The notes under the pieces: generated by a model | The model's database searches: none | What the model was told of the DNA's origin: nothing | What the model saw: only the letters and a program-made list of their open reading frames with translations | Part shown: positions 1 through 64,000 of the stretch, piece after piece | Numbering within the stretch: position 1 is the first letter of the stretch | Layout: the number at the start of each line of letters is the position of its first letter | NCBI GenBank assembly: GCA_021769135.1 | Contig: JAETTM010000015.1 | Coordinates: 1 to 64,000 of the forward strand | Source of the DNA: Lachnospiraceae bacterium | GTDB lineage: Bacteria; Bacillota; Clostridia; Lachnospirales; Lachnospiraceae | DNA length: 64,000 nt | Reading direction: 5' to 3' | Program-made: the position numbers and the translations under genes

Positions 1-58
1 TGTCAAAAGGTACGCTTTTTGATAATATCCGACAAAAAATGCGGGGGAGGTGCAGTGG

Positions 59-271
59 GTGGACCAATCTGAAAATATGGATGCATTGCTGGATTTTCTG
101 TACCAGGCAATGTTTACAATTGCTCCAAAAGGGTATAGCCCTAAAGAAGTAGATATGTTTATTGAAGAATTAAAGGATCAATGTTGTGCATGGAGCAGGA
201 AATATACGGAATTACAAAAAGAACTTCAGGAAATGAAGGAGGGAAGAAGAAATGTCGATGCTTCAGGTTAA
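59..271 (+). CDS. Small DivIVA-like coiled-coil protein
   Basis: About 70 residues; not an established named gene. The stretch GYSPKEVDMFIEEL followed by a charged helical run resembles the N-terminal segment of DivIVA/GpsB proteins, which bind curved membrane and recruit wall-synthesis factors (family knowledge). It lacks the long coiled coil of full DivIVA. GTG 59 is preferred because gggggagg ends nine bases upstream; GTG 50 would lie directly against that site, and ATG 77 is a further in-frame option. The 3' end overlaps the VTC gene by 20 bases, suggesting translational coupling. By context it may place the downstream envelope machinery in the cell, which is inference. Confidence 0.6.
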   Translation: MDQSENMDALLDFLYQAMFTIAPKGYSPKEVDMFIEELKDQCCAWSRKYTELQKELQEMKEGRRNVDASG

Positions 272-938
272 AAGGCAGGAGATTAAATATCCCATTTCAC
301 TTCTTGAGTATAAAAAGCTGGAAAAAAAGTTAAAAGCGTGCATGTATCAGGACGAACATGCGGGAAGCGATGGCATGTACAAGGTAAGAAGCCTATATTT
401 TGACAGCCCATCGGAAAAAGACCGAATGGATGTATTGAGAGGATGTGAAAAACGCCATAAGATTAGGCTGCGTATATATTCGCTGGATGACCCTGCTGCG
501 AAATTAGAATTAAAAGCAAAAGAGGGCCGTTTTCAAAGAAAAAGCTCGCTGATTGTGTCGAGGGAAGAAGCAAAAGAGCTGATTTCGGGGAAATACGACT
601 GCCTGAGAGAGCAGGGCACCGAAATGGCAGAGCATCTGTATATGGAACTGAGACAGGGGATGTACCGTCCGCGGGTGCTGATGGAATACGACAGGGCTGC
701 CTTTTATCTTCCGTCAAAAGATATCCGGGTTACCTTTGACTGGAATGCGGCTGCCAACCGTGTTAATACGGATTTATTCGCAGAGGATATCTGTTGGATT
801 CCTTTGCGCCCATCCAGCGTCGGAGTTTTAGAAGTGAAATTTAACGGGTATTTATTCAGCTACATACAAAATTTATTGGAAGGCGTGAATAAGCTTCCGG
901 CCATGAATGGTAAATACATTTATGCATGTAATATTTAA
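252..938 (+). CDS. VTC-domain polyphosphate polymerase-like protein
   Basis: 228 residues matching the VTC/CYTH-like tunnel-fold family (polyphosphate polymerase domain), which in yeast Vtc4 makes polyphosphate from ATP. Visible features are RQEIKYP at the start, LYFDSP near residue 48, basic strands with RHKIRLRIY, KLELKAKEG, then RPRVLMEYDR and VLEVKFNGYLF, giving the alternating Arg/Lys/Glu pattern that lines the tunnel. ATG 252 has aaggagg nine bases upstream. There is no membrane segment, so it is probably cytosolic and works with the DUF4956 membrane protein that follows 21 bases later. Bacterial homologues are commonly found beside CotH and DUF4956 genes. Whether it makes polyphosphate or modifies another polymer is not shown by sequence. 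Confidence 0.85.
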   Translation: MSMLQVKRQEIKYPISLLEYKKLEKKLKACMYQDEHAGSDGMYKVRSLYFDSPSEKDRMDVLRGCEKRHKIRLRIYSLDDPAAKLELKAKEGRFQRKSSLIVSREEAKELISGKYDCLREQGTEMAEHLYMELRQGMYRPRVLMEYDRAAFYLPSKDIRVTFDWNAAANRVNTDLFAEDICWIPLRPSSVGVLEVKFNGYLFSYIQNLLEGVNKLPAMNGKYIYACNI

Positions 939-959
939 TGATGGAGGAAATGACTGGAA

Positions 960-1637
960 ATGAGAGAGCAGATTTTGAATTATATGGCGCAGCAGCAGGC
1001 GATTGAACCGACGCAGCTTATTTTTAACATGACGGTTGCAGTGGCCTTGGGCATCATTATATTTATTACGTATCGTTTAACTTATTCAGGTGTCGCATAC
1101 AGCAAGAAGTTTAATGCTTCACTGATGATGATGACATTGGTGTCTACGTTAGTCATGACTGTAATTTCCAATAATATAGCATTGTCTCTTGGTATGGTGG
1201 GCGCATTGTCCATCGTCCGTTTCCGTACGGCAATCAAGGATCCGAGAGATACTACGTTTATTTTCTGGTGTATTGGAGTGGGAATCTGCTGCGGGGTTTC
1301 ATTTTATACGGTGGCTGCAGTGGGATCGGCATATATTTTTGCAGTTATGGTCGTTTTGGGACGGGTACATACCGTTGAAAAAAGATTGCTTCTGGTAAGG
1401 GCAGGGCGCGCAGCGGAAAAGGACATAGAGTCAGCTGTGTATCTATATTTAAAAAAGGTGGAATTGCAGGCAAAGGACACTACGGGAGACGAGGTGGAGT
1501 ATATTTACATTCTTTCCGATAAAACGCTGCAGCGTGCCCAGAAAATTAATGAGGATTCGATTACGGATAAATTGTATGCGATCGAGGGCGTGCGGATGGT
1601 AAACCTGGTTGCGCAAAATGATGATATGAGCTACTGA
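960..1637 (+). CDS. DUF4956 family membrane protein
   Basis: 225 residues. The N-terminal half has three to four hydrophobic helices (about residues 20-42, 50-72, 98-116 and 120-138), with the family hallmark GALSIVRFRTAIKDPRDT between helices 2 and 3. The C-terminal 85 residues are soluble and mixed alpha/beta. DUF4956 proteins have no established biochemistry but regularly accompany VTC-domain and CotH proteins. ATG 960 is preceded by ggagga. Its TGA overlaps the DNA just before the CotH gene, consistent with one transcript. A role as membrane partner or channel for the VTC polymerase is inference from neighbourhood. Confidence 0.85.
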   Translation: MREQILNYMAQQQAIEPTQLIFNMTVAVALGIIIFITYRLTYSGVAYSKKFNASLMMMTLVSTLVMTVISNNIALSLGMVGALSIVRFRTAIKDPRDTTFIFWCIGVGICCGVSFYTVAAVGSAYIFAVMVVLGRVHTVEKRLLLVRAGRAAEKDIESAVYLYLKKVELQAKDTTGDEVEYIYILSDKTLQRAQKINEDSITDKLYAIEGVRMVNLVAQNDDMSY

Positions 1638-1651
1638 TGGAGGGATGGCAA

Positions 1652-3109
1652 ATGAAAAAATTGATCCCTTACATCTGTGTTGTGGTTTGTGGGCTTATCA
1701 TCGCAATCGGTGCAGAGATATTTTTCCCCCAGAAAGAAACGAGAATCTGGCACCACGAAACAGAAGGCCTGGAGTATTGCGAAAATACAAAGCAGGGTGA
1801 ATTTTGTACCCATTTGCCCCTTGTAATCATCGATACGAAGGGCCAGGAATTGGATTTTGTTACAGAGGTTCTGGCTTCGATGAAGATTATCGACCAGGAG
1901 GGCGGGCACAATCACTTGGACGGCGAAGCCTCAATGGAAACGGATATGCTGATTAAAATGAGAGGAAATTCTTCCAGCCGTTTTGACAAAAAGCAATATC
2001 GTTTGACATTTGTGGATGCCAGCGCTTATGGGAAAGAAACGACAAATCTTCAACAGCTGGAACATGTATCGTACAAAATCATGGGGATGCCATCGGAGTC
2101 GGAATGGGTATTGAACGGCCCTTTTTTGGATAAGACGCTTATCCGAAACTACTTAATGTACAATCTGTCGGGGGAAATCATGGAGTGGGCTCCCAATGTG
2201 CGTTATTGCGAAGTGTTTCTAAATGGAGAATATAAAGGCGTATATCTCATGCTTGAGACCGTAAAAGCGGATAAGGACAGGGTAAATCTGGCAGTGCTGA
2301 ACGGGAAGAATACGGGCACTGATTATATGGTCGCAAGAGAAAGGGCGGGCGATACGTCATATCCGTTGGATAATTTCGGAACGTATGCCGGAAAGACATA
2401 CAATGAACTGGGAATTGTTTATCCGGGCGCCAGGTCAGGAAGAACGGCCGAGCAGCTTGAATTTATCCGCCAGGACATAGGCGCGGCGGAAAAAATGCTG
2501 TATTCGCTGGACTACGATGACCAGAAAATAGGATATAAATCAGCGATTGATGTGGATTCCTTTGTGGATTATTTTATTTTGAATGAATTTGCGCTGAACG
2601 TGGATGGCGGCGGCCTTTCGACCTATATGTATAAAAAAGTGCGTTCCGGATTTACAATGGGGCCGGTCTGGGATTTTAACAACGGATTTGACAACTATGA
2701 ATATTATTCCCTCAGAGAAGACGAGTTTTACATGATTACAAAACCATGGTATGTAATGCTGCTGCGGGATGAGGAATTTGTGGAGCAGATTATTAACCGC
2801 TATAGTCTGCTGCGGCAGGGGGTATTGTCGGAGGAAAGGATCGATAAAATAATCGATGATACTATTGGGTTTTTAGGGCCGGCGATTGAAAGGAACGACC
2901 GGATTTGGGGGTATTCTTATCAGGACGGCTGGCTGGACAATTTAGACATGAAACTGCAGCCATTAGACTATGACAGAAATCCGGAAAATTATGAGGAAGC
3001 GGTTGAACAGCTGAAATCCTGTATTCACAGGCGAGGTGAATTCCTGGATAAAAATATACATGTGCTGCGCCAGTTTTGTGCGGAGTCAAAAGTAAAGGAA
3101 TGGAATTAA
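1652..3109 (+). CDS. CotH family kinase-like protein, membrane anchored
   Basis: 485 residues starting with a single signal-anchor helix (about residues 4-22), then an extracellular CotH domain. CotH proteins are atypical secreted protein kinases, first described for Bacillus spore-coat assembly. Visible motifs are KMRGNSSSRFDKKQYRL near residue 102 (nucleotide-binding loop region), NGPFLDKTLIRNY, and GPVWDFNNGFDNY near residue 338. The third residue of the metal-binding WDF(D/N) motif is Asn instead of the more usual Asp, so activity cannot be assumed. ATG 1652 is chosen because ggaggg lies seven bases upstream; an ATG at 1637 overlaps that site. Likely substrates would be surface proteins or glycans made by the same operon (inference). 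Confidence 0.85.
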   Translation: MKKLIPYICVVVCGLIIAIGAEIFFPQKETRIWHHETEGLEYCENTKQGEFCTHLPLVIIDTKGQELDFVTEVLASMKIIDQEGGHNHLDGEASMETDMLIKMRGNSSSRFDKKQYRLTFVDASAYGKETTNLQQLEHVSYKIMGMPSESEWVLNGPFLDKTLIRNYLMYNLSGEIMEWAPNVRYCEVFLNGEYKGVYLMLETVKADKDRVNLAVLNGKNTGTDYMVARERAGDTSYPLDNFGTYAGKTYNELGIVYPGARSGRTAEQLEFIRQDIGAAEKMLYSLDYDDQKIGYKSAIDVDSFVDYFILNEFALNVDGGGLSTYMYKKVRSGFTMGPVWDFNNGFDNYEYYSLREDEFYMITKPWYVMLLRDEEFVEQIINRYSLLRQGVLSEERIDKIIDDTIGFLGPAIERNDRIWGYSYQDGWLDNLDMKLQPLDYDRNPENYEEAVEQLKSCIHRRGEFLDKNIHVLRQFCAESKVKEWN

Positions 3110-3130
3110 GGGAAGAGGAAAGTTGAAATT

Positions 3131-5263
3131 ATGAAGCGTTTTCTGATAACCTGTACGGCAATAATCATTCTGGCAATTGCGGGGGCATACGTTGTTTTAT
3201 ATACTTCTTTTACTCCATTTTCAAAATTGGATGATGAGCCGGAATATTTTATGAAAGTAAAAGGAAAAGAGATTTTTCAGATGGCGGGAGGGAAGGAAGA
3301 AGTATTTGAAATAAAAGGGGTCGATTTAGGGGCTGGAATACCCGGAGCGTTCGCAACAGAGTTTGCCATCGATTATGACATGTATTTGGAATGGTTTAAG
3401 CTGATTCAGGAAATGAATGCCAATGTAATCCGGGTGTATACGATTTCTGACCCGGAGTTTTATCATGCCTTTTATGACTACAATGCGGATAATCCGAATC
3501 CGCTGTATCTGCTTCATGGCGTGTGGGTAGACGACGAGGTAGTCCGGGGAGCAAATGATGCTTATGCGGACCAGTTTATTCATGTGTTTTATAAAGACTG
3601 TGAAAAACTGGTAGACGTCCTCCATGGACGAAGAAACATCTGGTATAACAGCCGGCATGGCTATGGAGCCTATAAATGGGATGTTTCGCAATGGGTTGCC
3701 GGATATATTCTCGGAGTGGAATGGGATCCGGACGTCGTTCTTTATACCGATGATATCCGGGAGTACATGGCCTCCTTTGAGGGAGAATTTTTATATACGG
3801 ATGGGAATGCCTCCGCCTTTGAGGCGATGCTGGCGCGGGTTGGCGACAGATTGCTGACATATGAGATGAGAAAATATGGGGAACAGAAGCTGCTTGCATT
3901 TTCCAACTGGCCGGAAACAGATCCGCTGGACCATGAGCAGTGGAGGCTGGAACAGAACACAAATCTGGCGAAAATAGATGTGGAGCATATCCATGCAAAA
4001 GACAAACTGAAGACGGGAATGTTTGCGTCATATCATATTTACCCGTATTATCCCGCATTCCTTGATTTCGAAGAAAAATATGCCGGTTATGTGGACGAAA
4101 AGGGGGAAAACAATCCATATCAGGGATATTTGAAGGAAATCAACAGGCACCATACCGTGCCGGTAGTGGTTTCGGAGTTTGGCCTCCCGTCTTCCAGGGG
4201 AATCGCAAGAATTAATAAAGCCAGGGGGATGGATCAGGGAAATTTAAGCGAAGAGGAACAGGCAAAACGGCTGAAAATTCTGTATAAGGATATCAAGACC
4301 GCGGGATGTGCCGGCGCAGTAGTCTTCGCATGGCAGGATGAATGGTTTAAACGGACCTGGAATACATGGCCGGGCGTGGATTTGACAAGAAACGCCTATT
4401 GGAGCGATTATCAGACGAACGAACAGTCCTTTGGACTGATTACCTTCGATCCCGGCGAAGAAAAAAGCGTCGTCTATATAGATGGCAATGTGGAAGAATG
4501 GGAAGATGTTCCATGGATTATTCGGGATGAGGACAGCGGCCTGCAGGCGGCATATGATGAAAAGTTTGTCTATTTTCATGCCTATATTAAGAATCTGAGC
4601 GAGGGCGATGTGATATATCTGCCTGTAGATATTACGCCGAATTCGGGCGCATATAAAGAAGCGGAGAGCGGGCTGGAATTTGAACAGCCGGTAGATTTTC
4701 TGATTCGTCTGGATGGGGAAGACAATTCCGTTATGCTGGTGCAGGAATACTACGATATACTGTTTGCGACAGAACGCAGGGAAATCTGGGAGGAGGATGC
4801 GTTTATTCATCCTCCGGAGAAAGACTCGCAGAAATTCAATCTGATTCAGCAGTTTTTAAGAGGAAAAGTCATGATGCTGAATGGAGAAGTGCTGGAACCC
4901 TGGCTTTTTCCCACCGGGGAACTGCTGCATGGGAACGCGAATCCGCAAAATGAAGATTTCAATTCCCTGGCGGACTTTTTTATTGAGGGAAATCATATAG
5001 AACTGCGGATTCCGTGGACGATGTTTAACTTTTCGGATCCATCGCAGATGCGTATCCATGATGACTATTATAAGCATTATGGAGTGGAAGAGATAAAAAT
5101 AGACAGTATGGATATTTCCATGCAGATTTTGCATGATGGCCAAAACAGCGTGAAGCCTTTCGGAACGCTGAAGCTGAGGGGCTGGGGAAATCACCCCACA
5201 TGGCATATGAGGCTGAAAGCCTCTTATTATGCCATGCAGGAAGCATATGAGGAGGTGGAATAA
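3131..5263 (+). CDS. Membrane-anchored glycoside hydrolase-like protein (TIM barrel plus beta domain)
   Basis: 710 residues with an N-terminal signal-anchor (about 3-25) and no cleavage motif. Residues about 55-430 look like a clan GH-A TIM barrel: NANVIRVYTI, then GVEWDPD where an acid/base Glu would lie, and PVVVSEFGLPS near residue 345 where the nucleophile Glu would lie. The remaining 280 residues begin at VVYIDGNVEEW and look like an all-beta carbohydrate-binding or DOMON-like module. It follows the CotH gene by 21 bases and abuts the HEAT gene. Activity on an extracellular polysaccharide is inferred. It could instead be a non-catalytic partner that guides a polymer made by the glycosyltransferase two genes on. 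Confidence 0.7.
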   Translation: MKRFLITCTAIIILAIAGAYVVLYTSFTPFSKLDDEPEYFMKVKGKEIFQMAGGKEEVFEIKGVDLGAGIPGAFATEFAIDYDMYLEWFKLIQEMNANVIRVYTISDPEFYHAFYDYNADNPNPLYLLHGVWVDDEVVRGANDAYADQFIHVFYKDCEKLVDVLHGRRNIWYNSRHGYGAYKWDVSQWVAGYILGVEWDPDVVLYTDDIREYMASFEGEFLYTDGNASAFEAMLARVGDRLLTYEMRKYGEQKLLAFSNWPETDPLDHEQWRLEQNTNLAKIDVEHIHAKDKLKTGMFASYHIYPYYPAFLDFEEKYAGYVDEKGENNPYQGYLKEINRHHTVPVVVSEFGLPSSRGIARINKARGMDQGNLSEEEQAKRLKILYKDIKTAGCAGAVVFAWQDEWFKRTWNTWPGVDLTRNAYWSDYQTNEQSFGLITFDPGEEKSVVYIDGNVEEWEDVPWIIRDEDSGLQAAYDEKFVYFHAYIKNLSEGDVIYLPVDITPNSGAYKEAESGLEFEQPVDFLIRLDGEDNSVMLVQEYYDILFATERREIWEEDAFIHPPEKDSQKFNLIQQFLRGKVMMLNGEVLEPWLFPTGELLHGNANPQNEDFNSLADFFIEGNHIELRIPWTMFNFSDPSQMRIHDDYYKHYGVEEIKIDSMDISMQILHDGQNSVKPFGTLKLRGWGNHPTWHMRLKASYYAMQEAYEEVE

Positions 5264-6358
5264 GTGCTTGTTTCTTTTCATGAAGGCTACTGGCTGTTAG
5301 TGGAGCTGTGCGCGCTGTTTTGTGTGCTGACAATGGCTTACAATCTATATGAGCATTTAACGAGGAAAAGCCGCAGCAGGATACAGGGGAGGCGGACGGA
5401 ATCTTTAAAGGAATTATTGAGTACATATGCCGAAAGCCAGGGTGAGAACCGTAAAAAATGCTATAAAAAGTTTTCAAGGATTTTAAACAGGCCAAACGGA
5501 GTGCTTGCATTGATGGCGGCGCTTAATGAAATGGGATGGGATGAAAGCGGCCATATGGAACCCGTTACAAGAAGGCTTCTGTGCGAGCTGCTGACAGAGA
5601 AATATATTCATGTCTATCAAAAAGAAGACGAATCGGTGCAGGGAATGCTGATTTCTCTGCTTATCCGCTGCGATGCTTCATCCAGCAGATTGAAACAGCT
5701 TCTGTTAAAGAATCTGGAGGCGGAAAATTTACTTGTACGTATTGAAACAATGCGCTGTATTTCAGCACAGAGGAACCGAAAGCTGATGCTCCAGGCGCTG
5801 GAATGTATTCATCGGCAGCCGCAGTATTTCAGCAACAAGCTCCTGACGGATACGCTCATCGAGTTTCAAGGGGACCGGGAAGCATTGATGGAGGAATTGT
5901 GGGAGAGCCGGGAAACGTATTCTCCCAGTATTCAGATTTCCATCATCCAGTTGATGGCAATTATAAAAGAAGAAACGTTTGCAGAGCGAATCTATGAAGT
6001 GGTAAAGGATCAGGAGGCCGATAAAGAGATTCGGATTGCCGCATTAAAATATTTTCAAACGGTTCTCAGGCCGGAATATATAAAGACATTTGCGGAATTT
6101 GTGACGGAGCCGTTCTGGGAATACGGGGCTGTGGCCGCAAATGTTTTAAGGAGCTACGATTGTACTGGAGTTTTTGAACAGCTGCTTAAGGGATGCGCAA
6201 GCAGGAACTGGTATATCCGAAATAATTGTGCAAGAACGATTGTGGAGTGCTGCAGCCGGCAGCAGATTGAACAGGCGATGTGCGTGGAGGACCGCTATAG
6301 CCAGGACAGTATCCGGTATGTGTGGAAAACAATGGGGAGAGAGGGGCAAATAGCATAA
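5264..6358 (+). CDS. Membrane-tethered HEAT-repeat protein
   Basis: 364 residues, GTG start with an aggagg site about ten bases upstream, immediately after the stop of the preceding gene. One N-terminal transmembrane helix (about 8-27) is followed by roughly 300 residues of paired amphipathic helices typical of HEAT/ARM repeats, for example EIRIAALKYFQTVL and WYIRNNCARTIVECC. There are no catalytic motifs. HEAT proteins act as scaffolds. Its TAA shares the base A of the next possible start (TAATG), placing it in direct coupling with the glycosyltransferase, so an accessory role for the synthase at the inner face of the membrane is a reasonable inference. Confidence 0.75.
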   Translation: MLVSFHEGYWLLVELCALFCVLTMAYNLYEHLTRKSRSRIQGRRTESLKELLSTYAESQGENRKKCYKKFSRILNRPNGVLALMAALNEMGWDESGHMEPVTRRLLCELLTEKYIHVYQKEDESVQGMLISLLIRCDASSSRLKQLLLKNLEAENLLVRIETMRCISAQRNRKLMLQALECIHRQPQYFSNKLLTDTLIEFQGDREALMEELWESRETYSPSIQISIIQLMAIIKEETFAERIYEVVKDQEADKEIRIAALKYFQTVLRPEYIKTFAEFVTEPFWEYGAVAANVLRSYDCTGVFEQLLKGCASRNWYIRNNCARTIVECCSRQQIEQAMCVEDRYSQDSIRYVWKTMGREGQIA

Positions 6359-6455
6359 TGAATGAACATTTACGCACGATTGTTGAGTTTGCAAATTTCT
6401 TTTTTTCGTTGTTTTTTATACGGCATTTTTATTCCTTTCCGTAATTTACGGGGCC
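6358..6455 (+). other. Frameshifted N-terminal segment of the glycosyltransferase (T7 run)
   Basis: ATG 6358 overlaps the preceding stop (TAATG) and encodes MNEHLRTIVEFANFFF, then runs out of frame to a stop about 80 bases on. From 6387 the frame of the glycosyltransferase is open without a start and encodes a hydrophobic helix (LFFVVFYTAFLFLSVIYGAV). The two join perfectly if one base is gained inside the run of seven T at 6400-6406. The apparent real product therefore begins at 6358 and has an N-terminal membrane helix. Causes could be sequencing error, phase variation or slippage. Confidence 0.7.
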
Positions 6456-7823
6456 GTGGAAAGTGAAAAGAGGGAAAGGCAAAATATATTCCATAAAGGA
6501 ATCAGCGTAGATCATGCGATTAATTATGTGCCGATTTCTGTTTTGATTCCTGCCTATAATGAAGAACTGACGATTTTGGATACGGTAAAGTCATTGTGCG
6601 TACTGGATTATCCGGAATTTGAGATAATTGTAATTGACGATGGATCAAAGGACAGGACTGCGGAAATTCTAATCCATGAGATGGAGCTGAAAAGGACGGA
6701 GCGCCCAATCCGCCGGCAGGTCCTCTGCCAGGAAATGACAGAAATATATGAGACCGTGTATTCGGGGCATTCGATTACGCTTGTCCGCAAGAAGAACGGC
6801 GGAAAAGGGGATGCGCTGAATATGGGGATTAATGTGTCAAGGTATCCCTATTTCCTTAGTTTGGACGCGGATTCCGTGCTTCAAAAGGACGCTCTGAAAA
6901 AAATGATTATGCCAATCCTTTCTGATTCCAGAGTAATCGCTGTCGGCGGAATGGTGCAGGTGGCCAATGAAATGATTATTGAGGATGGGGAGATTAAAGA
7001 ATTCCGTTTTCCACGGAAATTTGTCGTTTTGATGCAGATGCTGGAATATTCGCGTACTTTTATGGCAATGCGGATGTTTCTGGATTCCTTCAATAGCAAT
7101 CTGATTATTTCAGGAACCTGTGGATTATTCCGAAAAGATATGGTGATTCAGACGAATGGGTATAAAACGGATACTGTGGGAGAGGATATGGAACTTGTAG
7201 TAAAGCTGCACGCGTATTGCAGGAGCAAAAAAGTTCCGTATAAAATCGCTTATGCGCCGGATGCCATTTGCTGGACACAGGTTCCGTCCAGGCTGAGAGA
7301 TATGAAAACCCAGAGAAGGCGGTGGCAGATGGGGCTGATGCAGAGTCTGTATACACATCGGATGATTTTATTTAATCCGCTGTACGGTGTAATGGGAGTG
7401 TTTTCAACCCTGTATTACCTGATGGTGGAAATGCTGGGGCCGTTTATCGAATTTTTAGGCGTTATGGTCATCTGTCTTGCGGCAAGGCTGGAAATGCTGA
7501 ACGTATCGTTTATGCTTTGGTATTTTCTGCTGTTTTATCTTTTGAGTACGCTGATTACGATTACTGCATTTTTCACAAGAGTGTATGTGCTGCGGGCTCC
7601 GCTGACCGTCTGGCAGGCTATCAAGGTGGTAGTACTGTCTTTCGTGGAGTCGTTTGTTTTTCATCATTTGGTTACGCTCTTCCGTCTGACTGCATTTATA
7701 AACTACAGAAAAACAAAGTTACAGTGGGGAAGGATTCAAAGACAGCAACATAACCATTCGGACAACTATGAGGAGGGAGCGGGGCATGGACAAAGAAAAG
7801 AAAGAAAGAAACAGAAAAAATGA
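6456..7823 (+). CDS. Processive family 2 glycosyltransferase, membrane synthase
   Basis: 455 residues from GTG 6456, although the natural start is probably ATG 6358 in another frame (see the T7 feature). It carries all motifs of processive GT2 synthases of the cellulose/hyaluronan/PNAG type: IDDGSKD near residue 60, LDADS near 135, GEDMELV near 241 and QRRRW near 285, followed by several transmembrane helices (about 308-330, 335-360, 365-388, 400-425). Such enzymes polymerise a UDP-sugar and extrude the chain through the membrane. The C-terminal tail is His/Lys rich. The last 38 bases overlap the alkaline phosphatase gene. Which sugar is used cannot be read from sequence. Confidence 0.88.
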   Translation: MESEKRERQNIFHKGISVDHAINYVPISVLIPAYNEELTILDTVKSLCVLDYPEFEIIVIDDGSKDRTAEILIHEMELKRTERPIRRQVLCQEMTEIYETVYSGHSITLVRKKNGGKGDALNMGINVSRYPYFLSLDADSVLQKDALKKMIMPILSDSRVIAVGGMVQVANEMIIEDGEIKEFRFPRKFVVLMQMLEYSRTFMAMRMFLDSFNSNLIISGTCGLFRKDMVIQTNGYKTDTVGEDMELVVKLHAYCRSKKVPYKIAYAPDAICWTQVPSRLRDMKTQRRRWQMGLMQSLYTHRMILFNPLYGVMGVFSTLYYLMVEMLGPFIEFLGVMVICLAARLEMLNVSFMLWYFLLFYLLSTLITITAFFTRVYVLRAPLTVWQAIKVVVLSFVESFVFHHLVTLFRLTAFINYRKTKLQWGRIQRQQHNHSDNYEEGAGHGQRKERKKQKK

Positions 7824-9249
7824 AGGAAACAGAAAAAGTTTCCGTTTATCTTTACAACCGGGAATTATAGTTTTATTGGTAAGTGCAATTTTGATTGGCC
7901 TTTTGGCATTGGGAATCGTTTTCCTTCTGTCGGGATGCGGAACAAAACAAGAGAAACCGAAATATGTATTTGTCTTTCTGGGAGATGGCATGGGAATTAA
8001 TCAAGTAGCCTCCGCCAGATATTGGGAAGCGCAGGAGAGGGAACAATCCGCGGCGGATTCCATCTGGAACGCGTCATCCTTCGATTCCTTCCCAGTCATA
8101 GGAATGATGAGCACCCATAATATGGATTTGACGGTGACGGATTCCGCTGCGTCTGCTACGGCGCTGTTCACAGGAAAAAAGACGGGCAATGGCTCTTTAA
8201 ACTATAATCCGGTTACGAAAGAATGGTATGTGCCCTTTGCGAAAAAACTTTCGGACAACGGTTATGCGACGGGCGTAATTTCCACGACGTCATTGGAACA
8301 CGCATCCCCCGCAGCGCTTTATGCAAATGCGGAAGACCGCTACGATTACCCGGAGATCGCCCGCCAGGGGATTACCTGCGGGTGGCTGGATTTCTGGGCG
8401 GCAGGAGGTTTTTACAGGGAAGAAGAGGAACTTCTGGAAGAAGCGGAAAAAGAAGGATTTACCGTTGTGGATTCGCCGGACGAACTGGAAGGGACGGACG
8501 GGAAGTCTCTTCCCGTTTTGGCTGTGGCAAGAGACGATTTTGCGGCTCCCCATATGGCTTATGAAATTGACCGGGCGCGAAGACAACAGTACGGTGCGCG
8601 GGAGATATCCTTTGCGGATTTGGTAAAACAGGCGGCATCATGCCTGCAGGAAACAGGCAGCTTTTTTCTGTTTGCGGAAGCCGGAAAGATTGACACGGCG
8701 TGTTCCAACCAGGACCTGGTTTCTTCCATACATGAAGTAAAGGGACTGGATGATGCGGTGGCGGAAGCGCTGGTTTTCTATAAGGAATATCCCGAGGAAA
8801 CGCTGATTATAGTATTGGCGGATCATGAGACGGGGAGTCTGCGAATCGGGAGTAAAATAGACGGCAGCGCAATCTCCGGCCAGGTGGCTTCCCGCGTCAG
8901 ATTTGAGAAAATCATGAAAGAGTTGTATGAGGAAAAGGCGGATTTTTCCGAGGCAATGGAGAAAACAGAACATTATTTTGGAATTGCCAAAGAGGATTTG
9001 GATTCGGAGGAACAAGAAGCGTTGAAAGACGCATATGAAGAAACGAAAAAGGGCGCGGAGACGGATGAATTTACGGAGCTGCTTTGCGAAATGAAAGCAG
9101 CACAGGTTAATATGGAATTCGTGTCGGGATCTCACAGCGGCCAGCCGGTTCCGGTGTATGCGATAGGGTGCGGAGCCGAGAATTTTGCAGGAATGTATGA
9201 CAATACGAAAATATATGAAAAGCTAAGCTCTGTTATGGGGCTGCGCTGA
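7786..9249 (+). CDS. Alkaline phosphatase family lipoprotein
   Basis: 487 residues. A very basic N-terminus is followed by a hydrophobic helix and LLSGCG, which reads as a lipobox, so the protein is likely lipid-anchored outside the cell. FLGDGMG near residue 67 and TDSAASATA near residue 117 are the first metal site and the nucleophile serine region of the PhoA-type fold; ADHETG and SGSHSGQPVP supply later metal ligands. ATG 7786 is chosen because aggagg lies nine bases upstream; ATG 7768 in frame precedes that site. It overlaps the synthase gene and ends the cluster before a terminator. In context it may recycle phosphate from phosphorylated surface polymer or polyphosphate (inference). Confidence 0.88.
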   Translation: MDKEKKERNRKNEGNRKSFRLSLQPGIIVLLVSAILIGLLALGIVFLLSGCGTKQEKPKYVFVFLGDGMGINQVASARYWEAQEREQSAADSIWNASSFDSFPVIGMMSTHNMDLTVTDSAASATALFTGKKTGNGSLNYNPVTKEWYVPFAKKLSDNGYATGVISTTSLEHASPAALYANAEDRYDYPEIARQGITCGWLDFWAAGGFYREEEELLEEAEKEGFTVVDSPDELEGTDGKSLPVLAVARDDFAAPHMAYEIDRARRQQYGAREISFADLVKQAASCLQETGSFFLFAEAGKIDTACSNQDLVSSIHEVKGLDDAVAEALVFYKEYPEETLIIVLADHETGSLRIGSKIDGSAISGQVASRVRFEKIMKELYEEKADFSEAMEKTEHYFGIAKEDLDSEEQEALKDAYEETKKGAETDEFTELLCEMKAAQVNMEFVSGSHSGQPVPVYAIGCGAENFAGMYDNTKIYEKLSSVMGLR

Positions 9250-9275
9250 CAGGGGGAAGGCATATATCTGCCCAT

Positions 9276-9319
9276 AAAGCCCAGTGGTCCGAGTCTTATG
9301 GCTCAAGCCGCTGGGCTTT
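9276..9319 (+). terminator. Rho-independent type terminator after the alkaline phosphatase gene
   Basis: Arms AAAGCCCAG (9276-9284) and CTGGGCTTT (9311-9319) pair perfectly around an inner stem. T-rich sequence follows. It separates the surface-polymer run from the clpS operon. Confidence 0.7.
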
Positions 9320-9344
9320 ATTCAGTGTTTTTCAAGGAAGCGGA

Positions 9345-9373
9345 TTGAGAAAATGAAAAGAAACTGTTATAAT
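9345..9373 (+). promoter_or_regulatory. Sigma-A type promoter for clpS-clpA-aat
   Basis: TTGAGA at 9345-9350 and TATAAT at 9368-9373 are separated by 17 bases, with TG one base upstream of the -10 (extended -10). It lies just after a terminator and 46 bases before the clpS start. Confidence 0.75.
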
Positions 9374-9418
9374 GGACTGCGGTGAATGGTACAGTCTCTG
9401 AAGCAAGGAGTAAAAAAT

Positions 9419-9733
9419 ATGTCGGTACAGGGAGAAACGAAGGAAAAAATAAAGGTAAATATAAGGGAGCCGAAGCATTATCAGGTGATTATGCATAATG
9501 ACGACTTTACTTCCATGGAATTTGTGGTGGAGATTTTGATGAGCATTTTCCATAAAGGGGAGGCGGAGGCGGAAAGGCTGATGCTGATGGTGCATGAGAA
9601 GGGACGGGCTGGGATAGGGGCGTATCCCTATGATATTGCGGTGACAAAGGTCCAGGCGGCGACGGCAAGGGCGCGGGAAGAAGGGTTCCCGTTCCGGATG
9701 ACAGTGGAGGAAGATAATGCATATATCCGTTGA
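9419..9733 (+). CDS. clpS: ClpS adaptor protein
   Basis: 104 residues. ClpS binds proteins with destabilising N-terminal residues and hands them to ClpA(P). The N-degron pocket residues are visible: NDDFT, the gatekeeper Met in SMEFV and the His in MVHEKG. ATG 9419 has aaggag eight bases upstream; ATG 9386 in frame has no such site. The gene overlaps clpA by 17 bases. Having clpS, clpA and aat together indicates a functional Leu/N-degron pathway, which is absent from Bacillus subtilis. Confidence 0.95.
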   Translation: MSVQGETKEKIKVNIREPKHYQVIMHNDDFTSMEFVVEILMSIFHKGEAEAERLMLMVHEKGRAGIGAYPYDIAVTKVQAATARAREEGFPFRMTVEEDNAYIR

Positions 9734-12005
9734 AGTGGCAGAAATTATCAATGCGGTGATGGAATTGGGGAAAAGCGCCCATTTTGAATATGTGACGCCG
9801 GAACTGGCATTGTATGTAATATGTAAAAATAAAGTATTTGCCCAGGCGTTTGAGAACTGCGGCGGGAATGTAAACGAACTGGACTTTAATCTTAGGAATT
9901 ATTTAGAGGAATATATGGATAAGACGGAGACGGAGGAAGATGAGGAAGAGGAACTGTACGTGGGGAATCTTCCGGAACTTTCTCAGGGCATGACGAATAT
10001 GCTGACCCTTGCCTGGGAATCTTCCGAAGGGAGCGGCAGACATTTTGTGGAACTGCCCCATATCATACATGCCATATACGAATTGGAGGAAAGCTACGCG
10101 GCCTACTATATGAAGGCGCAGGGGGTGGAACAGGCGGAGCTTTTGCAGGAAATGGCCATGATATATGAAGAGATAGCCTATGAAAAGGAAGTCGGGAAAA
10201 AAGAAGGGGGAGAGGACGGCGAAAAGGACGGTTCCTCTGAAACAAGAGGGGAAAAGGGATTGTGGAGGCAGTATGCGGTCTGCTTAAACGAGGAATTGGA
10301 GGGGATGAACCCTTTGATTGGCAGGCAGGATGAGCTGGAAAGGACGATGCAGACCCTCTGCCGAAAAGATAAAAACAATCCGCTCCATATCGGCGAACCT
10401 GGGGTAGGGAAAACGGCCATTATGTATGGCCTGGCCAAGCTTTTGAATGAAAATCGGGTTCCGGAGCCTCTGAGAGGGGCGAAAATATTTTCCCTTGATT
10501 TGGGAAGCCTGGTGGCGGGTACCCAGTACCGGGGCGATTTTGAAAAGCGGCTGAAAAGGGTGATGGATAGCATAGCCCATGAGGAAAAACCCATTGTCTA
10601 TATTGACGAAATCCATAATATTGTAGGGGCCGGTGCGGTAAATGGGGGGAGCCTTGATATCTCCAATATGCTTAAGCCCTATCTGGCGGCGGGGCATATT
10701 CGTTTCGTAGGGGCGACCACTTACGGCGAATATAAAAAACATTTTGAGAAAAGCAAAAGCCTGGTCAGGCGGTTTCAAAATATAGATATCAAAGAGCCGG
10801 GAATAGAGGATACTATCCAGATTCTTCAAGGGCTGGAAAAAAATTATGAAGAATTCCACAACGTGGCCTACGAAAACGGTGTGCTGGAATATGCGGCGGA
10901 GATGAGCGCAAAATATATCAACGAAAGGTATCTGCCGGATAAAGCCATCGATTTGATAGACGAAGCAGGCGCCTACCGGAGGCTGCATCCCCTGGGAACC
11001 GGAACGGAGTCCGGGCGGAAGGAGCCGGTGGGAAAAGATGTTATTGATGAAATCCTCTCGAAGATATGTCAGATTCCCAAGCGGACGGTGGAGAGCGATG
11101 AGACGGCATCGCTGGCCACATTGGAGGAACGCTTGAAAAATCGGGTCTTCTCCCAGGAGGAAGCGATAGCGCAGGTGGTGAACGCGGTGAAATTTTCCCG
11201 TGCCGGCCTGCTGGAAGAGGGGAAGCCATTGGCCAGCCTTCTGTTCGTAGGGCCTACGGGCGTGGGCAAAACGGAAATAGCAAGAAGCCTTGCGGAAGAA
11301 CTGGGAATCCGTTTAATCCGCTTCGACATGAGCGAATATGAGGAAAAACATGCGGTGGCTAAGCTGATCGGCGCACCGGCAGGCTATGTTGGCTATGAGG
11401 AAGGCGGCCTGCTGACGGAGGAAATCCGCAAGCATCCCCATGCGGTCCTCCTGCTTGACGAGGTGGAAAAGGCCCACCCGGATATTTACAATATCCTTTT
11501 GCAGGTGATGGACTATGCCACGCTGACGGATAATCAAGGAAGGAAGGCCGATTTCAGGAATGTCATCCTCATTATGACATCCAATGCGGGGGCGAGCCGG
11601 ATAGGGAAACATGGCATTGGTTTTCAGGGGCAGGATGTGAAAGCCGATGTTATTCTGGAAGAAGTAAAGCGCATCTTCCAGCCCGAGTTCCGTAACCGGC
11701 TGAACCGGATTGTAGTATTCAAGGGAATGAATGAAGGGATGGCGGAACGGATTGTGGAGAAGAAACTGGGCGAGCTTGGCCAAATGCTGCGCAAAAAAGG
11801 GGTGGAATTTTCGGCGGATGCCAATGCGAAAGCGCTGGTGAAGGAAAAAGGCATCAGTGTGGAATTTGGCGCAAGGGAGATAGAGCGGGTGATACAGGGT
11901 GAAATTAAGCCGCTTCTTGTGGATGAAATCCTGTTCGGGGCGCTGAAGGATGGCGGGAAATGCCTGCTGACCGTAGGCGACGGCGGGTTTAAGCTTTGCT
12001 TTTAG
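9717..12005 (+). CDS. clpA: ClpA-type AAA+ unfoldase subunit of Clp protease
   Basis: 762 residues, the usual ClpA length. An N-terminal Clp_N domain (about 1-140) is followed by an acidic linker, a first AAA+ module with Walker A GEPGVGKTA near 226 and Walker B VYIDEIHN near 293, and a second module with GPTGVGKTE near 512 and LLLDEVEK near 577. A GIGFQ loop near residue 632 is the tripeptide docking loop for ClpP. There is no M-domain, which separates it from ClpB and ClpC. ATG 9717 is six bases after ggagg and lies inside clpS, so the two are coupled. clpP is not in this window. Confidence 0.93.
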   Translation: MHISVEVAEIINAVMELGKSAHFEYVTPELALYVICKNKVFAQAFENCGGNVNELDFNLRNYLEEYMDKTETEEDEEEELYVGNLPELSQGMTNMLTLAWESSEGSGRHFVELPHIIHAIYELEESYAAYYMKAQGVEQAELLQEMAMIYEEIAYEKEVGKKEGGEDGEKDGSSETRGEKGLWRQYAVCLNEELEGMNPLIGRQDELERTMQTLCRKDKNNPLHIGEPGVGKTAIMYGLAKLLNENRVPEPLRGAKIFSLDLGSLVAGTQYRGDFEKRLKRVMDSIAHEEKPIVYIDEIHNIVGAGAVNGGSLDISNMLKPYLAAGHIRFVGATTYGEYKKHFEKSKSLVRRFQNIDIKEPGIEDTIQILQGLEKNYEEFHNVAYENGVLEYAAEMSAKYINERYLPDKAIDLIDEAGAYRRLHPLGTGTESGRKEPVGKDVIDEILSKICQIPKRTVESDETASLATLEERLKNRVFSQEEAIAQVVNAVKFSRAGLLEEGKPLASLLFVGPTGVGKTEIARSLAEELGIRLIRFDMSEYEEKHAVAKLIGAPAGYVGYEEGGLLTEEIRKHPHAVLLLDEVEKAHPDIYNILLQVMDYATLTDNQGRKADFRNVILIMTSNAGASRIGKHGIGFQGQDVKADVILEEVKRIFQPEFRNRLNRIVVFKGMNEGMAERIVEKKLGELGQMLRKKGVEFSADANAKALVKEKGISVEFGAREIERVIQGEIKPLLVDEILFGALKDGGKCLLTVGDGGFKLCF

Positions 12006-12019
12006 AAAGGAAGAGCGAT

Positions 12020-12670
12020 ATGCCGGTTTATTGTCTGGATAGAGAAAACATTTATTTCCCTGACCCTACGCTGGCCCGGCCGGACGGACTGCTGGCCGTG
12101 GGAGGGGATTTACGCATGGAACGCCTTTTGCTGGCGTATGCCCATGGCATCTTCCCTTGGTATAATCCGGGAGAAAAAATCATGTGGTGGTGCCCGAAGG
12201 AGAGGTTCGTGATTATCCCGGAAGAAATACATGTTTCCCGTTCCATGAAAAAATATATGAAAAAGCATACGCTGCAGATTGCGTTTAACAGAGACTTCGG
12301 GGATACCATGCACCGATGCAGGATAAAGAGGGAATGGGAAGAGGGCACCTGGATTTCCGATGAAATGGAAGAAGCCTATGGGAACCTGCACCGAGCAGGG
12401 TATGCGGCCAGCGTGGAAGCATGGGAGGACGGAGAACTGGCGGGCGGCCTGTATGGAGTTTCCATCGGGAAATGTTTTTTTGGCGAGAGCATGTTTTCGG
12501 AAAAGGAAAATGGCTCTAAAATGGCTTTGATTGGTTTGGCCCGTCTTTTGGAGCAGAACCGTTTTTTATTCATTGACTGCCAATTTCATACGGAACATTT
12601 GGAAAGTATGGGCGGAAAATTTATTTCGTGGGAAAAATATGATAGAATGTTAAGGGGAGGCATATGTTAG
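12020..12670 (+). CDS. aat: Leucyl/phenylalanyl-tRNA-protein transferase
   Basis: 216 residues. Aat attaches Leu or Phe from aminoacyl-tRNA to proteins with N-terminal Lys or Arg, creating ClpS-recognised degrons. Signature segments are FPDPTLARPDGLLAVGGDL, HGIFPWYNPGEKIMWWCP, the GGLYGVSIGKCFFGESMFS block and FIDCQFHTEHLESMGG. ATG 12020 follows gaaaggaag; the frame is open upstream to a TTG at 11996, which would overlap clpA. It closes the operon that makes and degrades N-degron substrates. Confidence 0.95.
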   Translation: MPVYCLDRENIYFPDPTLARPDGLLAVGGDLRMERLLLAYAHGIFPWYNPGEKIMWWCPKERFVIIPEEIHVSRSMKKYMKKHTLQIAFNRDFGDTMHRCRIKREWEEGTWISDEMEEAYGNLHRAGYAASVEAWEDGELAGGLYGVSIGKCFFGESMFSEKENGSKMALIGLARLLEQNRFLFIDCQFHTEHLESMGGKFISWEKYDRMLRGGIC

Positions 12671-12702
12671 CCCAAGCCGTTAGCATTTATGGTAAATAGA
12701 CG

Positions 12703-12732
12703 TTGAATTGTATTGACGGAATGTGTTATATT
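12703..12732 (+). promoter_or_regulatory. Probable sigma-A promoter of the hybrid kinase gene
   Basis: TTGAAT at 12703-12708 and TATATT at 12727-12732 are 18 bases apart. A TTGACG at 12713 is too close to that -10 but shows the region is promoter-like. The kinase start is 45 bases downstream. Confidence 0.5.
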
Positions 12733-12776
12733 AGAACAAGCAGTTAAAAGACAGATATTTGTTAGGAGAGGATATA

Positions 12777-15146
12777 GTGGAAATAAAGGATTATGAGATG
12801 CTTTTGGATTCGCCGCAGATGGCAGGGATTTGTGTAATCGGCGAGGGAAACCACGAGGTTTTATATTTCAATCAGCGAATAAAGGAAATTGTGCCCGATA
12901 TCCAAGTAGGGATGACGCTCCATAAGCTATGGCCGGGATGCCCGTTTAGGGATATGTGCGATAAAAAGGAAGAGCGAATCGTATATGAAAGGACTTCCCT
13001 GGGAGTTCCGTTGGAAATAACGGTGCGGAAAAGGCCATGGGAGGATACCCCTGCCCTGGTCATAACGGCAGTTGTGTATGAAGAACCGGACAGCCTGGTA
13101 TACCGTATGGAAAAGATGGTCAGGGGGATGAACGAAAAGGAGAGCCGATGCATTATCAATAGCTTGAGCAGCCTGTATTTTGCCACATATTATGTGGATT
13201 TGGAAAAAGGGAATTTCCGTGTGGTGACCCAGAGGGATGTGGTTGGGGATATTCTCGGTAAGAAGGAGGACTATAACGAAGGGTTGGCTGCATATACCCA
13301 CAATTTTGTGCATCCTCACAGCCAGGAAGAATATATGAAGAAGATGAGCCTGGAGAAACTGCGGCAAACGCTGGATGAGGAGCATCCCTTTGTGGCGGTG
13401 GAATACCTTAGGATGAAAAAAGGCACCGGGGATAGCCCTGTAGAGGACGGATGGGTGAGAGCCACGGTGATTTTATCCGAATACAGGGATGGGAAACCGG
13501 TAAAGGCGCTGTATGTGGCCCAGGATGTGACGGAGATTAAGCAGAAGGAGGAATGGGAGCACAGGATGCTGAAGGAGGCCTGTGATGCCGCTAACCATGC
13601 CAATGCCTCCAAAAGCGAGTTCCTATCCAGGATGAGCCACGATATCCGCACACCGCTGAATGCGATTATCGGCATGACGACGATTGCCGGCAGCCATCTG
13701 GACGACAGGGAGCGGATTGTGGATTGCCTGCAAAAAATTACAGTTTCCAGCAAGCACTTGTTGGCGCTTATCAACGAAGTATTGGATATGAGCAAGATAG
13801 AGTCGGGGAAAATTGATTTGTCGGAAGAGGAGTTCAACCTTTCGGATTTGATTCAAAACCTCTTTACCATAATCAGGCCCAATATACAGGCGAAGAACCA
13901 TAAGCTGGAACTGAATATTGCCAAAGTAGAACACGAGGATGTGGTAGGCGATGTGATGCGCCTTCAGCAGGTGTTCATGAATATTTTGGGGAATTCGGTG
14001 AAGTATACCCCACCGGGAGGCACGCTGGAGCTGGAAATTACGGAAAAGGAATCCAAAATTTTTGGATATGGCTGTTATGAATTTGTGTTCCGGGATAACG
14101 GCATCGGCATGTCGGAGGAATTTGTAAGAAAAATTTTTGAGCCGTTCAGCCGTGCGGAGGATTCGCGCATCAGCAAAATAGAAGGAACCGGCCTGGGGAT
14201 GGCCATTGCTATGAATATTGTCCGCATGATGAATGGGGAAATCCATGTGGAGAGCGCTGTGAACAAAGGGACCCAGTTTACGGTGACCGTATACTTGAAG
14301 CAGCAGAATACGGAAGTGCCCGATTTGGAACATTTGGTGAACCAATCGGTGCTGGTAGTGGACGATGACGCACTGGCTTGCGAAGCGGCATGTACGATTT
14401 TAAAAGATATAGGAATCGAAAGCGAATGGGTATTATCCGGTGAAGAAGCGGTAGAGCGGGTTTTGAAGGCCAAGCGGGAAGGCAAAGGGTTTTTCGCGGT
14501 TCTTTTGGATTGGCAGATGCCGAATATGGACGGGGTGGAAACCGCCAGGAGAATCCATCAGGAAATAGGGCCGGAAATACCGATTGTAATTCTGTCCGCC
14601 TATGATTGGAGCAATGTGGAGGCGGAGGCCCGCCAGGCAGGAATAGCCGGCTTTATTTCCAAGCCCCTGTTTAAATCCAGGCTGGTATACCTGTTCAAGA
14701 AAATTGCGGGAACCGAAGGAAAGAAGGAACTTTTGGAGAATAAGGGGTATGAAGGCAGGAACTTTGAAGGTAAGAGGATCCTGCTGGCGGAGGATAACGA
14801 GCTGAACCGGGAGATTGCCGAAGAAATCATCGGCAGTACCGGCGTGCTGATAGAGTCCGTGGAGGATGGGCAGCAGGCCGTGGAGGCATTTAAAAGCAAA
14901 GAAGCCTGGTATTATGACCTTATATTTATGGATGTGCAGATGCCGGTAATGAACGGCTATGAGGCTACGAGGGAGATACGGAAGCTGGATAGGGAGGATG
15001 CCGCCCGGATACCGATTATCGCCATGACGGCCAATGCCTTTACGGAAGATATGGTTGCCAGCAGGAAAGCGGGTATGAATGAGCATATCGCTAAGCCGCT
15101 GGATATGGAGCAGTTGATGAAGTGTATGGGGAATTGGATAGGGTAG
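12777..15146 (+). CDS. Hybrid sensor histidine kinase with two receiver domains
   Basis: 789 residues, no transmembrane helix, so probably a cytosolic sensor. Residues about 1-260 form two PAS-like modules. The phosphorylation site is SHDIRTPLN with His near residue 288, the ATPase domain has NSVKYTPPGG near 405, RDNGIGMS and GTGLGMA near 470. Receiver 1 (about 523-645) has LLDWQMPN with Asp near 577 and receiver 2 (about 665-785) has FMDVQMPV with Asp near 718. There is no His phosphotransfer or DNA-binding output domain, so a separate partner is needed. GTG 12777 follows aggagagg; the in-frame TTG 12759 precedes that site. No response regulator lies next to it. Confidence 0.9.
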   Translation: MEIKDYEMLLDSPQMAGICVIGEGNHEVLYFNQRIKEIVPDIQVGMTLHKLWPGCPFRDMCDKKEERIVYERTSLGVPLEITVRKRPWEDTPALVITAVVYEEPDSLVYRMEKMVRGMNEKESRCIINSLSSLYFATYYVDLEKGNFRVVTQRDVVGDILGKKEDYNEGLAAYTHNFVHPHSQEEYMKKMSLEKLRQTLDEEHPFVAVEYLRMKKGTGDSPVEDGWVRATVILSEYRDGKPVKALYVAQDVTEIKQKEEWEHRMLKEACDAANHANASKSEFLSRMSHDIRTPLNAIIGMTTIAGSHLDDRERIVDCLQKITVSSKHLLALINEVLDMSKIESGKIDLSEEEFNLSDLIQNLFTIIRPNIQAKNHKLELNIAKVEHEDVVGDVMRLQQVFMNILGNSVKYTPPGGTLELEITEKESKIFGYGCYEFVFRDNGIGMSEEFVRKIFEPFSRAEDSRISKIEGTGLGMAIAMNIVRMMNGEIHVESAVNKGTQFTVTVYLKQQNTEVPDLEHLVNQSVLVVDDDALACEAACTILKDIGIESEWVLSGEEAVERVLKAKREGKGFFAVLLDWQMPNMDGVETARRIHQEIGPEIPIVILSAYDWSNVEAEARQAGIAGFISKPLFKSRLVYLFKKIAGTEGKKELLENKGYEGRNFEGKRILLAEDNELNREIAEEIIGSTGVLIESVEDGQQAVEAFKSKEAWYYDLIFMDVQMPVMNGYEATREIRKLDREDAARIPIIAMTANAFTEDMVASRKAGMNEHIAKPLDMEQLMKCMGNWIG

Positions 15147-15181
15147 GGGGTAGAAGGACGGAAGGGTGAGGATAGAAGGAC

Positions 15182-15411
15182 GGAAGTCCATGCAAGGGCA
15201 GTGGGTTTTGCTGCGGTGTTTTCCGCAGGGCTTTACTAAGCAGAATAGGGAGGCTATGGCGGCGGTCGGGCCGTCTGCAAGTGCCGTCCGTGGCACATGC
15301 AGACTAACTGCGGCATCCATGCCGCAGTTTCCCTGGGGAGTCGATATTCTGCTAAGTAAAGCTCCGGCGGAAAACAATGCAGCAAAACCCACTGCCCTTG
15401 CATGGACTTCC
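15182..15411. repeat. Large imperfect inverted repeat element with two internal hairpins
   Basis: The arm at 15182-15246 (from GGAAGTCCATGC to AGCAGAAT) is nearly the reverse complement of 15346-15411, giving a stem of about 60 pairs with a few mismatches and one-base bulges. The 99-base loop contains two more hairpins: GTCTGCA with TGCAGAC (15273-15304) around GTGCC/GGCAC, and ACTGCGGC with GCCGCAGT (15307-15328). The whole could fold as a cruciform or a stable RNA. It lies 35 bases after the kinase stop and ahead of the padR promoter. It could be a MITE-like insertion, a 3' stabiliser or a structured RNA. Confidence 0.75.
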
Positions 15412-15608
15412 TGGCTTTCTATGGCTTTTGGGTTTTTTGTGGCCTTCCTGGCGCTTTCTATGGTGGGAAGATATGGGGGCGTGGGAATGGAGTACAGGAT
15501 TTGGTGGGAGAAGGTATGTAATGGATGGATAGATGATTTGGTTTTTATAGGGGAAGGGACTGCGTTTGAAGGTTTGGGATGATTTGGTTAGGGGATGGAA
15601 AAATTTAC
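15412..15608. other. Gap between the inverted-repeat element and the padR promoter
   Basis: No gene is supported. A frame at 15166-15582 is open across the inverted repeat but has no ribosome site and no family resemblance. Two imperfect direct copies of cctggctttctatgg (about 15410 and 15448) are present. The DNA becomes AT-rich near 15600. Confidence 0.4.
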
Positions 15609-15637
15609 TTGACATATATAGATAATAGATATATTAT
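15609..15637 (+). promoter_or_regulatory. Promoter and AT-rich operator region of padR
   Basis: TTGACA at 15609-15614 and TATTAT at 15632-15637 are 17 bases apart. The following 50 bases hold overlapping AT-rich dyads, including ATATGT near 15650 and ACATAT near 15689, which fit self-regulation by a PadR protein (inference). Confidence 0.6.
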
Positions 15638-15717
15638 GTAGTTGGTCGATATGTTGATGTTCTATATATAGATGTTCAATGTAATATACATATCGCAACG
15701 GGAAGGAGAAATCAAAA

Positions 15718-16041
15718 ATGGATAAAGCATTATTGTCAGGCAGTATGGGGATGCTTCTGTTAAAATTGCTTTCGGAAGGGGATAAGTACGGGTATGAGAT
15801 GATTGAGGAACTGCGGAGGCAGTCGAAGAATGTGTTCGAGTTAAAGGCGGGAACGCTTTACCCTTTGCTGCATGGGATGGAAGAGAAGAAGATGCTTACT
15901 TCTTATGAAAAGGAGGTATTGGGGAAAACGAGGAAGTATTATAGCATCACGAAAGAGGGAAGGAAAGCCCTGAAGCTGAAAACAGAGGAATGGCAGGAGT
16001 ATTCGGAAGCCGTGTTAAGAGTCCTGGCATTGGAAGGATGA
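15718..16041 (+). CDS. PadR family transcriptional regulator
   Basis: 107 residues, typical of the short PadR-s2 subfamily. The winged helix is clear: YGYEMIEEL, then LKAGTLYPLLHGMEEKKMLTS and GKTRKYYSITKEGRKAL forming the wing, and a short C-terminal dimer helix. PadR proteins repress adjacent genes until a ligand or envelope signal binds. A ggaagg site lies twelve bases before ATG 15718. The FtsW-like gene starts 25 bases later, so this pair is probably one autoregulated transcription unit. Confidence 0.92.
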   Translation: MDKALLSGSMGMLLLKLLSEGDKYGYEMIEELRRQSKNVFELKAGTLYPLLHGMEEKKMLTSYEKEVLGKTRKYYSITKEGRKALKLKTEEWQEYSEAVLRVLALEG

Positions 16042-16066
16042 GGGCGGAAAGGGAAGGGTTATTGGT

Positions 16067-17407
16067 ATGAACGAGTATATAAAGGTTCTTTTGGAACAAA
16101 TCCGCTGCAAACGGGCTTGGGCGATGATAGAGGAGGAAATCAGGAACCATATCCTGGACCAGGCGGAGGCGAACAGAATGGAGGGAATGGAAGAAGAGGA
16201 GGCTTTGGCGGCGGCTGTCCGGGATATGGGCGACCCGGTGGAGGCAGGGGTGGCTCTGGACAGGATTCACCGGCCTCAGATGGCATGGGGGATGCTGGCC
16301 TTAATCGGGGCAATCAGCCTTTTGAGCATTTTCGCCCAGTGGATGCTGGGGAAAGCGGATTCTTCCCTGGGACAGGAGTATGGGATAAGGCATGCGGCCG
16401 GGGTGGCGGCGGGCTGTCTGGTAATGCTGGCAGTGTACCGCATAGATTACAGCTATATAGGAAAGTATGCGAAAAGGATAGGGCTTGTATTTTGCGTTAT
16501 CGTATTCCTTTTGGTTGGCGTCATGGGAACGGAGATAAACGGCGCAAGGGCGTGGATATCTTTAGGAGGTTTACGGGTGTCTGTTATTTTTCTCATGTAT
16601 TTGTTTATCCCCATATATGGGGCTTTGGTGTATCGGTATAGGGGAATGGGATGGAAAGGCCTGGGAAAATGCTTCGGGTGGATGCTGCCTCCCGTTTTGG
16701 CGGCATGGAAGATTCCGTGTATGAGCCTGGCATTGGCACTATTTTTAATGATGTCCATTATGCTTTCCATTGCAGTATGCCGGGGATGGTTTTCGGTTTG
16801 CGGGAAAAAGCTTGTGGCGGCGTATTGGACATTGGCGGCTGTATTGCCGGTTTGCCTCTTCCTTTCCGTCGGCATGGGGCATTTGCCGGGGTACCAGCAG
16901 GAAAGGCTAAAAGCCATTCTTGGCATGGAATCTTCCTATGTGGACTATGCAGGGGGTTTGGCGGCAGAATGTATAAAGGGCAGCCGTTTGATTGGGGGCA
17001 GCGGAAGGGAAATCATAAATATAAATTGGCTCCCTGAATTGGGCTGCGATTATATTTTGGTCTTTCTGGTTGTCTATTGCGGGATTGCGGTGGCACTGGC
17101 GGCCGGTTTGCTGATATTGGCCATCGCGGCAAAAACAATCCATATAGCTTTTGGGCAGAAGAATCAATTAGGGATGATGATGGGCTGCGGCTGCGGGCTT
17201 GTATTTGAAATGATGACACTGATGGGAATTCTAAGGAACTTTGGCCTGATACCGGCAACGCAGATTTTCTTCCCGTTTTTATCCGGAAGCCAGACAGGGG
17301 TAATTGTTTCCTACATTTTGGCAGGGATTATATTGAGCATTTACAGATACCGGAATATTCTGCCTGGGGAAAAGCCGGTTTTGAGGCAGGAGACGTTTGG
17401 AAAATAA
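16067..17407 (+). CDS. FtsW/RodA/SpoVE-like membrane protein with permease-prefix domain
   Basis: 446 residues. Residues about 1-70 are a soluble helical domain (IRNHILDQAEAN, EAVRDMGDP-like segment) of the permease-prefix type often found in PadR-linked membrane proteins. After it come about ten transmembrane helices with SEDS-family features: GARAWISLGGLRVS, YQQERLKAIL, GGSGREIININWLPE and LPATQIF-like segments near the C-terminus. SEDS proteins polymerise or handle lipid II. The divergence and the extra domain suggest a specialised paralogue instead of the housekeeping RodA or FtsW. It is coupled to the PadR gene upstream. Confidence 0.8.
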   Translation: MNEYIKVLLEQIRCKRAWAMIEEEIRNHILDQAEANRMEGMEEEEALAAAVRDMGDPVEAGVALDRIHRPQMAWGMLALIGAISLLSIFAQWMLGKADSSLGQEYGIRHAAGVAAGCLVMLAVYRIDYSYIGKYAKRIGLVFCVIVFLLVGVMGTEINGARAWISLGGLRVSVIFLMYLFIPIYGALVYRYRGMGWKGLGKCFGWMLPPVLAAWKIPCMSLALALFLMMSIMLSIAVCRGWFSVCGKKLVAAYWTLAAVLPVCLFLSVGMGHLPGYQQERLKAILGMESSYVDYAGGLAAECIKGSRLIGGSGREIININWLPELGCDYILVFLVVYCGIAVALAAGLLILAIAAKTIHIAFGQKNQLGMMMGCGCGLVFEMMTLMGILRNFGLIPATQIFFPFLSGSQTGVIVSYILAGIILSIYRYRNILPGEKPVLRQETFGK

Positions 17408-17414
17408 ACATAAA

Positions 17415-17445
17415 GCCCATGAACCAATCAAAATGATTCATGGGC
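17415..17445. terminator. Bidirectional terminator between convergent genes
   Basis: GCCCATGAA and TTCATGGGC form a perfect nine-pair stem with a 13-base loop. AAA precedes and AGCTTT follows, so it can serve both the FtsW-like gene and the convergent membrane-protein gene. Confidence 0.75.
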
Positions 17446-17459
17446 AGCTTTGTTAAAAA

Positions 17460-17861
17460 TTATTCAAACACATCCCACTGGGATTTCATCAGGAAATATG
17501 TAATCAGCGGGCAAATGGCAGCTGCAATAACTACCAGTACGGAGCCTACCAAACCGCCTGCGATGCCAGCGGAAGCGCTTCCCATAGCGGCTCCGGCAAC
17601 GACCCCGGCAAGGATAACGATTAACACGGATACAACGGCGTTAACCACTGCTGCGATACACATCAGCTTAAAGCCGAATTTTTTCATCTGGAACATAATC
17701 AGCACGCAGGAATAAATCAAAACAGCCTCGAGTACGATGCTGATGATTGAGCCAAGAGCATTTTGGCCGATTTTTGTTACGTTGCTGATTGCGCTGAGTC
17801 CGTTCATGATGATAACGAACCATAACCAAATCTTTAAGCCTTTTGAAATCTGTTTTTCCAT
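17460..17861 (-). CDS. Small polytopic membrane protein, unknown function
   Basis: 133 residues with four hydrophobic helices (about 10-30, 38-60, 66-95 and 100-125). The sequence is rich in Ile, Val, Ala and Gly with no charged residues inside the membrane spans and no recognised motif. ATG at 17861 is preceded by ggaggag on the minus strand. It is the only minus-strand gene in this stretch and stands alone between a shared terminator and the carB upstream region. I do not assign a function. Confidence 0.75.
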   Translation of the reverse strand: MEKQISKGLKIWLWFVIIMNGLSAISNVTKIGQNALGSIISIVLEAVLIYSCVLIMFQMKKFGFKLMCIAAVVNAVVSVLIVILAGVVAGAAMGSASAGIAGGLVGSVLVVIAAAICPLITYFLMKSQWDVFE

Positions 17862-17963
17862 TTTGTTTCTCCTCCATCATAATTGGTTTTTGTAAATCAT
17901 ATTCAGTCTAGCAGATTTTATAAGAAAAAACAAGAGGGGAATCCGGCCATTTCGAGTTATGCC

Positions 17964-18060
17964 GTAACAGTCCAGCCAGCAATGTCATTGAGTTAATGGC
18001 GACGGACGTTGCGAGAAGGATAAGATGTTAATTAAATGATATTGTGGGCTGAACTGTTAC
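17964..18060. repeat. Short inverted-repeat element upstream of carB
   Basis: GTAACAGTCCAGCC at 17964-17977 pairs with GGCTGAACTGTTAC at 18047-18060 with one mismatch, enclosing 69 bases. The unit looks like a small non-coding repeat. No gene is seen between 17880 and 18163, and no known attenuator was recognised. Confidence 0.55.
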
Positions 18061-18090
18061 CCGTCTGTGCCGGAATGTTAGGGAAAGCGA

Positions 18091-18119
18091 TTGACACCCG
18101 GAATCCCTAATGTTAAAAT
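18091..18119 (+). promoter_or_regulatory. Sigma-A promoter of carB
   Basis: TTGACA at 18091-18096 and TAAAAT at 18114-18119 are 17 bases apart with TG one base before the -10. A dyad (TTAGGGA near 18078 and TCCCTAA near 18104) surrounds the -35 and could be an operator. Confidence 0.7.
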
Positions 18120-18163
18120 CGTTACGATAGCAAAAAGCAGACAAGCAGCATAGGAGGTTTTTT

Positions 18164-21100
18164 ATGCCTAAGAGGACAGATATACATAAAGTACTGATTA
18201 TTGGTTCGGGCCCGATTATTATCGGCCAGGCTTGTGAATTCGACTATTCAGGAACACAGGCGTGCAAAGCGCTTCGTAAATTAGGTTATGAAATTGTATT
18301 GGTGAATTCCAATCCAGCAACGATTATGACGGATCCGGAGACGGCAGATGTTACTTATATTGAGCCGCTGAATGTAGAACGGCTGACGCAGATTATTGAG
18401 AAAGAACGCCCAGACGCCCTGCTTCCCAATTTGGGAGGACAGTCCGGGCTTAATTTGTGCGCGGAATTAAATAAAGCGGGAATCCTGGACAAGTATAAGG
18501 TGGAAATTATCGGTGTGCAGGCGGATGCCATCGAGCGTGGGGAAGACCGTATAGAATTTAAGAAAACAATGAATAGCTTAGGCATCGAAATGGCTCGCAG
18601 CGAGGTGGCCTATTCGGTGGAGGAAGCCCTTTCCATTGCAGAAAAGCTGGGATACCCCGTGGTGCTCCGTCCGGCATATACGATGGGGGGTGCCGGCGGC
18701 GGGCTGGTGTATAATAAGGAAGAATTAAAGGTAGTCTGCGCCAGAGGTCTTCAGGCCAGCCTGGTGGGGCAGGTCCTGGTAGAAGAATCCATTCTCGGCT
18801 GGGAAGAGTTGGAACTGGAAGTAGTGCGCGATGCGGAAAATAATATAATTACCGTATGCTTTATCGAAAATATCGACCCTCTGGGGATACATACCGGGGA
18901 TTCCTTCTGCGCAGCCCCCATGCTGACGATTTCCCAGGAATGCCAGAAGCGGCTGCAGGAGCAGGCCTATAAAATTGTGGAGTCCGTTCAGGTCATTGGA
19001 GGAACTAACGTGCAGTTTGCCCATGACCCTGTTTCGGATCGTATTATTGTTATTGAAATCAATCCCCGTACTTCCCGCTCTTCGGCGCTGGCGTCCAAAG
19101 CGACCGGTTTTCCTATCGCCCTTGTGTCGGCCATGCTGGCAACGGGATTGACTTTGAGGGAAATCCCCTGCGGAAAATATGGAACGCTGGATAAATATGT
19201 GCCTGACGGCGATTATGTGGTAATTAAATTTGCCCGCTGGGCATTCGAGAAGTTTAAGGGAGTGGAGGATAAACTGGGGACCCAGATGCGGGCAGTGGGG
19301 GAAGTGATGAGCATCGGGAAGAATTATAAGGAAGCCTTCCAGAAAGCAATCCGTTCCTTGGAGACAGGACGCTACGGGCTGGGCCATGTCAAAGATTTCG
19401 ATACGCTGACAAAGGAAGAACTGCTGCATCGCCTGATTACCCCTTCCAGCGAACGCCATTTCCTCATGTATGAAGCGCTTCGCAAAGGGGCCACGGTGGA
19501 GGAAATTTTTGAAATAACGAAGGTAAAAGCCTACTTTATTGAGCAGATGAAGGAACTGGTGGAAGAAGAGGAAGAGCTTCTGAAACGGAAAGGCGCTATG
19601 CCCGGGGATGAGGAGCTGATTGCTGCGAAGAAGGACGGGTTTTCGGATAAATATTTGAGCCAGCTGTTGGAGGTTCCGGAGGAAGATATCCGCAGCCGCA
19701 GGATGGAGTTAGGGCTGGAGGAAACGTGGGAAGGGGTTCATGTAAGCGGAACCCAGGACAGCGCCTATTACTATTCCACCTATAATGGGGAAGATAAAAA
19801 CCCTGTGACGGAGGATAAGCCGAAGATTATGATTCTGGGCGGAGGGCCTAACCGTATCGGGCAGGGAATCGAATTCGACTATTGCTGCGTGCATGCATCC
19901 ATGGCGCTGAAAAAGCTGGGATTCGAGACAATTATTGTGAACTGCAACCCGGAAACAGTGTCTACGGACTATGATACCTCGGACAAGCTTTATTTTGAGC
20001 CTTTGACCCTGGAAGATGTGCTGAGCATCTATAAGAAAGAAAAGCCGCTAGGGGTAATCGCCCAGTTTGGAGGGCAGACGCCATTAAACCTGGCGGCGGA
20101 ACTGGAAAAGAACGGCGTGAAAATATTGGGAACTTCCCCCTCGGTGATTGATTTGGCGGAGGACAGGGATTTATTCCGGGAAATGATGGAGAAGCTGGAC
20201 ATCCCCATGCCGGAATCGGGCATGGCCACTACGGTGGAAGAAGCCGTGCATATCGCAGGGGAAATCGGCTATCCCGTTATGGTGCGCCCTTCCTATGTGC
20301 TGGGCGGCCGGGGCATGGAAGTGGTATATGACGATGACAGCATGAGGGAATATATGAATGCGGCGGTAGGGGTAACGCCGGATAGGCCGATTCTTATTGA
20401 CCGTTTCCTGAACCACGCATTGGAATGCGAAGCGGATGCTATCAGCGACGGCACGCATGCCTTTGTGCCTGCGGTAATGGAGCATATCGAGCTGGCAGGC
20501 ATCCACTCCGGGGATTCCGCATGCATTATCCCTTCGGTTCATATTTCGGACGAAAATGTGGAGACGATTAAAGAATATACGAGGAAAATCGCGGAGGAAA
20601 TGCATGTCAAAGGCCTGATGAACATGCAGTATGCCATAGAGAACGGAAAGGTTTTCGTACTGGAAGCCAATCCCAGGGCTTCCCGTACCGTGCCGTTAGT
20701 TTCCAAAGTGTGCAATATCCGCATGGTGCCGTTGGCGACGGAAATTATTACGGAGGAAATTACCGGACGTCCTTCACCGGTTCCGGGGCTGAAGGAACAG
20801 GAAATTCCCAATTACGGGGTAAAAGAGGCGGTTTTCCCCTTTAATATGTTTCAGGAAGTAGACCCTGTTTTAGGGCCGGAAATGCGTTCCACAGGAGAAG
20901 TGCTGGGCTTGTCGCCTTCCTATGGAGAAGCTTTCTTCAAGGCCCAGGAGGCGGCGCAGTCCAAGCTGCCGCTGGAAGGAACGGTGTTGATTTCCGTAAA
21001 CGACAAGGATAAAGATGAAGTGATAGAGGCGGCCCGCAGTTTTGCGGAAGACGGATTCCGGATTGTGGCTACCGGGGGAACCTATGATTTAATCGCGGCG

Positions 21101-21388
21101 GCGGGGATTCCGGCCACTAAGGTGAAGAAGCTTTACGAAGGCCGCCCGAATATCGGGGATATGATTACCAATGGGGATATCCATCTAGTGCTGAATACCC
21201 CTATCGGCAAAGACGGCATTCACGATGACAGCTATCTTAGAAAGGCAGCGATTAAAGCGAAAGTGCCGTATTTTACCACTGTTGCGGCAGCCAGGGTAAC
21301 GGCGGAAGGGATTCATTATGTAAAGACGCATAAAGGAGGGGCGCTGAAATCCCTGCAGGAGCTGCATAGCGAGATTCATGATAAGTAA
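18164..21388 (+). CDS. carB: Carbamoyl-phosphate synthase large subunit
   Basis: 1074 residues, the usual length. Two tandem ATP-grasp synthetase halves are visible: the first with GSGPIIIGQACEFDYSGTQA and the second with GGGPNRIGQGIEFDYCCVHA near residue 560. They phosphorylate bicarbonate and carbamate to form carbamoyl phosphate for pyrimidine and arginine synthesis. The C-terminal 130 residues are the allosteric MGS-like domain (TGGTYDLIAAAGI). The start has aggagg about seven bases upstream. carA, which supplies ammonia from glutamine, is not next to it; the genes that follow belong to purine synthesis. Confidence 0.96.
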   Translation: MPKRTDIHKVLIIGSGPIIIGQACEFDYSGTQACKALRKLGYEIVLVNSNPATIMTDPETADVTYIEPLNVERLTQIIEKERPDALLPNLGGQSGLNLCAELNKAGILDKYKVEIIGVQADAIERGEDRIEFKKTMNSLGIEMARSEVAYSVEEALSIAEKLGYPVVLRPAYTMGGAGGGLVYNKEELKVVCARGLQASLVGQVLVEESILGWEELELEVVRDAENNIITVCFIENIDPLGIHTGDSFCAAPMLTISQECQKRLQEQAYKIVESVQVIGGTNVQFAHDPVSDRIIVIEINPRTSRSSALASKATGFPIALVSAMLATGLTLREIPCGKYGTLDKYVPDGDYVVIKFARWAFEKFKGVEDKLGTQMRAVGEVMSIGKNYKEAFQKAIRSLETGRYGLGHVKDFDTLTKEELLHRLITPSSERHFLMYEALRKGATVEEIFEITKVKAYFIEQMKELVEEEEELLKRKGAMPGDEELIAAKKDGFSDKYLSQLLEVPEEDIRSRRMELGLEETWEGVHVSGTQDSAYYYSTYNGEDKNPVTEDKPKIMILGGGPNRIGQGIEFDYCCVHASMALKKLGFETIIVNCNPETVSTDYDTSDKLYFEPLTLEDVLSIYKKEKPLGVIAQFGGQTPLNLAAELEKNGVKILGTSPSVIDLAEDRDLFREMMEKLDIPMPESGMATTVEEAVHIAGEIGYPVMVRPSYVLGGRGMEVVYDDDSMREYMNAAVGVTPDRPILIDRFLNHALECEADAISDGTHAFVPAVMEHIELAGIHSGDSACIIPSVHISDENVETIKEYTRKIAEEMHVKGLMNMQYAIENGKVFVLEANPRASRTVPLVSKVCNIRMVPLATEIITEEITGRPSPVPGLKEQEIPNYGVKEAVFPFNMFQEVDPVLGPEMRSTGEVLGLSPSYGEAFFKAQEAAQSKLPLEGTVLISVNDKDKDEVIEAARSFAEDGFRIVATGGTYDLIAAAGIPATKVKKLYEGRPNIGDMITNGDIHLVLNTPIGKDGIHDDSYLRKAAIKAKVPYFTTVAAARVTAEGIHYVKTHKGGALKSLQELHSEIHDK

Positions 21389-21512
21389 AGGCGGAAACGA
21401 ATAAAGGCAGGCACCTTTTGGAACCTGGGCGGAAAAAAGATGCGGCAAAGGCCTGGAAATCTACAGGCAGAGGAAATATGGCGGCCGCGATGGCGGCGGA
21501 ACGGAGGAGAAG

Positions 21513-22223
21513 ATGCAGAAGTTGTCACTGGAACAGGAATTGAAAAGCAACGCTTATCCCGGAAGGGGCATTGTAATCGGAAGGACGGAGGACGGGAAAA
21601 AGGCAGTTGCGGCATATTTTATTATGGGGAGAAGCTCCAACAGCAGAAACCGTGTGTTTGTGACGGAAGGCGAGGGGATTAGGACAGAAGCCTTCGATGC
21701 CTCCAAGCTTGAGGATCCCAGCCTGATTATTTATGCGCCGGTGCGTGTGTTTGGGGGGAAAACTATCGTAACGAACGGCGATCAGACAGATACCGTATAT
21801 GGAGGGCTGGAAGCGGGGCTGACTTTTGAGCAGTCTTTGAGAAGCCGGGAGTTCGAGCCGGATGCCCCCAACTATACGCCCAGGATTTCGGGGCTTATGG
21901 ATGTGGAAAAGGGTCAGTACCATTATGCCATGTCCATTTTAAAGAGCAATAACGGCAGCCCGGATTCCTGCAGCCGGTATACTTTTACCTATGAGGCTCC
22001 GGCGGCGGGCGAAGGCCATTTTATCCATACCTATATGCATGACGGCAATCCCCTGCCCAGTTTTGAAGGGGAGCCAAAGCTGGTGGGAATCGGTGGAGGA
22101 ATTGATGAATTTACTAAAATGGTTTGGGAAAGCCTGAATGAAGAGAATAAGGTTTCCCTGTTTGTAAGGTATATTGACATTGCTACGGGCAAGTACGAGA
22201 CAAGGATAGTGAACAAGAATTAA
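21513..22223 (+). CDS. IMP cyclohydrolase, PurO-like
   Basis: 236 residues related to the archaeal-type IMP cyclohydrolase (PurO), which closes the ring of FAICAR to give IMP. Visible segments are YPGRGIVIGRTEDGKKAV, MGRSSNSRNRVF and YGGLEAGLTFEQSL. ATG 21513 follows cggaggag. The next gene supplies the preceding reaction, so together they replace bifunctional PurH. The 124 bases between carB and this gene hold a small hairpin but no gene. Confidence 0.88.
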   Translation: MQKLSLEQELKSNAYPGRGIVIGRTEDGKKAVAAYFIMGRSSNSRNRVFVTEGEGIRTEAFDASKLEDPSLIIYAPVRVFGGKTIVTNGDQTDTVYGGLEAGLTFEQSLRSREFEPDAPNYTPRISGLMDVEKGQYHYAMSILKSNNGSPDSCSRYTFTYEAPAAGEGHFIHTYMHDGNPLPSFEGEPKLVGIGGGIDEFTKMVWESLNEENKVSLFVRYIDIATGKYETRIVNKN

Positions 22224-22241
22224 AGGGAAAGGAAAAGTAAG

Positions 22242-23420
22242 ATGAATGAAATTGAATTGAAATATGGGTGTAATCCGAACCAGAAGCCTTCCAGGATTTA
22301 TATGGAGGATGGGAGCGAGCTGCCGGTTCGCGTTTTGAACGGGAAGCCGGGGTATATTAATTTCCTGGATGCCTTTAACGGATGGCAGTTGGTAAAGGAA
22401 TTAAAGGAAGCTACGGGGCTGCCTGCGGCAACATCTTTTAAGCATGTATCCCCGGCGGGGGCGGCGGTGGGATTGCCCCTTGATGAAACGCTGGCCCGGA
22501 TTTACTGGGTGGATGACCTGGGGGAACTTTCCCCGCTGGCATGTGCTTATGCAAGGGCGAGGGGAGCGGATAGAATGTCTTCTTTCGGGGATTTTATCGC
22601 CCTGTCGGACGAATGCGACGAGGATACGGCGCGGCTGATTAAAAGGGAAGTATCCGATGGCGTGATTGCCCCCGGCTATACCCCGGAGGCATTGGAATTG
22701 CTGAAGGGAAAGAAAAAGGGCAATTACAACGTGATTCAGATAGATGCCTCCTACGTTCCGGCGGCGTTGGAAAGGAAACAGGTTTATGGCATTACCTTTG
22801 AACAGGGGAGGAACGAACTGGATATTGACGGAGGGCTTTTGACCCATGTGGTGACTCAAAATAAGGAAATCCCCAAAGAGGCTTTGATTGATTTGAAAAT
22901 TGCCCTGATTACTTTGAAGTATACCCAATCTAATTCGGTCTGCTATGTAAAAGGCGGGCAGGCTATCGGTATCGGCGCAGGGCAGCAGTCCAGGATTCAT
23001 TGTACCAGGCTGGCCGGGCAGAAAGCGGATAACTGGTATCTGCGCCAGTCGCCGCAGGTTCTGGGGCTTAAGTTTTTGGATAGCCTTGGCCGGGCGGACA
23101 GGGATAACGCAATCGATGTATATATGGGGGACGAATACGAGGACGTGCTCCGGGAAGGGGAATGGCAGAAGCGTTTCCAGGAAAAGCCCCCGGTCTTCAC
23201 CAGGGAAGAAAAGAGGGCCTGGCTGGATGGAAATCAGGGAGTGGCCTTAGGCTCCGACGCATTTTTCCCGTTTTCCGATAATATCGAAAGGGCATATAAG
23301 AGCGGCGTAAAATATATTGCCCAGCCGGGCGGCTCGGTCAGGGATGATGCCGTGATTGAATGCTGCGATAAATATGGCATGGTCATGGTATTTACCGGCA
23401 TACGGCTGTTCCACCATTAA
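22242..23420 (+). CDS. AICAR formyltransferase (stand-alone PurH-type transformylase)
   Basis: 392 residues corresponding to the C-terminal transformylase domain of PurH, which transfers formyl from 10-formyl-THF to AICAR. Diagnostic segments are LKYGCNPNQKPSRIYM, TSFKHVSPAGAAVG, TQSNSVCYVKGGQAIGIGAGQQSR and IAQPGGSVRDDAVI. The N-terminal MGS-like cyclohydrolase domain of ordinary PurH is missing; that activity is provided by the gene 18 bases upstream. Start ATG has an aaaggaaa site. Presumably part of one transcript from carB. Confidence 0.93.
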   Translation: MNEIELKYGCNPNQKPSRIYMEDGSELPVRVLNGKPGYINFLDAFNGWQLVKELKEATGLPAATSFKHVSPAGAAVGLPLDETLARIYWVDDLGELSPLACAYARARGADRMSSFGDFIALSDECDEDTARLIKREVSDGVIAPGYTPEALELLKGKKKGNYNVIQIDASYVPAALERKQVYGITFEQGRNELDIDGGLLTHVVTQNKEIPKEALIDLKIALITLKYTQSNSVCYVKGGQAIGIGAGQQSRIHCTRLAGQKADNWYLRQSPQVLGLKFLDSLGRADRDNAIDVYMGDEYEDVLREGEWQKRFQEKPPVFTREEKRAWLDGNQGVALGSDAFFPFSDNIERAYKSGVKYIAQPGGSVRDDAVIECCDKYGMVMVFTGIRLFHH

Positions 23421-23491
23421 ATATGCGGGATTTGCCGGGCAAATGTAAATAAAACCCATTATGCAGCCGATATAAAGAACAGATACCGTAA

Positions 23492-23515
23492 ATTTTCAAA
23501 ATGGATTTTGAAAAT
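23492..23515. promoter_or_regulatory. Palindrome upstream of the DUF6033-like gene
   Basis: ATTTTCAAAA and TTTTGAAAAT form a perfect ten-base inverted repeat around TGGA, 15 bases before the ribosome site. It may be an operator or an RNA hairpin. Confidence 0.45.
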
Positions 23516-23545
23516 AAGTTGTAAACTTCAAGGAGGATGATTGAT

Positions 23546-24364
23546 ATGGGCGTGAATGGGATTAATCAGAGTGCTTATGTGAATTCCATCGCATCGGCGG
23601 AGTACCAGAGCGCAAAAAGCTATGGTACAAAGGATGAGAAGGTGAAAAAGCAGCAGACGGCTGCCGAAGAGAAATTAAACAACGTGAGCGGAAGGACGAT
23701 TGGCAGTCCGAAGCTGAGCGACAAAGCGCTGAAATATTATGAGCAGCTGAAAAAGAAATATTCCAATATGGAGTTTGTCCTCGTTTCCCCGGATAAGAAG
23801 GCGGAAGTGGAAAGAAATAAAGGGATGTATGCCAGCAGCAAGGAGCTTCTCGTGCTCATCGACTCGGATAAAATCGAGAGGATGGCGGAGGATGAGGAAT
23901 ACCGCAAGAAATATGAAGGCATTTTAAACAATGCCACGTCACAGATGCAGCTGATGAAGCAGAATTTAGGGGCGAATGCCAGCAAAGTAAGTTCCTTTGG
24001 GATGACCTTTGACGACCATGGAAACGCTTCCTTCTTTGCGGTGGTGGACAAATCCCTGGCGAAACAGAGGGAAAGGATAGCCGCAAAGAAAGAAGAAAAT
24101 GCGGCGGCGAAAAAACAGGCGGCAAAGCAGGCGGAGAAGAAACAGGCAGAAGAAAAAGCAGCCCAAAGGAGAATGGAAGCGGCCCGGGAAGAAGAAAGCG
24201 GGGAGGCACAGAGGCTGGATAAAACCAACAAAGTAACCGTGACTGCCAGCTCGTGGGATGAACTTAGAAGGATGATTGACCAGGTGGTGGAGTCGGATAT
24301 GGGAGGAATCATGATGACGGAAGCGGAACGCAGCGTTGGCCGGAATTTTGATTTTTCACTGTAA
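23546..24364 (+). CDS. DUF6033-like protein, unknown function
   Basis: 272 residues, no signal peptide or membrane helix. Residues 1-170 are globular (LSDKALKYYEQLKKKYSNMEFVLVS is a recognisable family start region in Lachnospiraceae; only partly quoted). Residues about 180-225 form a long Ala/Lys/Glu/Gln-rich helix, then a short C-terminal domain ending with VGRNFDFSL. ATG 23546 lies nine bases after aggagg; ATG 23537 directly abuts it. It is flanked by a palindrome and a terminator, so it is monocistronic. Function is unknown. Confidence 0.75.
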   Translation: MGVNGINQSAYVNSIASAEYQSAKSYGTKDEKVKKQQTAAEEKLNNVSGRTIGSPKLSDKALKYYEQLKKKYSNMEFVLVSPDKKAEVERNKGMYASSKELLVLIDSDKIERMAEDEEYRKKYEGILNNATSQMQLMKQNLGANASKVSSFGMTFDDHGNASFFAVVDKSLAKQRERIAAKKEENAAAKKQAAKQAEKKQAEEKAAQRRMEAAREEESGEAQRLDKTNKVTVTASSWDELRRMIDQVVESDMGGIMMTEAERSVGRNFDFSL

Positions 24365-24392
24365 AGAATTCAATAGGATAAAAAGTAAAAGG

Positions 24393-24419
24393 AAGCCCGG
24401 TGTTATACTGGGCTTTTTT
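24393..24419 (+). terminator. Rho-independent terminator
   Basis: AAGCCCGG and CTGGGCTT pair around a short loop and run directly into six T. It ends the DUF6033-like gene. Confidence 0.85.
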
Positions 24420-24427
24420 CCTTACTT

Positions 24428-24456
24428 ATACTACTAAAATACTGCTAAAGTAGTAT
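24428..24456. promoter_or_regulatory. Dyad upstream of the MotA-like/LuxR operon
   Basis: ATACTACT and AGTAGTAT are perfect inverted copies 13 bases apart. The position, 60 bases before the first gene of an operon that encodes a LuxR-type regulator, fits an autoregulatory site (inference). Confidence 0.45.
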
Positions 24457-24518
24457 GGATTTTCCGGGATAATTGATGTATTTTCAAGGAGTAATGTAAA
24501 TAGAAAGGAGAGAGAGGT

Positions 24519-25031
24519 ATGTATTTATTGGCTGTTTTAGCGGTTATTTTATTGGTTTGGGCAATCGGCGCGGTATTGTCAGGAGGTGTGGCGGGGCTGT
24601 CCATGATGTTGGATTTGTGGCCTATGCTGCTTCTTTTGGCGATGGGGATATCCGTATTGGTGGCCACCGGATTCCGGAAAGATTTCGGGAATGCTTTCCG
24701 GTTGACAATGGGAAAAAAGAAGGCGGTAGGGTTAGCGGAGTGGAAACGGGCGAAGGAGGCTGTAGACCTTCTGGGCACAACGCTGCGCTATGGAGGAATT
24801 TTCATAGCCCTTGTCCAGCTTGTTTCGGTATCCTGGATTAATTCGGGAATGCAGACTGAGGATGGGAATATATGGTGGATGACTTTGGCAATTGCGTCAT
24901 TGCCCATATTGTATGGATATGCGGTCAGCATTTTGCTTTTGCCTATCAGCAGCAGGATTAGCATTTATATCATTGAATATATGCAGAAACCGGAAGAGGG
25001 AAAGGATATAACAGGAGGGTATGGGAAATAG
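24519..25031 (+). CDS. Compact MotA-like membrane protein
   Basis: 170 residues with four transmembrane helices (about 1-22, 30-50, 87-107 and 117-142). The N-terminal part (GAVLSGGVAGLSMM, then a helix ending in RKDFGNAFRL) and the last helix (LPILYGYAVSILLLPI) resemble helices 1-2 and 4 of the MotA/ExbB stator family. The large cytoplasmic loop of MotA is reduced to about 35 residues, and no MotB follows. aaaggagag precedes the ATG. It is 60 bases upstream of a membrane LuxR gene. A proton-channel or sensing role is speculative. Confidence 0.6.
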   Translation: MYLLAVLAVILLVWAIGAVLSGGVAGLSMMLDLWPMLLLLAMGISVLVATGFRKDFGNAFRLTMGKKKAVGLAEWKRAKEAVDLLGTTLRYGGIFIALVQLVSVSWINSGMQTEDGNIWWMTLAIASLPILYGYAVSILLLPISSRISIYIIEYMQKPEEGKDITGGYGK

Positions 25032-25091
25032 GGAAGGTATGGATAGGAAAAAAGATATGGGGAATGGAAAAGATAGGAGAATAATAAGAGC

Positions 25092-25811
25092 ATGAAAAGC
25101 ATGAAAAAAATGCTGTCAGTTCTTTTGTATCTTGCTTTCGTATCATTGTTTCTCGGCCTAAGCCCAAAGGAATTGTTCGATTGGCGCCAGCTGCTGTTGG
25201 TGCTCTTTGGAGGAATGATTTTATATTTGCCGACGGTGGAGAAGGAAGACATTCAGGAACGGAGAAAGCCGGATTTGGAGCTGCTGGCAAGGAATACGGT
25301 ATATGCCAGCTGTATAGAAACTTTCGTATTGCTCTTCATTATGCTGGCCCACAGGGAGGCGGATGGGCAGCAGTGGATGGGGGGAGGCCGCCTGCTGTCG
25401 GAAATGCTGATGAGGGAAATTGCTCTGAATATGCGCCCTCTGCTATACGGGGCCTGCATCTGGATTGTGTTCGGCAGCGATGCGGTAAAGCAGGAAGATG
25501 GATGGGGAAAGACGGCAGCAGGGGGAAGGAAGGGCAAAAGGGAGGAAGAAGAGGGAAGGCGGAACGGAAGATGGCAGGATGAAGGGGAAAAAGTATGGAC
25601 CGCCGGGGAATCCTACAGGCGTTTCCTGGAGCTTGGGCTGACGAGAAGGGAATCCGAGGTCGCCTTGCAGGTATGCAAAGGCCTGGGGAATAAGGAGATT
25701 GCAATGGAACTGAATATCAGCGAGACAACGGTGAAAAAACATCTGTCCAATATCTTTGAAAAGCTGGGGGTGGAAAGGCGTCAGGAAATCTGGGAGCGGC
25801 TGAATAGGTGA
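25092..25811 (+). CDS. Membrane-bound LuxR-type transcriptional regulator
   Basis: 239 residues. Three to four hydrophobic helices occupy the first 120 residues, then a Lys/Glu/Gly-rich linker (about 135-165), then a LuxR/FixJ helix-turn-helix: LTRRESEVALQVCKG, NKEIAMELNISETTVKKHL and NIFEKLGV. Membrane LuxR proteins of this design transduce an envelope or partner-protein signal straight to DNA. The gene follows the MotA-like gene in the same orientation. No receiver domain is present, so phosphorylation control is unlikely. Confidence 0.85.
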   Translation: MKSMKKMLSVLLYLAFVSLFLGLSPKELFDWRQLLLVLFGGMILYLPTVEKEDIQERRKPDLELLARNTVYASCIETFVLLFIMLAHREADGQQWMGGGRLLSEMLMREIALNMRPLLYGACIWIVFGSDAVKQEDGWGKTAAGGRKGKREEEEGRRNGRWQDEGEKVWTAGESYRRFLELGLTRRESEVALQVCKGLGNKEIAMELNISETTVKKHLSNIFEKLGVERRQEIWERLNR

Positions 25812-25919
25812 GGGTGTGGCAGGGCGGCCCAGGGCGACACAGTGGGTCATAGGTCCGGCGGATGGCATCCGGCAGTACGATGACCGGTTTTGCGGCCAGG
25901 CGATACCGCAAAGAAATAT

Positions 25920-25948
25920 TTGTGAACTGGCAGGAAATTTGTTATAAT
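25920..25948 (+). promoter_or_regulatory. Sigma-A promoter of the glycosyltransferase gene
   Basis: TTGTGA at 25920-25925 and TATAAT at 25943-25948 are 17 bases apart with an extended TG. The message would have a leader of about 140 bases. The rest of the 25812-26097 gap is GC-rich with weak hairpins and no gene. Confidence 0.7.
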
Positions 25949-26097
25949 GGGGCAAGCGCCTATTTGGGGAAGAAAGTATAAAGGACTTCCGTACCTTTTG
26001 CAGGAGAAAAATGTGTATTTGTGAGGTATATCCATGAAAAAAGCGGCATGGATTCTGGGCGGTAGGGCTAAGCGGGAAAACAGAGGAAGAAGATGGG

Positions 26098-27384
26098 ATG
26101 AGGAAAGTAGCTGCGGTTATTTGCAATTATAATAAAAAGGATTATGTGACAGAATGTATTCAGAGCGTGACGGAGTCGATGTTTCAGGATTTGGATATTG
26201 TCGTGGTGGATAATGCCTCCACGGACGGCTCGGTCCAATGTATTCTGGAACGGTTTGGAAACCGGGTGAAGCTGTTGGTCAATGAGGAGAACCTTGGGGG
26301 GAGCGGAGGCTTTAACCGGGGGATACGGTATGCCTTGGAACAGGGATATGAATATATCTGGTGCCTGGACAACGATGTGCTGGTGGATGAACATGCGGTG
26401 GGGGAGTTGTACGCATTCCTTGAGGGCCATCCAGAAGCAGGGATGGCGGGCTCCAAGGTGTACCATATGGAAAGGCCGGATTATGTGCAGCAATTCGGGA
26501 TTGATATTATCTGGGAGGAATATTGCTGCGAAGCGAAATATTCCGGGCAAAGGGAAGACGGTTCCATGCCCGATGTAGTTTATTCGGATGCGGTGGCGGC
26601 CTGTTCGGTGCTGGTGCGAGCTTCCGTAATCCGGGAGATTGGCCTGCTGCCTGAGGAGAATTTCCTTTACTGGGATGATACGGAATGGGGGCTTAGATGC
26701 AATCTGGCAGGATATAAGGTGGCCTCTCTGGGAAGTTCCAAGATACTGCACTCCATGGGGGCAAAAAAGGAGGATGTCAATACCTTCCCTCTTTATTATG
26801 CGTGGAGAAACTGGATACGGTTTTTTATGAAATATACGCCAAAGGAGAAGAGGGAAGATATGTGTACGGCTTTTCTGGAAGGGCTGTTTGATGTGGTCTA
26901 CAATGATTTGTACCTTGGAGAGGAAAACAGGGCGAGAACAGTGATGTATGCCTATGATGATGCAATCCACGGCAGGATGGGGAAGGCGGAAGGGTTTAAA
27001 ATATTTCCGGTGACACATTCGGAAGAAAAACTGATAAACCTTCTCAAAGGGAAAAAGGCAGTGAAAATATATGCCAATGGGCTTGAAAGCCAGGCGGAGG
27101 AATTTGCGGAGAGGATAAGGAAGCTGGGGGAAAGGACGGGAGACTGCTTTTTACCGCAGATATTGGAGGAGAGCCCTTCCAAGGCGGGGGATTCGTTTAC
27201 GATGGCCCAAAATATCTTTTCCCTGGAAGATTTCAGCTTGAATACCTGGTATGTAGATGGGGAAGGGAGGATTCTTTCTTCGGAAGAAGATATATTTCTG
27301 GCGATTAACCGGGAATACAGCAGGAAAATGTTTGTCTTTAGCCAAATAGGGCTGTTTTTATCTTTTACCGATAAAATTTTTTAA
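26098..27384 (+). CDS. Family 2 glycosyltransferase, soluble
   Basis: 428 residues with no membrane helix. The GT-A fold is clear: VAAVICNYNK, VDNASTDGSV, NLGGSGGFNRGI and CLDNDVLVDE with the metal-binding DxD equivalent near residue 85. DDTEWGLRC near residue 198 would hold the catalytic base. This pattern resembles galactofuranosyl- and rhamnosyltransferases that build cell-surface glycans. The last 130 residues form an extra C-terminal domain. It has its own promoter and no sugar genes nearby, so the acceptor is unknown. Confidence 0.85.
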   Translation: MRKVAAVICNYNKKDYVTECIQSVTESMFQDLDIVVVDNASTDGSVQCILERFGNRVKLLVNEENLGGSGGFNRGIRYALEQGYEYIWCLDNDVLVDEHAVGELYAFLEGHPEAGMAGSKVYHMERPDYVQQFGIDIIWEEYCCEAKYSGQREDGSMPDVVYSDAVAACSVLVRASVIREIGLLPEENFLYWDDTEWGLRCNLAGYKVASLGSSKILHSMGAKKEDVNTFPLYYAWRNWIRFFMKYTPKEKREDMCTAFLEGLFDVVYNDLYLGEENRARTVMYAYDDAIHGRMGKAEGFKIFPVTHSEEKLINLLKGKKAVKIYANGLESQAEEFAERIRKLGERTGDCFLPQILEESPSKAGDSFTMAQNIFSLEDFSLNTWYVDGEGRILSSEEDIFLAINREYSRKMFVFSQIGLFLSFTDKIF

Positions 27385-27449
27385 TAAATTTTTAATTTCC
27401 CGTTTATTGCTATCCTATAAGGAAAGCATTAGGATAATAATTATCTTAC

Positions 27450-27455
27450 TATAAT
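27450..27455 (+). promoter_or_regulatory. Possible -10 box before the DUF5685 gene
   Basis: TATAAT stands 31 bases before ATG 27487 in AT-rich DNA. No convincing -35 lies 17 bases upstream, so this is a weak call. Confidence 0.35.
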
Positions 27456-27486
27456 CGTTTGAAAGTGACCGCAAAGGAGTGTTGGC

Positions 27487-28341
27487 ATGTTCGGTTATGT
27501 GATAATCAATAAGGGGGATATGAAATTTAAGGAATTTGATATTTATCATGCATATTATTGCGGTTTATGCCGGAAGCTGAAAGAAAAGTACGGGCTGGCC
27601 GGCCAGTTTACATTATCTTATGATATGACATTCGTGGTCTTGCTGCTGACCGGGCTTTATGAGCCGGAAGAAATAACGGGAAGCTGCAAATGCGTTGCCC
27701 ACCCATTTGAAAAGCACAGTATTAAAATAAATGAATATACGGAATACGCGGCAGATATGAATCTGCTGCTTTCGTATTATAAATGTATCGACGACTGGAA
27801 GGATGACAGGAAATTCCGGCAGAAAGTATATGCCGGTGTGTTAACGAACGGATATCGGAAGCTGGAAGGGGAATATGGAAAGAAAATACGGAAAATCGAA
27901 AAGCTGATGGGCGAGCTGGGAAAGGAAGAGAAAGCGGGATGCAGGGACGTGGACAAAATGGCCCGTCTGTTTGGAAAAGTAATGGCGGAAATCCTTGTCT
28001 GCAAGGAAGATGTTTGGAAAGAAACCCTTTATCGCATGGGGCTGTATTTAGGGAAATTTATTTATTTGTGCGATGCGTATGAAGATATAGAGAAAGACTT
28101 GAAGGCAGGAAGCTATAATCCGTTGCGGGAAATGTACGAGACTCCGGATTTTGAAGAGCAATGCAAAAGCATTTTGACAGTGATGATGGCGGAATGTTCA
28201 AAGGAATTTGAAAAGCTGCCTATTTTGGATAATATAGAAATATTGCGGAATATCATCTATTCCGGCGTATGGTACCGTTACGAGAGAGTGAGGGCCAAAC
28301 GGGAATCTGCAAAGAAGGAACAGGCGAGGGAAAATGATTAA
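27487..28341 (+). CDS. DUF5685 family protein
   Basis: 284 residues, mostly helical. The start [18 protein letters not shown] and [16 protein letters not shown], with paired Cys, and [11 protein letters not shown] further on are typical of the family found in Clostridia. [20 protein letters not shown] near residue 200 resembles the Asp-rich helix of isoprenoid-synthase folds, but no function is established. aaaggag lies before the ATG. It overlaps the DnaJ-domain gene by eight bases (ATGATTAA), so the two are almost certainly made together. Confidence 0.85.
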
Positions 28342-29074
28342 TCCTTATGAAGTCCTGGGGGTAGCAAGAAATGCCTCGGAGGACGAAATCAAAAAAGCAT
28401 ATAGGGCCCTGAGCAGGAAATACCATCCCGATGCCAATGTGAACAACCCGAATAAAGCTCAGGCGGAAGAAAAGTTTAAACAAATCCAGGAAGCATACCA
28501 ACAGATTATGAAGGAACGGACGGAAGGGTTTGGAAGCACGGGTTATGGAAATTCCGGGTATGGACAGGGCGGAAGCTATGGAAATGCCGGATATGGACAG
28601 GGCGAAAGCGGTTATGGCAGTTTTGGCGGCTTTGGAGGCTTCGGAGGTTTTGGGGGCTTCGGGGGTTTTGGAAACAGCACCGGCTATGAAGAAGACGGCC
28701 ATCTGCGGGCAGCAGGGAATTATGTAAGGAACGGGTACTATAAAGAAGCGCGGACCGTGCTGGACGATATGTCCGAAAGAGGGGCAAGATGGTTTTACTA
28801 CAGTGCCCTGGCCCATGCGGGGCTGGGAAATACGGTGGCAGCTATGGAGCATGCCAAACGTGCCGCCGCCATGGAGCCGGGTAATATGGATTACCGGAAC
28901 CTGGCATATCGGTTCGAGAATGGAGGAACCCAGTACCAGCAAAGGCAATATACCTACGGAAGCCCCTATGCCAGCAGCGGGAATGTGTGCATGAAAATCT
29001 GCATTGCAAATTTAATATGCAATTTCTGCTGCGGCGGGGGCGGGCTGTGCTGCGGCGGCGTTCCCTACGGGTGA
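28334..29074 (+). CDS. J-domain protein with Gly/Phe-rich linker and Cys-rich tail
   Basis: 246 residues. Residues 1-65 are a complete J-domain with the HPD motif (KYHPDANVN) that stimulates Hsp70 ATPase. Residues about 75-120 are a Gly/Tyr/Phe-rich repeat (GYGQGG-like units, then GFGGFG repeats). Residues about 125-200 look like TPR-type helices ([20 protein letters not shown]). The tail is Cys/Gly rich ([14 protein letters not shown]). It is not DnaJ itself, which has a zinc-finger and client-binding domain. Paired with DUF5685, it may direct Hsp70 to a specific client. Confidence 0.88.
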
Positions 29075-29125
29075 TTTTAGGGAATCCCAAAGGCTTTGCC
29101 TGATGTTCCGTCGATGCACCATTGC

Positions 29126-30022
29126 TTACTGTGGGGCTGTTGGCTGTGGCGGGATATTCGGCATACGCTGCCATCGCCCGGATGCGCCGCAGGGGAGGAT
29201 AAGGCCGCTTTCCGCAACGGGAAGGCCGATTTCATCCGCTGTGACATAGCCGCCAAAGTCGGGAACGATGGCAGTATTTATCATATAGGATAAAACGGCG
29301 GGCTGCAGCCCGGTGGTATAGGAATTCACTAAATAGAAGAGGGCATCTTTGGAGAGGACCTTTGCGGTCAGCTGGATGAAAGGAAAGATGCTTTCTTCTA
29401 TTTTCCATATTTCCCCCTTAGGACCCCTGCCATAGGAAGGCGGATCCATGATGATGGCGTCATATGTATTGCCCCGGCGGATTTCACGCTCTACGAATTT
29501 TACGCAGTCATCCACAAGCCAACGGATTGGGGCATCCCCCAGGCCGGAGGCGATGGCGTTTTCCTTTGCCCAGGCGACCATACCTTTGGAAGCGTCCACA
29601 TGGGTGACGCTGGCGCCGGCTTTGGCGGCGGCCAGGGTGGCTCCGCCGGTATAGGCGAATAAATTCAGGACTTTTACCGGTCTTTTGGCATCGCGGATAA
29701 GAGGGGCAAACCAATCCCAGTTCGCCGCCTGTTCGGGGAAAAGCCCGGTATGCTTGAAGCTGAAAGGCTTCAGTCGGAAGGTGAGCTCCTGGTAATGGAT
29801 GCTCCATTCATCGGGGAGGCGGAAAAATTCCCATTCGCCGCCGCCTTTGGAACTGCGGTGGTAATGCCCGTTCTTTTTCTCCCATCCCGGATTTTTCTTT
29901 GGCGTATTCCATATAACCTGGGGGTCAGGGCGCACTAAAAGATATTTTCCCCACCGCTCCAGTTTCTCCCCGCAGGAAGTATCTAACACTTCATAATCTT
30001 TCCAGTGATTGGCTGTCCACAT
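29126..30022 (-). CDS. Class I SAM-dependent methyltransferase, RlmI/RlmK-like
   Basis: 298 residues. The SAM site is VLNLFAYTGGATLAAAKAG near residue 120, and the substrate motif MDPPSYGRGPKG near residue 190 is the DPPS/T signature of the rRNA base methyltransferases related to RlmI and RlmK. HTGLFPEQAANWDW precedes the fold. The PUA domain of RlmI is absent. It lies convergent with the DnaJ-domain gene with a 51-base gap. A 23S rRNA target is likely but not proved by sequence. Confidence 0.85.
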   Translation of the reverse strand: MWTANHWKDYEVLDTSCGEKLERWGKYLLVRPDPQVIWNTPKKNPGWEKKNGHYHRSSKGGGEWEFFRLPDEWSIHYQELTFRLKPFSFKHTGLFPEQAANWDWFAPLIRDAKRPVKVLNLFAYTGGATLAAAKAGASVTHVDASKGMVAWAKENAIASGLGDAPIRWLVDDCVKFVEREIRRGNTYDAIIMDPPSYGRGPKGEIWKIEESIFPFIQLTAKVLSKDALFYLVNSYTTGLQPAVLSYMINTAIVPDFGGYVTADEIGLPVAESGLILPCGASGRWQRMPNIPPQPTAPQ

Positions 30023-30069
30023 AAATTAGCCTCCTATTTATTTTTGTGTATTCTTTTATTCTGATATTA

Positions 30070-30243
30070 TATCATATGTCGCCAATTTCCGCAGCGCCTG
30101 AAAGAATATGTTTAACGGTAACGAATTGTATGATATAATGAATTGCGCTGATGCGCATGCGCTTATCTGCGCTTCGCAGAAGGGCAGATGCCGTCACGGC
30201 GAGTGAGTCATCAATTTCCTGCGGAAATTGGTGACATATGATA
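30070..30243. repeat. MITE-like element with 25-base inverted ends
   Basis: The 25 bases at 30070-30094 and the reverse complement of 30219-30243 match at 24 positions (ends read TATCATATGTCGCC inward). Inside are further hairpins (GCGCTGATGCGCATGCGC, CTGCGCTTCGCAG, GCCGTCACGGC). The right end folds on itself (CAATTTCC with GGAAATTG). There is no coding capacity. It lies between a divergent gene pair and could supply the promoter of the downstream gene. Confidence 0.65.
30111..30139 (+). promoter_or_regulatory. Promoter inside the MITE-like element
   Basis: TTTAAC at 30111-30116 and TATAAT at 30134-30139 are 17 bases apart with TG one base before the -10. It reads toward the AAA-ATPase-like gene about 160 bases on. 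Confidence 0.5.
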
Positions 30244-30298
30244 CAATTATGGAAAAGAATAGGTATGAATTCGGGGATTATGCAGAAGGAGACAGGCT

Positions 30299-32014
30299 AT
30301 GGCGCGGGCAATAGGCATTGGGAATCAGGATTTTGAAAAAATCAGGGTAAATAATATTTTTTATATTGATAAAACCAATTTTATACGGGAATGGTGGGAA
30401 GCAGAGGACGAGGTGACATTGATTACACGGCCCAGGCGGTTTGGTAAGACATTGAATATGAGTATGCTGGAGAAATTTTTTTCCGTCAATTATTCGGGCA
30501 GGGGGAGTCTGTTCCAGGGCCTTAATGTATGGGAATATGAAGCGTATAGGGAAATTCAGGGAACGTACCCGGTTCTCTTCGTCAGTTTTGCCGGCATCAA
30601 AGAGAATTCCTATGCCGGGGCCAGAGAGAGTATCTGCAGGGTCATAGAAGAACAGTATAATAAACATGATTACCTGTTGGAGGGAAAGCTGCTCAATGAA
30701 AAGGAAAAGGCATTTTACCAGAGAATTTCTGTAGAAATGTCTGACAGCGAGGCAGCGGTATCCCTTAGGTCTTTGTCGGATTTCCTGGGAAGATATTATG
30801 GGAAAAAAGTGATTATACTCCTGGATGAGTATGATACTCCTATGCAGGAGGCTTATGTAAGCGGGTATTGGGATGAACTGGTGGCATTTACAAGAAGCTT
30901 ATTTAATTCCACTTTTAAGACGAACCCTTATCTGGAACGGGCTATTATGACGGGGATTACACGGGTAAGTAAAGAGTCTATATTCTCTGACTTGAATAAT
31001 CTGGAAGTGGTGACAACTACTTCAAGAAAGTATGCGGATTGTTTTGGGTTTACAGAGGATGAAGTGTTTGCAGCGCTGAAAGAGTATGGCCTGTCAGGCC
31101 GGGAACAGGATGTAAAAGATTGGTATGACGGTTTTTCCTTTGGAGAGAGAGGGGATATTTACAACCCATGGTCTATTATTAACTTTCTGGATAAAAGAGC
31201 CGCTAGTGCCTATTGGGCGAATTCCAGCAGCAATAGATTGGTGGAAAAACTAATCAAGGAAGGCGGGCCGAATATCAAAAAGGCTTTTGAAGATTTGCTG
31301 AACGGCGGAACCCTTCGTATGGAAATCGATGAACAGATTGTATATAATCAGTTGAATGTAAAAAAGAATGCGGTCTGGAGCCTGCTGCTGGCCAGCGGTT
31401 ATCTGAAAGTTTCGGGGAAGACATTTGTGGAAAGGACGGGGCATACACAATATGAACTGACCCTGACAAACAAGGAAGTCCATATTATGTTTGAAAATAT
31501 GGTACAGGACTGGTTTTCCGGGAATGAGGACTATAATGACTTCATCCGGGCCCTGCTGTTGGACGATGTAAAGGCAATGAACGTATATATGAACAGAGTC
31601 ACAGAAGAGATGTTTAGCAGCTTCGATGGGGGGAAGAAACCTTCGGAAAAGAGGCCAGAATGCTTTTACCATGGGTTTGTGCTGGGCCTGATGGTGGAAC
31701 TTTCTGAGGAATATGCGATTACCTCCAATCGGGAAAGCGGCTTTGGGCGGTATGATATTATGCTGGAGCCGAAAATAGGAGAAAACAATGCTGCGGTAAA
31801 CAATGGCATTATTATGGAGTTCAAAGTGCAGGACGAGGACGAAAAAGAGCTGTCCGACACGGTGCGGGAGGCGTTGAAACAGATAGACGAAAAAGGCTAT
31901 CAGGCAAACCTTATTGCGAAAGGAATCCCGGAGGAACGTATAAGGAAGTATGGTTTTGCTTTCTGCGGGAAAAAAGTGCTGATTGGAAAAGCCGGGAACA
32001 ATTTATCACATTAA
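30299..32014 (+). CDS. AAA-ATPase-like protein with C-terminal PD-(D/E)XK nuclease domain
   Basis: 571 residues of the PF09820/PF08011 architecture that is expanded in many gut Clostridia and Bacteroidetes. The ATPase part begins with FYIDKTNFIREW and has RPRRFGKTLNMSML (Walker A-like) near residue 45 and IILLDEYDTPM (Walker B) near 178. The C-terminal part ends with a nuclease-like core: GRYDIMLEP and IIMEFKV give the D-x-ExK pattern. No function is established; a DNA-mobility or defence-like role is often suggested. ATG 30299 follows agaaggaga. It stands alone next to a MITE-like element. Confidence 0.85.
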   Translation: MARAIGIGNQDFEKIRVNNIFYIDKTNFIREWWEAEDEVTLITRPRRFGKTLNMSMLEKFFSVNYSGRGSLFQGLNVWEYEAYREIQGTYPVLFVSFAGIKENSYAGARESICRVIEEQYNKHDYLLEGKLLNEKEKAFYQRISVEMSDSEAAVSLRSLSDFLGRYYGKKVIILLDEYDTPMQEAYVSGYWDELVAFTRSLFNSTFKTNPYLERAIMTGITRVSKESIFSDLNNLEVVTTTSRKYADCFGFTEDEVFAALKEYGLSGREQDVKDWYDGFSFGERGDIYNPWSIINFLDKRAASAYWANSSSNRLVEKLIKEGGPNIKKAFEDLLNGGTLRMEIDEQIVYNQLNVKKNAVWSLLLASGYLKVSGKTFVERTGHTQYELTLTNKEVHIMFENMVQDWFSGNEDYNDFIRALLLDDVKAMNVYMNRVTEEMFSSFDGGKKPSEKRPECFYHGFVLGLMVELSEEYAITSNRESGFGRYDIMLEPKIGENNAAVNNGIIMEFKVQDEDEKELSDTVREALKQIDEKGYQANLIAKGIPEERIRKYGFAFCGKKVLIGKAGNNLSH

Positions 32015-32018
32015 CGTA

Positions 32019-32047
32019 TTGACTTCCCATGCATCATACAGTATAAT
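32019..32047 (+). promoter_or_regulatory. Sigma-A promoter of putP
   Basis: TTGACT at 32019-32024 and TATAAT at 32042-32047 are 17 bases apart. Transcription would start near 32054 and leave a leader of about 165 bases. Confidence 0.8.
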
Positions 32048-32115
32048 CTAAAGATATGTGCAGCCAGTATCATTGTATACATGGATTGCGAAACTGGAAA
32101 CAGCAAGCCCCCGGA

Positions 32116-32178
32116 CAGAGTTCCAGAGAATTTCAGGGCGTGAAGCGCCCGGAAATTCTCTGCGAGAAAGAAACTCTG
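32116..32178 (+). promoter_or_regulatory. Nested hairpin in the putP leader
   Basis: Three nested perfect stems are present: CAGAGTT/AACTCTG (outer, 32116-32122 with 32172-32178), CAGAGAATTTC/GAAATTCTCTG (32124-32134 with 32152-32162), and GGGCG/CGCCC (32136-32140 with 32146-32150). The outer 3' strand ends two bases before AGGAGG at 32181. The shape suits a regulatory RNA, but no known class was recognised. Confidence 0.6.
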
Positions 32179-32217
32179 GAAGGAGGATTGCGGTACTGGA
32201 ATGAAAGGGAAGAAGAG

Positions 32218-33750
32218 ATGGGTAGTTCATTGGTTTGGATAATTGTTGCATTTGCCCTATATTTGCTGATGATGGTAGCGATAGGGGCGGTATATGCGAA
32301 GAAGAATAACAGCGCGGAGGATTATTTCCTCGGTGGGAGACAGCTGAACGGTTTTGTGGCGGCGTTGTCGGCACAGGCATCGGACATGAGCGGATGGCTT
32401 CTGATGGGCCTGCCGGGCAGCGTTTATGCGTTGGGAACGGGGCAGTCATGGATTGCCATCGGCCTGTTTATCGGTACGGTCTGCAACTGGCTGTTCATAT
32501 CCGGCAAATTGCGCAGATATACAATACGCGCCAATAATTCCCTGACGCTGCCTACATATTTTGAAAACAGGTTCCATGATAAAAAGCGGATACTCCTGTT
32601 GATTTCGTCCATTACGATTGTCATCTTTTTCCTGGTCTATACGGCATCAGCCCTGGCGGCAGGAGGCAAGCTCTTCCATTCGGTATTTGGACTTGATTAC
32701 AGGGCGGCCTTAACAATAGGGGCTATAGTTATTTTGCTCTATACATTCATGGGAGGCTTCCTTGCAGTTTGTGTGACGGATTTTATCCAGGGAAATCTGA
32801 TGCTCATCGGTTTGTTGGTAGTGCCGTTAGTTGCCTGGGGAATTGTTGGAACAGGCAATGTGGCCAATCTTTTGGAAAGCAGCGGCGCTGCGGGCGGTGC
32901 GGCCGGCTTTTTAAGCCTCATCAATGATGGAACCGGAAGATACAGTGCGGTGGATATCATTTCCCAGCTGGCATGGGGGCTGGGCTATTGCGGAATGCCC
33001 CATATCCTGGTGCGTTTTATGGCAGTTAAGGATGAGAAAGAACTGAAAAAATCCAAAGGGATTGCCATCGGATGGGTGGCCCTGTCCCTTTTATTCGCGG
33101 TGATTATCGGCGTAATTGGCCGGGCCTACCTGTATCCGGAGCTGCTGACGGACGGCGCGGAAGAAAATGTATTTATCTATATGATTATAAAATTATTTAC
33201 CCAGGATATAAAGGCACCTATCATAGGTGGGATTTTCCTGTGCGGCATTCTGGCGGCCATCATGTCCACGGCGGATTCCCAGCTTCTGGTAAGCGCTTCC
33301 AGTATGGCGGAGGATATCTTTAAAGGGGTAATCAAAAAGGATGCGGATGATAAAACGGTCCTGCGGATAAGCCGCATTACTGTATTGGTTATCGCAGTGC
33401 TGGCCTATATCATCGCATTGGACCCTAACAGTTCCATTATGGGGCTCGTTTCCAATGCCTGGGCGGGCTTGGGCTCTGCATTTGGCCCTACGGTGCTCAT
33501 GTCTTTATATTGGAGACGCACCAATCTGCAAGGTGCGGTAGCCGGTATCGCGGTAGGTGCCCTGACGGTTATCGTGTGGGATTACATACCCCTTGTATTC
33601 GGCCAGACATTGGGGGCGGTGACGGGCCTGTATTCATTGGCAGTAGGATTTGTTTTGAGCCTGGCGGCAATTGTGGCGGTCAGCCTGCTTACCCCGGCGC
33701 CGGATACGGAGATGCTGAGGGAGTTTGATGATGTAAAGATGAAAAAATAG
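32218..33750 (+). CDS. putP: Sodium/proline symporter
   Basis: 510 residues, about 13 transmembrane helices, of the SSS family. It shows EDYFLGGRQLNGFVAALSAQASDMSGWLLMG at the start of the core (Na+ site region; only the family pattern is meant), YCGMPHILVRFMA, and LCGILAAIMSTADSQLLV, which carries the conserved Ser/Thr of the second sodium site. ATG 32218 gives the usual PutP length. The frame remains open upstream through the structured leader to 32056, but that part is not PutP-like. It has its own promoter and leader. Confidence 0.88.
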   Translation: MGSSLVWIIVAFALYLLMMVAIGAVYAKKNNSAEDYFLGGRQLNGFVAALSAQASDMSGWLLMGLPGSVYALGTGQSWIAIGLFIGTVCNWLFISGKLRRYTIRANNSLTLPTYFENRFHDKKRILLLISSITIVIFFLVYTASALAAGGKLFHSVFGLDYRAALTIGAIVILLYTFMGGFLAVCVTDFIQGNLMLIGLLVVPLVAWGIVGTGNVANLLESSGAAGGAAGFLSLINDGTGRYSAVDIISQLAWGLGYCGMPHILVRFMAVKDEKELKKSKGIAIGWVALSLLFAVIIGVIGRAYLYPELLTDGAEENVFIYMIIKLFTQDIKAPIIGGIFLCGILAAIMSTADSQLLVSASSMAEDIFKGVIKKDADDKTVLRISRITVLVIAVLAYIIALDPNSSIMGLVSNAWAGLGSAFGPTVLMSLYWRRTNLQGAVAGIAVGALTVIVWDYIPLVFGQTLGAVTGLYSLAVGFVLSLAAIVAVSLLTPAPDTEMLREFDDVKMKK

Positions 33751-33780
33751 ACGGAGCGGACAGGAAGACGGCGAAAAGAT

Positions 33781-34659
33781 ATGGTTGCAAAAAGGATGAA
33801 GAAAATAGCCCCTTTATTCATTATCGCGGCGGGAACGATGTGGGGATGCATGGGGCTTCTCGTAAGGATGTTGGACCAATATGGATTAAACTCCATGGAA
33901 ATCGTAGGATTGAGATGCCAGGTGACCTTTTTTTGCGTCGCTTTGCTTTTGCTGATATTTAAAAGGAACGCGTTCCGAATACGGCTCAAAGACATCTGGT
34001 GCTTCTTTGGAACGGGGATTGTGAGCGTGACGTTTTTCAGCTTCTGTTACTTCAAAACAATTACGCTGGCTTCGCTTTCCGTAGCGGCAATCCTTCTGTA
34101 TACGGCGCCGGTTTTCGTCACGCTCATGGCGGCAGTCCTTTTTAAGGAAAAGCTGATAGGGCGGAAGGTTCTGGCGCTGCTTCTGGCCTTTTTCGGCTGT
34201 ACATTGGTGACCGGGATAGTCGGGCAGGAACTGGCGATTTCGTCTCTGGGCATCCTGACGGGGCTGGGCGCCGGGTTTGGCTATGCCCTGTACAGCATAT
34301 TTGGCAGATATGCGCTGGAAAGGGGATACAGCTCCGCCACAATTACCCTGTATACCTTTTTATTTGCAGGAATAGCGGGCATACCTTTTATCAGCGGGAG
34401 GAAACTGGCGGACTGCTTTTCGGGAAATATAGAATTGACGCTGATGACTTTCTTCCTTATTATATTGACAACCGTAGCCCCTTACTTTGTATATACCTTT
34501 GGATTAAGCCATATGGAAGCGGGGAAAGCTTCCGTTATCGCATCCATCGAGCCGGTAGTGGCCACTTTGCTGGGGGTACTTATATATAAGGAAGAAATCA
34601 GCGCGGCCGGCCTACTGGGGATTGCTATGGTTCTGGCGGCGATTGCGATGATACATTGA
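33781..34659 (+). CDS. EamA/DMT family transporter
   Basis: 292 residues with ten transmembrane helices arranged as two EamA repeats (about 8-140 and 150-290). GTMWGCMGLLVRMLDQYG opens repeat one and AGLGAGFGYALYSIFGRYAL opens repeat two; ASIEPVVATLLGVLIYKE near the end is the typical last-repeat motif. Family members export amino acids or metabolites. It lies 31 bases after putP and may be cotranscribed. The substrate cannot be predicted. No terminator is obvious before the S10 promoter. Confidence 0.88.
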   Translation: MVAKRMKKIAPLFIIAAGTMWGCMGLLVRMLDQYGLNSMEIVGLRCQVTFFCVALLLLIFKRNAFRIRLKDIWCFFGTGIVSVTFFSFCYFKTITLASLSVAAILLYTAPVFVTLMAAVLFKEKLIGRKVLALLLAFFGCTLVTGIVGQELAISSLGILTGLGAGFGYALYSIFGRYALERGYSSATITLYTFLFAGIAGIPFISGRKLADCFSGNIELTLMTFFLIILTTVAPYFVYTFGLSHMEAGKASVIASIEPVVATLLGVLIYKEEISAAGLLGIAMVLAAIAMIH

Positions 34660-34682
34660 AAGTAAAAAATATAAAAAAGTAC

Positions 34683-34711
34683 TTGCATTTCTACAAAACA
34701 TCGTGTATACT
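34683..34711 (+). promoter_or_regulatory. Sigma-A promoter of the S10 ribosomal operon
   Basis: TTGCAT at 34683-34688 and TATACT at 34706-34711 are 17 bases apart. Initiation near 34718 would give an untranslated leader of about 317 bases before rpsJ. Confidence 0.75.
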
Positions 34712-34717
34712 ATCAAT

Positions 34718-35034
34718 TGCTGTGACATGATAGCTGTGAAGCGTGAGGTTGCTGCCCATAGAGGCAGGTTTTTCCGTGGAGCGAATGTCAAGGAGCCGGC
34801 AAGCCGGCGGGAAGAAACTGACGACAAGTCACTGTACAGACAATAATGTTACTTAGCAGTAGTGTAACGGTGTGTGAAAGGCAGGAAGCGGCTGTAAGAT
34901 GGGCTGCGGAATGGCAAAAGGATTTCCTGGGAGAGATGCAGTATTTCATTTAACAGGACACACACGGACGAGTGTACAGTCACCGCTTGTCGTACTTAAG
35001 GATTAAAAAGTGCGAAAAGGAGGCGACTTTTTTT
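34718..35034 (+). promoter_or_regulatory. Long structured leader of the S10 operon
   Basis: This 375-base gap before rpsJ has no gene but shows nested long-range pairing: CGACAAG (34822-34828) with CTTGTCG (34986-34992), TGTACA (34833-34838) with TGTACA (34973-34978), and GTGTGTG (34870-34876) with CACACAC (34959-34965). All three are compatible with one domain of about 170 bases. An upstream part has CTGCC/GGCAG and GCCGGC/GCCGGC hairpins. Autoregulation by a ribosomal protein such as L4 would fit, by analogy to Escherichia coli, but this RNA was not recognised as a known class. Confidence 0.6.
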
Positions 35035-35352
35035 ATGGCAAGTCAAGTAATGAGGATTACCTTAAAAGCTTATGATCATCACTTAGTGGATGCATCTGCC
35101 AAAAAAATCATTGAAACAGTTAAGAAAAACGGCTCGCAGGTGAGCGGGCCGGTACCCCTTCCTACAAAGAAGGAGATAGTGACTATCCTTAGGGCTGTCC
35201 ACAAATACAAAGATTCCAGGGAACAGTTCGAGCAGAGGACCCATAAAAGGCTGATTGACATTATCACGCCTACACCGAAGACGGTGGATGCACTGCAGAG
35301 GCTGGAAATGCCGGCAGGCGTATATATCGACATTAAAATGAAGACGAAATAA
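35035..35352 (+). CDS. rpsJ: 30S ribosomal protein S10
   Basis: 105 residues. Typical S10 segments include [30 protein letters not shown] and [18 protein letters not shown] 35035 follows aaggagg by eleven bases; the open frame extends to 34972 but without S10 similarity. It is the first gene of the S10 cluster. Its last codons (KMKTK, stop) are repeated just downstream, see the tandem repeat. S10 is part of the 30S head and of the NusB/NusE antitermination complex. Confidence 0.97.
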
Positions 35353-35392
35353 ATCTTCATTTCAAATGAAGACAAAATAAGTCTTCCTTTCA
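35335..35392 (+). repeat. Tandem copy of the rpsJ 3' end
   Basis: The 29 bases at 35335-35363 spanning the last rpsJ codons and stop are followed at once by a second copy (35364-35392) with three or four differences; both contain ATGAAGAC and AAATAA. The copies also form a small hairpin (TCTTCATTTCAAATGAAGA). Confidence 0.7.
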
Positions 35393-35515
35393 ATGGAAAA
35401 CCAATAGACCCCTACTAGTATGCATGGCCATGAAGGACCGGGAAGCCTGATATGCGGGATGGTGCAGGCGCGGCTCCGGAAGGCTAGGCCGCTGTAGAAT
35501 AAACAGGAGGTAGAA

Positions 35516-36193
35516 ATGAAAAAAGGAATTTTAGCAACAAAAGTCGGAATGACTCAAATCTTCAACGAAGACGGTTCGCTGATACCGGTAACGGTACTTC
35601 AGGCAGGACCCTGCTATGTAACCCAGGTAAAGACAGTGGAAAATGATGGTTATAAAGCGGTTCAGGTTGGTTTTGTCGATAAAAAGGACAGAATCATTAA
35701 CAAGGACAAGGGCGGCAGGAAAGAAGTGTACCGCAGACATGGCGTAACGAAAGCTATGAAAGGGCATTTTGACAAGGCTGGCGTTTCCGGCAAGAGATAT
35801 GTAAGGGAATTCAAGTTTGAGAATTCCGAAGAATATGAATTGGGCAGCGAGATTAAGGCGGATATATTTGCAGCCGGAGATAAAGTGGATGCTTCTGCTA
35901 TTTCCAAAGGTAAAGGCTTCCAGGGCGCTATCAAGAGACATGGACAGCACAGAGGGCCTATGACCCATGGTTCCAAATTCCACCGTCATCAGGGTTCCAA
36001 CGGTGCATGCTCTTCACCGAGCCGTGTATTCAAAGGAAAAGGGATGCCCGGACATATGGGCTGCGTAAAAGTTACCGTACAGAATCTTGAAGTTGTACGC
36101 GTAGACGCGGAGAAGAATCTGATTCTTATCAAAGGCGCAGTGCCGGGACCGAAGAAAGCTCTAGTGACAATAAAAGAAACCGTTAAGGGTTAA
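35516..36193 (+). CDS. rplC: 50S ribosomal protein L3
   Basis: 225 residues. [16 protein letters not shown], the central [10 protein letters not shown] with the Gln that is methylated in some bacteria, and [10 protein letters not shown] identify L3, which reaches the peptidyl-transferase centre. aggagg lies seven bases before the ATG. The 163-base gap from rpsJ holds the tandem repeat and no gene. Confidence 0.97.
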
Positions 36194-36223
36194 TCTCTGG
36201 CGGGCGAAAGGAGGACCATTCAG

Positions 36224-36880
36224 ATGGCAAACGTATCTGTTTATAATATGGAAGGCAAGGAAGTTGATAAAATCGACTTAAACGATGCGGTGTTCGGTGT
36301 TGAAGTGAATGAACATCTGGTTCATATGTCGGTGGTGCAATACCTTGCGAACAAACGTCAGGGAACACAGAAGGCAAAAACCCGTTCTGAAGTTTCCGGC
36401 GGCGGCAAGAAACCTTGGAGGCAGAAAGGGACCGGCCATGCAAGGCAGGGTTCTACAAGGGCTCCCCAGTGGAAAGGCGGCGGCGTTGTTTTTGCCCCGG
36501 CACCGAGGGATTATTCCTTTAAGCTGAACAAGAAGGAAAAACAGGCAGCTGTCCGTTCAGCGCTGACAAGCAGGGTGCAGGGAGGAAAACTTATTGTTCT
36601 CGATGAACTGAAAATGGGCGAGATTAAAACAAAAGAGTTCAAGAAAGTGCTGGATAACCTGAAGGTAAGCAAGGCGCTGGTAGTAACAGGAACTATTGAT
36701 AAAAACGTAATGCTTTCCGCAAGGAACATCCCCGATGTCCGTGTTTCCTATGTAACGGTCGAAAAGGAAGGGGAAGCGAGAGAAGTAAAGAGCATGATTA
36801 ATGTTTATGATATCATGAAGTACGGTACCGTAATCTTGACGAAAGAAGCGGTAGCCAATATCGAGGAGGTGTACGCATAA
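36224..36880 (+). CDS. rplD: 50S ribosomal protein L4
   Basis: 218 residues, slightly longer than the usual 207. [32 protein letters not shown] is the exposed loop region (family pattern; position about 43-75). L4 lines the exit tunnel and in Escherichia coli also represses its own S10 operon, which makes the long leader here of interest. Its stop shares bases with the rplW start (TAATGG). Confidence 0.97.
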
Positions 36881-37179
36881 TGGCAAACATTCAATATTAT
36901 GATGTAATCCTCAAACCGGTTATCACGGAACAGAGTATGGCTGGCATGAGCGAAAAGAAATATACGTTTTTGGTTCATACGGAAGCAAACAAAACACAGA
37001 TTAAACAGGCTGTGGAAAAAATGTTCGAAGGGACAAAGGTAAAGAAGGTTAACACGATGAACCTGGCCGGCAAGAAAAAAAGGCGCGGCATGACATATGG
37101 AAGGACGGCCAAGACAAAGAAAGCGATTGTCTGGCTGACCGAGGACAGCAAGGAAATCGAAATCTTTGCAGGGCTATAA
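36880..37179 (+). CDS. rplW: 50S ribosomal protein L23
   Basis: 99 residues. [20 protein letters not shown] and [18 protein letters not shown] identify L23, the tunnel-exit protein that docks signal recognition particle and trigger factor. ATG overlaps the rplD stop, so the two are coupled. Confidence 0.97.
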
Positions 37180-37208
37180 GAAACAATAGAGAAGCAATAA
37201 GAATGTAT

Positions 37209-37228
37209 GCGGCTTAAAGGCAAGCCGC
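37209..37228 (+). other. Intercistronic hairpin rplW-rplB
   Basis: GCGGCTT and AAGCCGC pair perfectly around AAAGGC, with no following T run. It lies 30 bases before the rplB start. Confidence 0.5.
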
Positions 37229-37257
37229 GCAAAGCTAAAGTAAAGGAGACTGAAATC

Positions 37258-38100
37258 ATGGGAATTAAGACATATAACCCATATACACCGTCCAGAAGAC
37301 ATATGACGGGTTCGGACCATTCCGAAATTACAAAGAAAACTCCTGAGAAATCTCTTTGCGCTCCGCTGAGCAAAAAGGCTGGACGTAATAATCAGGGCAA
37401 AATTACGGTAAGGCACCGCGGGGGCGGCCACAAGAGAAAATATAGGATTATTGATTTTAAGAGAAATAAAGACGGTATCCCGGCAAAGGTAATCGGCATC
37501 GAGTATGATCCTAACAGGACAGCGAATATCGCTTTAATCAGATATATGGATGGTACAAAAAGCTATATCATCGCTCCCCAGGGTTTGACAGACGGCATGG
37601 TGGTCATGAATGGCCCGGAAGCGGAAGTAAGGGTTGGCAATTGCCTGCCGCTTGAGAATATCCCGGTTGGTACCCAGATACACAATATAGAGCTGCATCC
37701 TGGTAAAGGAGGGCAGATGGTACGTTCCGCAGGGAACAGTGCGCAGTTAATGGCAAAGGAAGGGAAATATGCAACCCTCAGGCTGCCTTCCGGCGAAATG
37801 AGAATGGTGCCTATTGTTTGCCGCGCAACAGTTGGTGTTGTAGGAAATGCAGACCATAACTTAATCAACATCGGTAAAGCAGGGCGTAAGCGCCATATGG
37901 GCATCCGTCCTACGGTACGCGGTTCCGTTATGAACCCGAACGACCATCCCCACGGCGGTGGCGAAGGCAAGACTGGTATCGGGCGTCCGGGACCGAGTAC
38001 ACCTTGGGGCAAGCCTGCTCTTGGCCTTAAGACACGTAAGAAGAAAAAAGCGTCCGACAAGTTGATTATAAGAAGAAGAGACGGCAAAAGCATTAAATAA
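37258..38100 (+). CDS. rplB: 50S ribosomal protein L2
   Basis: 280 residues. [20 protein letters not shown] is the usual start, so ATG 37258 is chosen, with aaaggag nine bases upstream, over the open extension to 37207. VKPWGGG-type C-terminal features are represented by [18 protein letters not shown], which contains the catalytic-centre histidine. L2 is a core peptidyl-transferase protein. Confidence 0.97.
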
Positions 38101-38114
38101 TAGGAGGAAGAACA

Positions 38115-38396
38115 ATGGGCAGATCACTGAAAAAAGGGCCATTCGCAGACGCAAGCCTGCTGAAAAAAGTAGATGCTATGAATGCGGCAGGACAGAAACA
38201 GGTAATCAAAACCTGGTCCCGCCGGTCTACGATTTTCCCTTCATTTGTAGGGCATACATTTGCGGTTCATGACGGAAGAAAGCATGTGCCTGTATATGTT
38301 ACAGAAGATATGGTTGGCCATAAGCTGGGCGAATTTGTTGCTACCAGAACCTATAGGGGCCATGGGAAAGACGAAAAGAAATCGAAAGTAAGGTAA
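38115..38396 (+). CDS. rpsS: 30S ribosomal protein S19
   Basis: 93 residues. [38 protein letters not shown] and [14 protein letters not shown] are diagnostic. S19 binds 16S rRNA with S13 in the head. aggagg lies eight bases before the start, and rplB ends 14 bases upstream. Confidence 0.97.
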
Positions 38397-38417
38397 TTTG
38401 GAAGGAGGAGCAAGAAA

Positions 38418-38822
38418 ATGGCAAAAGGACATAGAAGCCAGATTAAAAGGGAAAGAAATGCGCAGAAAGATGTCAGGCCTTCAGCTAAGTTATCTTATGC
38501 TAGGATTCCTGTTCAGAAAGCTTGTTTCGTTCTCGATGCCATCAGGGGAAAGGATGTAACTACCGCCCTCGGTATTTTGGAATATAATCCCAGATACGCT
38601 TCAGGCGTTATTAAGAAATTATTGGAATCGGCGATTGCAAATGCTGAATACAAGTATAGCCAGGATCCGACGAAATACCCGAATCCGGAAAATCTTTATA
38701 TAGCAGAGTGTTTTGCAAACAAGGGGCCTACAATGAAAAGAGTAAGACCAAGGGCACAAGGCAGGGCTTACAGGATCGAAAAGAAAACGAGCCATATCAC
38801 AGTTGTGCTTGATGCAAGATAA
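38418..38822 (+). CDS. rplV: 50S ribosomal protein L22
   Basis: 134 residues. [21 protein letters not shown] and the tunnel-lining hairpin with [18 protein letters not shown] identify L22. ggaaggagg precedes the start. Changes in this hairpin give macrolide resistance in other bacteria; none was evaluated here. Confidence 0.97.
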
Positions 38823-38842
38823 AGAAAGGAGAAAGGTTATTC

Positions 38843-39520
38843 ATGGGACAGAAAGTTAATCCTCACGGCTTAAGGGTCGGCATTATTAAAGAATGGGATT
38901 CCAGATGGTATGCTGATGCTGAGTTTTCAGACTTCCTGATTGAAGATTATAAGATTAGAAAATTCATCAAGAAGAAATTATACAGCGCCGGCATTTCAAA
39001 GATTGAAATCGAAAGAGCATCTGACAGAGTGAAAATAATCATCTACACGGCTAAACCGGGCGTTGTTATCGGCAAAGGCGGTGCAGAAATCGAAGTGACG
39101 AAGAAAGAACTTTCCAAACTTACGGACAAGAAGGTTCTGGTGGATATCAAGGAAATCAAGAGGCCGGACAAAGACGCACAGCTCGTTGCGGAAAATATCG
39201 CACAGCAGCTGGAGAACCGCGTATCTTTCAGGCGTGCAATGAAATCCTGCATGGGTAGGACGATGAAAGCGGGAGCTCTTGGGATTAAGACGGCTTGTGC
39301 CGGACGTCTGGGCGGCGCGGATATGGCCCGTACAGAGTTCTACAGCGAAGGGACGATTCCTCTTCAGACTCTGCGTGCAGATATTGACTACGGCTTCGCG
39401 GAAGCCGACACAACTTATGGTAAAGTTGGCGTAAAAGTATGGATTTACAAGGGTGAAGTACTTCCTACTAAGAACAAAAACGAAGAAAAGGTATCTTCGG
39501 AGGAAGGGAGCGATAAATAA
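38843..39520 (+). CDS. rpsC: 30S ribosomal protein S3
   Basis: 225 residues. [20 protein letters not shown], the KH-domain GKGG ([11 protein letters not shown]) and [12 protein letters not shown] identify S3, part of the mRNA entry helicase. Its TAA overlaps the rplP start (TAATG). Confidence 0.97.
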
Positions 39521-39957
39521 TGTTAATGCCTAAAAGAGTAAAACGTCGTAAACAATTCCGTGGTTCTATGAGGGGTAAAGCGACCCGTGGCAATAAGATT
39601 ACTTACGGTGAGTACGGTATCGTAGCATTAGAGCCATGCTGGATCAAGTCCAACCAGATAGAAGCTGCCCGTATCGCTATGACGCGTTATATCAAGCGTG
39701 GCGGTAAGGTTTGGATTAAGATTTTCCCTGACAAACCAGTCACAGCGAAACCAGCAGAAACGCGTATGGGTTCCGGAAAAGGTACTTTGGAATACTGGGT
39801 AGCAGTTGTTAAGCCGGGGCGCGTAATGTTTGAGATTGCCGGAGTATCCGAGGAAATCGCAAAAGAAGCATTGCGTCTTGCAACACACAAGCTTCCATGC
39901 AAATGTAAAATTGTCTCTAAAGCAGACTTGGAAGGCGGTGCATCAAATGAAAACTAA
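39520..39957 (+). CDS. rplP: 50S ribosomal protein L16
   Basis: 145 residues. [35 protein letters not shown] and [17 protein letters not shown] identify L16 next to the A-site tRNA. The start overlaps the rpsC stop and its 3' end overlaps rpmC by 11 bases. Confidence 0.97.
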
Positions 39958-40156
39958 AAAGTATGTGGAAGATTTAAGGACAAAATCAGCTGCAGAACTG
40001 GCACAGGAATTAGTAGCTGCTAAGAAAGAACTTTTCAATTTGAGATTCCAAAATGCAACAAACCAGTTGGACAATACAGCCAGGATTAAAGAGGTAAGGA
40101 AGAATATTGCCAGAATCCAGACGGTTATCACACAGAAACAGAAAGCTGAACAGTAA
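39947..40156 (+). CDS. rpmC: 50S ribosomal protein L29
   Basis: 69 residues. The start [18 protein letters not shown] and the helical [17 protein letters not shown], then [11 protein letters not shown], identify L29. ATG 39947 lies within the rplP end; the longer open frame from 39830 lies within rplP and is not L29-like. L29 sits beside L23 at the tunnel exit. Confidence 0.96.
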
Positions 40157-40199
40157 CCGGAACGCTATGAAACTTGTTTGTTAGAAAGGAGAATCGACC

Positions 40200-40454
40200 G
40201 TGGAAAGAAATTTGAGAAAAACACGTATTGGGAAAGTAACCAGCAACAAAATGGATAAAACAATTGTTGTGGCTATCGAAAACCATGTAAAACATCCTCT
40301 TTATGGGAAAATCGTAAAGAGAACCTATAAATTGAAAGCCCATGATGAAAAAAATGAATGCAACATCGGCGATACCGTAAAGGTAATGGAGACAAGGCCC
40401 CTGTCCAAAGATAAAAGGTGGAGACTTGTCGAGATTATCGAAAGGGCAAAATAA
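40200..40454 (+). CDS. rpsQ: 30S ribosomal protein S17
   Basis: 84 residues, GTG start after aaaggag. [20 protein letters not shown] and [20 protein letters not shown] identify the OB-fold protein S17, an early assembly factor of the 30S body. Confidence 0.97.
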
Positions 40455-40519
40455 TCAGAGTTTTGGAAAATTTGTGCTTGCGCCCTGGTATATGGGCCGG
40501 GTGAGAATGGAGGAATAGT

Positions 40520-40888
40520 ATGATTCAGCAAGAGAGCAGACTTAAAGTTGCTGATAACACAGGTGCGAAGGAACTTCTCTGCATCAGAGTTATGGGCGGC
40601 TCTACAAGAAGATATGCGCGTATCGGTGATGTCATCGTTGCTACGGTTAAAGATGCAACGCCCGGCGGTGTTGTAAAAAAAGGCGATGTAGTAAAGGCTG
40701 TAGTTGTCCGTACTGTAAAAGGCGCGCGCCGTAAAGACGGTTCTTATATAAGATTTGACGAAAATGCTGCTGTTATTATTAAAGACGATAAGACTCCGAG
40801 AGGAACACGTATTTTTGGACCGGTGGCGAGAGAGCTTCGTGAGAAGCAGTTCATGAAAATTGTTTCTCTGGCTCCGGAAGTATTGTAA
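40520..40888 (+). CDS. rplN: 50S ribosomal protein L14
   Basis: 122 residues. [20 protein letters not shown] and [17 protein letters not shown], then [16 protein letters not shown] identify L14, at the subunit interface and the RsfS silencing site. An aatggagga site precedes ATG 40520. Confidence 0.97.
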
Positions 40889-40900
40889 GGAGGTGCCGGA

Positions 40901-41212
40901 ATGGCTACATTGAAAATTAAGAAGGGCGACACCGTAAGAGTTATCGCCGGCAAAGACAATGGTAAAGAAGGAAAGGTCGTTTCCATTGACAGGAAAAATG
41001 GCAGAGTACTGGTTGAAGGCGTCAATATGATTACAAAGCATATGAAGCCCTCCGCTGCTAACCAGAATGGTGGAATCGTGCAAAAGGAAGCCCCTATCGA
41101 TATATCGAACGTAATGTATCTGCATAAAGGGAAACCTACCAGAATCGGTTTCAAATTTGTGGATGACAAGAAGGTGCGTTTTGCGAAATCAACAGGGGAT
41201 GTTATTGATTAA
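40901..41212 (+). CDS. rplX: 50S ribosomal protein L24
   Basis: 103 residues. [20 protein letters not shown] is the KOW motif, and [12 protein letters not shown] is typical of L24, an assembly initiator near the tunnel exit. aaggaggtg lies before the ATG and overlaps the rplN stop region. Confidence 0.97.
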
Positions 41213-41236
41213 TTCTAAGGAAGGAGGTTTAGGCGC

Positions 41237-41776
41237 GTGAGCAGACTTAAAACGATGTATAATGACGAGATCATAGACGCAATGACTAAAAAGTTTGGAT
41301 ATAAGAATATTATGGAAGTGCCGAAGCTGGAAAAAATCGTTCTTAACATGGGCGTTGGCGAAGCGAAAGAAAACGCTAAGGTTCTGGAATCTGCGGTAAA
41401 AGATATGGAAACGATTACCGGACAGAAAGCGGTCATTACGAAAGCAAAGCACTCCATTGCAAATTTCAAAATCAGAGAAGGAATGCCTATCGGATGCAAG
41501 GTTACACTGCGAGGGGAGAGAATGTATGAATTCCTCGACCGTCTTGTTAACCTGGCTTTGCCCCGTGTTCGTGACTTCAGGGGCGTAAATCCCAACTCAT
41601 TTGACGGTAGGGGGAATTATGCGCTGGGTATCAAAGAACAGCTTATTTTCCCTGAAATCGAATATGATAAAATTGACAAGGTTAGAGGTATGGATGTTAT
41701 CATTGTTACAACGGCAAAGACAGATGAAGAAGCCCGTGAATTGTTAAGATTATTCAATATGCCGTTTGCAAAATAA
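41237..41776 (+). CDS. rplE: 50S ribosomal protein L5
   Basis: 179 residues, GTG start with aaggaggt upstream. [19 protein letters not shown] and [20 protein letters not shown] identify L5, which carries 5S rRNA with L18. Confidence 0.97.
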
Positions 41777-41790
41777 GAGGAGGAAGATTC

Positions 41791-41976
41791 ATGGCTAAAA
41801 CATCAATGAAAGTAAAACAGCAGCGCAAACCTAAGTTTTCCACAAGGGCATATAGCCGCTGCAAAATTTGTGGCCGTCCACATGCTTATTTAAGAAAATA
41901 TGGAATTTGCAGGATTTGCTTCCGTGAGTTAGCATATAAGGGCCAGATTCCTGGCGTTAAGAAAGCAAGTTGGTAA
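41791..41976 (+). CDS. rpsN: 30S ribosomal protein S14, zinc type
   Basis: 61 residues, the short type Z form. Two CxxC pairs ([20 protein letters not shown]) bind zinc, so this is the C+ form. The C-terminus ends KKASW as usual. A zinc-independent paralogue was not seen in this window. aggagg precedes the start. Confidence 0.97.
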
Positions 41977-42003
41977 CAGAACAAAAAAGCGGTGAGTTCT
42001 GTT
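41975..42003 (+). other. Intercistronic hairpin rpsN-rpsH
   Basis: AACAGAAC and GTTCTGTT pair perfectly with a 13-base loop, starting at the rpsN stop. No T run follows. Confidence 0.5.
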
Positions 42004-42048
42004 CGTAAAACATGATTCAAGTCAATAGAAGAAGGAGGAAACTAAATC

Positions 42049-42450
42049 ATGACGATGAGTGATCCGATTGCAGATATGCTTACAAGAATCCGTAATGCGA
42101 ATACTGCAAAACATGATACAGTAGATGTTCCGTCTTCCAAAATGAAGCTGGCAATCGCGCAGATTCTTTTGGATGAAGGGTACATCAGGAAATTGGATAT
42201 AATTGATGACGGGAACTTTAAAACAATCCGTATTACTTTGAAATACGGTGCGGATAAAAATGAAAAAATTATCGCAGGGCTGAAAAGGATTTCCAAACCG
42301 GGCCTTCGTGTATATGCCGGCAAGGATGAACTCCCCAAGGTGCTTGGCGGACTCGGCGTGGCAATCATTTCTACGAACCAGGGCGTTATTACAGATAAAA
42401 AGGCTAGGGAACTGAACGTAGGCGGCGAAGTGCTGGCGTTCGTCTGGTAA
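42049..42450 (+). CDS. rpsH: 30S ribosomal protein S8
   Basis: 133 residues. [20 protein letters not shown] and [22 protein letters not shown] identify S8. In Escherichia coli S8 represses the spc operon by binding near the rplE start; I did not identify that site here. aggagg lies before ATG 42049. Confidence 0.97.
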
Positions 42451-42464
42451 CAAAACATGAAGAA

Positions 42465-42535
42465 CTTCTAAGGCGTCAAAGGACGCCGCCTAAGAAATTC
42501 TATGTCATGTTTGGGAAGAACGTAAAACGTTCTTC
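42465..42535 (+). other. Structured gap rpsH-rplF
   Basis: The 165-base gap has GGCGTC/GACGCC around AAAG (42472-42487 region), flanked by complementary AACATGA and TCATGTT, then a perfect GAAGAACGT-AAA-ACGTTCTTC hairpin at 42515-42535. There is no T run and no gene. Confidence 0.5.
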
Positions 42536-42615
42536 CGGTGCACTGGCGGGAGCTGGGTTTGGTGGCTCGCGTTGGATATAATTGAATTTAGAATATAAAT
42601 ATAGGAGGTACGGGC

Positions 42616-43158
42616 ATGTCACGAATAGGGAGAATGCCAATCGCGATTCCGGCAGGGGTAACTGTGGATATTGCAGAAAATAATAAAGTGACTGTAAAAG
42701 GTCCTAAAGGAACACTTGAGAGAGTGCTTCCTGCAGAGATGGAAATTAAAATGGAAGGGGAGCATGTGGTAGTTTCCAGGCCTAATGACCTGAAGAAAAT
42801 GAAATCCCTTCACGGCCTTACAAGAACATTGATTAACAATATGGTAATCGGCGTTACGCAGGGCTATGAGAAGAAGCTGGAAGTGAACGGCGTTGGTTAC
42901 AGGGCCGCAAAGTCCGGCAAAAAGCTGACCTTGACCTTGGGTTATTCCCATCCGGTAGAGATGGAAGATCCGGAAGGAATCGAAACGGTGGTAGAAGGAC
43001 AGAATGTCATTATTGTTAAGGGTATTAATAAAGAAAAAGTTGGCCAATTCGCAGCTGAAATCAGGGATAAGAGAAGGCCGGAGCCTTATAAGGGCAAAGG
43101 TATCAAATATGCTGATGAAGTTATCAGACGTAAAGTTGGTAAGACTGGTAAGAAATAG
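42616..43158 (+). CDS. rplF: 50S ribosomal protein L6
   Basis: 180 residues. [35 protein letters not shown] and [20 protein letters not shown] identify L6, near the sarcin-ricin loop. aggagg lies before the start after a long structured gap. Confidence 0.97.
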
Positions 43159-43175
43159 ATAAGGAGAGTATGAGA

Positions 43176-43544
43176 ATGGTTAAAAAAGAAGCTAGATCAA
43201 AAGTTCGTGTTAAGAAACACATGAGAATTCGTAACCGTTTCAGCGGAACACCCGAAAGACCGCGTTTAGCAGTGTTCAGAAGCAATAATCATATGTATGC
43301 TCAAATTATCGACGATACAGTTGGAAAGACTCTGGTGGCAGCTTCCACTCTGGAAAAAGACGTGAAGGCTGAATTGGAGAAAACCAATAACGTTGATGCG
43401 GCGGCGTATGTAGGGAAAGTGATTGCAAAGCGAGCACTGGAAAAAGGCATAACAACGGTAGTTTATGACAGAGGCGGCTATATATATCATGGAAAAGTTG
43501 CAGCATTAGCCGAAGCAGCCAGAGAAGCTGGTTTAGTATTCTAG
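43176..43544 (+). CDS. rplR: 50S ribosomal protein L18
   Basis: 122 residues. [23 protein letters not shown]-type start and [16 protein letters not shown], then [17 protein letters not shown] identify L18, the 5S rRNA partner. ATG 43176 is preferred, ten bases after aaggag; the ATG at 43170 is only four bases from it. Confidence 0.95.
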
Positions 43545-43562
43545 GAAGGGAGAGAAAATCAC

Positions 43563-44072
43563 ATGAGACGTACAATCATTGATGCAAGTCAGTTTGAATT
43601 GACTGAAAAAGTAGTTGCCATCAAGCGTGTAACCAAGGTTGTAAAAGGTGGTCGTAACTTCCGCTTCACAGCTTTGGTTGTTGTTGGCGACGGAAATGGC
43701 CATGTAGGCGCAGGATTAGGAAAAGCAGCGGAAATTCCGGAAGCTATCCGTAAAGGGAAAGAGGACGCTTCCAAGAATCTGGTAACGGTTGCTTTGGATG
43801 AAAATAATAGTATTACCCATGATTTCCTTGGAAAGTTCGGTTCCTCAACCGTTCTTTTGAAGAAAGCCCCGGATGGTACTGGCGTTATCGCCGGCGGCCC
43901 GGCGCGTAGCGTGTGCGAACTGGCGGGGATTAAGAATATCCGTACGAAATCCTTGGGCTCCAATAATAAGCAGAACGTTGTCCTTGCGACAATCGCAGGT
44001 TTAAGCCAGCTGAAAACTCCTGAAGAAGTTGCCAGGAACCGTGGCAAGTCTGTAGACGAGGTTATGGCGTAG
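43563..44072 (+). CDS. rpsE: 30S ribosomal protein S5
   Basis: 169 residues. [21 protein letters not shown] and [19 protein letters not shown] identify S5, part of the decoding-accuracy centre. ggaagggag precedes the start. Confidence 0.97.
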
Positions 44073-44153
44073 CAGCAGAAAATGAAAATGTGTTTTCTGC
44101 CGGGGAATTGCTTAAGGCGGTTCTTTCGAGACAGTAGAAAGGAGAAGATGGAA

Positions 44154-44339
44154 GTGGAAGGTAAAACATTAAAAATAACATTAGTGAAATCTCCTATCGG
44201 AGCAAAACCAAAGCATAAGAAAACGGTTATTGCAATGGGGCTGCGTAAGCTGAACAAGACTGTAGAGTTGCCGGACAATGCGGCTACAAGGGGTCAGATT
44301 CAGCAGATCAAGCATTTGATTAAGGTAGAAGAAGCATAA
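44154..44339 (+). CDS. rpmD: 50S ribosomal protein L30
   Basis: 61 residues. [20 protein letters not shown] and [15 protein letters not shown] identify L30. GTG 44154 is nine bases after aaggag; the ATG at 44148 is only three bases from it. The frame stays open to 44082 without L30 similarity. I am less sure of the start than of the gene. Confidence 0.92.
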
Positions 44340-44363
44340 ACAGATAAGGAGGTGTCAAAGAAA

Positions 44364-44801
44364 ATGGAATTATCAAATTTAAGGCCTGCAGAAGGTTCTA
44401 AGCACAATAGTTTCAGAAGAGGCCGCGGACATGGCTCCGGAAACGGGAAAACAGCCGGAAAAGGCCATAAAGGCCAGAAGGCCCGTTCAGGAGGACCAAG
44501 GCCAGGGTTTGAAGGCGGCCAGATGCCGTTATATAGGCGTATTCCGAAGAGAGGCTTTACAAATTACAATGCGAAAGATATTGTTGCAATTAACGTAAGT
44601 GCCCTCGAGGTGTTTGAGAATGATTCCGTGGTTGATGTACAGGCATTGAAGGATAGAGGCATTATAAAAAATCCCAGGGACGGCGTTAAAATCCTCGGAC
44701 AGGGAGACTTTACTAAGAAGCTTACGGTAAGGGTCAATGCATTCAGCGCATCGGCAAAGGAAAAAATCGAAGCTCTTGGTGGAACAGCAGAGGTGGTATA
44801 A
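44364..44801 (+). CDS. rplO: 50S ribosomal protein L15
   Basis: 145 residues. [35 protein letters not shown] and [18 protein letters not shown] identify L15. ATG 44364 lies eleven bases after aggagg and gives the usual N-terminus; GTG 44352 overlaps the site. The stop shares a base with the secY start (TAATG). Confidence 0.95.
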
Positions 44802-46114
44802 TGTTAACAACCGTAAAGAATGCATTTAAAATTAAAGAAATCAGGAATAAGGTTTTCTTTACTTTTCTTATGTTAGTTGTGATCCGTTTAGGGTCACAGC
44901 TTCCCGTACCGGGTGTGGACAGACATTATTTTTCCAATTGGTTTGCGGCACAGACAGGGGATGCGTTTAATTTTCTGGATGCATTTACAGGCGGTTCGTT
45001 CCTCAATATGTCCATTTTAGCGTTAAATATTACTCCATACATCACATCCTCCATTATTATGCAGCTTCTTACGATAGCGATTCCGAAGCTGGAAGAAATG
45101 CAGCGTGATGGAGAAGACGGCAGGAAGAAAATCGCTTCCATTACCCGTTATGTGACGGTTGCGCTTGCATTGCTGGAATCAGGGGCTATGGCTTTCGGTT
45201 TTGGCAGGCAGGGGCTGCTGGAGGAGTATAATGCATTGAATGTCATTACAGTTATCGCTGCGATGACAGCCGGCAGTGCATTTCTTATGTGGATTGGCGA
45301 ACGGATTACGGAAAATGGTATAGGCAATGGTATATCTATTGTGCTTGTAATCAACATCATTTCCCGTTTGCCTCAGGATATAAATCAATTGTTTGAACAG
45401 TTTGTATATAATAAATCCACGGCGCTTGCGGTGGTGGCCGCGGTGATTATTATCGCGATTATTGTTGCGATGGTAGTGCTGGTTGTCATCTTAAACGGCG
45501 GCGTGCGCAAGATTCCAGTGCAGTATGCGAAAAAGGTGCAGGGAAGAAAAATGGTTGGCGGGCAGACGACGAATATACCGTTGAAGATTAATACATCCGG
45601 CGTTATCCCGATTATTTTTGCATCTTCCCTTATGCAGCTTCCCCTTATCATCAGTTCTTTGTTCGGTTATCAGGGAACAGGCGTGTGGGGAGAAATATTA
45701 AGGGGGATGAATTCCTCAAACTGGTGCAAGCCAAGCCAGCCCATTTATTCTATCGGCCTGCTGGTTTATATAGTATTGGTCATTTTCTTTGCTTATTTCT
45801 ATACATCAATTACGTTTAACCCGTTGGAAGTTGCGGAGAACATGAAGAAACAGGGCGGTTTTATACCTGGCATCAGGCCGGGCAAGCCAACCAGCGAATA
45901 TTTGACAAAAATATTGAATTACATCATTTTTATAGGAGCTGTAGGCTTGACAATTGTAGGTATTCTTCCGTTTATATTCAATGGTATATTTAACGCCAGC
46001 GTGTCTTTTGGGGGAACGAGCTTAATCATTATTGTAAGCGTTATTCTGGAAACAGTGAAACAGGTTGAATCACAGATGTTAGTTCGCAATTACAAAGGTT
46101 TTTTAAATGATTAA
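44801..46114 (+). CDS. secY: Protein translocase subunit SecY
   Basis: 437 residues with ten transmembrane helices. GVDRHYFSNWF, the plug region LNMSILALNITPYITSSI and the cytoplasmic loop NPLEVAENMKKQGGFIPGIRPGKPT identify SecY, the channel of the Sec translocon. It overlaps rplO by one base and ends before a perfect hairpin. Confidence 0.97.
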   Translation: MLTTVKNAFKIKEIRNKVFFTFLMLVVIRLGSQLPVPGVDRHYFSNWFAAQTGDAFNFLDAFTGGSFLNMSILALNITPYITSSIIMQLLTIAIPKLEEMQRDGEDGRKKIASITRYVTVALALLESGAMAFGFGRQGLLEEYNALNVITVIAAMTAGSAFLMWIGERITENGIGNGISIVLVINIISRLPQDINQLFEQFVYNKSTALAVVAAVIIIAIIVAMVVLVVILNGGVRKIPVQYAKKVQGRKMVGGQTTNIPLKINTSGVIPIIFASSLMQLPLIISSLFGYQGTGVWGEILRGMNSSNWCKPSQPIYSIGLLVYIVLVIFFAYFYTSITFNPLEVAENMKKQGGFIPGIRPGKPTSEYLTKILNYIIFIGAVGLTIVGILPFIFNGIFNASVSFGGTSLIIIVSVILETVKQVESQMLVRNYKGFLND

Positions 46115-46117
46115 ATT

Positions 46118-46152
46118 GCAGATGGACACCCGCTTTGCGTGTGTCCATTTGC
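46118..46152 (+). other. Intercistronic hairpin secY-adk
   Basis: GCAGATGGACAC pairs with GTGTCCATTTGC with one mismatch. No T run follows, so read-through into adk is expected. Confidence 0.5.
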
Positions 46153-46176
46153 GATTATGGGAAGGAAAGTAAATAG

Positions 46177-46821
46177 ATGAAGATTATTATGTTAGGGGCT
46201 CCTGGCGCCGGGAAAGGAACACAGGCTAAAATGATAGCTGACAAGTATCATGTTCCGCATATTTCCACAGGCGATATATTCAGGGCAAATATTAAAAACG
46301 GAACGGAACTGGGCATGGAAGCCAAGAAATATATGGATCAGGGCCTTCTGGTGCCGGATGAACTTACGGTGAAAATCCTTTTGGACAGGGTGGGCCAGGA
46401 TGACTGCAAAGAGGGGTATGTGCTGGACGGGTTCCCAAGGACGATTCCCCAGGCGGAAGTGCTGGATAAGGCGTTGGCGAATCTGGGCGAATCCATCGAT
46501 TATGCCATTGATGTGGATGTGCCGGACGAAAACATTGTGGAAAGGATGTCGGGAAGGCGGGCCTGCGTATCCTGCGGCGCTACTTACCATTTAAAGCATG
46601 TTCCCCCTAAAAAAGAAGGGATATGCGATAAATGCGGGAATGAACTGCTGCTTCGCGATGACGACAAGCCGGATACCGTATTGAACAGGTTAAAAGTTTA
46701 CCATGACCAGACGCAGCCTTTGATTCAGTTTTATGGGAATAAGGGCGTCCTGAAGACTGTTGACGGCACACAGGCAATGGAAGATGTCTTCCGTTCTATC
46801 ATAGCTATTTTGGAGAATTAA
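46177..46821 (+). CDS. adk: Adenylate kinase
   Basis: 214 residues. The P-loop GAPGAGKGTQA, STGDIFRANI and DGFPRTIPQAE identify the enzyme (2 ADP to ATP plus AMP). The lid holds a four-Cys zinc site (CVSCG near 129 and CDKCG near 149), the form common in Gram-positives. ggaagg lies before the start. Confidence 0.97.
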   Translation: MKIIMLGAPGAGKGTQAKMIADKYHVPHISTGDIFRANIKNGTELGMEAKKYMDQGLLVPDELTVKILLDRVGQDDCKEGYVLDGFPRTIPQAEVLDKALANLGESIDYAIDVDVPDENIVERMSGRRACVSCGATYHLKHVPPKKEGICDKCGNELLLRDDDKPDTVLNRLKVYHDQTQPLIQFYGNKGVLKTVDGTQAMEDVFRSIIAILEN

Positions 46822-46930
46822 GCAGATACGGGGCAACAGTTTGGTTCAGGACTTTGCGTTTGCGGTAAAGTCCATACGAATATGTAGATGCGGCAAAAAA
46901 GGCCGGATAGGAAGTCATGGAGGTTTGGCT

Positions 46931-47686
46931 ATGGCAGTGTCAATTAAATCCGCCAGGGAAATAGCTTTAATGCGTGAATCGGGAAAAATACTTGCGGAGG
47001 TCCATAAACGGCTGGAAGAGGTAATTAAACCGGGGATTTCAACATATGATATTGACAGGGTCGGTGAAGAAATCATACGCAGCTACGGCTGCATCCCGAG
47101 TTTTTTAAACTATAACGGTTATCCGGCATCCATATGCGTATCGGTGAATGAGGAAGTGGTTCATGGCATTCCCAATAAGAAGCATATTCTTCAGGAAGGG
47201 GATATCGTAAGCCTGGATGCCGGCGTTATTTACAAAGGATACCATTCTGATGCAGCCAGGACCCATGGAGTGGGGAAAATCAGTAAAGAAGCACAGGATT
47301 TGATAGACGTCACGAAACAAAGTTTCTTCGAAGGAATTCGGATGGCCAGGGCCGGAAACCGTCTCAACGATATATCGAAGGCAATCGATTATTATATTTC
47401 CCGCTTTGGGTATGGAATCGTGAGGGATTTGGTCGGGCATGGCGTAGGCTCCAAGCTCCATGAAGATCCCCAAATCCCAAATTTCGCCCAACGGCGGCGG
47501 GGCGTGAAACTTAGGCCGGGAATGACATTGGCGATTGAGCCGATGGTAAATATAGGCACATGGGAAGTGGAATGGCTGGAGGATAACTGGACAGTCGTAT
47601 CCGCAGACGGTTCTTTGTCCGCCCATTATGAAAATACGGTACTGATTACCGACGGGGAACCGGAAATCCTGACAATGCTGCAGTAA
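46931..47686 (+). CDS. map: Methionine aminopeptidase, type I
   Basis: 251 residues. Metal ligands are visible in SLDAGVIYKGYHSDAARTHG, LVGHGVGSKLHEDP, LAIEPMV and ENTVLIT. It removes the initiator Met. ATG 46931 is seven bases after ggagg; the frame is open to 46841 but that extension is not enzyme-like. Confidence 0.96.
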   Translation: MAVSIKSAREIALMRESGKILAEVHKRLEEVIKPGISTYDIDRVGEEIIRSYGCIPSFLNYNGYPASICVSVNEEVVHGIPNKKHILQEGDIVSLDAGVIYKGYHSDAARTHGVGKISKEAQDLIDVTKQSFFEGIRMARAGNRLNDISKAIDYYISRFGYGIVRDLVGHGVGSKLHEDPQIPNFAQRRRGVKLRPGMTLAIEPMVNIGTWEVEWLEDNWTVVSADGSLSAHYENTVLITDGEPEILTMLQ

Positions 47687-47703
47687 AACGGAAAGGCAAG
47701 GAT

Positions 47704-47964
47704 ATGGACACTGATATGGTTGGAATGTTTGCGATGTCAAAGGCCGGCCATGATAAAGGTATGGTTTATCTCATTGTAAAAGAAGAGGCGGAATATGTTT
47801 ACCTTTTGGACGGCAGGCTTAAAAATGCGGAAAAGCCGAAAAAGAAAAATAAAAAGCATATTCAGATAATTAAGAAAGAAGCCGATGATACCTTGAAAGA
47901 GAAACTTTTGAATGGCGGGCGCATATATAATGAAGAAATAAGGAAAGCGATTGCGCGGCTTTAA
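47704..47964 (+). CDS. KOW-domain RNA-binding protein (RPL14-like)
   Basis: 86 residues. [20 protein letters not shown] is a KOW motif, followed by a lysine block KKKNKKH and a short helix. Such proteins, similar to eukaryotic L14, lie between map and infA in Clostridia. A ribosome-associated role is assumed from position and motif only. Start ATG 47704 follows cggaaaggcaagg. Confidence 0.85.
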
Positions 47965-47998
47965 AACAGCGGCGGAACTTTTATATAGGAGGTTTGAT

Positions 47999-48217
47999 AT
48001 GTCAAAGGCAGATGTAATTGAAATTGAAGGTACGGTAGTGGAAAAGCTTCCGAATACGATGTTCCAGGTAGAACTGGAAAACGGGCATAAGGTTTTGGCG
48101 CATATAAGCGGCAAGCTGAGGCAGAATTTTATCCGTATTTTGCCGGGGGATAAAGTTACGCTGGAACTTTCCCCATATGATTTGACCAAAGGGCGTATTA
48201 TTTGGAGGGATAAATAA
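47999..48217 (+). CDS. infA: Translation initiation factor IF-1
   Basis: 72 residues, exact family size. [40 protein letters not shown] and GRIIWR identify the OB-fold factor of the A site. ATG 47999 is seven bases after aggagg; the frame upstream of it belongs to the KOW gene end. Confidence 0.97.
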
Positions 48218-48254
48218 GGCAATTGAGAAATTGAAAAAACTTGGAAAAATCCCT

Positions 48255-48283
48255 TGCAAATGCCATGTTTTCATGGTATAATG
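48255..48283 (+). promoter_or_regulatory. Internal sigma-A promoter before rpmJ
   Basis: TTGCAA at 48255-48260 and TATAAT at 48278-48283 are 17 bases apart with TG one base before the -10. It can drive rpmJ-rpsM-rpsK-rpsD-rpoA-rplQ independently of the S10 promoter. Confidence 0.75.
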
Positions 48284-48335
48284 TGAAACGGTCTTTTTTG
48301 AAGCGAGCAGTTTGAAAAAGGGCGAAGCTATTAAA

Positions 48336-48355
48336 CTGGAAATGCATATTTCCAG
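48336..48355 (+). other. Hairpin in the rpmJ leader
   Basis: CTGGAAAT-GCAT-ATTTCCAG is a perfect eight-pair hairpin; GTAGGCC-AA-GGCCTGC follows at about 48372-48387. Both lie between the internal promoter and rpmJ. Confidence 0.5.
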
Positions 48356-48415
48356 CTGGGAATTTGTATCTGTAGGCCAAGGCCTGCGGCATACAGAAAG
48401 GGCATGGGTATTAAC

Positions 48416-48529
48416 ATGAAAGTAAGATCGTCAGTAAAACCGATTTGCGAAAAATGCAAAGTCATCAAAAGAAAAGGAAGAATCAGAATAATCTGTGAAA
48501 ACCCAAAACATAAACAAAGACAAGGTTAA
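48416..48529 (+). CDS. rpmJ: 50S ribosomal protein L36
   Basis: 37 residues. [18 protein letters not shown] and [11 protein letters not shown] carry the three Cys and one His of the zinc ribbon, so it is the C+ form. The Shine-Dalgarno sequence is weak (gaaaggg, 13 bases upstream); an in-frame ATG at 48404 would be too close to it. It lies in its usual place between infA and rpsM. Confidence 0.96.
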
Positions 48530-48822
48530 TCCCTGCGCACTGCCGTATGGCAGTATGGAAAGATGATTCCGTAAGAATTGTCTTAAGCAGAGGGTTCTTG
48601 TTTAATTATGATATATTAAATTGGAAAAAAACGGCAGCCGGATAAGCGGTGCCGGTTCAGTATAGATGTATTTTAATTGGACATAAGAGCCTGCGGAGAT
48701 TACTTGTTGATACCAGAACAAAAGGATATGTTTTGGAAAGGTCGGATTGATTTTTCCGGTTGGGTGCGTAAAGCGCCTCAATCAGCTTAGTAACTATTTT
48801 ATAGTAAATGGAGGAAATGCAA
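48530..48822 (+). other. Gap rpmJ-rpsM
   Basis: 293 bases without a gene. CTGCCGTATGGCAG near 48540 is a small hairpin. The rest is AT-rich with no recognised leader motif. Confidence 0.4.
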
Positions 48823-49191
48823 ATGGCTCGTATTGCAGGTGTAGACTTACCTAGAGAGAAACGTGTTGAGATTGGACTCACATACATTTATGGAATAGGA
48901 AGGGTAAGCTCGAACAAAATCCTTGCGGCGGCACAGGTAAACCCTGATACCCGCGTAAGGGAACTGACAGATGAAGAAGTAAAGAGAATCAGTGAAGTGA
49001 TTGACCAGGATTACATGGTGGAAGGCGATTTGAGAAGAGAAGTAGCTATGAACATCAAGAGACTTCAGGAAATCGGATGCTATAGGGGAATCCGCCACAG
49101 GAAAGGGCTTCCTGTCCGCGGTCAGAATACAAAGACGAACGCAAGGACAAGGAAAGGCCCCAAGCGTACCGTTGCTAATAAGAAGAAATAA
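48823..49191 (+). CDS. rpsM: 30S ribosomal protein S13
   Basis: 122 residues. [20 protein letters not shown] and [21 protein letters not shown] identify S13. ATG 48823 gives the usual start with ggagga upstream; ATG 48808 is in frame but precedes that site. The last nine codons and stop recur 53 bases downstream of themselves. Confidence 0.96.
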
Positions 49192-49244
49192 TAGATGGGA
49201 AAAGACAGGTACGTTTGCGTACCGTTGCTAATAAGAAGAAATAA
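49164..49244 (+). repeat. Duplicated 3' tail of rpsM
   Basis: The 28 bases at 49164-49191 (from GCGTACCGTTGC to the stop) are repeated exactly at 49217-49244, in the gap before rpsK. The intervening 25 bases are unrelated. Confidence 0.85.
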
Positions 49245-49316
49245 CGGCAACGGAAAAGAGTAACAGTTCAGAAAATGAAAAGTAAATGAATAGCAGAGAA
49301 AGTAGGTTAGTTTAAA

Positions 49317-49712
49317 ATGGCAAAAAAAGTTGCAAAGAAAGTAACAAAAAAGCGTGTCAAGAAAAACGTTGAACGTGGACAGGCACATATCCAGTCTTCT
49401 TTTAACAATACGATTGTTACATTGACAGACACAGAAGGAAATGCCCTTAGCTGGGCCAGTGCCGGTGGTCTTGGATTTAGAGGTTCAAAGAAATCTACTC
49501 CGTATGCGGCACAGATGGCAGCAGAAACTGCAACGAAAGCTGCGCTTGTACATGGGCTAAAAACGGTAGATGTAATGGTAAAAGGACCGGGTTCAGGCCG
49601 TGAAGCAGCTATCCGCGCACTGCAGGCTTGCGGACTGGAAGTAACAAGCATCCGCGACGTAACGCCGGTGCCGCATAACGGCTGCCGTCCGCCAAAACGC
49701 CGCCGTGTATAA
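49317..49712 (+). CDS. rpsK: 30S ribosomal protein S11
   Basis: 131 residues. [20 protein letters not shown] and [15 protein letters not shown] at the C-terminus identify S11 on the platform. The N-terminus is Lys-rich. The ribosome site is weak (agaaagtaggt region). Confidence 0.97.
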
Positions 49713-49831
49713 TGGGCAGCGAAAAGGGCGGTCTGAAAATCAGTTGGATGAATGCGTAGAATATTACGTTGTAAACAATAATAAAGGCATTACCCGGCAA
49801 GGGGGTGCCGTGTACAAGAAAGGAGCCGAAA

Positions 49832-50425
49832 ATGGCAGTCAACAGAGTACCAGTTTTAAAGAGATGCCGTGCATTGGGATTGGAGCCGGCATATTTGGGA
49901 TATGATAAGAAATCCAATAGGACAAATACCAGGGCGGGGAAGAAGGTAAGCGAGTACGGCCTTCAGCTGAGGGAAAAACAGAAAGCTAAGTTTATCTATG
50001 GCGTACTGGAGAGGCCTTTTAGGAATTATTACAAGAAGGCGGATAGGATGAAAGGCATGACCGGTGAGAACCTGATGGTTATGCTGGAAAGAAGGCTTGA
50101 CAGCGTAGTGTTTAGAATGGGATTTGCCAGGACGAGAAGAGAAGCAAGACAGGTAGTAGGACATCAGCATTTTCTCGTAAACGGCAAGCCGGTACAGATT
50201 CCTTCCTATTTGGTAAGCGCTGGCGATGTGATTGAAGTTAGGGAAAAAGCAAAGTCTTTGCAGAGATATAAAGATATCCTTGAAGTTACGGCAGGAAGAC
50301 TTGTTCCTGAATGGATGGATGTAGACCATGAGGCGATGAAAGGAACAATTAAGGAACTCCCGACAAGAGAGATGATAGATGTTCCTGTTAATGAAATGCT
50401 TATAGTCGAATTGTATTCCAAATAA
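49832..50425 (+). CDS. rpsD: 30S ribosomal protein S4
   Basis: 197 residues. [39 protein letters not shown] and the S4 RNA-binding domain [16 protein letters not shown] identify S4, an early 16S binder and operon autoregulator in other bacteria. ATG 49832 follows aaaggagc; the open frame to 49805 is not conserved. Confidence 0.96.
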
Positions 50426-50439
50426 TTTAAGTGCTTAAC

Positions 50440-50464
50440 AGCAAGCGGATGTTGTCCGCTTGCT
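50440..50464 (+). other. Intercistronic hairpin rpsD-rpoA
   Basis: AGCAAGCGGA-TGTTG-TCCGCTTGCT is a perfect ten-pair hairpin between the rpsD stop and the rpoA ribosome site, with no T run. Confidence 0.55.
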
Positions 50465-50514
50465 TGCTGGCTTAAAAATCGGAATAGGATTGTTCGTAAA
50501 GGAGGGTATTTGCA

Positions 50515-51474
50515 GTGTTTGATTTTGAAAGGCCCAATATTGAGGTTGCAGAAATCTCTGAAGATAAAAAGTATGGCAAATTCGTAGTGGAACCTTTGGA
50601 AAGGGGTTATGGCATTACGTTAGGCAATTCTTTAAGAAGAATCATGCTTTCATCCTTGCCGGGTGCGGCCGTGAGCCAGGTAAAAATCGAAGGTGTTCTG
50701 CACGAGTTCAGTTCCATCCCCGGAGTAAAAGAGGATGTAACGGAAATCATTATGAACATAAAGAGCCTTGCCATAAGGAACAACAGTGATACCAATGAGC
50801 CGAAAATCGCATATATCGAGTATGACGGGGAGGGCGTTGTCCATGCATCCGATATCCAGGTGGATCAGGACATTGAGATTTTGAACCCTGATTTGGTAAT
50901 CGCTACGTTGAATGGCAAGGATACGAAATTGTATATGGAGCTTACCATTACAAAGGGCAGGGGCTATGTAGGTGCTGATAAAAACAAAACAGAGGATTTG
51001 CCGATTGGGGTTATTGCAGTAGATTCCATTTATACGCCTGTCGAAAGGGTAAACGTTACGGTGGAAAATACCCGTGTAGGCCAGATTACCGATTATGATA
51101 AGCTGACGTTGGATGTATATACAAATGGAACATTGATTCCGGATGAAGCGGTTAGTCTCGCTGCAAAAGTACTTAGCGAACATTTAAGCCTTTTCATTGA
51201 TTTATCTGAAAATGCCAAGACAGCGGAAATTATGGTAGAAAAAGAGGACGATGAGAAAGAAAAAGTATTGGAAATGAGCATTGATGAGCTGGAGCTTTCC
51301 GTTCGTTCCTACAACTGCCTGAAACGCGCCGGCATAAATACAGTAGAGGAATTAACGAATAAAACTTCCGAAGATATGATGAAGGTCCGCAATCTGGGAC
51401 GCAAATCCTTGGAAGAAGTATTGGCCAAGCTGAAAGAATTGGGCTTACAGTTGAATCCAAGCGATGAAGCGTAG
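50515..51474 (+). CDS. rpoA: DNA-directed RNA polymerase subunit alpha
   Basis: 319 residues, GTG start after aaaggaggg. [20 protein letters not shown] and the N-terminal assembly domain are followed by an acidic linker near 240 and the C-terminal domain with [20 protein letters not shown] and [11 protein letters not shown], which contacts UP elements and activators. Confidence 0.97.
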
Positions 51475-51533
51475 AGAAAGTTTCCGGATGTAGAAGACAA
51501 GATGGAATTGTTGGGAAAATATTTGTATGGAAT

Positions 51534-51567
51534 CACATATATAATAAGTCCGAAAGGCATATATGTG
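51534..51567 (+). other. Intercistronic hairpin rpoA-rplQ
   Basis: CACATATAT and ATATATGTG pair perfectly around a 16-base loop, in the 183-base gap between the two genes. Confidence 0.5.
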
Positions 51568-51657
51568 TGGGCTCATAAAGTGGAAACAGCATCCGGTAAG
51601 TAAGACCAAAAGGCGTGGCCGGATGTGCCATAGGAAATGAAGAAAGGAGCCGTAAAA

Positions 51658-52263
51658 ATGGCAGGATACAGAAAACTGGGCAGAACATCTTCCCAGAGAA
51701 AAGCATTGCTTAGAAACCAGGTGACCAATCTTTTGTATCATGGAAAGATTGTTACTACCGAAGCGAAAGCGAAAGAAGTACAGAGAATAGCTGAAAAGCT
51801 TATTACACTGGCAATAAAGGAAAGGGATAATTACGAAACTGTTAAGATTACCGCAAAGGTTGCGCGCAAGGATAAGGACGGCAAGAGGGTAAAACAAATT
51901 ATCGACAGGGATACGAAGAAAGTCCTTTCCGAGACACACCGTGATAAAGACGGCAAGATTTTAAGAATCGAAAACGGTAAGACCGTGACCGTATATGACG
52001 AAGTGGAAAAGGAAATCAAGAAAGACTTTCCGTCCAGGCTGGCAGCCAGAAGGCAGATGCTCAGGGTCCTGTACCCTGTGACTGAAGTTCCCACAAAGAA
52101 TGCGGGAAAGAAGAGGGGAACGAAAGAGATTGATTTGCCTGCAAAGCTTTTCGACGAATACGGCCCGAAATATGCAAACCGTAAGGGCGGTTATACGAGA
52201 ATCGTAAAGATTGGGCAGCGTAAAGGCGATGCCGCTATGGAAGTTCTGCTCGAGTTAGTATAA
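51658..52263 (+). CDS. rplQ: 50S ribosomal protein L17, enlarged form
   Basis: 201 residues compared with about 120 in Bacillus subtilis. AGYRKLGRTSSQRKALLRNQ and the C-terminal KYANRKGGYTRIVKIGQRKGDAAMEVLLEL are ordinary L17. Between them, about residues 60-125 form an inserted charged segment (from ERDNYETVKITAKVARKD to VYDEVEKEIKKD). ATG 51658 follows aaaggag; ATG 51637 precedes the site. It ends the alpha operon ahead of a terminator. Confidence 0.95.
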   Translation: MAGYRKLGRTSSQRKALLRNQVTNLLYHGKIVTTEAKAKEVQRIAEKLITLAIKERDNYETVKITAKVARKDKDGKRVKQIIDRDTKKVLSETHRDKDGKILRIENGKTVTVYDEVEKEIKKDFPSRLAARRQMLRVLYPVTEVPTKNAGKKRGTKEIDLPAKLFDEYGPKYANRKGGYTRIVKIGQRKGDAAMEVLLELV

Positions 52264-52292
52264 AAACGAATATGGCAAAAAATGAGATGACG

Positions 52293-52336
52293 AAAACAGT
52301 TTCTGCGGCTTGGATGCCTGCGGGAACTGTTTTTCT
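52293..52336 (+). terminator. Terminator of the alpha operon
   Basis: AAAACAGTT and AACTGTTTT pair around an inner GC stem, and the 3' arm merges into TTTTTCTTGTT. The complementary A-rich side also makes it usable by the convergent XRE gene. Confidence 0.8.
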
Positions 52337-52344
52337 TGTTCAAT

Positions 52345-52569
52345 TTATTTTTGGGGAAAGGGATTCTTTATATTGGAAAGACCGCATAAGTAGTTCATAT
52401 CCACATTGTAGTACCGGGCCAGGCGTATAAGATGGCGGAGCGGCATCTCATTGGCACCGCGTTCATATCTGGCATACATAGTTTGGGATGTGCCCAAATA
52501 TTCTGCAATCTGTTGTTGCGTTTTGTCATTATCTTCCCTTAAATCTTTAATCCGTGTCCTGTAATTCAT
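52345..52569 (-). CDS. XRE-family helix-turn-helix regulator
   Basis: 74 residues, little more than one HTH domain: LREDNDKTQQQIAEYLGTSQTMYARYERG with the recognition helix near residues 28-38, then PLRHLIRLARYYNVDMNYL. Such minimal regulators are repressors of small accessory units. It is convergent with rplQ and divergent from the promoter at 52685, which carries two matching dyads, so it probably controls that promoter and itself. Confidence 0.9.
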   Translation of the reverse strand: MNYRTRIKDLREDNDKTQQQIAEYLGTSQTMYARYERGANEMPLRHLIRLARYYNVDMNYLCGLSNIKNPFPQK

Positions 52570-52666
52570 AGGGTATCCTCTTACATAGCGGAAAACGTTT
52601 GAATTTTAATTAACATGAGGATGGCTGGCAAAGCCTGGCATCCGTTGTTATAATAAAAGTTTATCA

Positions 52667-52684
52667 TAGTAAAAATGTTTACTA
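52667..52684. promoter_or_regulatory. Operator-like dyad O1
   Basis: TAGTAAA-AATG-TTTACTA is a perfect seven-base inverted repeat just upstream of the -35 box. Confidence 0.6.
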
Positions 52685-52713
52685 TTGACATTAGTAAATA
52701 TCTTTACTAAAAT
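52685..52713 (+). promoter_or_regulatory. Sigma-A promoter of the accessory insert
   Basis: TTGACA at 52685-52690 and TAAAAT at 52708-52713 are 17 bases apart. Dyad O2 fills the spacer and dyad O1 abuts the -35, so repression by occlusion is expected. Confidence 0.75.
52691..52710. promoter_or_regulatory. Operator-like dyad O2
   Basis: TTAGTAAA-TATC-TTTACTAA is a perfect eight-base inverted repeat inside the promoter spacer. It shares TAGTAAA/TTTACTA with O1, 25 bases centre to centre. Confidence 0.65.
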
Positions 52714-52748
52714 ACTCCTATACTATGTGTACAAGGGATGAGGAATTT

Positions 52749-52979
52749 ATGGGAAAAAGAATGAAGGGGATTTTTCTGATGATGCTTTGTTTGGCAATGT
52801 CATGCAGCGGCAGCTGGAATCGGGAAATGACCGGGAAAAATGGGAAATATTATCTTTATATAGATGATGGTAAATCAATGGAAATAAATTATATCAGCTA
52901 TAGCGTGGTAGTCAGGGGGGATGGGATGGAAGGGGAGGGGAAAGAAGAGGTAACGGTGGTGAGGGTAGTGAGGAAGTAG
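52749..52979 (+). CDS. Small putative lipoprotein
   Basis: 76 residues. A hydrophobic stretch (FLMMLCLAM) is followed by SC, an acceptable lipobox, then a polar domain with KYYLYIDDGKSMEI. No family is recognised. gatgagg lies five bases before ATG 52749; ATG 52761 is an alternative. It is the first gene after the operator-controlled promoter. Confidence 0.5.
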   Translation: MGKRMKGIFLMMLCLAMSCSGSWNREMTGKNGKYYLYIDDGKSMEINYISYSVVVRGDGMEGEGKEEVTVVRVVRK

Positions 52980-53059
52980 GGGAAGTTGACGGGGTATGTA
53001 TTGTGTGGTTTAATAAGGGAAATAATGAACAGTATAATGAGTGCTGAAAATTTGTGGCA

Positions 53060-54058
53060 ATGAAAAAATTGAAGATTAAGAAAGGGCACGCAACAGTGGG
53101 AATGGACGGTTGCAAGGGCATGAGTATGGGAAAAGTGAAGAGAATGTTGGACTGTGCGGCCTCGGATTTGGCCGGGTTTACAAAGGAGGATTATCTGAAA
53201 TCTATAGCTGGGAGCGAAGGGAGGGTGCTGGCTTGTGAGTGTATAGGGCTTACGATGCCTATACTGGCGGATGTGACCAATGCCGAGTTTGCGGCGGCCA
53301 TGGGGGCGGATATCCTGCTTTTGAATATGTTTGATGTAAATAAGCCGGTCATACAGGCGCTTCCGGAAGTCGCCCCTGATGAGACGGTAAGGGAAATAAA
53401 GCGCCTGACCGGGCGGATGATAGGGATTAACCTGGAGCCGGTGGAAGAAGGGATGTCGGCGGACAATGAAAAAACGCTGTGGGCCATGTCCGAAGGAAGA
53501 AAAGCGACGGTAGCCAACGCAAAGAAGGCAGCGGCCATGGGAGTGGATATGGTACTGTTGACGGGGAATCCGGGGAATGGGGTAAGCAATAAGGCGATTA
53601 CCGATTCGTTGAAAGCCATATCTGCGGCGGCAAAGGAAAAGCTGATTCTCGCAGCGGGCAAAATGCACGCATCCGGAGTGGTTGGGGAAGGCGGAGAGAA
53701 TATTATCACTAAGAAGGATATCGGGGAATTCATAGATGCGGGAGCGGATATCATATTGCTTCCGGCACCGGGCACAGTGCCGGGGATTACTATGGAATAT
53801 GTAAGGGAGCTAATCGCTTATGCCCATAGCCGCGGCATCCTGACCATTACGGCCATAGGTACTTCCCAGGAAGGGGCGGATGCGGATACGATAAAGAGGA
53901 TTGCCCTTATGTGCAAAATGGCGGGTACGGACATCCATCATATAGGCGATACCGGATATCCGGGTATGGCGCTTCCGGAAAATATTATGGCGTATTCCAT
54001 TGCGGTCAGGGGCGTGCGGCATACTTACCACAGGATGGCAAGTTCCATTAACAGATAA
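53060..54058 (+). CDS. TIM-barrel-like protein of an uncharacterised family
   Basis: 332 residues from ATG 53060, but this start lacks a ribosome site; ATG 53126, seven bases after aaggg, is a good alternative. The sequence alternates strands and helices like a TIM barrel: LTMPILADVTNAEFAAAMGADILLLN-type strands, GVDMVLLTGNPGNGVS, KLILAAGKMHASG and GADIILLPAPGTVPG, close to PEP-mutase/phosphate-binding barrels. No catalytic function is established for the family. It lies 81 bases after the small lipoprotein gene and faces the M15 peptidase gene. Confidence 0.75.
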   Translation: MKKLKIKKGHATVGMDGCKGMSMGKVKRMLDCAASDLAGFTKEDYLKSIAGSEGRVLACECIGLTMPILADVTNAEFAAAMGADILLLNMFDVNKPVIQALPEVAPDETVREIKRLTGRMIGINLEPVEEGMSADNEKTLWAMSEGRKATVANAKKAAAMGVDMVLLTGNPGNGVSNKAITDSLKAISAAAKEKLILAAGKMHASGVVGEGGENIITKKDIGEFIDAGADIILLPAPGTVPGITMEYVRELIAYAHSRGILTITAIGTSQEGADADTIKRIALMCKMAGTDIHHIGDTGYPGMALPENIMAYSIAVRGVRHTYHRMASSINR

Positions 54059-54060
54059 GA

Positions 54061-55089
54061 TTATTCAAGGGCTTTCTGGAAATGCTGGTAGTCTTTACAG
54101 GAGTTCCAGTTGCCGCCCCAGGTAAAGCCATGTTCCGTAAATAGTTTATAGCATAAATCGTTTTCGTCGATTTTATAAGCAAATTCTTTTGAACGGTCCG
54201 CATATGTTTCGCTTCCAGGAGGGGAAATATATGTGGGCCCATCCGTTTTAAAGACGACATAAGGGTTGAAGAAGGGATTGATATCAATTGCCAGGCCATA
54301 AGCATGCTTGGAGAGGTTGGACGTTCCGTCCACTACCCGATAGTTAAAGCAGGAGGTATTATTGTCCTTCATGGAAAGGGTATCGTCGCCGCTATATTCA
54401 TCAATAAGGCGGATTTGCTCGATTTGATATTCATTCCGGTACAGTTCATAAAAAATTTCCACCAAATCCTGTGCAATGGCTTTGTTGCAGATGAGCTCGC
54501 CGGTGCGTTCCACCCCGCGCAGATTATAATGAAGGACGCTCATATAGCATAGTTCGTCATAGCCTATCTGTATATCTTCAGAAGAAGCCGCCACATTTAC
54601 CGCTTCGATAGAAAGGTTGTCTTTTTCATCTTCCGTAACGGGATAAGAAATCCCGGTAATCCGGGCTATGAGCTCGTCGGAGAGGGGCTCGTAATAAAAG
54701 CCGTTCTGATATACGATTCTTTCAGGGTTTTCGTTCATGGAATATTCCTCGCTTTCCTGTTTGCTTTGAGTGTCCGTATCCGCGGCCGCTCCCGTTTCGC
54801 CTGCAGAAGTATTGCTTTTTCCCGCTTCTGCTTCCGAAAAACCGGTGCTGATTTCTTCTTCACCGGAATGGGGGGGATTTGCAGATTTATGGCCGGACGG
54901 TGTTTCATCTTCTATTATAGTATCATCCTGGGTTTGTTCTGGTTCCTTATCGGGATAGGCGAGTTCAGGGTTTTTCTCCGCATATTCCAACAAGGTATCC
55001 GAACCGGAAAAAACCCGGGAAAGCACGGAGCACAAAATGATGATAAGTGCGATGATAAGGAGCGGTTTCCATAATTTATCTTTATACAT
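54061..55089 (-). CDS. M15-family D,D-carboxypeptidase-like protein, membrane anchored
   Basis: 342 residues. A signal anchor (about 8-25) is followed by a long Glu/Ser/Thr-rich linker (about 40-120) and a C-terminal M15C domain with zinc ligands in SKHAYGLAIDINPF and in DYQHF at the end; GGNW lies between them. Such enzymes trim stem peptides or link peptides of peptidoglycan. ATG at 55089 follows aaagagga on the minus strand; the open frame upstream to 55161 has no such signal. It converges with the TIM-barrel gene, two bases apart. Confidence 0.85.
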   Translation of the reverse strand: MYKDKLWKPLLIIALIIILCSVLSRVFSGSDTLLEYAEKNPELAYPDKEPEQTQDDTIIEDETPSGHKSANPPHSGEEEISTGFSEAEAGKSNTSAGETGAAADTDTQSKQESEEYSMNENPERIVYQNGFYYEPLSDELIARITGISYPVTEDEKDNLSIEAVNVAASSEDIQIGYDELCYMSVLHYNLRGVERTGELICNKAIAQDLVEIFYELYRNEYQIEQIRLIDEYSGDDTLSMKDNNTSCFNYRVVDGTSNLSKHAYGLAIDINPFFNPYVVFKTDGPTYISPPGSETYADRSKEFAYKIDENDLCYKLFTEHGFTWGGNWNSCKDYQHFQKALE

Positions 55090-55245
55090 AATAAAAATCC
55101 TCTTTCCAATAGATGTGGCCTGTTGCAAGGCATTTCTGCACAATCCGGGGAACGACCCCATGACCGGATTGCTGCATGGTTCTCATTTTAACATATGGGG
55201 GAAGGTTTGGCTATATTTTTTAGCATGGAATCCTTTTGCTTCCTC

Positions 55246-55274
55246 TTGTAATCTCCGGCTTTTTTTAGTACAAT
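55246..55274 (+). promoter_or_regulatory. Promoter of the ecf operon
   Basis: TTGTAA at 55246-55251 and TACAAT at 55269-55274 are 17 bases apart, 47 bases before ecfA1. Confidence 0.6.
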
Positions 55275-55320
55275 AGGAGTCGCAGCAAATTGTAAACTTT
55301 TTTTTAAGACAGGATAACAA

Positions 55321-56166
55321 ATGGGAATCATTGAGACGAAGAAACTGATTTTTGAATATATCAGGCGGGATGAAGAAGGGAATGTGGAAGGGATTACCCG
55401 TGCGGTAGACCAGGTGGATCTGGATATCAAGCAGGGGGATTTTGTAGCCATCCTGGGGCATAACGGCTCCGGGAAATCTACCTTGGCCAAGCATTTAAAC
55501 GCGATTCTTTATCCTACTGAAGGAACGGTCTGGGTAGATGGGAAGGATACGGCTAAGGAGGAATATCTATGGGATATCCGCCAGAATGCCGGAATGGTTT
55601 TCCAGAACCCGGACAATCAGATTATCGGCCAGGTGGTGGAGGAGGACGTAGGGTTCGGGCCTGAGAATATGGGCGTGCCTACCAAAGAAATCTGGGAACG
55701 GGTGGAAGAGAGCTTAAAGGCGGTGGGTATGTATAAATATAGGAAACATTCCCCCAATAAGCTGTCCGGAGGGCAGAAGCAGAGGGTATCCATCGCCGGA
55801 GTAATAGCGATGCATCCGAAATGCATTATTTTAGACGAGCCGACAGCTATGCTGGATCCTAACGGGCGCAAGGAGGTAATCCGGGCGGTAAGGGCGTTGA
55901 ACCAGGTGGAAGGCATTACGGTAATATTGATTACCCATTATATGGAAGAAATTATCCATGCGGACAGGGCAATCGTCATGGATCAAGGCCATATTGCGAT
56001 GCAGGGGAGCCCAAGGGAAATCTTTTCCCAGGTGGAGAGGCTTAAAGAACTGCGTCTGGATGTGCCCCAGGTGACGCTGCTGGCCTACGAGTTGAAAAAG
56101 AGCGGCGTTTCCCTGCCTGAAGGGATACTGACATGCGAAGAACTGATTGCAGCCCTGCCGGTATGA
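55321..56166 (+). CDS. ecfA1: Energy-coupling factor transporter ATPase EcfA1
   Basis: 281 residues. Walker [10 protein letters not shown] near 41, signature [13 protein letters not shown] near 142 and Walker [12 protein letters not shown] near 162 define the ABC ATPase; QNPDNQI is the Q-loop typical of ECF ATPases. With EcfA2 and EcfT it powers group II vitamin and metal transporters that share one module among several S components, none of which is encoded here. Confidence 0.95.
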
Positions 56167-56203
56167 CAGCGGTTCAGATAGAAAGAAAGGCACGGTTATA
56201 GAA

Positions 56204-57058
56204 ATGGCAATTATTTTAAATCATGTGAGCCATATATATGAAGAGGGAACATCCATGGAAGCGGCGGCTTTAAAGGATGTGAGCCTGGCCATACCGGACG
56301 GGCAGTTTATCGGCCTAATCGGGCATACCGGTTCGGGGAAGTCCACGCTGGTACAGCATTTGAACGGCCTTATGAAGCCCACTTCCGGGAATATATTTTA
56401 TAATGGGGCGGATATCCATGAGGAAGGGTATAACAAGAAGGAACTTCGCAGCAAGGTGGGGCTTGTTTTCCAATATCCGGAGCATCAGCTTTTTGAGATT
56501 GACGTGTTTTCGGATGTATGCTTTGGGCCGAAGAATATGGGGCTGGATGAAAAGGAGGTACAGCTTAGGGCATATGCGGCATTAAAGCAGGTTGGGCTGG
56601 AAGACGATTATTTTTACCAATCCCCTTTTGATTTGTCCGGCGGGCAGAAGCGGAGGGTAGCCATTGCCGGGGTGCTGGCGATGAAGCCGGAAGTGCTTAT
56701 TCTGGACGAACCTACAGCGGGCCTGGATCCGAAGGGAAGGGATGAGATATTGGATCGGATTGCCGCTTTGAGGAAAGAGACGGGCATTACCGTAATCCTC
56801 GTTTCCCATAGCATGGACGATGTGGCCAAATATGTGGACCGTATCGTGGTCATGAACCAGGGCGGCGTTATGTATGACGATGAACCGAAGAAGGTCTTCC
56901 GTTATTATAAGGAACTGGAAGCGGTAGGGTTGGCGGCGCCGCAGGTAACTTATATTATGCATGCTTTGAAAGAAAAAGGGTATCCGGTGAATACGGATGC
57001 CATAACAATAGAAGAAGCGAAAGATGAGATTTTGAAAGCGTTGGGGATGAAGAGCTAA
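56204..57058 (+). CDS. ecfA2: Energy-coupling factor transporter ATPase EcfA2
   Basis: 284 residues. GHTGSGKST near 40, QYPEHQLF (Q-loop), LSGGQKRRVAIAG near 143 and LILDEPTAGLD near 163 define the second ECF ATPase. ATG 56204 follows gaaagg; the open frame to 56147 overlaps ecfA1 and is not conserved. It pairs with EcfA1 in a heterodimer. Confidence 0.95.
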   Translation: MAIILNHVSHIYEEGTSMEAAALKDVSLAIPDGQFIGLIGHTGSGKSTLVQHLNGLMKPTSGNIFYNGADIHEEGYNKKELRSKVGLVFQYPEHQLFEIDVFSDVCFGPKNMGLDEKEVQLRAYAALKQVGLEDDYFYQSPFDLSGGQKRRVAIAGVLAMKPEVLILDEPTAGLDPKGRDEILDRIAALRKETGITVILVSHSMDDVAKYVDRIVVMNQGGVMYDDEPKKVFRYYKELEAVGLAAPQVTYIMHALKEKGYPVNTDAITIEEAKDEILKALGMKS

Positions 57059-57116
57059 GAGTCATGGGGCCGGTTCGGAAAGGGGCGGCATAATAGTAAG
57101 GAGATAAAATAATAAA

Positions 57117-57923
57117 ATGCTTAGAGATATTACATTAGGACAATATTATCAGACAGAATCCGTCATCCATAAGCTGGATCCAAGGGTAAAGCTGGTGGCT
57201 ACGATAGTCTTTATAATTACGCTTTTCTTAATAAATAACTTTATAGGATATATTATTGCCGCCGTATTTTTGGCATGCATGGTGAAGCTTTCGAAAGTAC
57301 CATTCCGCTTTATGGTAAAAGGGATGAAATCCATTGTCTTCCTGCTGATGATAGCCGTGGTCTTTAACCTTTTTTTGACGCCGGGCGAACCGCTGTTTTC
57401 CTTTTGGAGGCTTACGGTGACGAAGGAGGGGCTGAAGCTGGCTGTGATGATGGCAATAAGGCTTGTATTTTTGATTATCGGATCTTCCCTTATGACGTTG
57501 ACGACGACACCGAACAATCTGACGGACGGTATGGAAAAACTGCTTTCGCCTTTGAAAAGGCTGCATGTTCCGGTGCACGAAGTGTCGATGATGATGTCCA
57601 TTGCCCTGCGGTTTATCCCGATTCTGCTGGAGGAAACGGACAAAATCATGAAAGCCCAAATAGCAAGGGGGGCCGATTTCGAAAGCGGGAACCTGATAAA
57701 AAAAGCGAAGAGCCTTGTTCCGCTCCTGGTGCCGTTGTTCATATCCGCGTTCCGGCGCGCCAATGACCTTGCAATGGCGATGGAGGCCAGATGTTATAGG
57801 GGAGGGGAACATAGAACGAAAATGAAGCCGCTGATTTACCAGAAGAGGGATAGGGCTGCCTATGGGGTTCTGTTTGCTTATGCAGCGGTTTGTATATACT
57901 TTGGGAGAATTTTTACGATATGA
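57117..57923 (+). CDS. ecfT: Energy-coupling factor transporter transmembrane protein EcfT
   Basis: 268 residues with about five membrane helices in the first 125 and last 30 residues. Two coupling motifs, AQIARGAD near 181 and EARCYRGG near 223, contact the ATPases. SVIHKLDPRVKLV near the start is typical. Its stop overlaps the truA start (ATGA). Confidence 0.95.
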   Translation: MLRDITLGQYYQTESVIHKLDPRVKLVATIVFIITLFLINNFIGYIIAAVFLACMVKLSKVPFRFMVKGMKSIVFLLMIAVVFNLFLTPGEPLFSFWRLTVTKEGLKLAVMMAIRLVFLIIGSSLMTLTTTPNNLTDGMEKLLSPLKRLHVPVHEVSMMMSIALRFIPILLEETDKIMKAQIARGADFESGNLIKKAKSLVPLLVPLFISAFRRANDLAMAMEARCYRGGEHRTKMKPLIYQKRDRAAYGVLFAYAAVCIYFGRIFTI

Positions 57924-58657
57924 AGAGAATCATGCTGACGGTAGCATATGACGGTACGGGATACAGCGGATTCCAGGTACAGGACAATGCCCCCACGATA
58001 GAAGGGGAACTGAACCGATGCCTTGGGGAACTGCTGAAGGAGGAAATCAAAGTAATAGGGGGGAGCAGGACGGATGCGGGGGTGCATGCCCTCTGCAATG
58101 TGGCCGTGTTCGATACGGAGTCCAGGATGCCGGGAACGAAGATGTCCTATGCATTGAACCAAAGGCTGCCGGAGAAAATTCGGATACGTAAATCCCAGGA
58201 AGTGGCGGCGGATTTCCACCCCAGGCATTGTGAGAGCAGGAAAACATATGAATACAGGATTTTAAATGCCGAATTCCCTATTCCTACCAGGCGGCTTTAT
58301 GAATATTTTACCTACGTGCCGTTGAATGCGGATAGGATGAAGGAGGCAGCGGCCTATTTGGTGGGCGAGCATGATTTTAAAAGCTTTTGCAGCGCGGGGA
58401 GCCAGGCGGAAAGCACGGTAAGGACAATCTACAGCGCCGAAGTGATAAGGGAGGATGAAGAAATCGTTATCCGGGTGACAGGAAACGGGTTTTTATATAA
58501 TATGGTGCGTATCATTGCGGGGACGCTTATGGAAGCGGGGAAAGGGCTGTGGGAGCCGGAGCATATGGCGGATATCATATCCGCGAAGGACAGAAACGCT
58601 GCCGGGCCTACGGCCCCGGCATGCGGGCTGACGCTGACCCGGTATTTATTTCCGTGA
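57920..58657 (+). CDS. truA: tRNA pseudouridine(38-40) synthase TruA
   Basis: 245 residues. YDGTGYSGFQVQ and the catalytic GGSRTDAGVHAL with the Asp nucleophile near residue 52, then FLYNMVRIIAGTL identify TruA. ATG 57920 overlaps the ecfT stop by four bases; an upstream in-frame ATG at 57890 lies inside ecfT. Confidence 0.96.
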   Translation: MKRIMLTVAYDGTGYSGFQVQDNAPTIEGELNRCLGELLKEEIKVIGGSRTDAGVHALCNVAVFDTESRMPGTKMSYALNQRLPEKIRIRKSQEVAADFHPRHCESRKTYEYRILNAEFPIPTRRLYEYFTYVPLNADRMKEAAAYLVGEHDFKSFCSAGSQAESTVRTIYSAEVIREDEEIVIRVTGNGFLYNMVRIIAGTLMEAGKGLWEPEHMADIISAKDRNAAGPTAPACGLTLTRYLFP

Positions 58658-58763
58658 GCAATGAGCCAGGCAGACGCGCTTGCAAAAGAAACGATGTTTC
58701 TTTCGGTATTTGGCGAATGCCCTGAACTGTTGCAGAATCCATTAAGAATTTCAAAAAATATTA

Positions 58764-58792
58764 TTGACACACGTGGAAGCGTATAATATAAT
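58764..58792 (+). promoter_or_regulatory. Sigma-A promoter of rplM-rpsI
   Basis: TTGACA at 58764-58769 and TATAAT at 58787-58792 are 17 bases apart, a consensus promoter. A second TATAAT at 58782 is too close to that -35. Confidence 0.85.
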
Positions 58793-58798
58793 ATCAAA

Positions 58799-59021
58799 GT
58801 ATGACAATGTTTCGTAATGCAATGCCAAAGCCCCGGCAGAGCGTTATAAATACAGAGGCAGGGAACTTGGGATGGATACCATGTTTTTCTGCAGAGGCCG
58901 TCCAAACGAAGTCTTACGGTGTAGCCGGACATCTGCACCACGGCGGAATTTCGACGGGATGAGAAAACGGTAATGCCCGGCAGGAAAACCGGGAAAATTG
59001 ATTGAAGCAGGAGGTAACGTA
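58799..59021 (+). promoter_or_regulatory. Long leader of rplM
   Basis: About 220 untranslated bases lie between the promoter and rplM. Several short complementary segments are visible (CCGGC/GCCGG types) but I could not match them to the known L13 leader class by eye. No gene is present. Confidence 0.45.
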
Positions 59022-59450
59022 ATGAAAACTTTTATGGCTAGTCCAGCTACTATCGAGAGAAAATGGTATGTAGTTGACGCTACTAATATGACACTCGGAC
59101 GCTTGGCATCGGAGGTTGCTAAAGTTTTAAGAGGCAAGAATAAGCCTATTTTTACTCCCCATATGGATACCGGCGATTACGTAATCATTGTGAATGCTGA
59201 AAAGGTGAAAGTGACAGGCAAGAAGCTGGATCAGAAGATTTATTACCATCATTCGGAATATGTAGGCGGTATGAAAGAAACTACTTTGAGGGAAATGATG
59301 GCAAAGAAACCGGAAAGAGTGGTAGAGCTTGCTGTGAAAGGTATGCTTCCGAAAGGACCTTTGGGAAGGAATATGTACAGAAAACTTCATGTATACGCAG
59401 GGCCGGATCATGAGCAGGCAGCTCAGAAGCCTGAAGTATTAACATTTTAA
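59022..59450 (+). CDS. rplM: 50S ribosomal protein L13
   Basis: 142 residues. [34 protein letters not shown] and [20 protein letters not shown] identify L13, an early 50S assembly protein. caggaggt lies before ATG 59022; the frame upstream to 58998 is leader. It is followed 28 bases later by rpsI. Confidence 0.97.
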
Positions 59451-59478
59451 TTAAGAGGGAAGGAAAGGAGAAATTAAA

Positions 59479-59874
59479 ATGGATAAATCAGCAAATTGCT
59501 ACGGAACCGGTAGAAGGAAAAAATCAATTGCGAGAGTGTATTTAGTACCCGGCAACGGAAACATTGTGATTAATAAAAGAAACATCGATGATTATTTTGG
59601 ACTGGAAACGCTGAAAGTTATCGTTCGTCAGCCCCTTGTGGCAACGGGTACAGTGGATAAATTTGATGTGAAGGTAAACGTATGCGGCGGGGGATATACA
59701 GGACAGGCAGGCGCAATCCGTCATGGAATTGCAAGGGCTTTGCTCCAGGCCGATGCGGACTACAGGCCCGTACTGAAAAAAGCAGGCTACCTGACCAGGG
59801 ATCCTCGTATGAAGGAAAGGAAGAAGTACGGTCTCAAGGCAGCTCGTCGCGCGCCTCAGTTCAGCAAGAGATAG
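59479..59874 (+). CDS. rpsI: 30S ribosomal protein S9
   Basis: 131 residues. [20 protein letters not shown] and [14 protein letters not shown], the C-terminal tail that touches P-site tRNA, identify S9. The gene is intact. The integrative element starts just beyond it; the rpsI 3' end is a known integration site in streptococci. Confidence 0.97.
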
Positions 59875-59900
59875 TTACAAGAAGAATAATGAAATTAGTA

Positions 59901-59935
59901 AAACCCTTGAAAGTCCAGTATTTTCAGGGGTTTTC
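59901..59935 (+). terminator. Terminator after rpsI
   Basis: AAACCCTTGAAA pairs with TTTTCAGGGGTTTT with one bulge and runs into TTTTCTTT. Confidence 0.75.
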
Positions 59936-59987
59936 TTTATGCTTGTGTTTTCTGAAATTGTAGTAAAAAGTGCTGAATTTTGAAGCG

Positions 59988-60018
59988 TAGCACACACATA
60001 GCACACAAGTAGCACACA
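59988..60018. repeat. Three TAGCACACA direct repeats on an 11-base period
   Basis: TAGCACACA begins at 59988, 59999 and 60010. One helical turn apart, on the edge of an element with a tyrosine integrase, they look like arm-type integrase sites or sites for the adjacent ribbon-helix-helix protein (inference). Confidence 0.7.
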
Positions 60019-60036
60019 AACGAGAGCGTAAAAACC

Positions 60037-60065
60037 TTGTGTCTTGCGTAAGACTTTTGTATAAT
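60037..60065 (+). promoter_or_regulatory. Promoter of the ribbon-helix-helix-like gene
   Basis: TTGTGT at 60037-60042 and TATAAT at 60060-60065 are 17 bases apart, directly after the TAGCACACA repeats. Confidence 0.65.
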
Positions 60066-60094
60066 GCGGTTATCAAAGAAAAGGCGGTGTTTTC

Positions 60095-60517
60095 ATGGAT
60101 AGAACAGCGTATAAAAACCGGCATATTAAAGAGCATTACGACAGGATAAACCTTGTCATACCCAAAGGCGAAAAGGATAGGATAAAGAAAATATGTTCTG
60201 AAATTGGAGCAAGTGTCAATGAGTATCTTTATATGCTTGTCTGTAATGACCTTGCGGACGGTACAAGCAGAATGGCAGAAAAGAAACAGGGTTTTAATGC
60301 AGAACAGGAGAGGATGCTTGAAAAGTGGCAAGTACCAAGAAAATATTATGAAATGATAGAAGATTTGTCCTATACCAAAGACGAGGGATATTTTATCTAT
60401 CTGAAAAAGGGCTATATAAATGACGTGACAGGTAGCAGGAACATACATTGCATGAAAACATCAGAAGTAAGGCAGATTATCGGGAAAACGCATAAGAAAG
60501 ACCGTTACCCAAAGTAG
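60095..60517 (+). CDS. Ribbon-helix-helix-like protein of the integrative element
   Basis: 140 residues. RINLVIPKGEKDRIKKICSE followed by GASVNEYLYMLV has the strand-helix-helix pattern of Arc/MetJ-type DNA-binding proteins. The rest (about 60-140) is a basic helical extension of unknown role. aaggcgg lies seven bases before ATG 60095. It lies next to the repeats and could act in excision or relaxosome formation (inference). Confidence 0.7.
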   Translation: MDRTAYKNRHIKEHYDRINLVIPKGEKDRIKKICSEIGASVNEYLYMLVCNDLADGTSRMAEKKQGFNAEQERMLEKWQVPRKYYEMIEDLSYTKDEGYFIYLKKGYINDVTGSRNIHCMKTSEVRQIIGKTHKKDRYPK

Positions 60518-60536
60518 AAGGATAGCGGTTTTGACA

Positions 60537-61229
60537 CTATATCAAATTCAATTCTGTAAAAGTGCGATTGTAGTCATACCCAAATATGGTAAATGGCTCA
60601 TTTCCGCATCTAAAATCTAAGTCAAGGCTTTTGAGCATAAACAGCACCCCATGATAGCCCCCTAATTCTGCCAAGTCGGAATTGTGTGAAATATTTGCAT
60701 GATTATAAATAATGCAGTCAAGGTCTTTGAATTTTGGAAAAAGATGTTTGTAGAGTTCGATTATTAGCGTTTCTTTTAGTAATGGATTTACTAACGATAA
60801 GATATGTTCATGTGCGTGTATCATTTCATGTAATATTATGTTCTTATCATCCACAAACTGGGGATTGATTTTTATTGTTCGCTCAAAAATATCTGTTTCT
60901 CCATTTTCAGTTGTTTCTGTGACTATAAATTTATAATAGTGTGCGTCAATGCTAAAATGATAGGTATCTTCTTTAAGGATGCCCTGTGGAGTGTCTAAAT
61001 ATTTTCCCATTATGGAAGATTTTGCTATGCACATATCATCAAATAAATTTTCATACATCATTGAGCGTATATGTAAATCAAATATTTCATCAGTTTGTTG
61101 GTTAATCCAGTCGTTGTAAGATTTCTGTAAATTGTCATTACGTTTAAGCGTATCATTATAAATCTGATTTAGAATTGACGTATCAGAGCAATTATTGATT
61201 GCAGATATTATGTTTTCTTTTATTTTCAT
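60537..61229 (-). CDS. HExxH-type putative metalloprotease of the element
   Basis: 230 residues. NIILHEMIHAHEHIL near residue 145 is a zinc-metallopeptidase HExxH helix, resembling SprT or wss-type proteases. YNHANISHNSDLAELGGYHG downstream may hold the third ligand. ATG at 61229 is used because MKIKENI follows a ggagac site; the open frame extends a little upstream. It is AT-rich, like the rest of the element. The substrate is unknown. Confidence 0.6.
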   Translation of the reverse strand: MKIKENIISAINNCSDTSILNQIYNDTLKRNDNLQKSYNDWINQQTDEIFDLHIRSMMYENLFDDMCIAKSSIMGKYLDTPQGILKEDTYHFSIDAHYYKFIVTETTENGETDIFERTIKINPQFVDDKNIILHEMIHAHEHILSLVNPLLKETLIIELYKHLFPKFKDLDCIIYNHANISHNSDLAELGGYHGVLFMLKSLDLDFRCGNEPFTIFGYDYNRTFTELNLI

Positions 61230-61316
61230 TGTTTGTCTCCCTTTTTCTCGAACAGAGGGCATCTGCATTTTACAGACACCCTTTGATACGGTTTATGTAA
61301 CGGTTATTCCTTATAT

Positions 61317-61484
61317 TTAGAAAATTGTGCCAGACAGCAAGGAATAATCCTTTAAATGCTCTAAAATGATATTCTGGACATATTCAAGAATGGTAACAGT
61401 ATCATAAGAGAAATTGTTTTCGTCCAGTACATCATTATTCAGTAAATCTTCGGCTATTGCCTTTGCTATGTCGTTTCTATTCAT
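61317..61484 (-). CDS. Small hypothetical protein of the element
   Basis: 55 residues (MNRNDIAKAIAEDLLNN start), helical, unknown. ATG at 61484 overlaps the stop of the preceding gene by eight bases (ATGAATAG), which supports it over the longer open frame to 61562. Confidence 0.55.
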   Translation of the reverse strand: MNRNDIAKAIAEDLLNNDVLDENNFSYDTVTILEYVQNIILEHLKDYSLLSGTIF

Positions 61485-62076
61485 CAGCGACACCGCCTTT
61501 TTCTGCCGACAACATACCCATGATAAAGCTATATATGCTTTCGATAATTTCAAGGCTTTCAATATCGTATATCATTCTTGCGATATTGCGGCGGTATTCT
61601 CCGGCTTGCTTTTCTTCTGCGGTCTGTTCCGGCTCCGGCTCTGCTTCTTTTGCTTTTCTGTCCTCATGCTCTGCCCGGATTTCAAGCATTGGCTTTGTTA
61701 TTCTCTTTGGCATAAGATAAAAACAATCTTCCGGCAATAAATAGGACATCATGCAATAGAAATACTCTGCTCTGTACCCAAAAGGCAGATAATAGACAAG
61801 TTCCAAAAGTTTACGGTGCATATCGTCTTTTACACGCTTATCAATCTTTGCTTTCTGTTCGGCTTCTGATTGCTTATATCCTGCCATAAAGCCATAATTG
61901 AAGAGGTCATAAAGCATTGTGGCGGTAGCTTCCCGATCTGTTCCACTTGCGATTTCTCCGCACTGTGTAAATGACAGGCCGCTCATGTCAAAACCGTCAA
62001 GTCGGGGGTGCTTTACTTCCCATTTGGAAAAGGCTTCTTTTGCTTCCTTAAAATTCATGTTTTCAATTTTCTTCAT
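61477..62076 (-). CDS. Hypothetical protein of the element
   Basis: 199 residues, mainly helical. Features are SFTQCGEIASGTDREATAT, YDLFNYGFMAGYKQ (phage/ICE-like segment) and an acidic Glu/Pro stretch EAEPEPEQTAEEKQ near residue 150. No domain is recognised. ATG at 62076 follows ggaaga; the frame is open to 62124 without a ribosome site. Confidence 0.6.
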   Translation of the reverse strand: MKKIENMNFKEAKEAFSKWEVKHPRLDGFDMSGLSFTQCGEIASGTDREATATMLYDLFNYGFMAGYKQSEAEQKAKIDKRVKDDMHRKLLELVYYLPFGYRAEYFYCMMSYLLPEDCFYLMPKRITKPMLEIRAEHEDRKAKEAEPEPEQTAEEKQAGEYRRNIARMIYDIESLEIIESIYSFIMGMLSAEKGGVADE

Positions 62077-62112
62077 CGTAAAATCTTCCTTTCTTTTGGT
62101 TGGGAAGTATGC

Positions 62113-62199
62113 TACAATGAACATACTCCCTTTAATTGTTTTGATAGGCGGTTACTGGGTAGCGGCTCTATGGTATTTGCGGTACTGTAGAGCCTTTTT
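62113..62199 (+). ncRNA. Candidate small RNA antisense in the int gap
   Basis: An extended -10 (TGCTACAAT, -10 at 62113-62118) is followed by GGCTCTA (62164-62170) pairing with TAGAGCC (62188-62194) and then TTTTTA. This would make a transcript of about 75 bases ending in a terminator hairpin. The -35 is poor. A short open frame (MNILPLIVLIGG start) overlaps it, so a small peptide is the alternative. Confidence 0.3.
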
Positions 62200-62233
62200 A
62201 ATTGCTACAATCAATTTGCATCAACTCCTTTCC

Positions 62234-63286
62234 TCAAATTTTGTTTATGGCATCTAAAAGGGCTTGTATCTCAAAATGAGTATATACCTGTTGCGTTACC
62301 CCCTGTCCTTTGTGACCTACAATTTTTTTGATCATTCTATCATCAACTCCGGCTTCAGCAAGTAATGAAACGCAAGTGTGCCTTGTATCGTGTGGGCGGT
62401 GGCTCATTCCTAACTGTTCTATTAACGGTTTCCAGTAGCTGTCATAGTAATTTCTGTATTCAAAATGCTTGCCCTCTGGTGTACTTAAAAGGTATTCGCA
62501 ATCATTCAGATTGTACCAATATTCAAAGAATGGTAGCACTTTATCAGAAATTGGCACTTTTCGTATTCCTGCTTCTGTTTTGGCAGCAGTCACATCAAAC
62601 CAACGCTCTTTTATATTAACGTGTTCTTTCTTTAAATCCAGTAATTCAGATATTCTACAGCCGGAATATATCAGCATTAAAATCACGTTAAAGTAACCGT
62701 TCGTATCTTTCCATTTCCAAACTTTTTCTATCTCTGATTTACTGAATGGCTCTCTGTTGTATGCGTTGGGGTTTCCTGCTTTCTTTATGTCTATATATTG
62801 TGTTTTGTTCATGTCGGGCGGTATTATGTCATGAATAACTGCATATTTGAACATCAAGCCTACGAGAACCTTGTATTTGCGTAGGGTAGGCGTATTCTTG
62901 CTGGAGGTATCGGCAATATACTGTAAATCATCCAGTTTCACATCTACCATGCGTTTATTTGCGATAGGCTCGCATAATAAATAAGCTGCCCGGTAGCCTT
63001 TTGCATTGCTTTCTGATACAGTGGGGAAGTGTTCTTCACTCCAACGCTCAAAAACTTCTTGAAATGTAACCTTTGAAGCATCTACATCATATGGAGATTT
63101 ATTATAATCTGCTAGTGCTTGAAGGGCTTCTTTTTTACTCTCATAATAGCCTATGGTTTTGCGTTTTTGCTTCCATTTGCCTGTTTCTGTGTCTATCTGC
63201 CATCGCTCTGTTACAATCGCCCTGTAAGGCTTTCTACGGTTGCCAGACAGCTTGTAGACGGAGCCAAAGCCATTAGGTAGTTTCAT
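62234..63286 (-). CDS. int: Tyrosine recombinase/integrase
   Basis: 350 residues. An N-terminal AP2-like arm-binding domain (GSVYKLSGNRRKPYRAI) and SAM-like core-binding domain (about 70-165) precede the catalytic domain with Arg in SGCRISELL near 213, HDTRHT near 303, GHKGQ near 328 and the nucleophile Tyr in QVYTHF near 338. It integrates and excises the element. ATG at 63286 follows aaaagga by ten bases; ATG 63292 and GTG 63295 are alternatives. It overlaps the upstream XRE gene by 14 bases. Confidence 0.93.
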   Translation of the reverse strand: MKLPNGFGSVYKLSGNRRKPYRAIVTERWQIDTETGKWKQKRKTIGYYESKKEALQALADYNKSPYDVDASKVTFQEVFERWSEEHFPTVSESNAKGYRAAYLLCEPIANKRMVDVKLDDLQYIADTSSKNTPTLRKYKVLVGLMFKYAVIHDIIPPDMNKTQYIDIKKAGNPNAYNREPFSKSEIEKVWKWKDTNGYFNVILMLIYSGCRISELLDLKKEHVNIKERWFDVTAAKTEAGIRKVPISDKVLPFFEYWYNLNDCEYLLSTPEGKHFEYRNYYDSYWKPLIEQLGMSHRPHDTRHTCVSLLAEAGVDDRMIKKIVGHKGQGVTQQVYTHFEIQALLDAINKI

Positions 63287-64000
63287 CTGCATCACATCCT
63301 TTTCTTTTTAAAGATTCCAGTTGCCGGTACATTATTTGTAGGGCATTATCTTCATTTCTGTTTTGGTGAATAGTATTAAGAAAATCCTCCATTTTTGTTA
63401 TGTCTTCTTGCAGTTCTTCAATAGATTTATGTTGCTTTCCATAATTTTTGTATATTGGATTATTATTGACAATAGATGCTTTTATGGTTGGAATAGCATT
63501 GGTTATGGCAGATAAAAACCATATATATATATCATGGCATGGAATACTAACTCCATCTATATAGTTTTCATCATAAAAATCTACTGACAGTCTGTTTTCC
63601 CATGTTTGATTGTAATTTCCAAAAAAGTAATAATACATATTCTGTAACAAATTTTTTGTTTCATCATGTGCTAATAAAAAATCAATCATTTCTATATATC
63701 TTTCACGATGTGGGCGATTAATTTCTTTTAGGTTATTTGTCAAGGCATTTATAGAATTCTCCGATATGCCGATTTTTGAGTGAATAAAATCGTTGTCAAT
63801 CTGCGTTATATCGCTTCTTCCAAGAATGTAATCTGTAGAAACTCCATATAAATCAGCTAGTTTTTCTAATTTTTCAATATCTCTTGTAAAAGGATAGGTT
63901 TTACTGTCAGAACAGCCTATATTTGCACCTATTTCCCATGTTCTATATGTTTTAGGGGTAACATCTATTGCTTTTGCAACATCAGCTTGCGTGAGTTTGG
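63273..64000 (-). CDS. XRE-family regulator, N-terminus outside the window
   Basis: The frame is open from the window edge (64000) to the stop at 63273. It begins inside a helix-turn-helix: KLTQADVAKAIDVTPKTYRTWE, continues KLADLYGVSTDYILGR, then has about 150 residues of helical C-terminal domain (HRERYIEMIDFLLAHDE, LQIMYRQLESLKRKG). The first codons lie beyond the edge. It overlaps int and is transcribed with it, so it probably controls excision. Confidence 0.8.
   Translation of the reverse strand, partial: KLTQADVAKAIDVTPKTYRTWEIGANIGCSDSKTYPFTRDIEKLEKLADLYGVSTDYILGRSDITQIDNDFIHSKIGISENSINALTNNLKEINRPHRERYIEMIDFLLAHDETKNLLQNMYYYFFGNYNQTWENRLSVDFYDENYIDGVSIPCHDIYIWFLSAITNAIPTIKASIVNNNPIYKNYGKQHKSIEELQEDITKMEDFLNTIHQNRNEDNALQIMYRQLESLKRKGCDADETT

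What the first reader, a model, noticed from the sequence alone, without database searches (positions are those of the whole stretch)
59..9249. Operon-like VTC/DUF4956/CotH/GH/HEAT/GT2/phosphatase surface-polymer cluster
Seen: eight consecutive + strand genes with overlaps or gaps of at most about 30 bases encode a mini DivIVA-like protein, VTC polymerase domain, DUF4956 membrane protein, CotH kinase-like protein, GH-like anchored protein, HEAT scaffold, processive GT2 synthase and alkaline phosphatase lipoprotein. Known: VTC, CotH and DUF4956 often co-occur, but I know of no described system that joins all these to a GT2 synthase and a HEAT protein. Inference: a machine that makes and phosphorylates an extracellular glycan or links polyphosphate to one, with the DivIVA-like protein giving localisation.
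Basis: partly seen in the sequence, partly recalled or inferred. Interest (0 to 1): 0.75.

Follow-up and report, generated by a model that had tools for sequence, protein, structure and literature searches.

The report
c-di-GMP-linked surface polymer gene cassette
Six of these eight genes form a cassette that many related bacteria keep in the same order, often behind an RNA switch for the signal c-di-GMP, and it most likely makes an exported sugar polymer together with a phosphate-handling module whose role is still untested.

Summary
The cluster is real. Six of its eight genes (VTC, DUF4956, CotH, GH, HEAT, GT2) are a fixed-order cassette: 64 of 80 named loci carry all six in this order, and 14 of the other 16 meet a contig end. 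The DivIVA-like gene and the alkaline phosphatase were found beside it only here (0 of 80 and 0 of 14 other loci).

New evidence: among 37 relatives scanned, 13 have a c-di-GMP-I riboswitch just before VTC and one more 1.6 kb upstream. In all 14 a terminator overlaps the aptamer's 3' end, which suggests an ON switch. GGDEF/EAL proteins lie near 45 of 64 full cassettes. GH-HEAT-GT2 is a separable synthase unit, with GH and HEAT fused through a membrane helix in one relative. VTC and DUF4956 are a near-obligate pair (66 of 68 loci) and with CotH a portable triad.

Best reading: a c-di-GMP-controlled, synthase-dependent exopolysaccharide machine with a polyphosphate/CotH module. Polyphosphate as CotH's phosphate donor is speculation. 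The same gene set was listed in C. perfringens NELoc-2 (2010) but not recognised as a system. Caveats: the contig begins 58 bases before gene 1, and the window's GT2 looks frameshifted at its 5' end.

The parts
59..271 (+). mini DivIVA/GpsB-like protein (first start codon in frame at 50; GTG at 59 has the better-spaced ribosome site); overlaps VTC by 20 bases; not part of the conserved cassette
   Evidence: PF05103 E=6.6e-5, below cut-off; 0 of 80 and 0 of 14 other loci carry a relative
252..938 (+). VTC polyphosphate polymerase (tunnel) domain, soluble
   Evidence: PF09359 E=7.6e-30; profile matches yeast VTC4 chains, E=1.3e-7; 16 charged positions invariant in 31 of 31
960..1637 (+). DUF4956 membrane protein with MgtC-like plan: five membrane-length helices and a C-terminal ACT-like domain
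   Evidence: PF16316 E=1.1e-12, MgtC E=5e-4; model pLDDT 88; best Foldseek match MgtC C-terminal domain 2lqj, E=2.5e-4; R87, R89, K93, D97 in 65 of 65
1637..3109 (+). CotH kinase-like protein with N-terminal membrane anchor, predicted outside the cell
   Evidence: PF08757 E=1.5e-57; D323 and D346 in 30 of 30; one hydrophobic helix at 12-30
3131..5263 (+). membrane-anchored clan GH-A-like glycoside hydrolase or transglycosidase with C-terminal beta-sandwich region
   Evidence: model pLDDT 91; best Foldseek match GH157, E=1.9e-14; E349 in 52 of 55, E197 in 51 of 55
5264..6358 (+). N-terminal membrane helix plus HEAT repeats, predicted cytosolic
   Evidence: HEAT_2 E=2.1e-5, below cut-off; helix 8-26; 15 of 200 same-family genomes match, own included
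6358..7823 (+). processive GT2 synthase; open frame from GTG 6456; expected N-terminal helix 6358-6455 lies in another frame (apparent frameshift or sequence error)
   Evidence: PF00535 E=7.7e-28; best NCBIfam PgaC_IcaA 137 bits, below its cut-off of 422; D62, DxD, GED and QxxRW in 22 of 22
7768..9249 (+). alkaline phosphatase lipoprotein, overlaps GT2 by 56 bases; not part of the conserved cassette
   Evidence: PF00245 E=3.3e-55; 0 of 80 and 0 of 14 other loci
9309..9327 (+). terminator-like hairpin closing the operon
   Evidence: consensus match only

Best explanation
A c-di-GMP-linked, synthase-dependent exopolysaccharide machine with an attached phosphate module. GT2 polymerises a sugar nucleotide and extrudes the chain through its own membrane helices. 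HEAT (cytosolic side) and the GH (outer side) form a trans-membrane pair beside the synthase; the GH trims, transfers or holds the emerging chain. VTC polymerises polyphosphate from cytosolic ATP and DUF4956 is its membrane partner, possibly the export path. CotH, anchored outside, phosphorylates a matrix component, the glycan or the GH. In relatives, c-di-GMP switches the whole unit on through a riboswitch. Shown by sequence: gene set, order, conserved catalytic residues, GH-HEAT fusion, riboswitch position and terminator geometry in relatives. Inferred: EPS product, ON direction, membrane sides, polyphosphate synthesis. Speculative: polyphosphate export by DUF4956 and its use by CotH.
For: Six-gene order in 64 of 80 named loci and in 11 of 13 same-family loci fetched (in one, L030, the GH gene is split by an insertion). 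Distances of the six proteins correlate in 15 of 15 pairs over 58 loci, r 0.44-0.91, each above the maximum of 200 shuffles, without correction for shared ancestry. c-di-GMP-I riboswitch before the cassette in 14 of 37 loci scanned, 13 ending within 70 bases of, or overlapping, the leftmost possible VTC start; no other RF01051 match in the 695,432 bases scanned. Terminator overlapping the aptamer's 3' end in 14 of 14 (aptamer structure shown for one). GGDEF/EAL protein within the fetched flanks of 45 of 64 full loci. Natural GH-HEAT fusion with a membrane helix between. VTC within 3.5 kb of DUF4956 in 66 of 68 places. Catalytic positions conserved. Deletion of the DUF4956 and CotH homologues in a streptococcal Pel cluster cut aggregation by more than half in one medium (PMC12345266, section 20).
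Against: No polymer has been measured. In S. intermedius the VTC deletion had no reported aggregation defect although DUF4956 and CotH deletions did, and none of the accessory genes was needed for Pel itself (PMC12345266); this weakens the polyphosphate-feeds-CotH step. 23 of 68 DUF4956-VTC places lack CotH nearby. 23 of 37 loci scanned have no riboswitch; the window's own leader is cut off, and RF01051 and RF01786 searches of its genome found none, though their controls rang nowhere. E349 is lost in 3 of 55 GH rows. The window's own GT2 may be broken. Same-genus genomes lack the cassette (GH in 2 of 16, own included; the other copy is not in a cassette).
Confidence: 0.66

Rival explanations
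1. EPS machine with a regulatory kinase only: CotH phosphorylates a protein to tune synthesis, and VTC-DUF4956 is a local phosphate buffer with no link to the polymer's chemistry.
For: CotH is a protein kinase in spore coats (PMC7821199, passages), and regulation of Pel by CotH was proposed (PMC7112168, passages). VTC deletion had no reported effect on aggregation (PMC12345266). 23 of 68 VTC-DUF4956 places lack CotH.
Against: CotH is predicted outside the membrane, where ATP is scarce (general knowledge); the triad lies in one tight operon in a single GH clade.
Confidence: 0.35
2. The triad modifies or anchors surface proteins generally, and its place beside the GT2 synthase is a shared-regulation convenience.
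For: In a phylum sample 39 of 68 DUF4956 places have VTC and CotH nearby but neither PelG nor the GH cassette, and the window's genome has two such triads, C21 and C15.
Against: Within the cassette clade the pairing has not come apart in 73 of 73 labelled rows; presence and absence need one change on the GH tree.
Confidence: 0.2
3. Spore-coat polysaccharide cluster, by analogy to CotH of Bacillus spores.
For: CotH family name; many hosts are Firmicutes.
Against: The same triad occurs in non-sporulating streptococci (PMC7112168) and in Gordonibacter/Eggerthellaceae MAGs (binning not checked); c-di-GMP control is not a sporulation signal known to me.
Confidence: 0.06
4. Chance neighbourhood of unrelated genes.
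For: None found beyond the two flanking genes, DivIVA-like and phosphatase, which may be exactly that.
Against: Order recurs in 64 of 80 loci.
Confidence: 0.01

Closest known systems
C. perfringens NELoc-2 genes CP4_0460-0468 (Lepp 2010, PMC2879425; table and text passages seen)
   Same: VTC 232 aa, 'tubulin' 226 aa (size and place of DUF4956), CotH 497 aa, hypothetical 685 aa (size and place of GH), HEAT 377 aa, GT2 'chitin synthase' 466 aa, in this order, with a resolvase and a second VTC-'tubulin' pair inside; a later paper adds a polysaccharide deacetylase (PMC11677781, passages)
   Different: Treated as a disease-associated island, not as a polymer machine; matched here by sizes and names only, its sequence was not compared
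Gram-positive Pel cluster pelDEADAFG with accessory CotH, polyphosphate polymerase, DUF4956, DUF4832 (PMC7112168, PMC12345266)
   Same: The same accessory triad beside a synthase-dependent exopolysaccharide; c-di-GMP link in Bacillus cereus
   Different: Synthase is PelF/PelG, absent here; no HEAT protein; a different GH
PNAG/chitin-type GT2 synthases (PgaC/IcaA, chitin synthase)
   Same: GT2 with DxD, GED and QxxRW; best NCBIfam score is PgaC_IcaA (137 bits)
   Different: Far below the family's cut-off of 422 bits; no PgaD/IcaD partner; HEAT and GH partners instead
Yeast VTC complex
   Same: Polyphosphate tunnel domain with shared basic residues
   Different: No SPX domain; membrane part is a separate MgtC-like protein, DUF4956
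GH157 / GH72 beta-1,3-glucan enzymes
   Same: TIM barrel; E349 aligns with E224 of LaGH157
   Different: Profile E=0.0035 and about 11% identity; N-terminal anchor and extra C-terminal domain

Membership tests
Pel cluster | PelG in the same locus | tested here: not met
   No PelG match (PF16933) in the window's genome; 3 of 56 genomes examined are over the cut-off. None of the eight window proteins is a Pel protein by Pfam
Pel cluster | accessory CotH, VTC and DUF4956 | tested here: met
   this is the accessory module, not the synthase
synthase-dependent EPS system (broad kind) | membrane GT2 with processive motifs | tested here: met
   D62, D137xD139, GED, QxxRW in 22 of 22; motif meaning recalled
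synthase-dependent EPS system (broad kind) | c-di-GMP control | tested here: met
   14 of 37 relatives with RF01051 upstream; not visible in the window itself, where the contig begins
synthase-dependent EPS system (broad kind) | an exported polysaccharide product | not testable with these tools
   needs chemistry
PNAG synthase (PgaC/IcaA) | score over the NCBIfam equivalog cut-off | tested here: not met
   137 against 422 bits
VTC polyphosphate polymerase | basic tunnel residues of VTC4 | tested here: met
   K12, R72, R74, K88, R148, R159 align with VTC4 and are invariant in 31 of 31; that these are tunnel residues is recalled
VTC polyphosphate polymerase | makes polyphosphate | not testable with these tools
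   needs enzyme assay
CotH kinase | catalytic Asp228 and Asp251 of B. subtilis CotH | tested here: met
   D323 and D346, same spacing of 23, in 30 of 30; the supporting HMMER stretch scores only -2.7 bits, so the pairing is by pattern and spacing; roles from PMC7821199 passages
MgtC family | membrane part plus ACT-like C-terminal domain | tested here: inconclusive
   MgtC Pfam E=5e-4 but 20.9 bits, below cut-off 31.4; 2lqj best fold match covers the C-terminal domain only
DivIVA/GpsB | score over the curated cut-off | tested here: not met
   23.3 against 28 bits
Alkaline phosphatase PF00245 | score over the curated cut-off | tested here: met
   188 bits against 24.4

The most novel reading that the evidence does not exclude
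VTC and DUF4956 are a two-gene polyphosphate polymerase and exporter, and exported polyphosphate is the phosphate donor that lets the outside kinase CotH phosphorylate a c-di-GMP-induced exopolysaccharide or its GH partner: an ATP-independent phosphorylation pathway on the cell surface, reused beside Pel, beside this GH-HEAT-GT2 synthase, and alone.
Probability: 0.18. Interest if true: 0.88.

Novelty: new variant of a known kind. Interest (0 to 1): 0.62.

Why it matters
It makes sense of an island known since 2010 only as disease-associated genes, shows that it is a widespread conserved cassette, and puts much of it under a c-di-GMP RNA switch. It also shows that the CotH/VTC/DUF4956 triad, said in 2025 not to be found outside Pel loci (PMC12345266, passage), occurs in many other places. 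Where the phosphate for CotH comes from is called an unanswered question for spore coats (PMC7821199); the near-obligate VTC-DUF4956 pair next to CotH gives a direct hypothesis to test.

Tried and rejected
First genome-contig scan with the VTC protein alone found no relative. Searches for c-di-GMP-I and -II riboswitches in the window's own genome were empty, but their 14 control genomes did not ring either, so nothing follows. Sequence search of the accessory TIM-like protein (alignment A1) against solved structures gave only weak hits, best E=0.25. The eLife lipocone paper (PMC12419801), found by a word search, had nothing on this (passages). Pel membership was tested and rejected. The DivIVA-like protein and the phosphatase as core parts were rejected on synteny. 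A functional reading of GH from its fold was kept modest: TM-scores are low (0.36/0.47) and rmsd is 24 over a multi-domain alignment. Literature searches cover only openly licensed PMC papers: 'HEAT repeat' with 'CotH' gave 5 papers, of which the two on C. perfringens are relevant by title and passages; 'CotH kinase' with 'polyphosphate' gave 1.

Selection to bear in mind: the 80 named loci are the best 80 of 276 confirmed by similarity to a triad-type GH alignment, so they favour the cassette. In the phylum sample 23 of 398 genomes match the GH alignment; of the 22 besides the window's own, 19 were fetched as 20 stretches. In those 20 the triad occurs in 1, GH-HEAT-GT2 without the triad in 6, HEAT-GT2 beside GH in another order in 4, and GH without HEAT in 9. 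L153, L164, L165 and L166 were left out of the tree. One search used the 68 DUF4956 places with E of about 2e-15 or better, in 56 of the 92 matching genomes; weaker places were dropped and strands were not compared. Terminators had no shuffled control.
Full report
Observation. Gene spacings are overlap 20, gap 21, overlap 1, gap 21, gap 0, gap 97 and overlap 56 bases. The 97-base HEAT-GT2 gap is out of line with relatives (76 loci: median -4, maximum 29). The other 21 GT2 rows start with a hydrophobic stretch; here a similar stretch is found upstream in other frames, starting from an ATG at 6358 that overlaps the HEAT stop. So the window's GT2 is either frameshifted or wrongly sequenced there. 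The window starts at base 1 of its contig, so the leader is not visible.

What is conserved. A HEAT search of 200 same-family genomes matched 15, own included; one match, L018, is a fragment with stops. Flanks of 13 were fetched. HMMs built from them found the order VTC-DUF4956-CotH-GH-HEAT-GT2 in 11 of 13; L021 is cut by a contig end and L031 has only HEAT-GT2; in L030, counted among the 11, the GH gene is split by an insertion. A GH-alignment scan of genome contigs returned the best 80 of 276 confirmed loci. All six genes in order were found in 64 of 80; of the other 16, 14 have a contig end within 300 bases of the cassette, L092 has VTC and DUF4956 swapped, and L076 lacks VTC and DUF4956 with 1,450 bases of room. 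Record titles include Lachnospiraceae, Oscillospiraceae, Paenibacillus agaridevorans, Holdemania, and Gordonibacter and Eggerthellaceae bins (binning not checked). No relative of the DivIVA-like protein or the phosphatase was found in the 80 or in the other 14 loci. In its own genus only the window's genome has the cassette (GH matches in 2 of 16, own included, the other without the rest), which suggests gain by transfer or loss elsewhere.

Two modules. In a phylum sample the GH alignment matched 23 of 398 genomes. Of 20 stretches fetched from 19 of the 22 others, 1 has the triad, 6 have GH-HEAT-GT2 without it, 4 have HEAT-GT2 beside GH in another order, and 9 have GH without HEAT. One of the 6, L152, encodes GH and HEAT as a single 1,081-residue protein with one hydrophobic helix between them, so the two belong together across the membrane. 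On a GH tree of 97 rows, 73 with the triad and 16 without are separated by one change with support 100; 8 rows were unlabelled because they are cut. It is a quick tree, and the window's GH is a long branch at the base of the triad side. The other module: 66 of 68 well-scoring DUF4956 places in 56 genomes have VTC within 3.5 kb and 44 have CotH within 4 kb; 39 have VTC and CotH but neither PelG nor the GH cassette nearby, 2 have PelG, 2 have the GH cassette. The window's genome itself has two stand-alone triads and a DUF4956-CotH place without VTC. So the statement that these three genes are not found together outside Pel (PMC12345266, passage) does not hold for this sample.

Control by c-di-GMP. 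Rfam scans of 37 relatives (695,432 bases) gave 14 c-di-GMP-I riboswitches, one per locus, all upstream of and on the strand of the cassette: 13 ending from 19 bases inside to 69 bases before the leftmost possible VTC start, and one, L022, 1.6 kb upstream before a polysaccharide deacetylase gene. In all 14 a terminator-like hairpin starts 6 to 14 bases before the aptamer's 3' end and so shares bases with the aptamer's closing helix (helix shown for L045). Binding of c-di-GMP should then hinder the terminator, which makes an ON switch. This is geometry, not measurement, and 23 of 37 loci have no such element. A GGDEF/EAL-type protein lies in the fetched flanks of 45 of 64 full loci, usually right after GT2. 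The window's genome has six GGDEF domains.

Parts and mechanism. GT2 keeps D, DxD, GED and QxxRW in 22 of 22 rows; CotH keeps D323 and D346 in 30 of 30, spaced as D228 and D251 of B. subtilis CotH (PMC7821199, passages); VTC keeps its basic positions in 31 of 31 and matches VTC4. The DUF4956 model (pLDDT 88) has five membrane-length helices and an ACT-like end whose best solved match is the MgtC C-terminal domain; R87, R89, K93 and D97 are in 65 of 65 rows, a charge pattern that could suit a polyanion path (inference). The GH model (pLDDT 91) is closest to GH157; E349 aligns with E224 of LaGH157 and is kept in 52 of 55 rows. I therefore read the cassette as a synthase (GT2) with a trans-membrane HEAT-GH partner pair and a phosphate module (VTC-DUF4956-CotH). 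What the polymer is cannot be told: GT2 scores best, though below cut-off, as a PgaC/IcaA type, and a deacetylase gene is present at L022 and in C. perfringens NELoc-2 (PMC11677781, passages), which hints at an amino sugar, while the GH resembles beta-1,3-glucan enzymes.

Against. In S. intermedius the accessory genes are not needed for Pel; deletion of DUF4956 raised and of CotH lowered Pel and both cut aggregation by more than half in one medium, but the VTC deletion had no reported aggregation loss (PMC12345266, section 20). This speaks against polyphosphate being the sole donor for CotH. Nothing here measures a polymer.

Known before. NELoc-2 of C. perfringens lists the same kinds of gene in the same order (PMC2879425, passages); its authors singled out the VTC-tubulin genes, CotH and a possible chitin synthase, without joining them into a system in the passages I saw. 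I did not compare its sequence. Novelty: a new variant of synthase-dependent exopolysaccharide systems, with a distinct HEAT-GH synthase, a riboswitch and the phosphate triad.

Noticed in passing
9386-12670: clpS, a clpA-like AAA protease gene and aat (leucyl/phenylalanyl-tRNA protein transferase) lie together: a complete-looking N-degron set, which I recall as more typical of Proteobacteria.
   Followed up: partly
6358-6456: Apparent frameshift or sequence error at the 5' end of GT2, in a T-rich stretch.
   Followed up: partly
G000:C21 (L032) and G000:C15 (L033): Two further CotH-VTC-DUF4956 triads in the same genome, with CotH carrying CHB_HEX_C/Fn3-associated domains and no polysaccharide synthase recognised among the neighbours scanned.
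   Followed up: partly
L152:7845-11090: Natural GH-HEAT fusion protein.
   Followed up: yes
L030:9001-14180: Cassette with its GH gene split by an insertion of genes on the other strand.
   Followed up: no
A1 rows, e.g. L024:15270-16298: A conserved accessory protein (FSW ... DVEPYL motif, TIM-barrel-like at best) near 16 of 64 full cassettes; function unknown, possibly a hydrolase.
   Followed up: partly
15214-15379 (-) and 34728-34802 (+): Rfam matches TwoAYGGAY RNA and S10-Clostridia leader.
   Followed up: no
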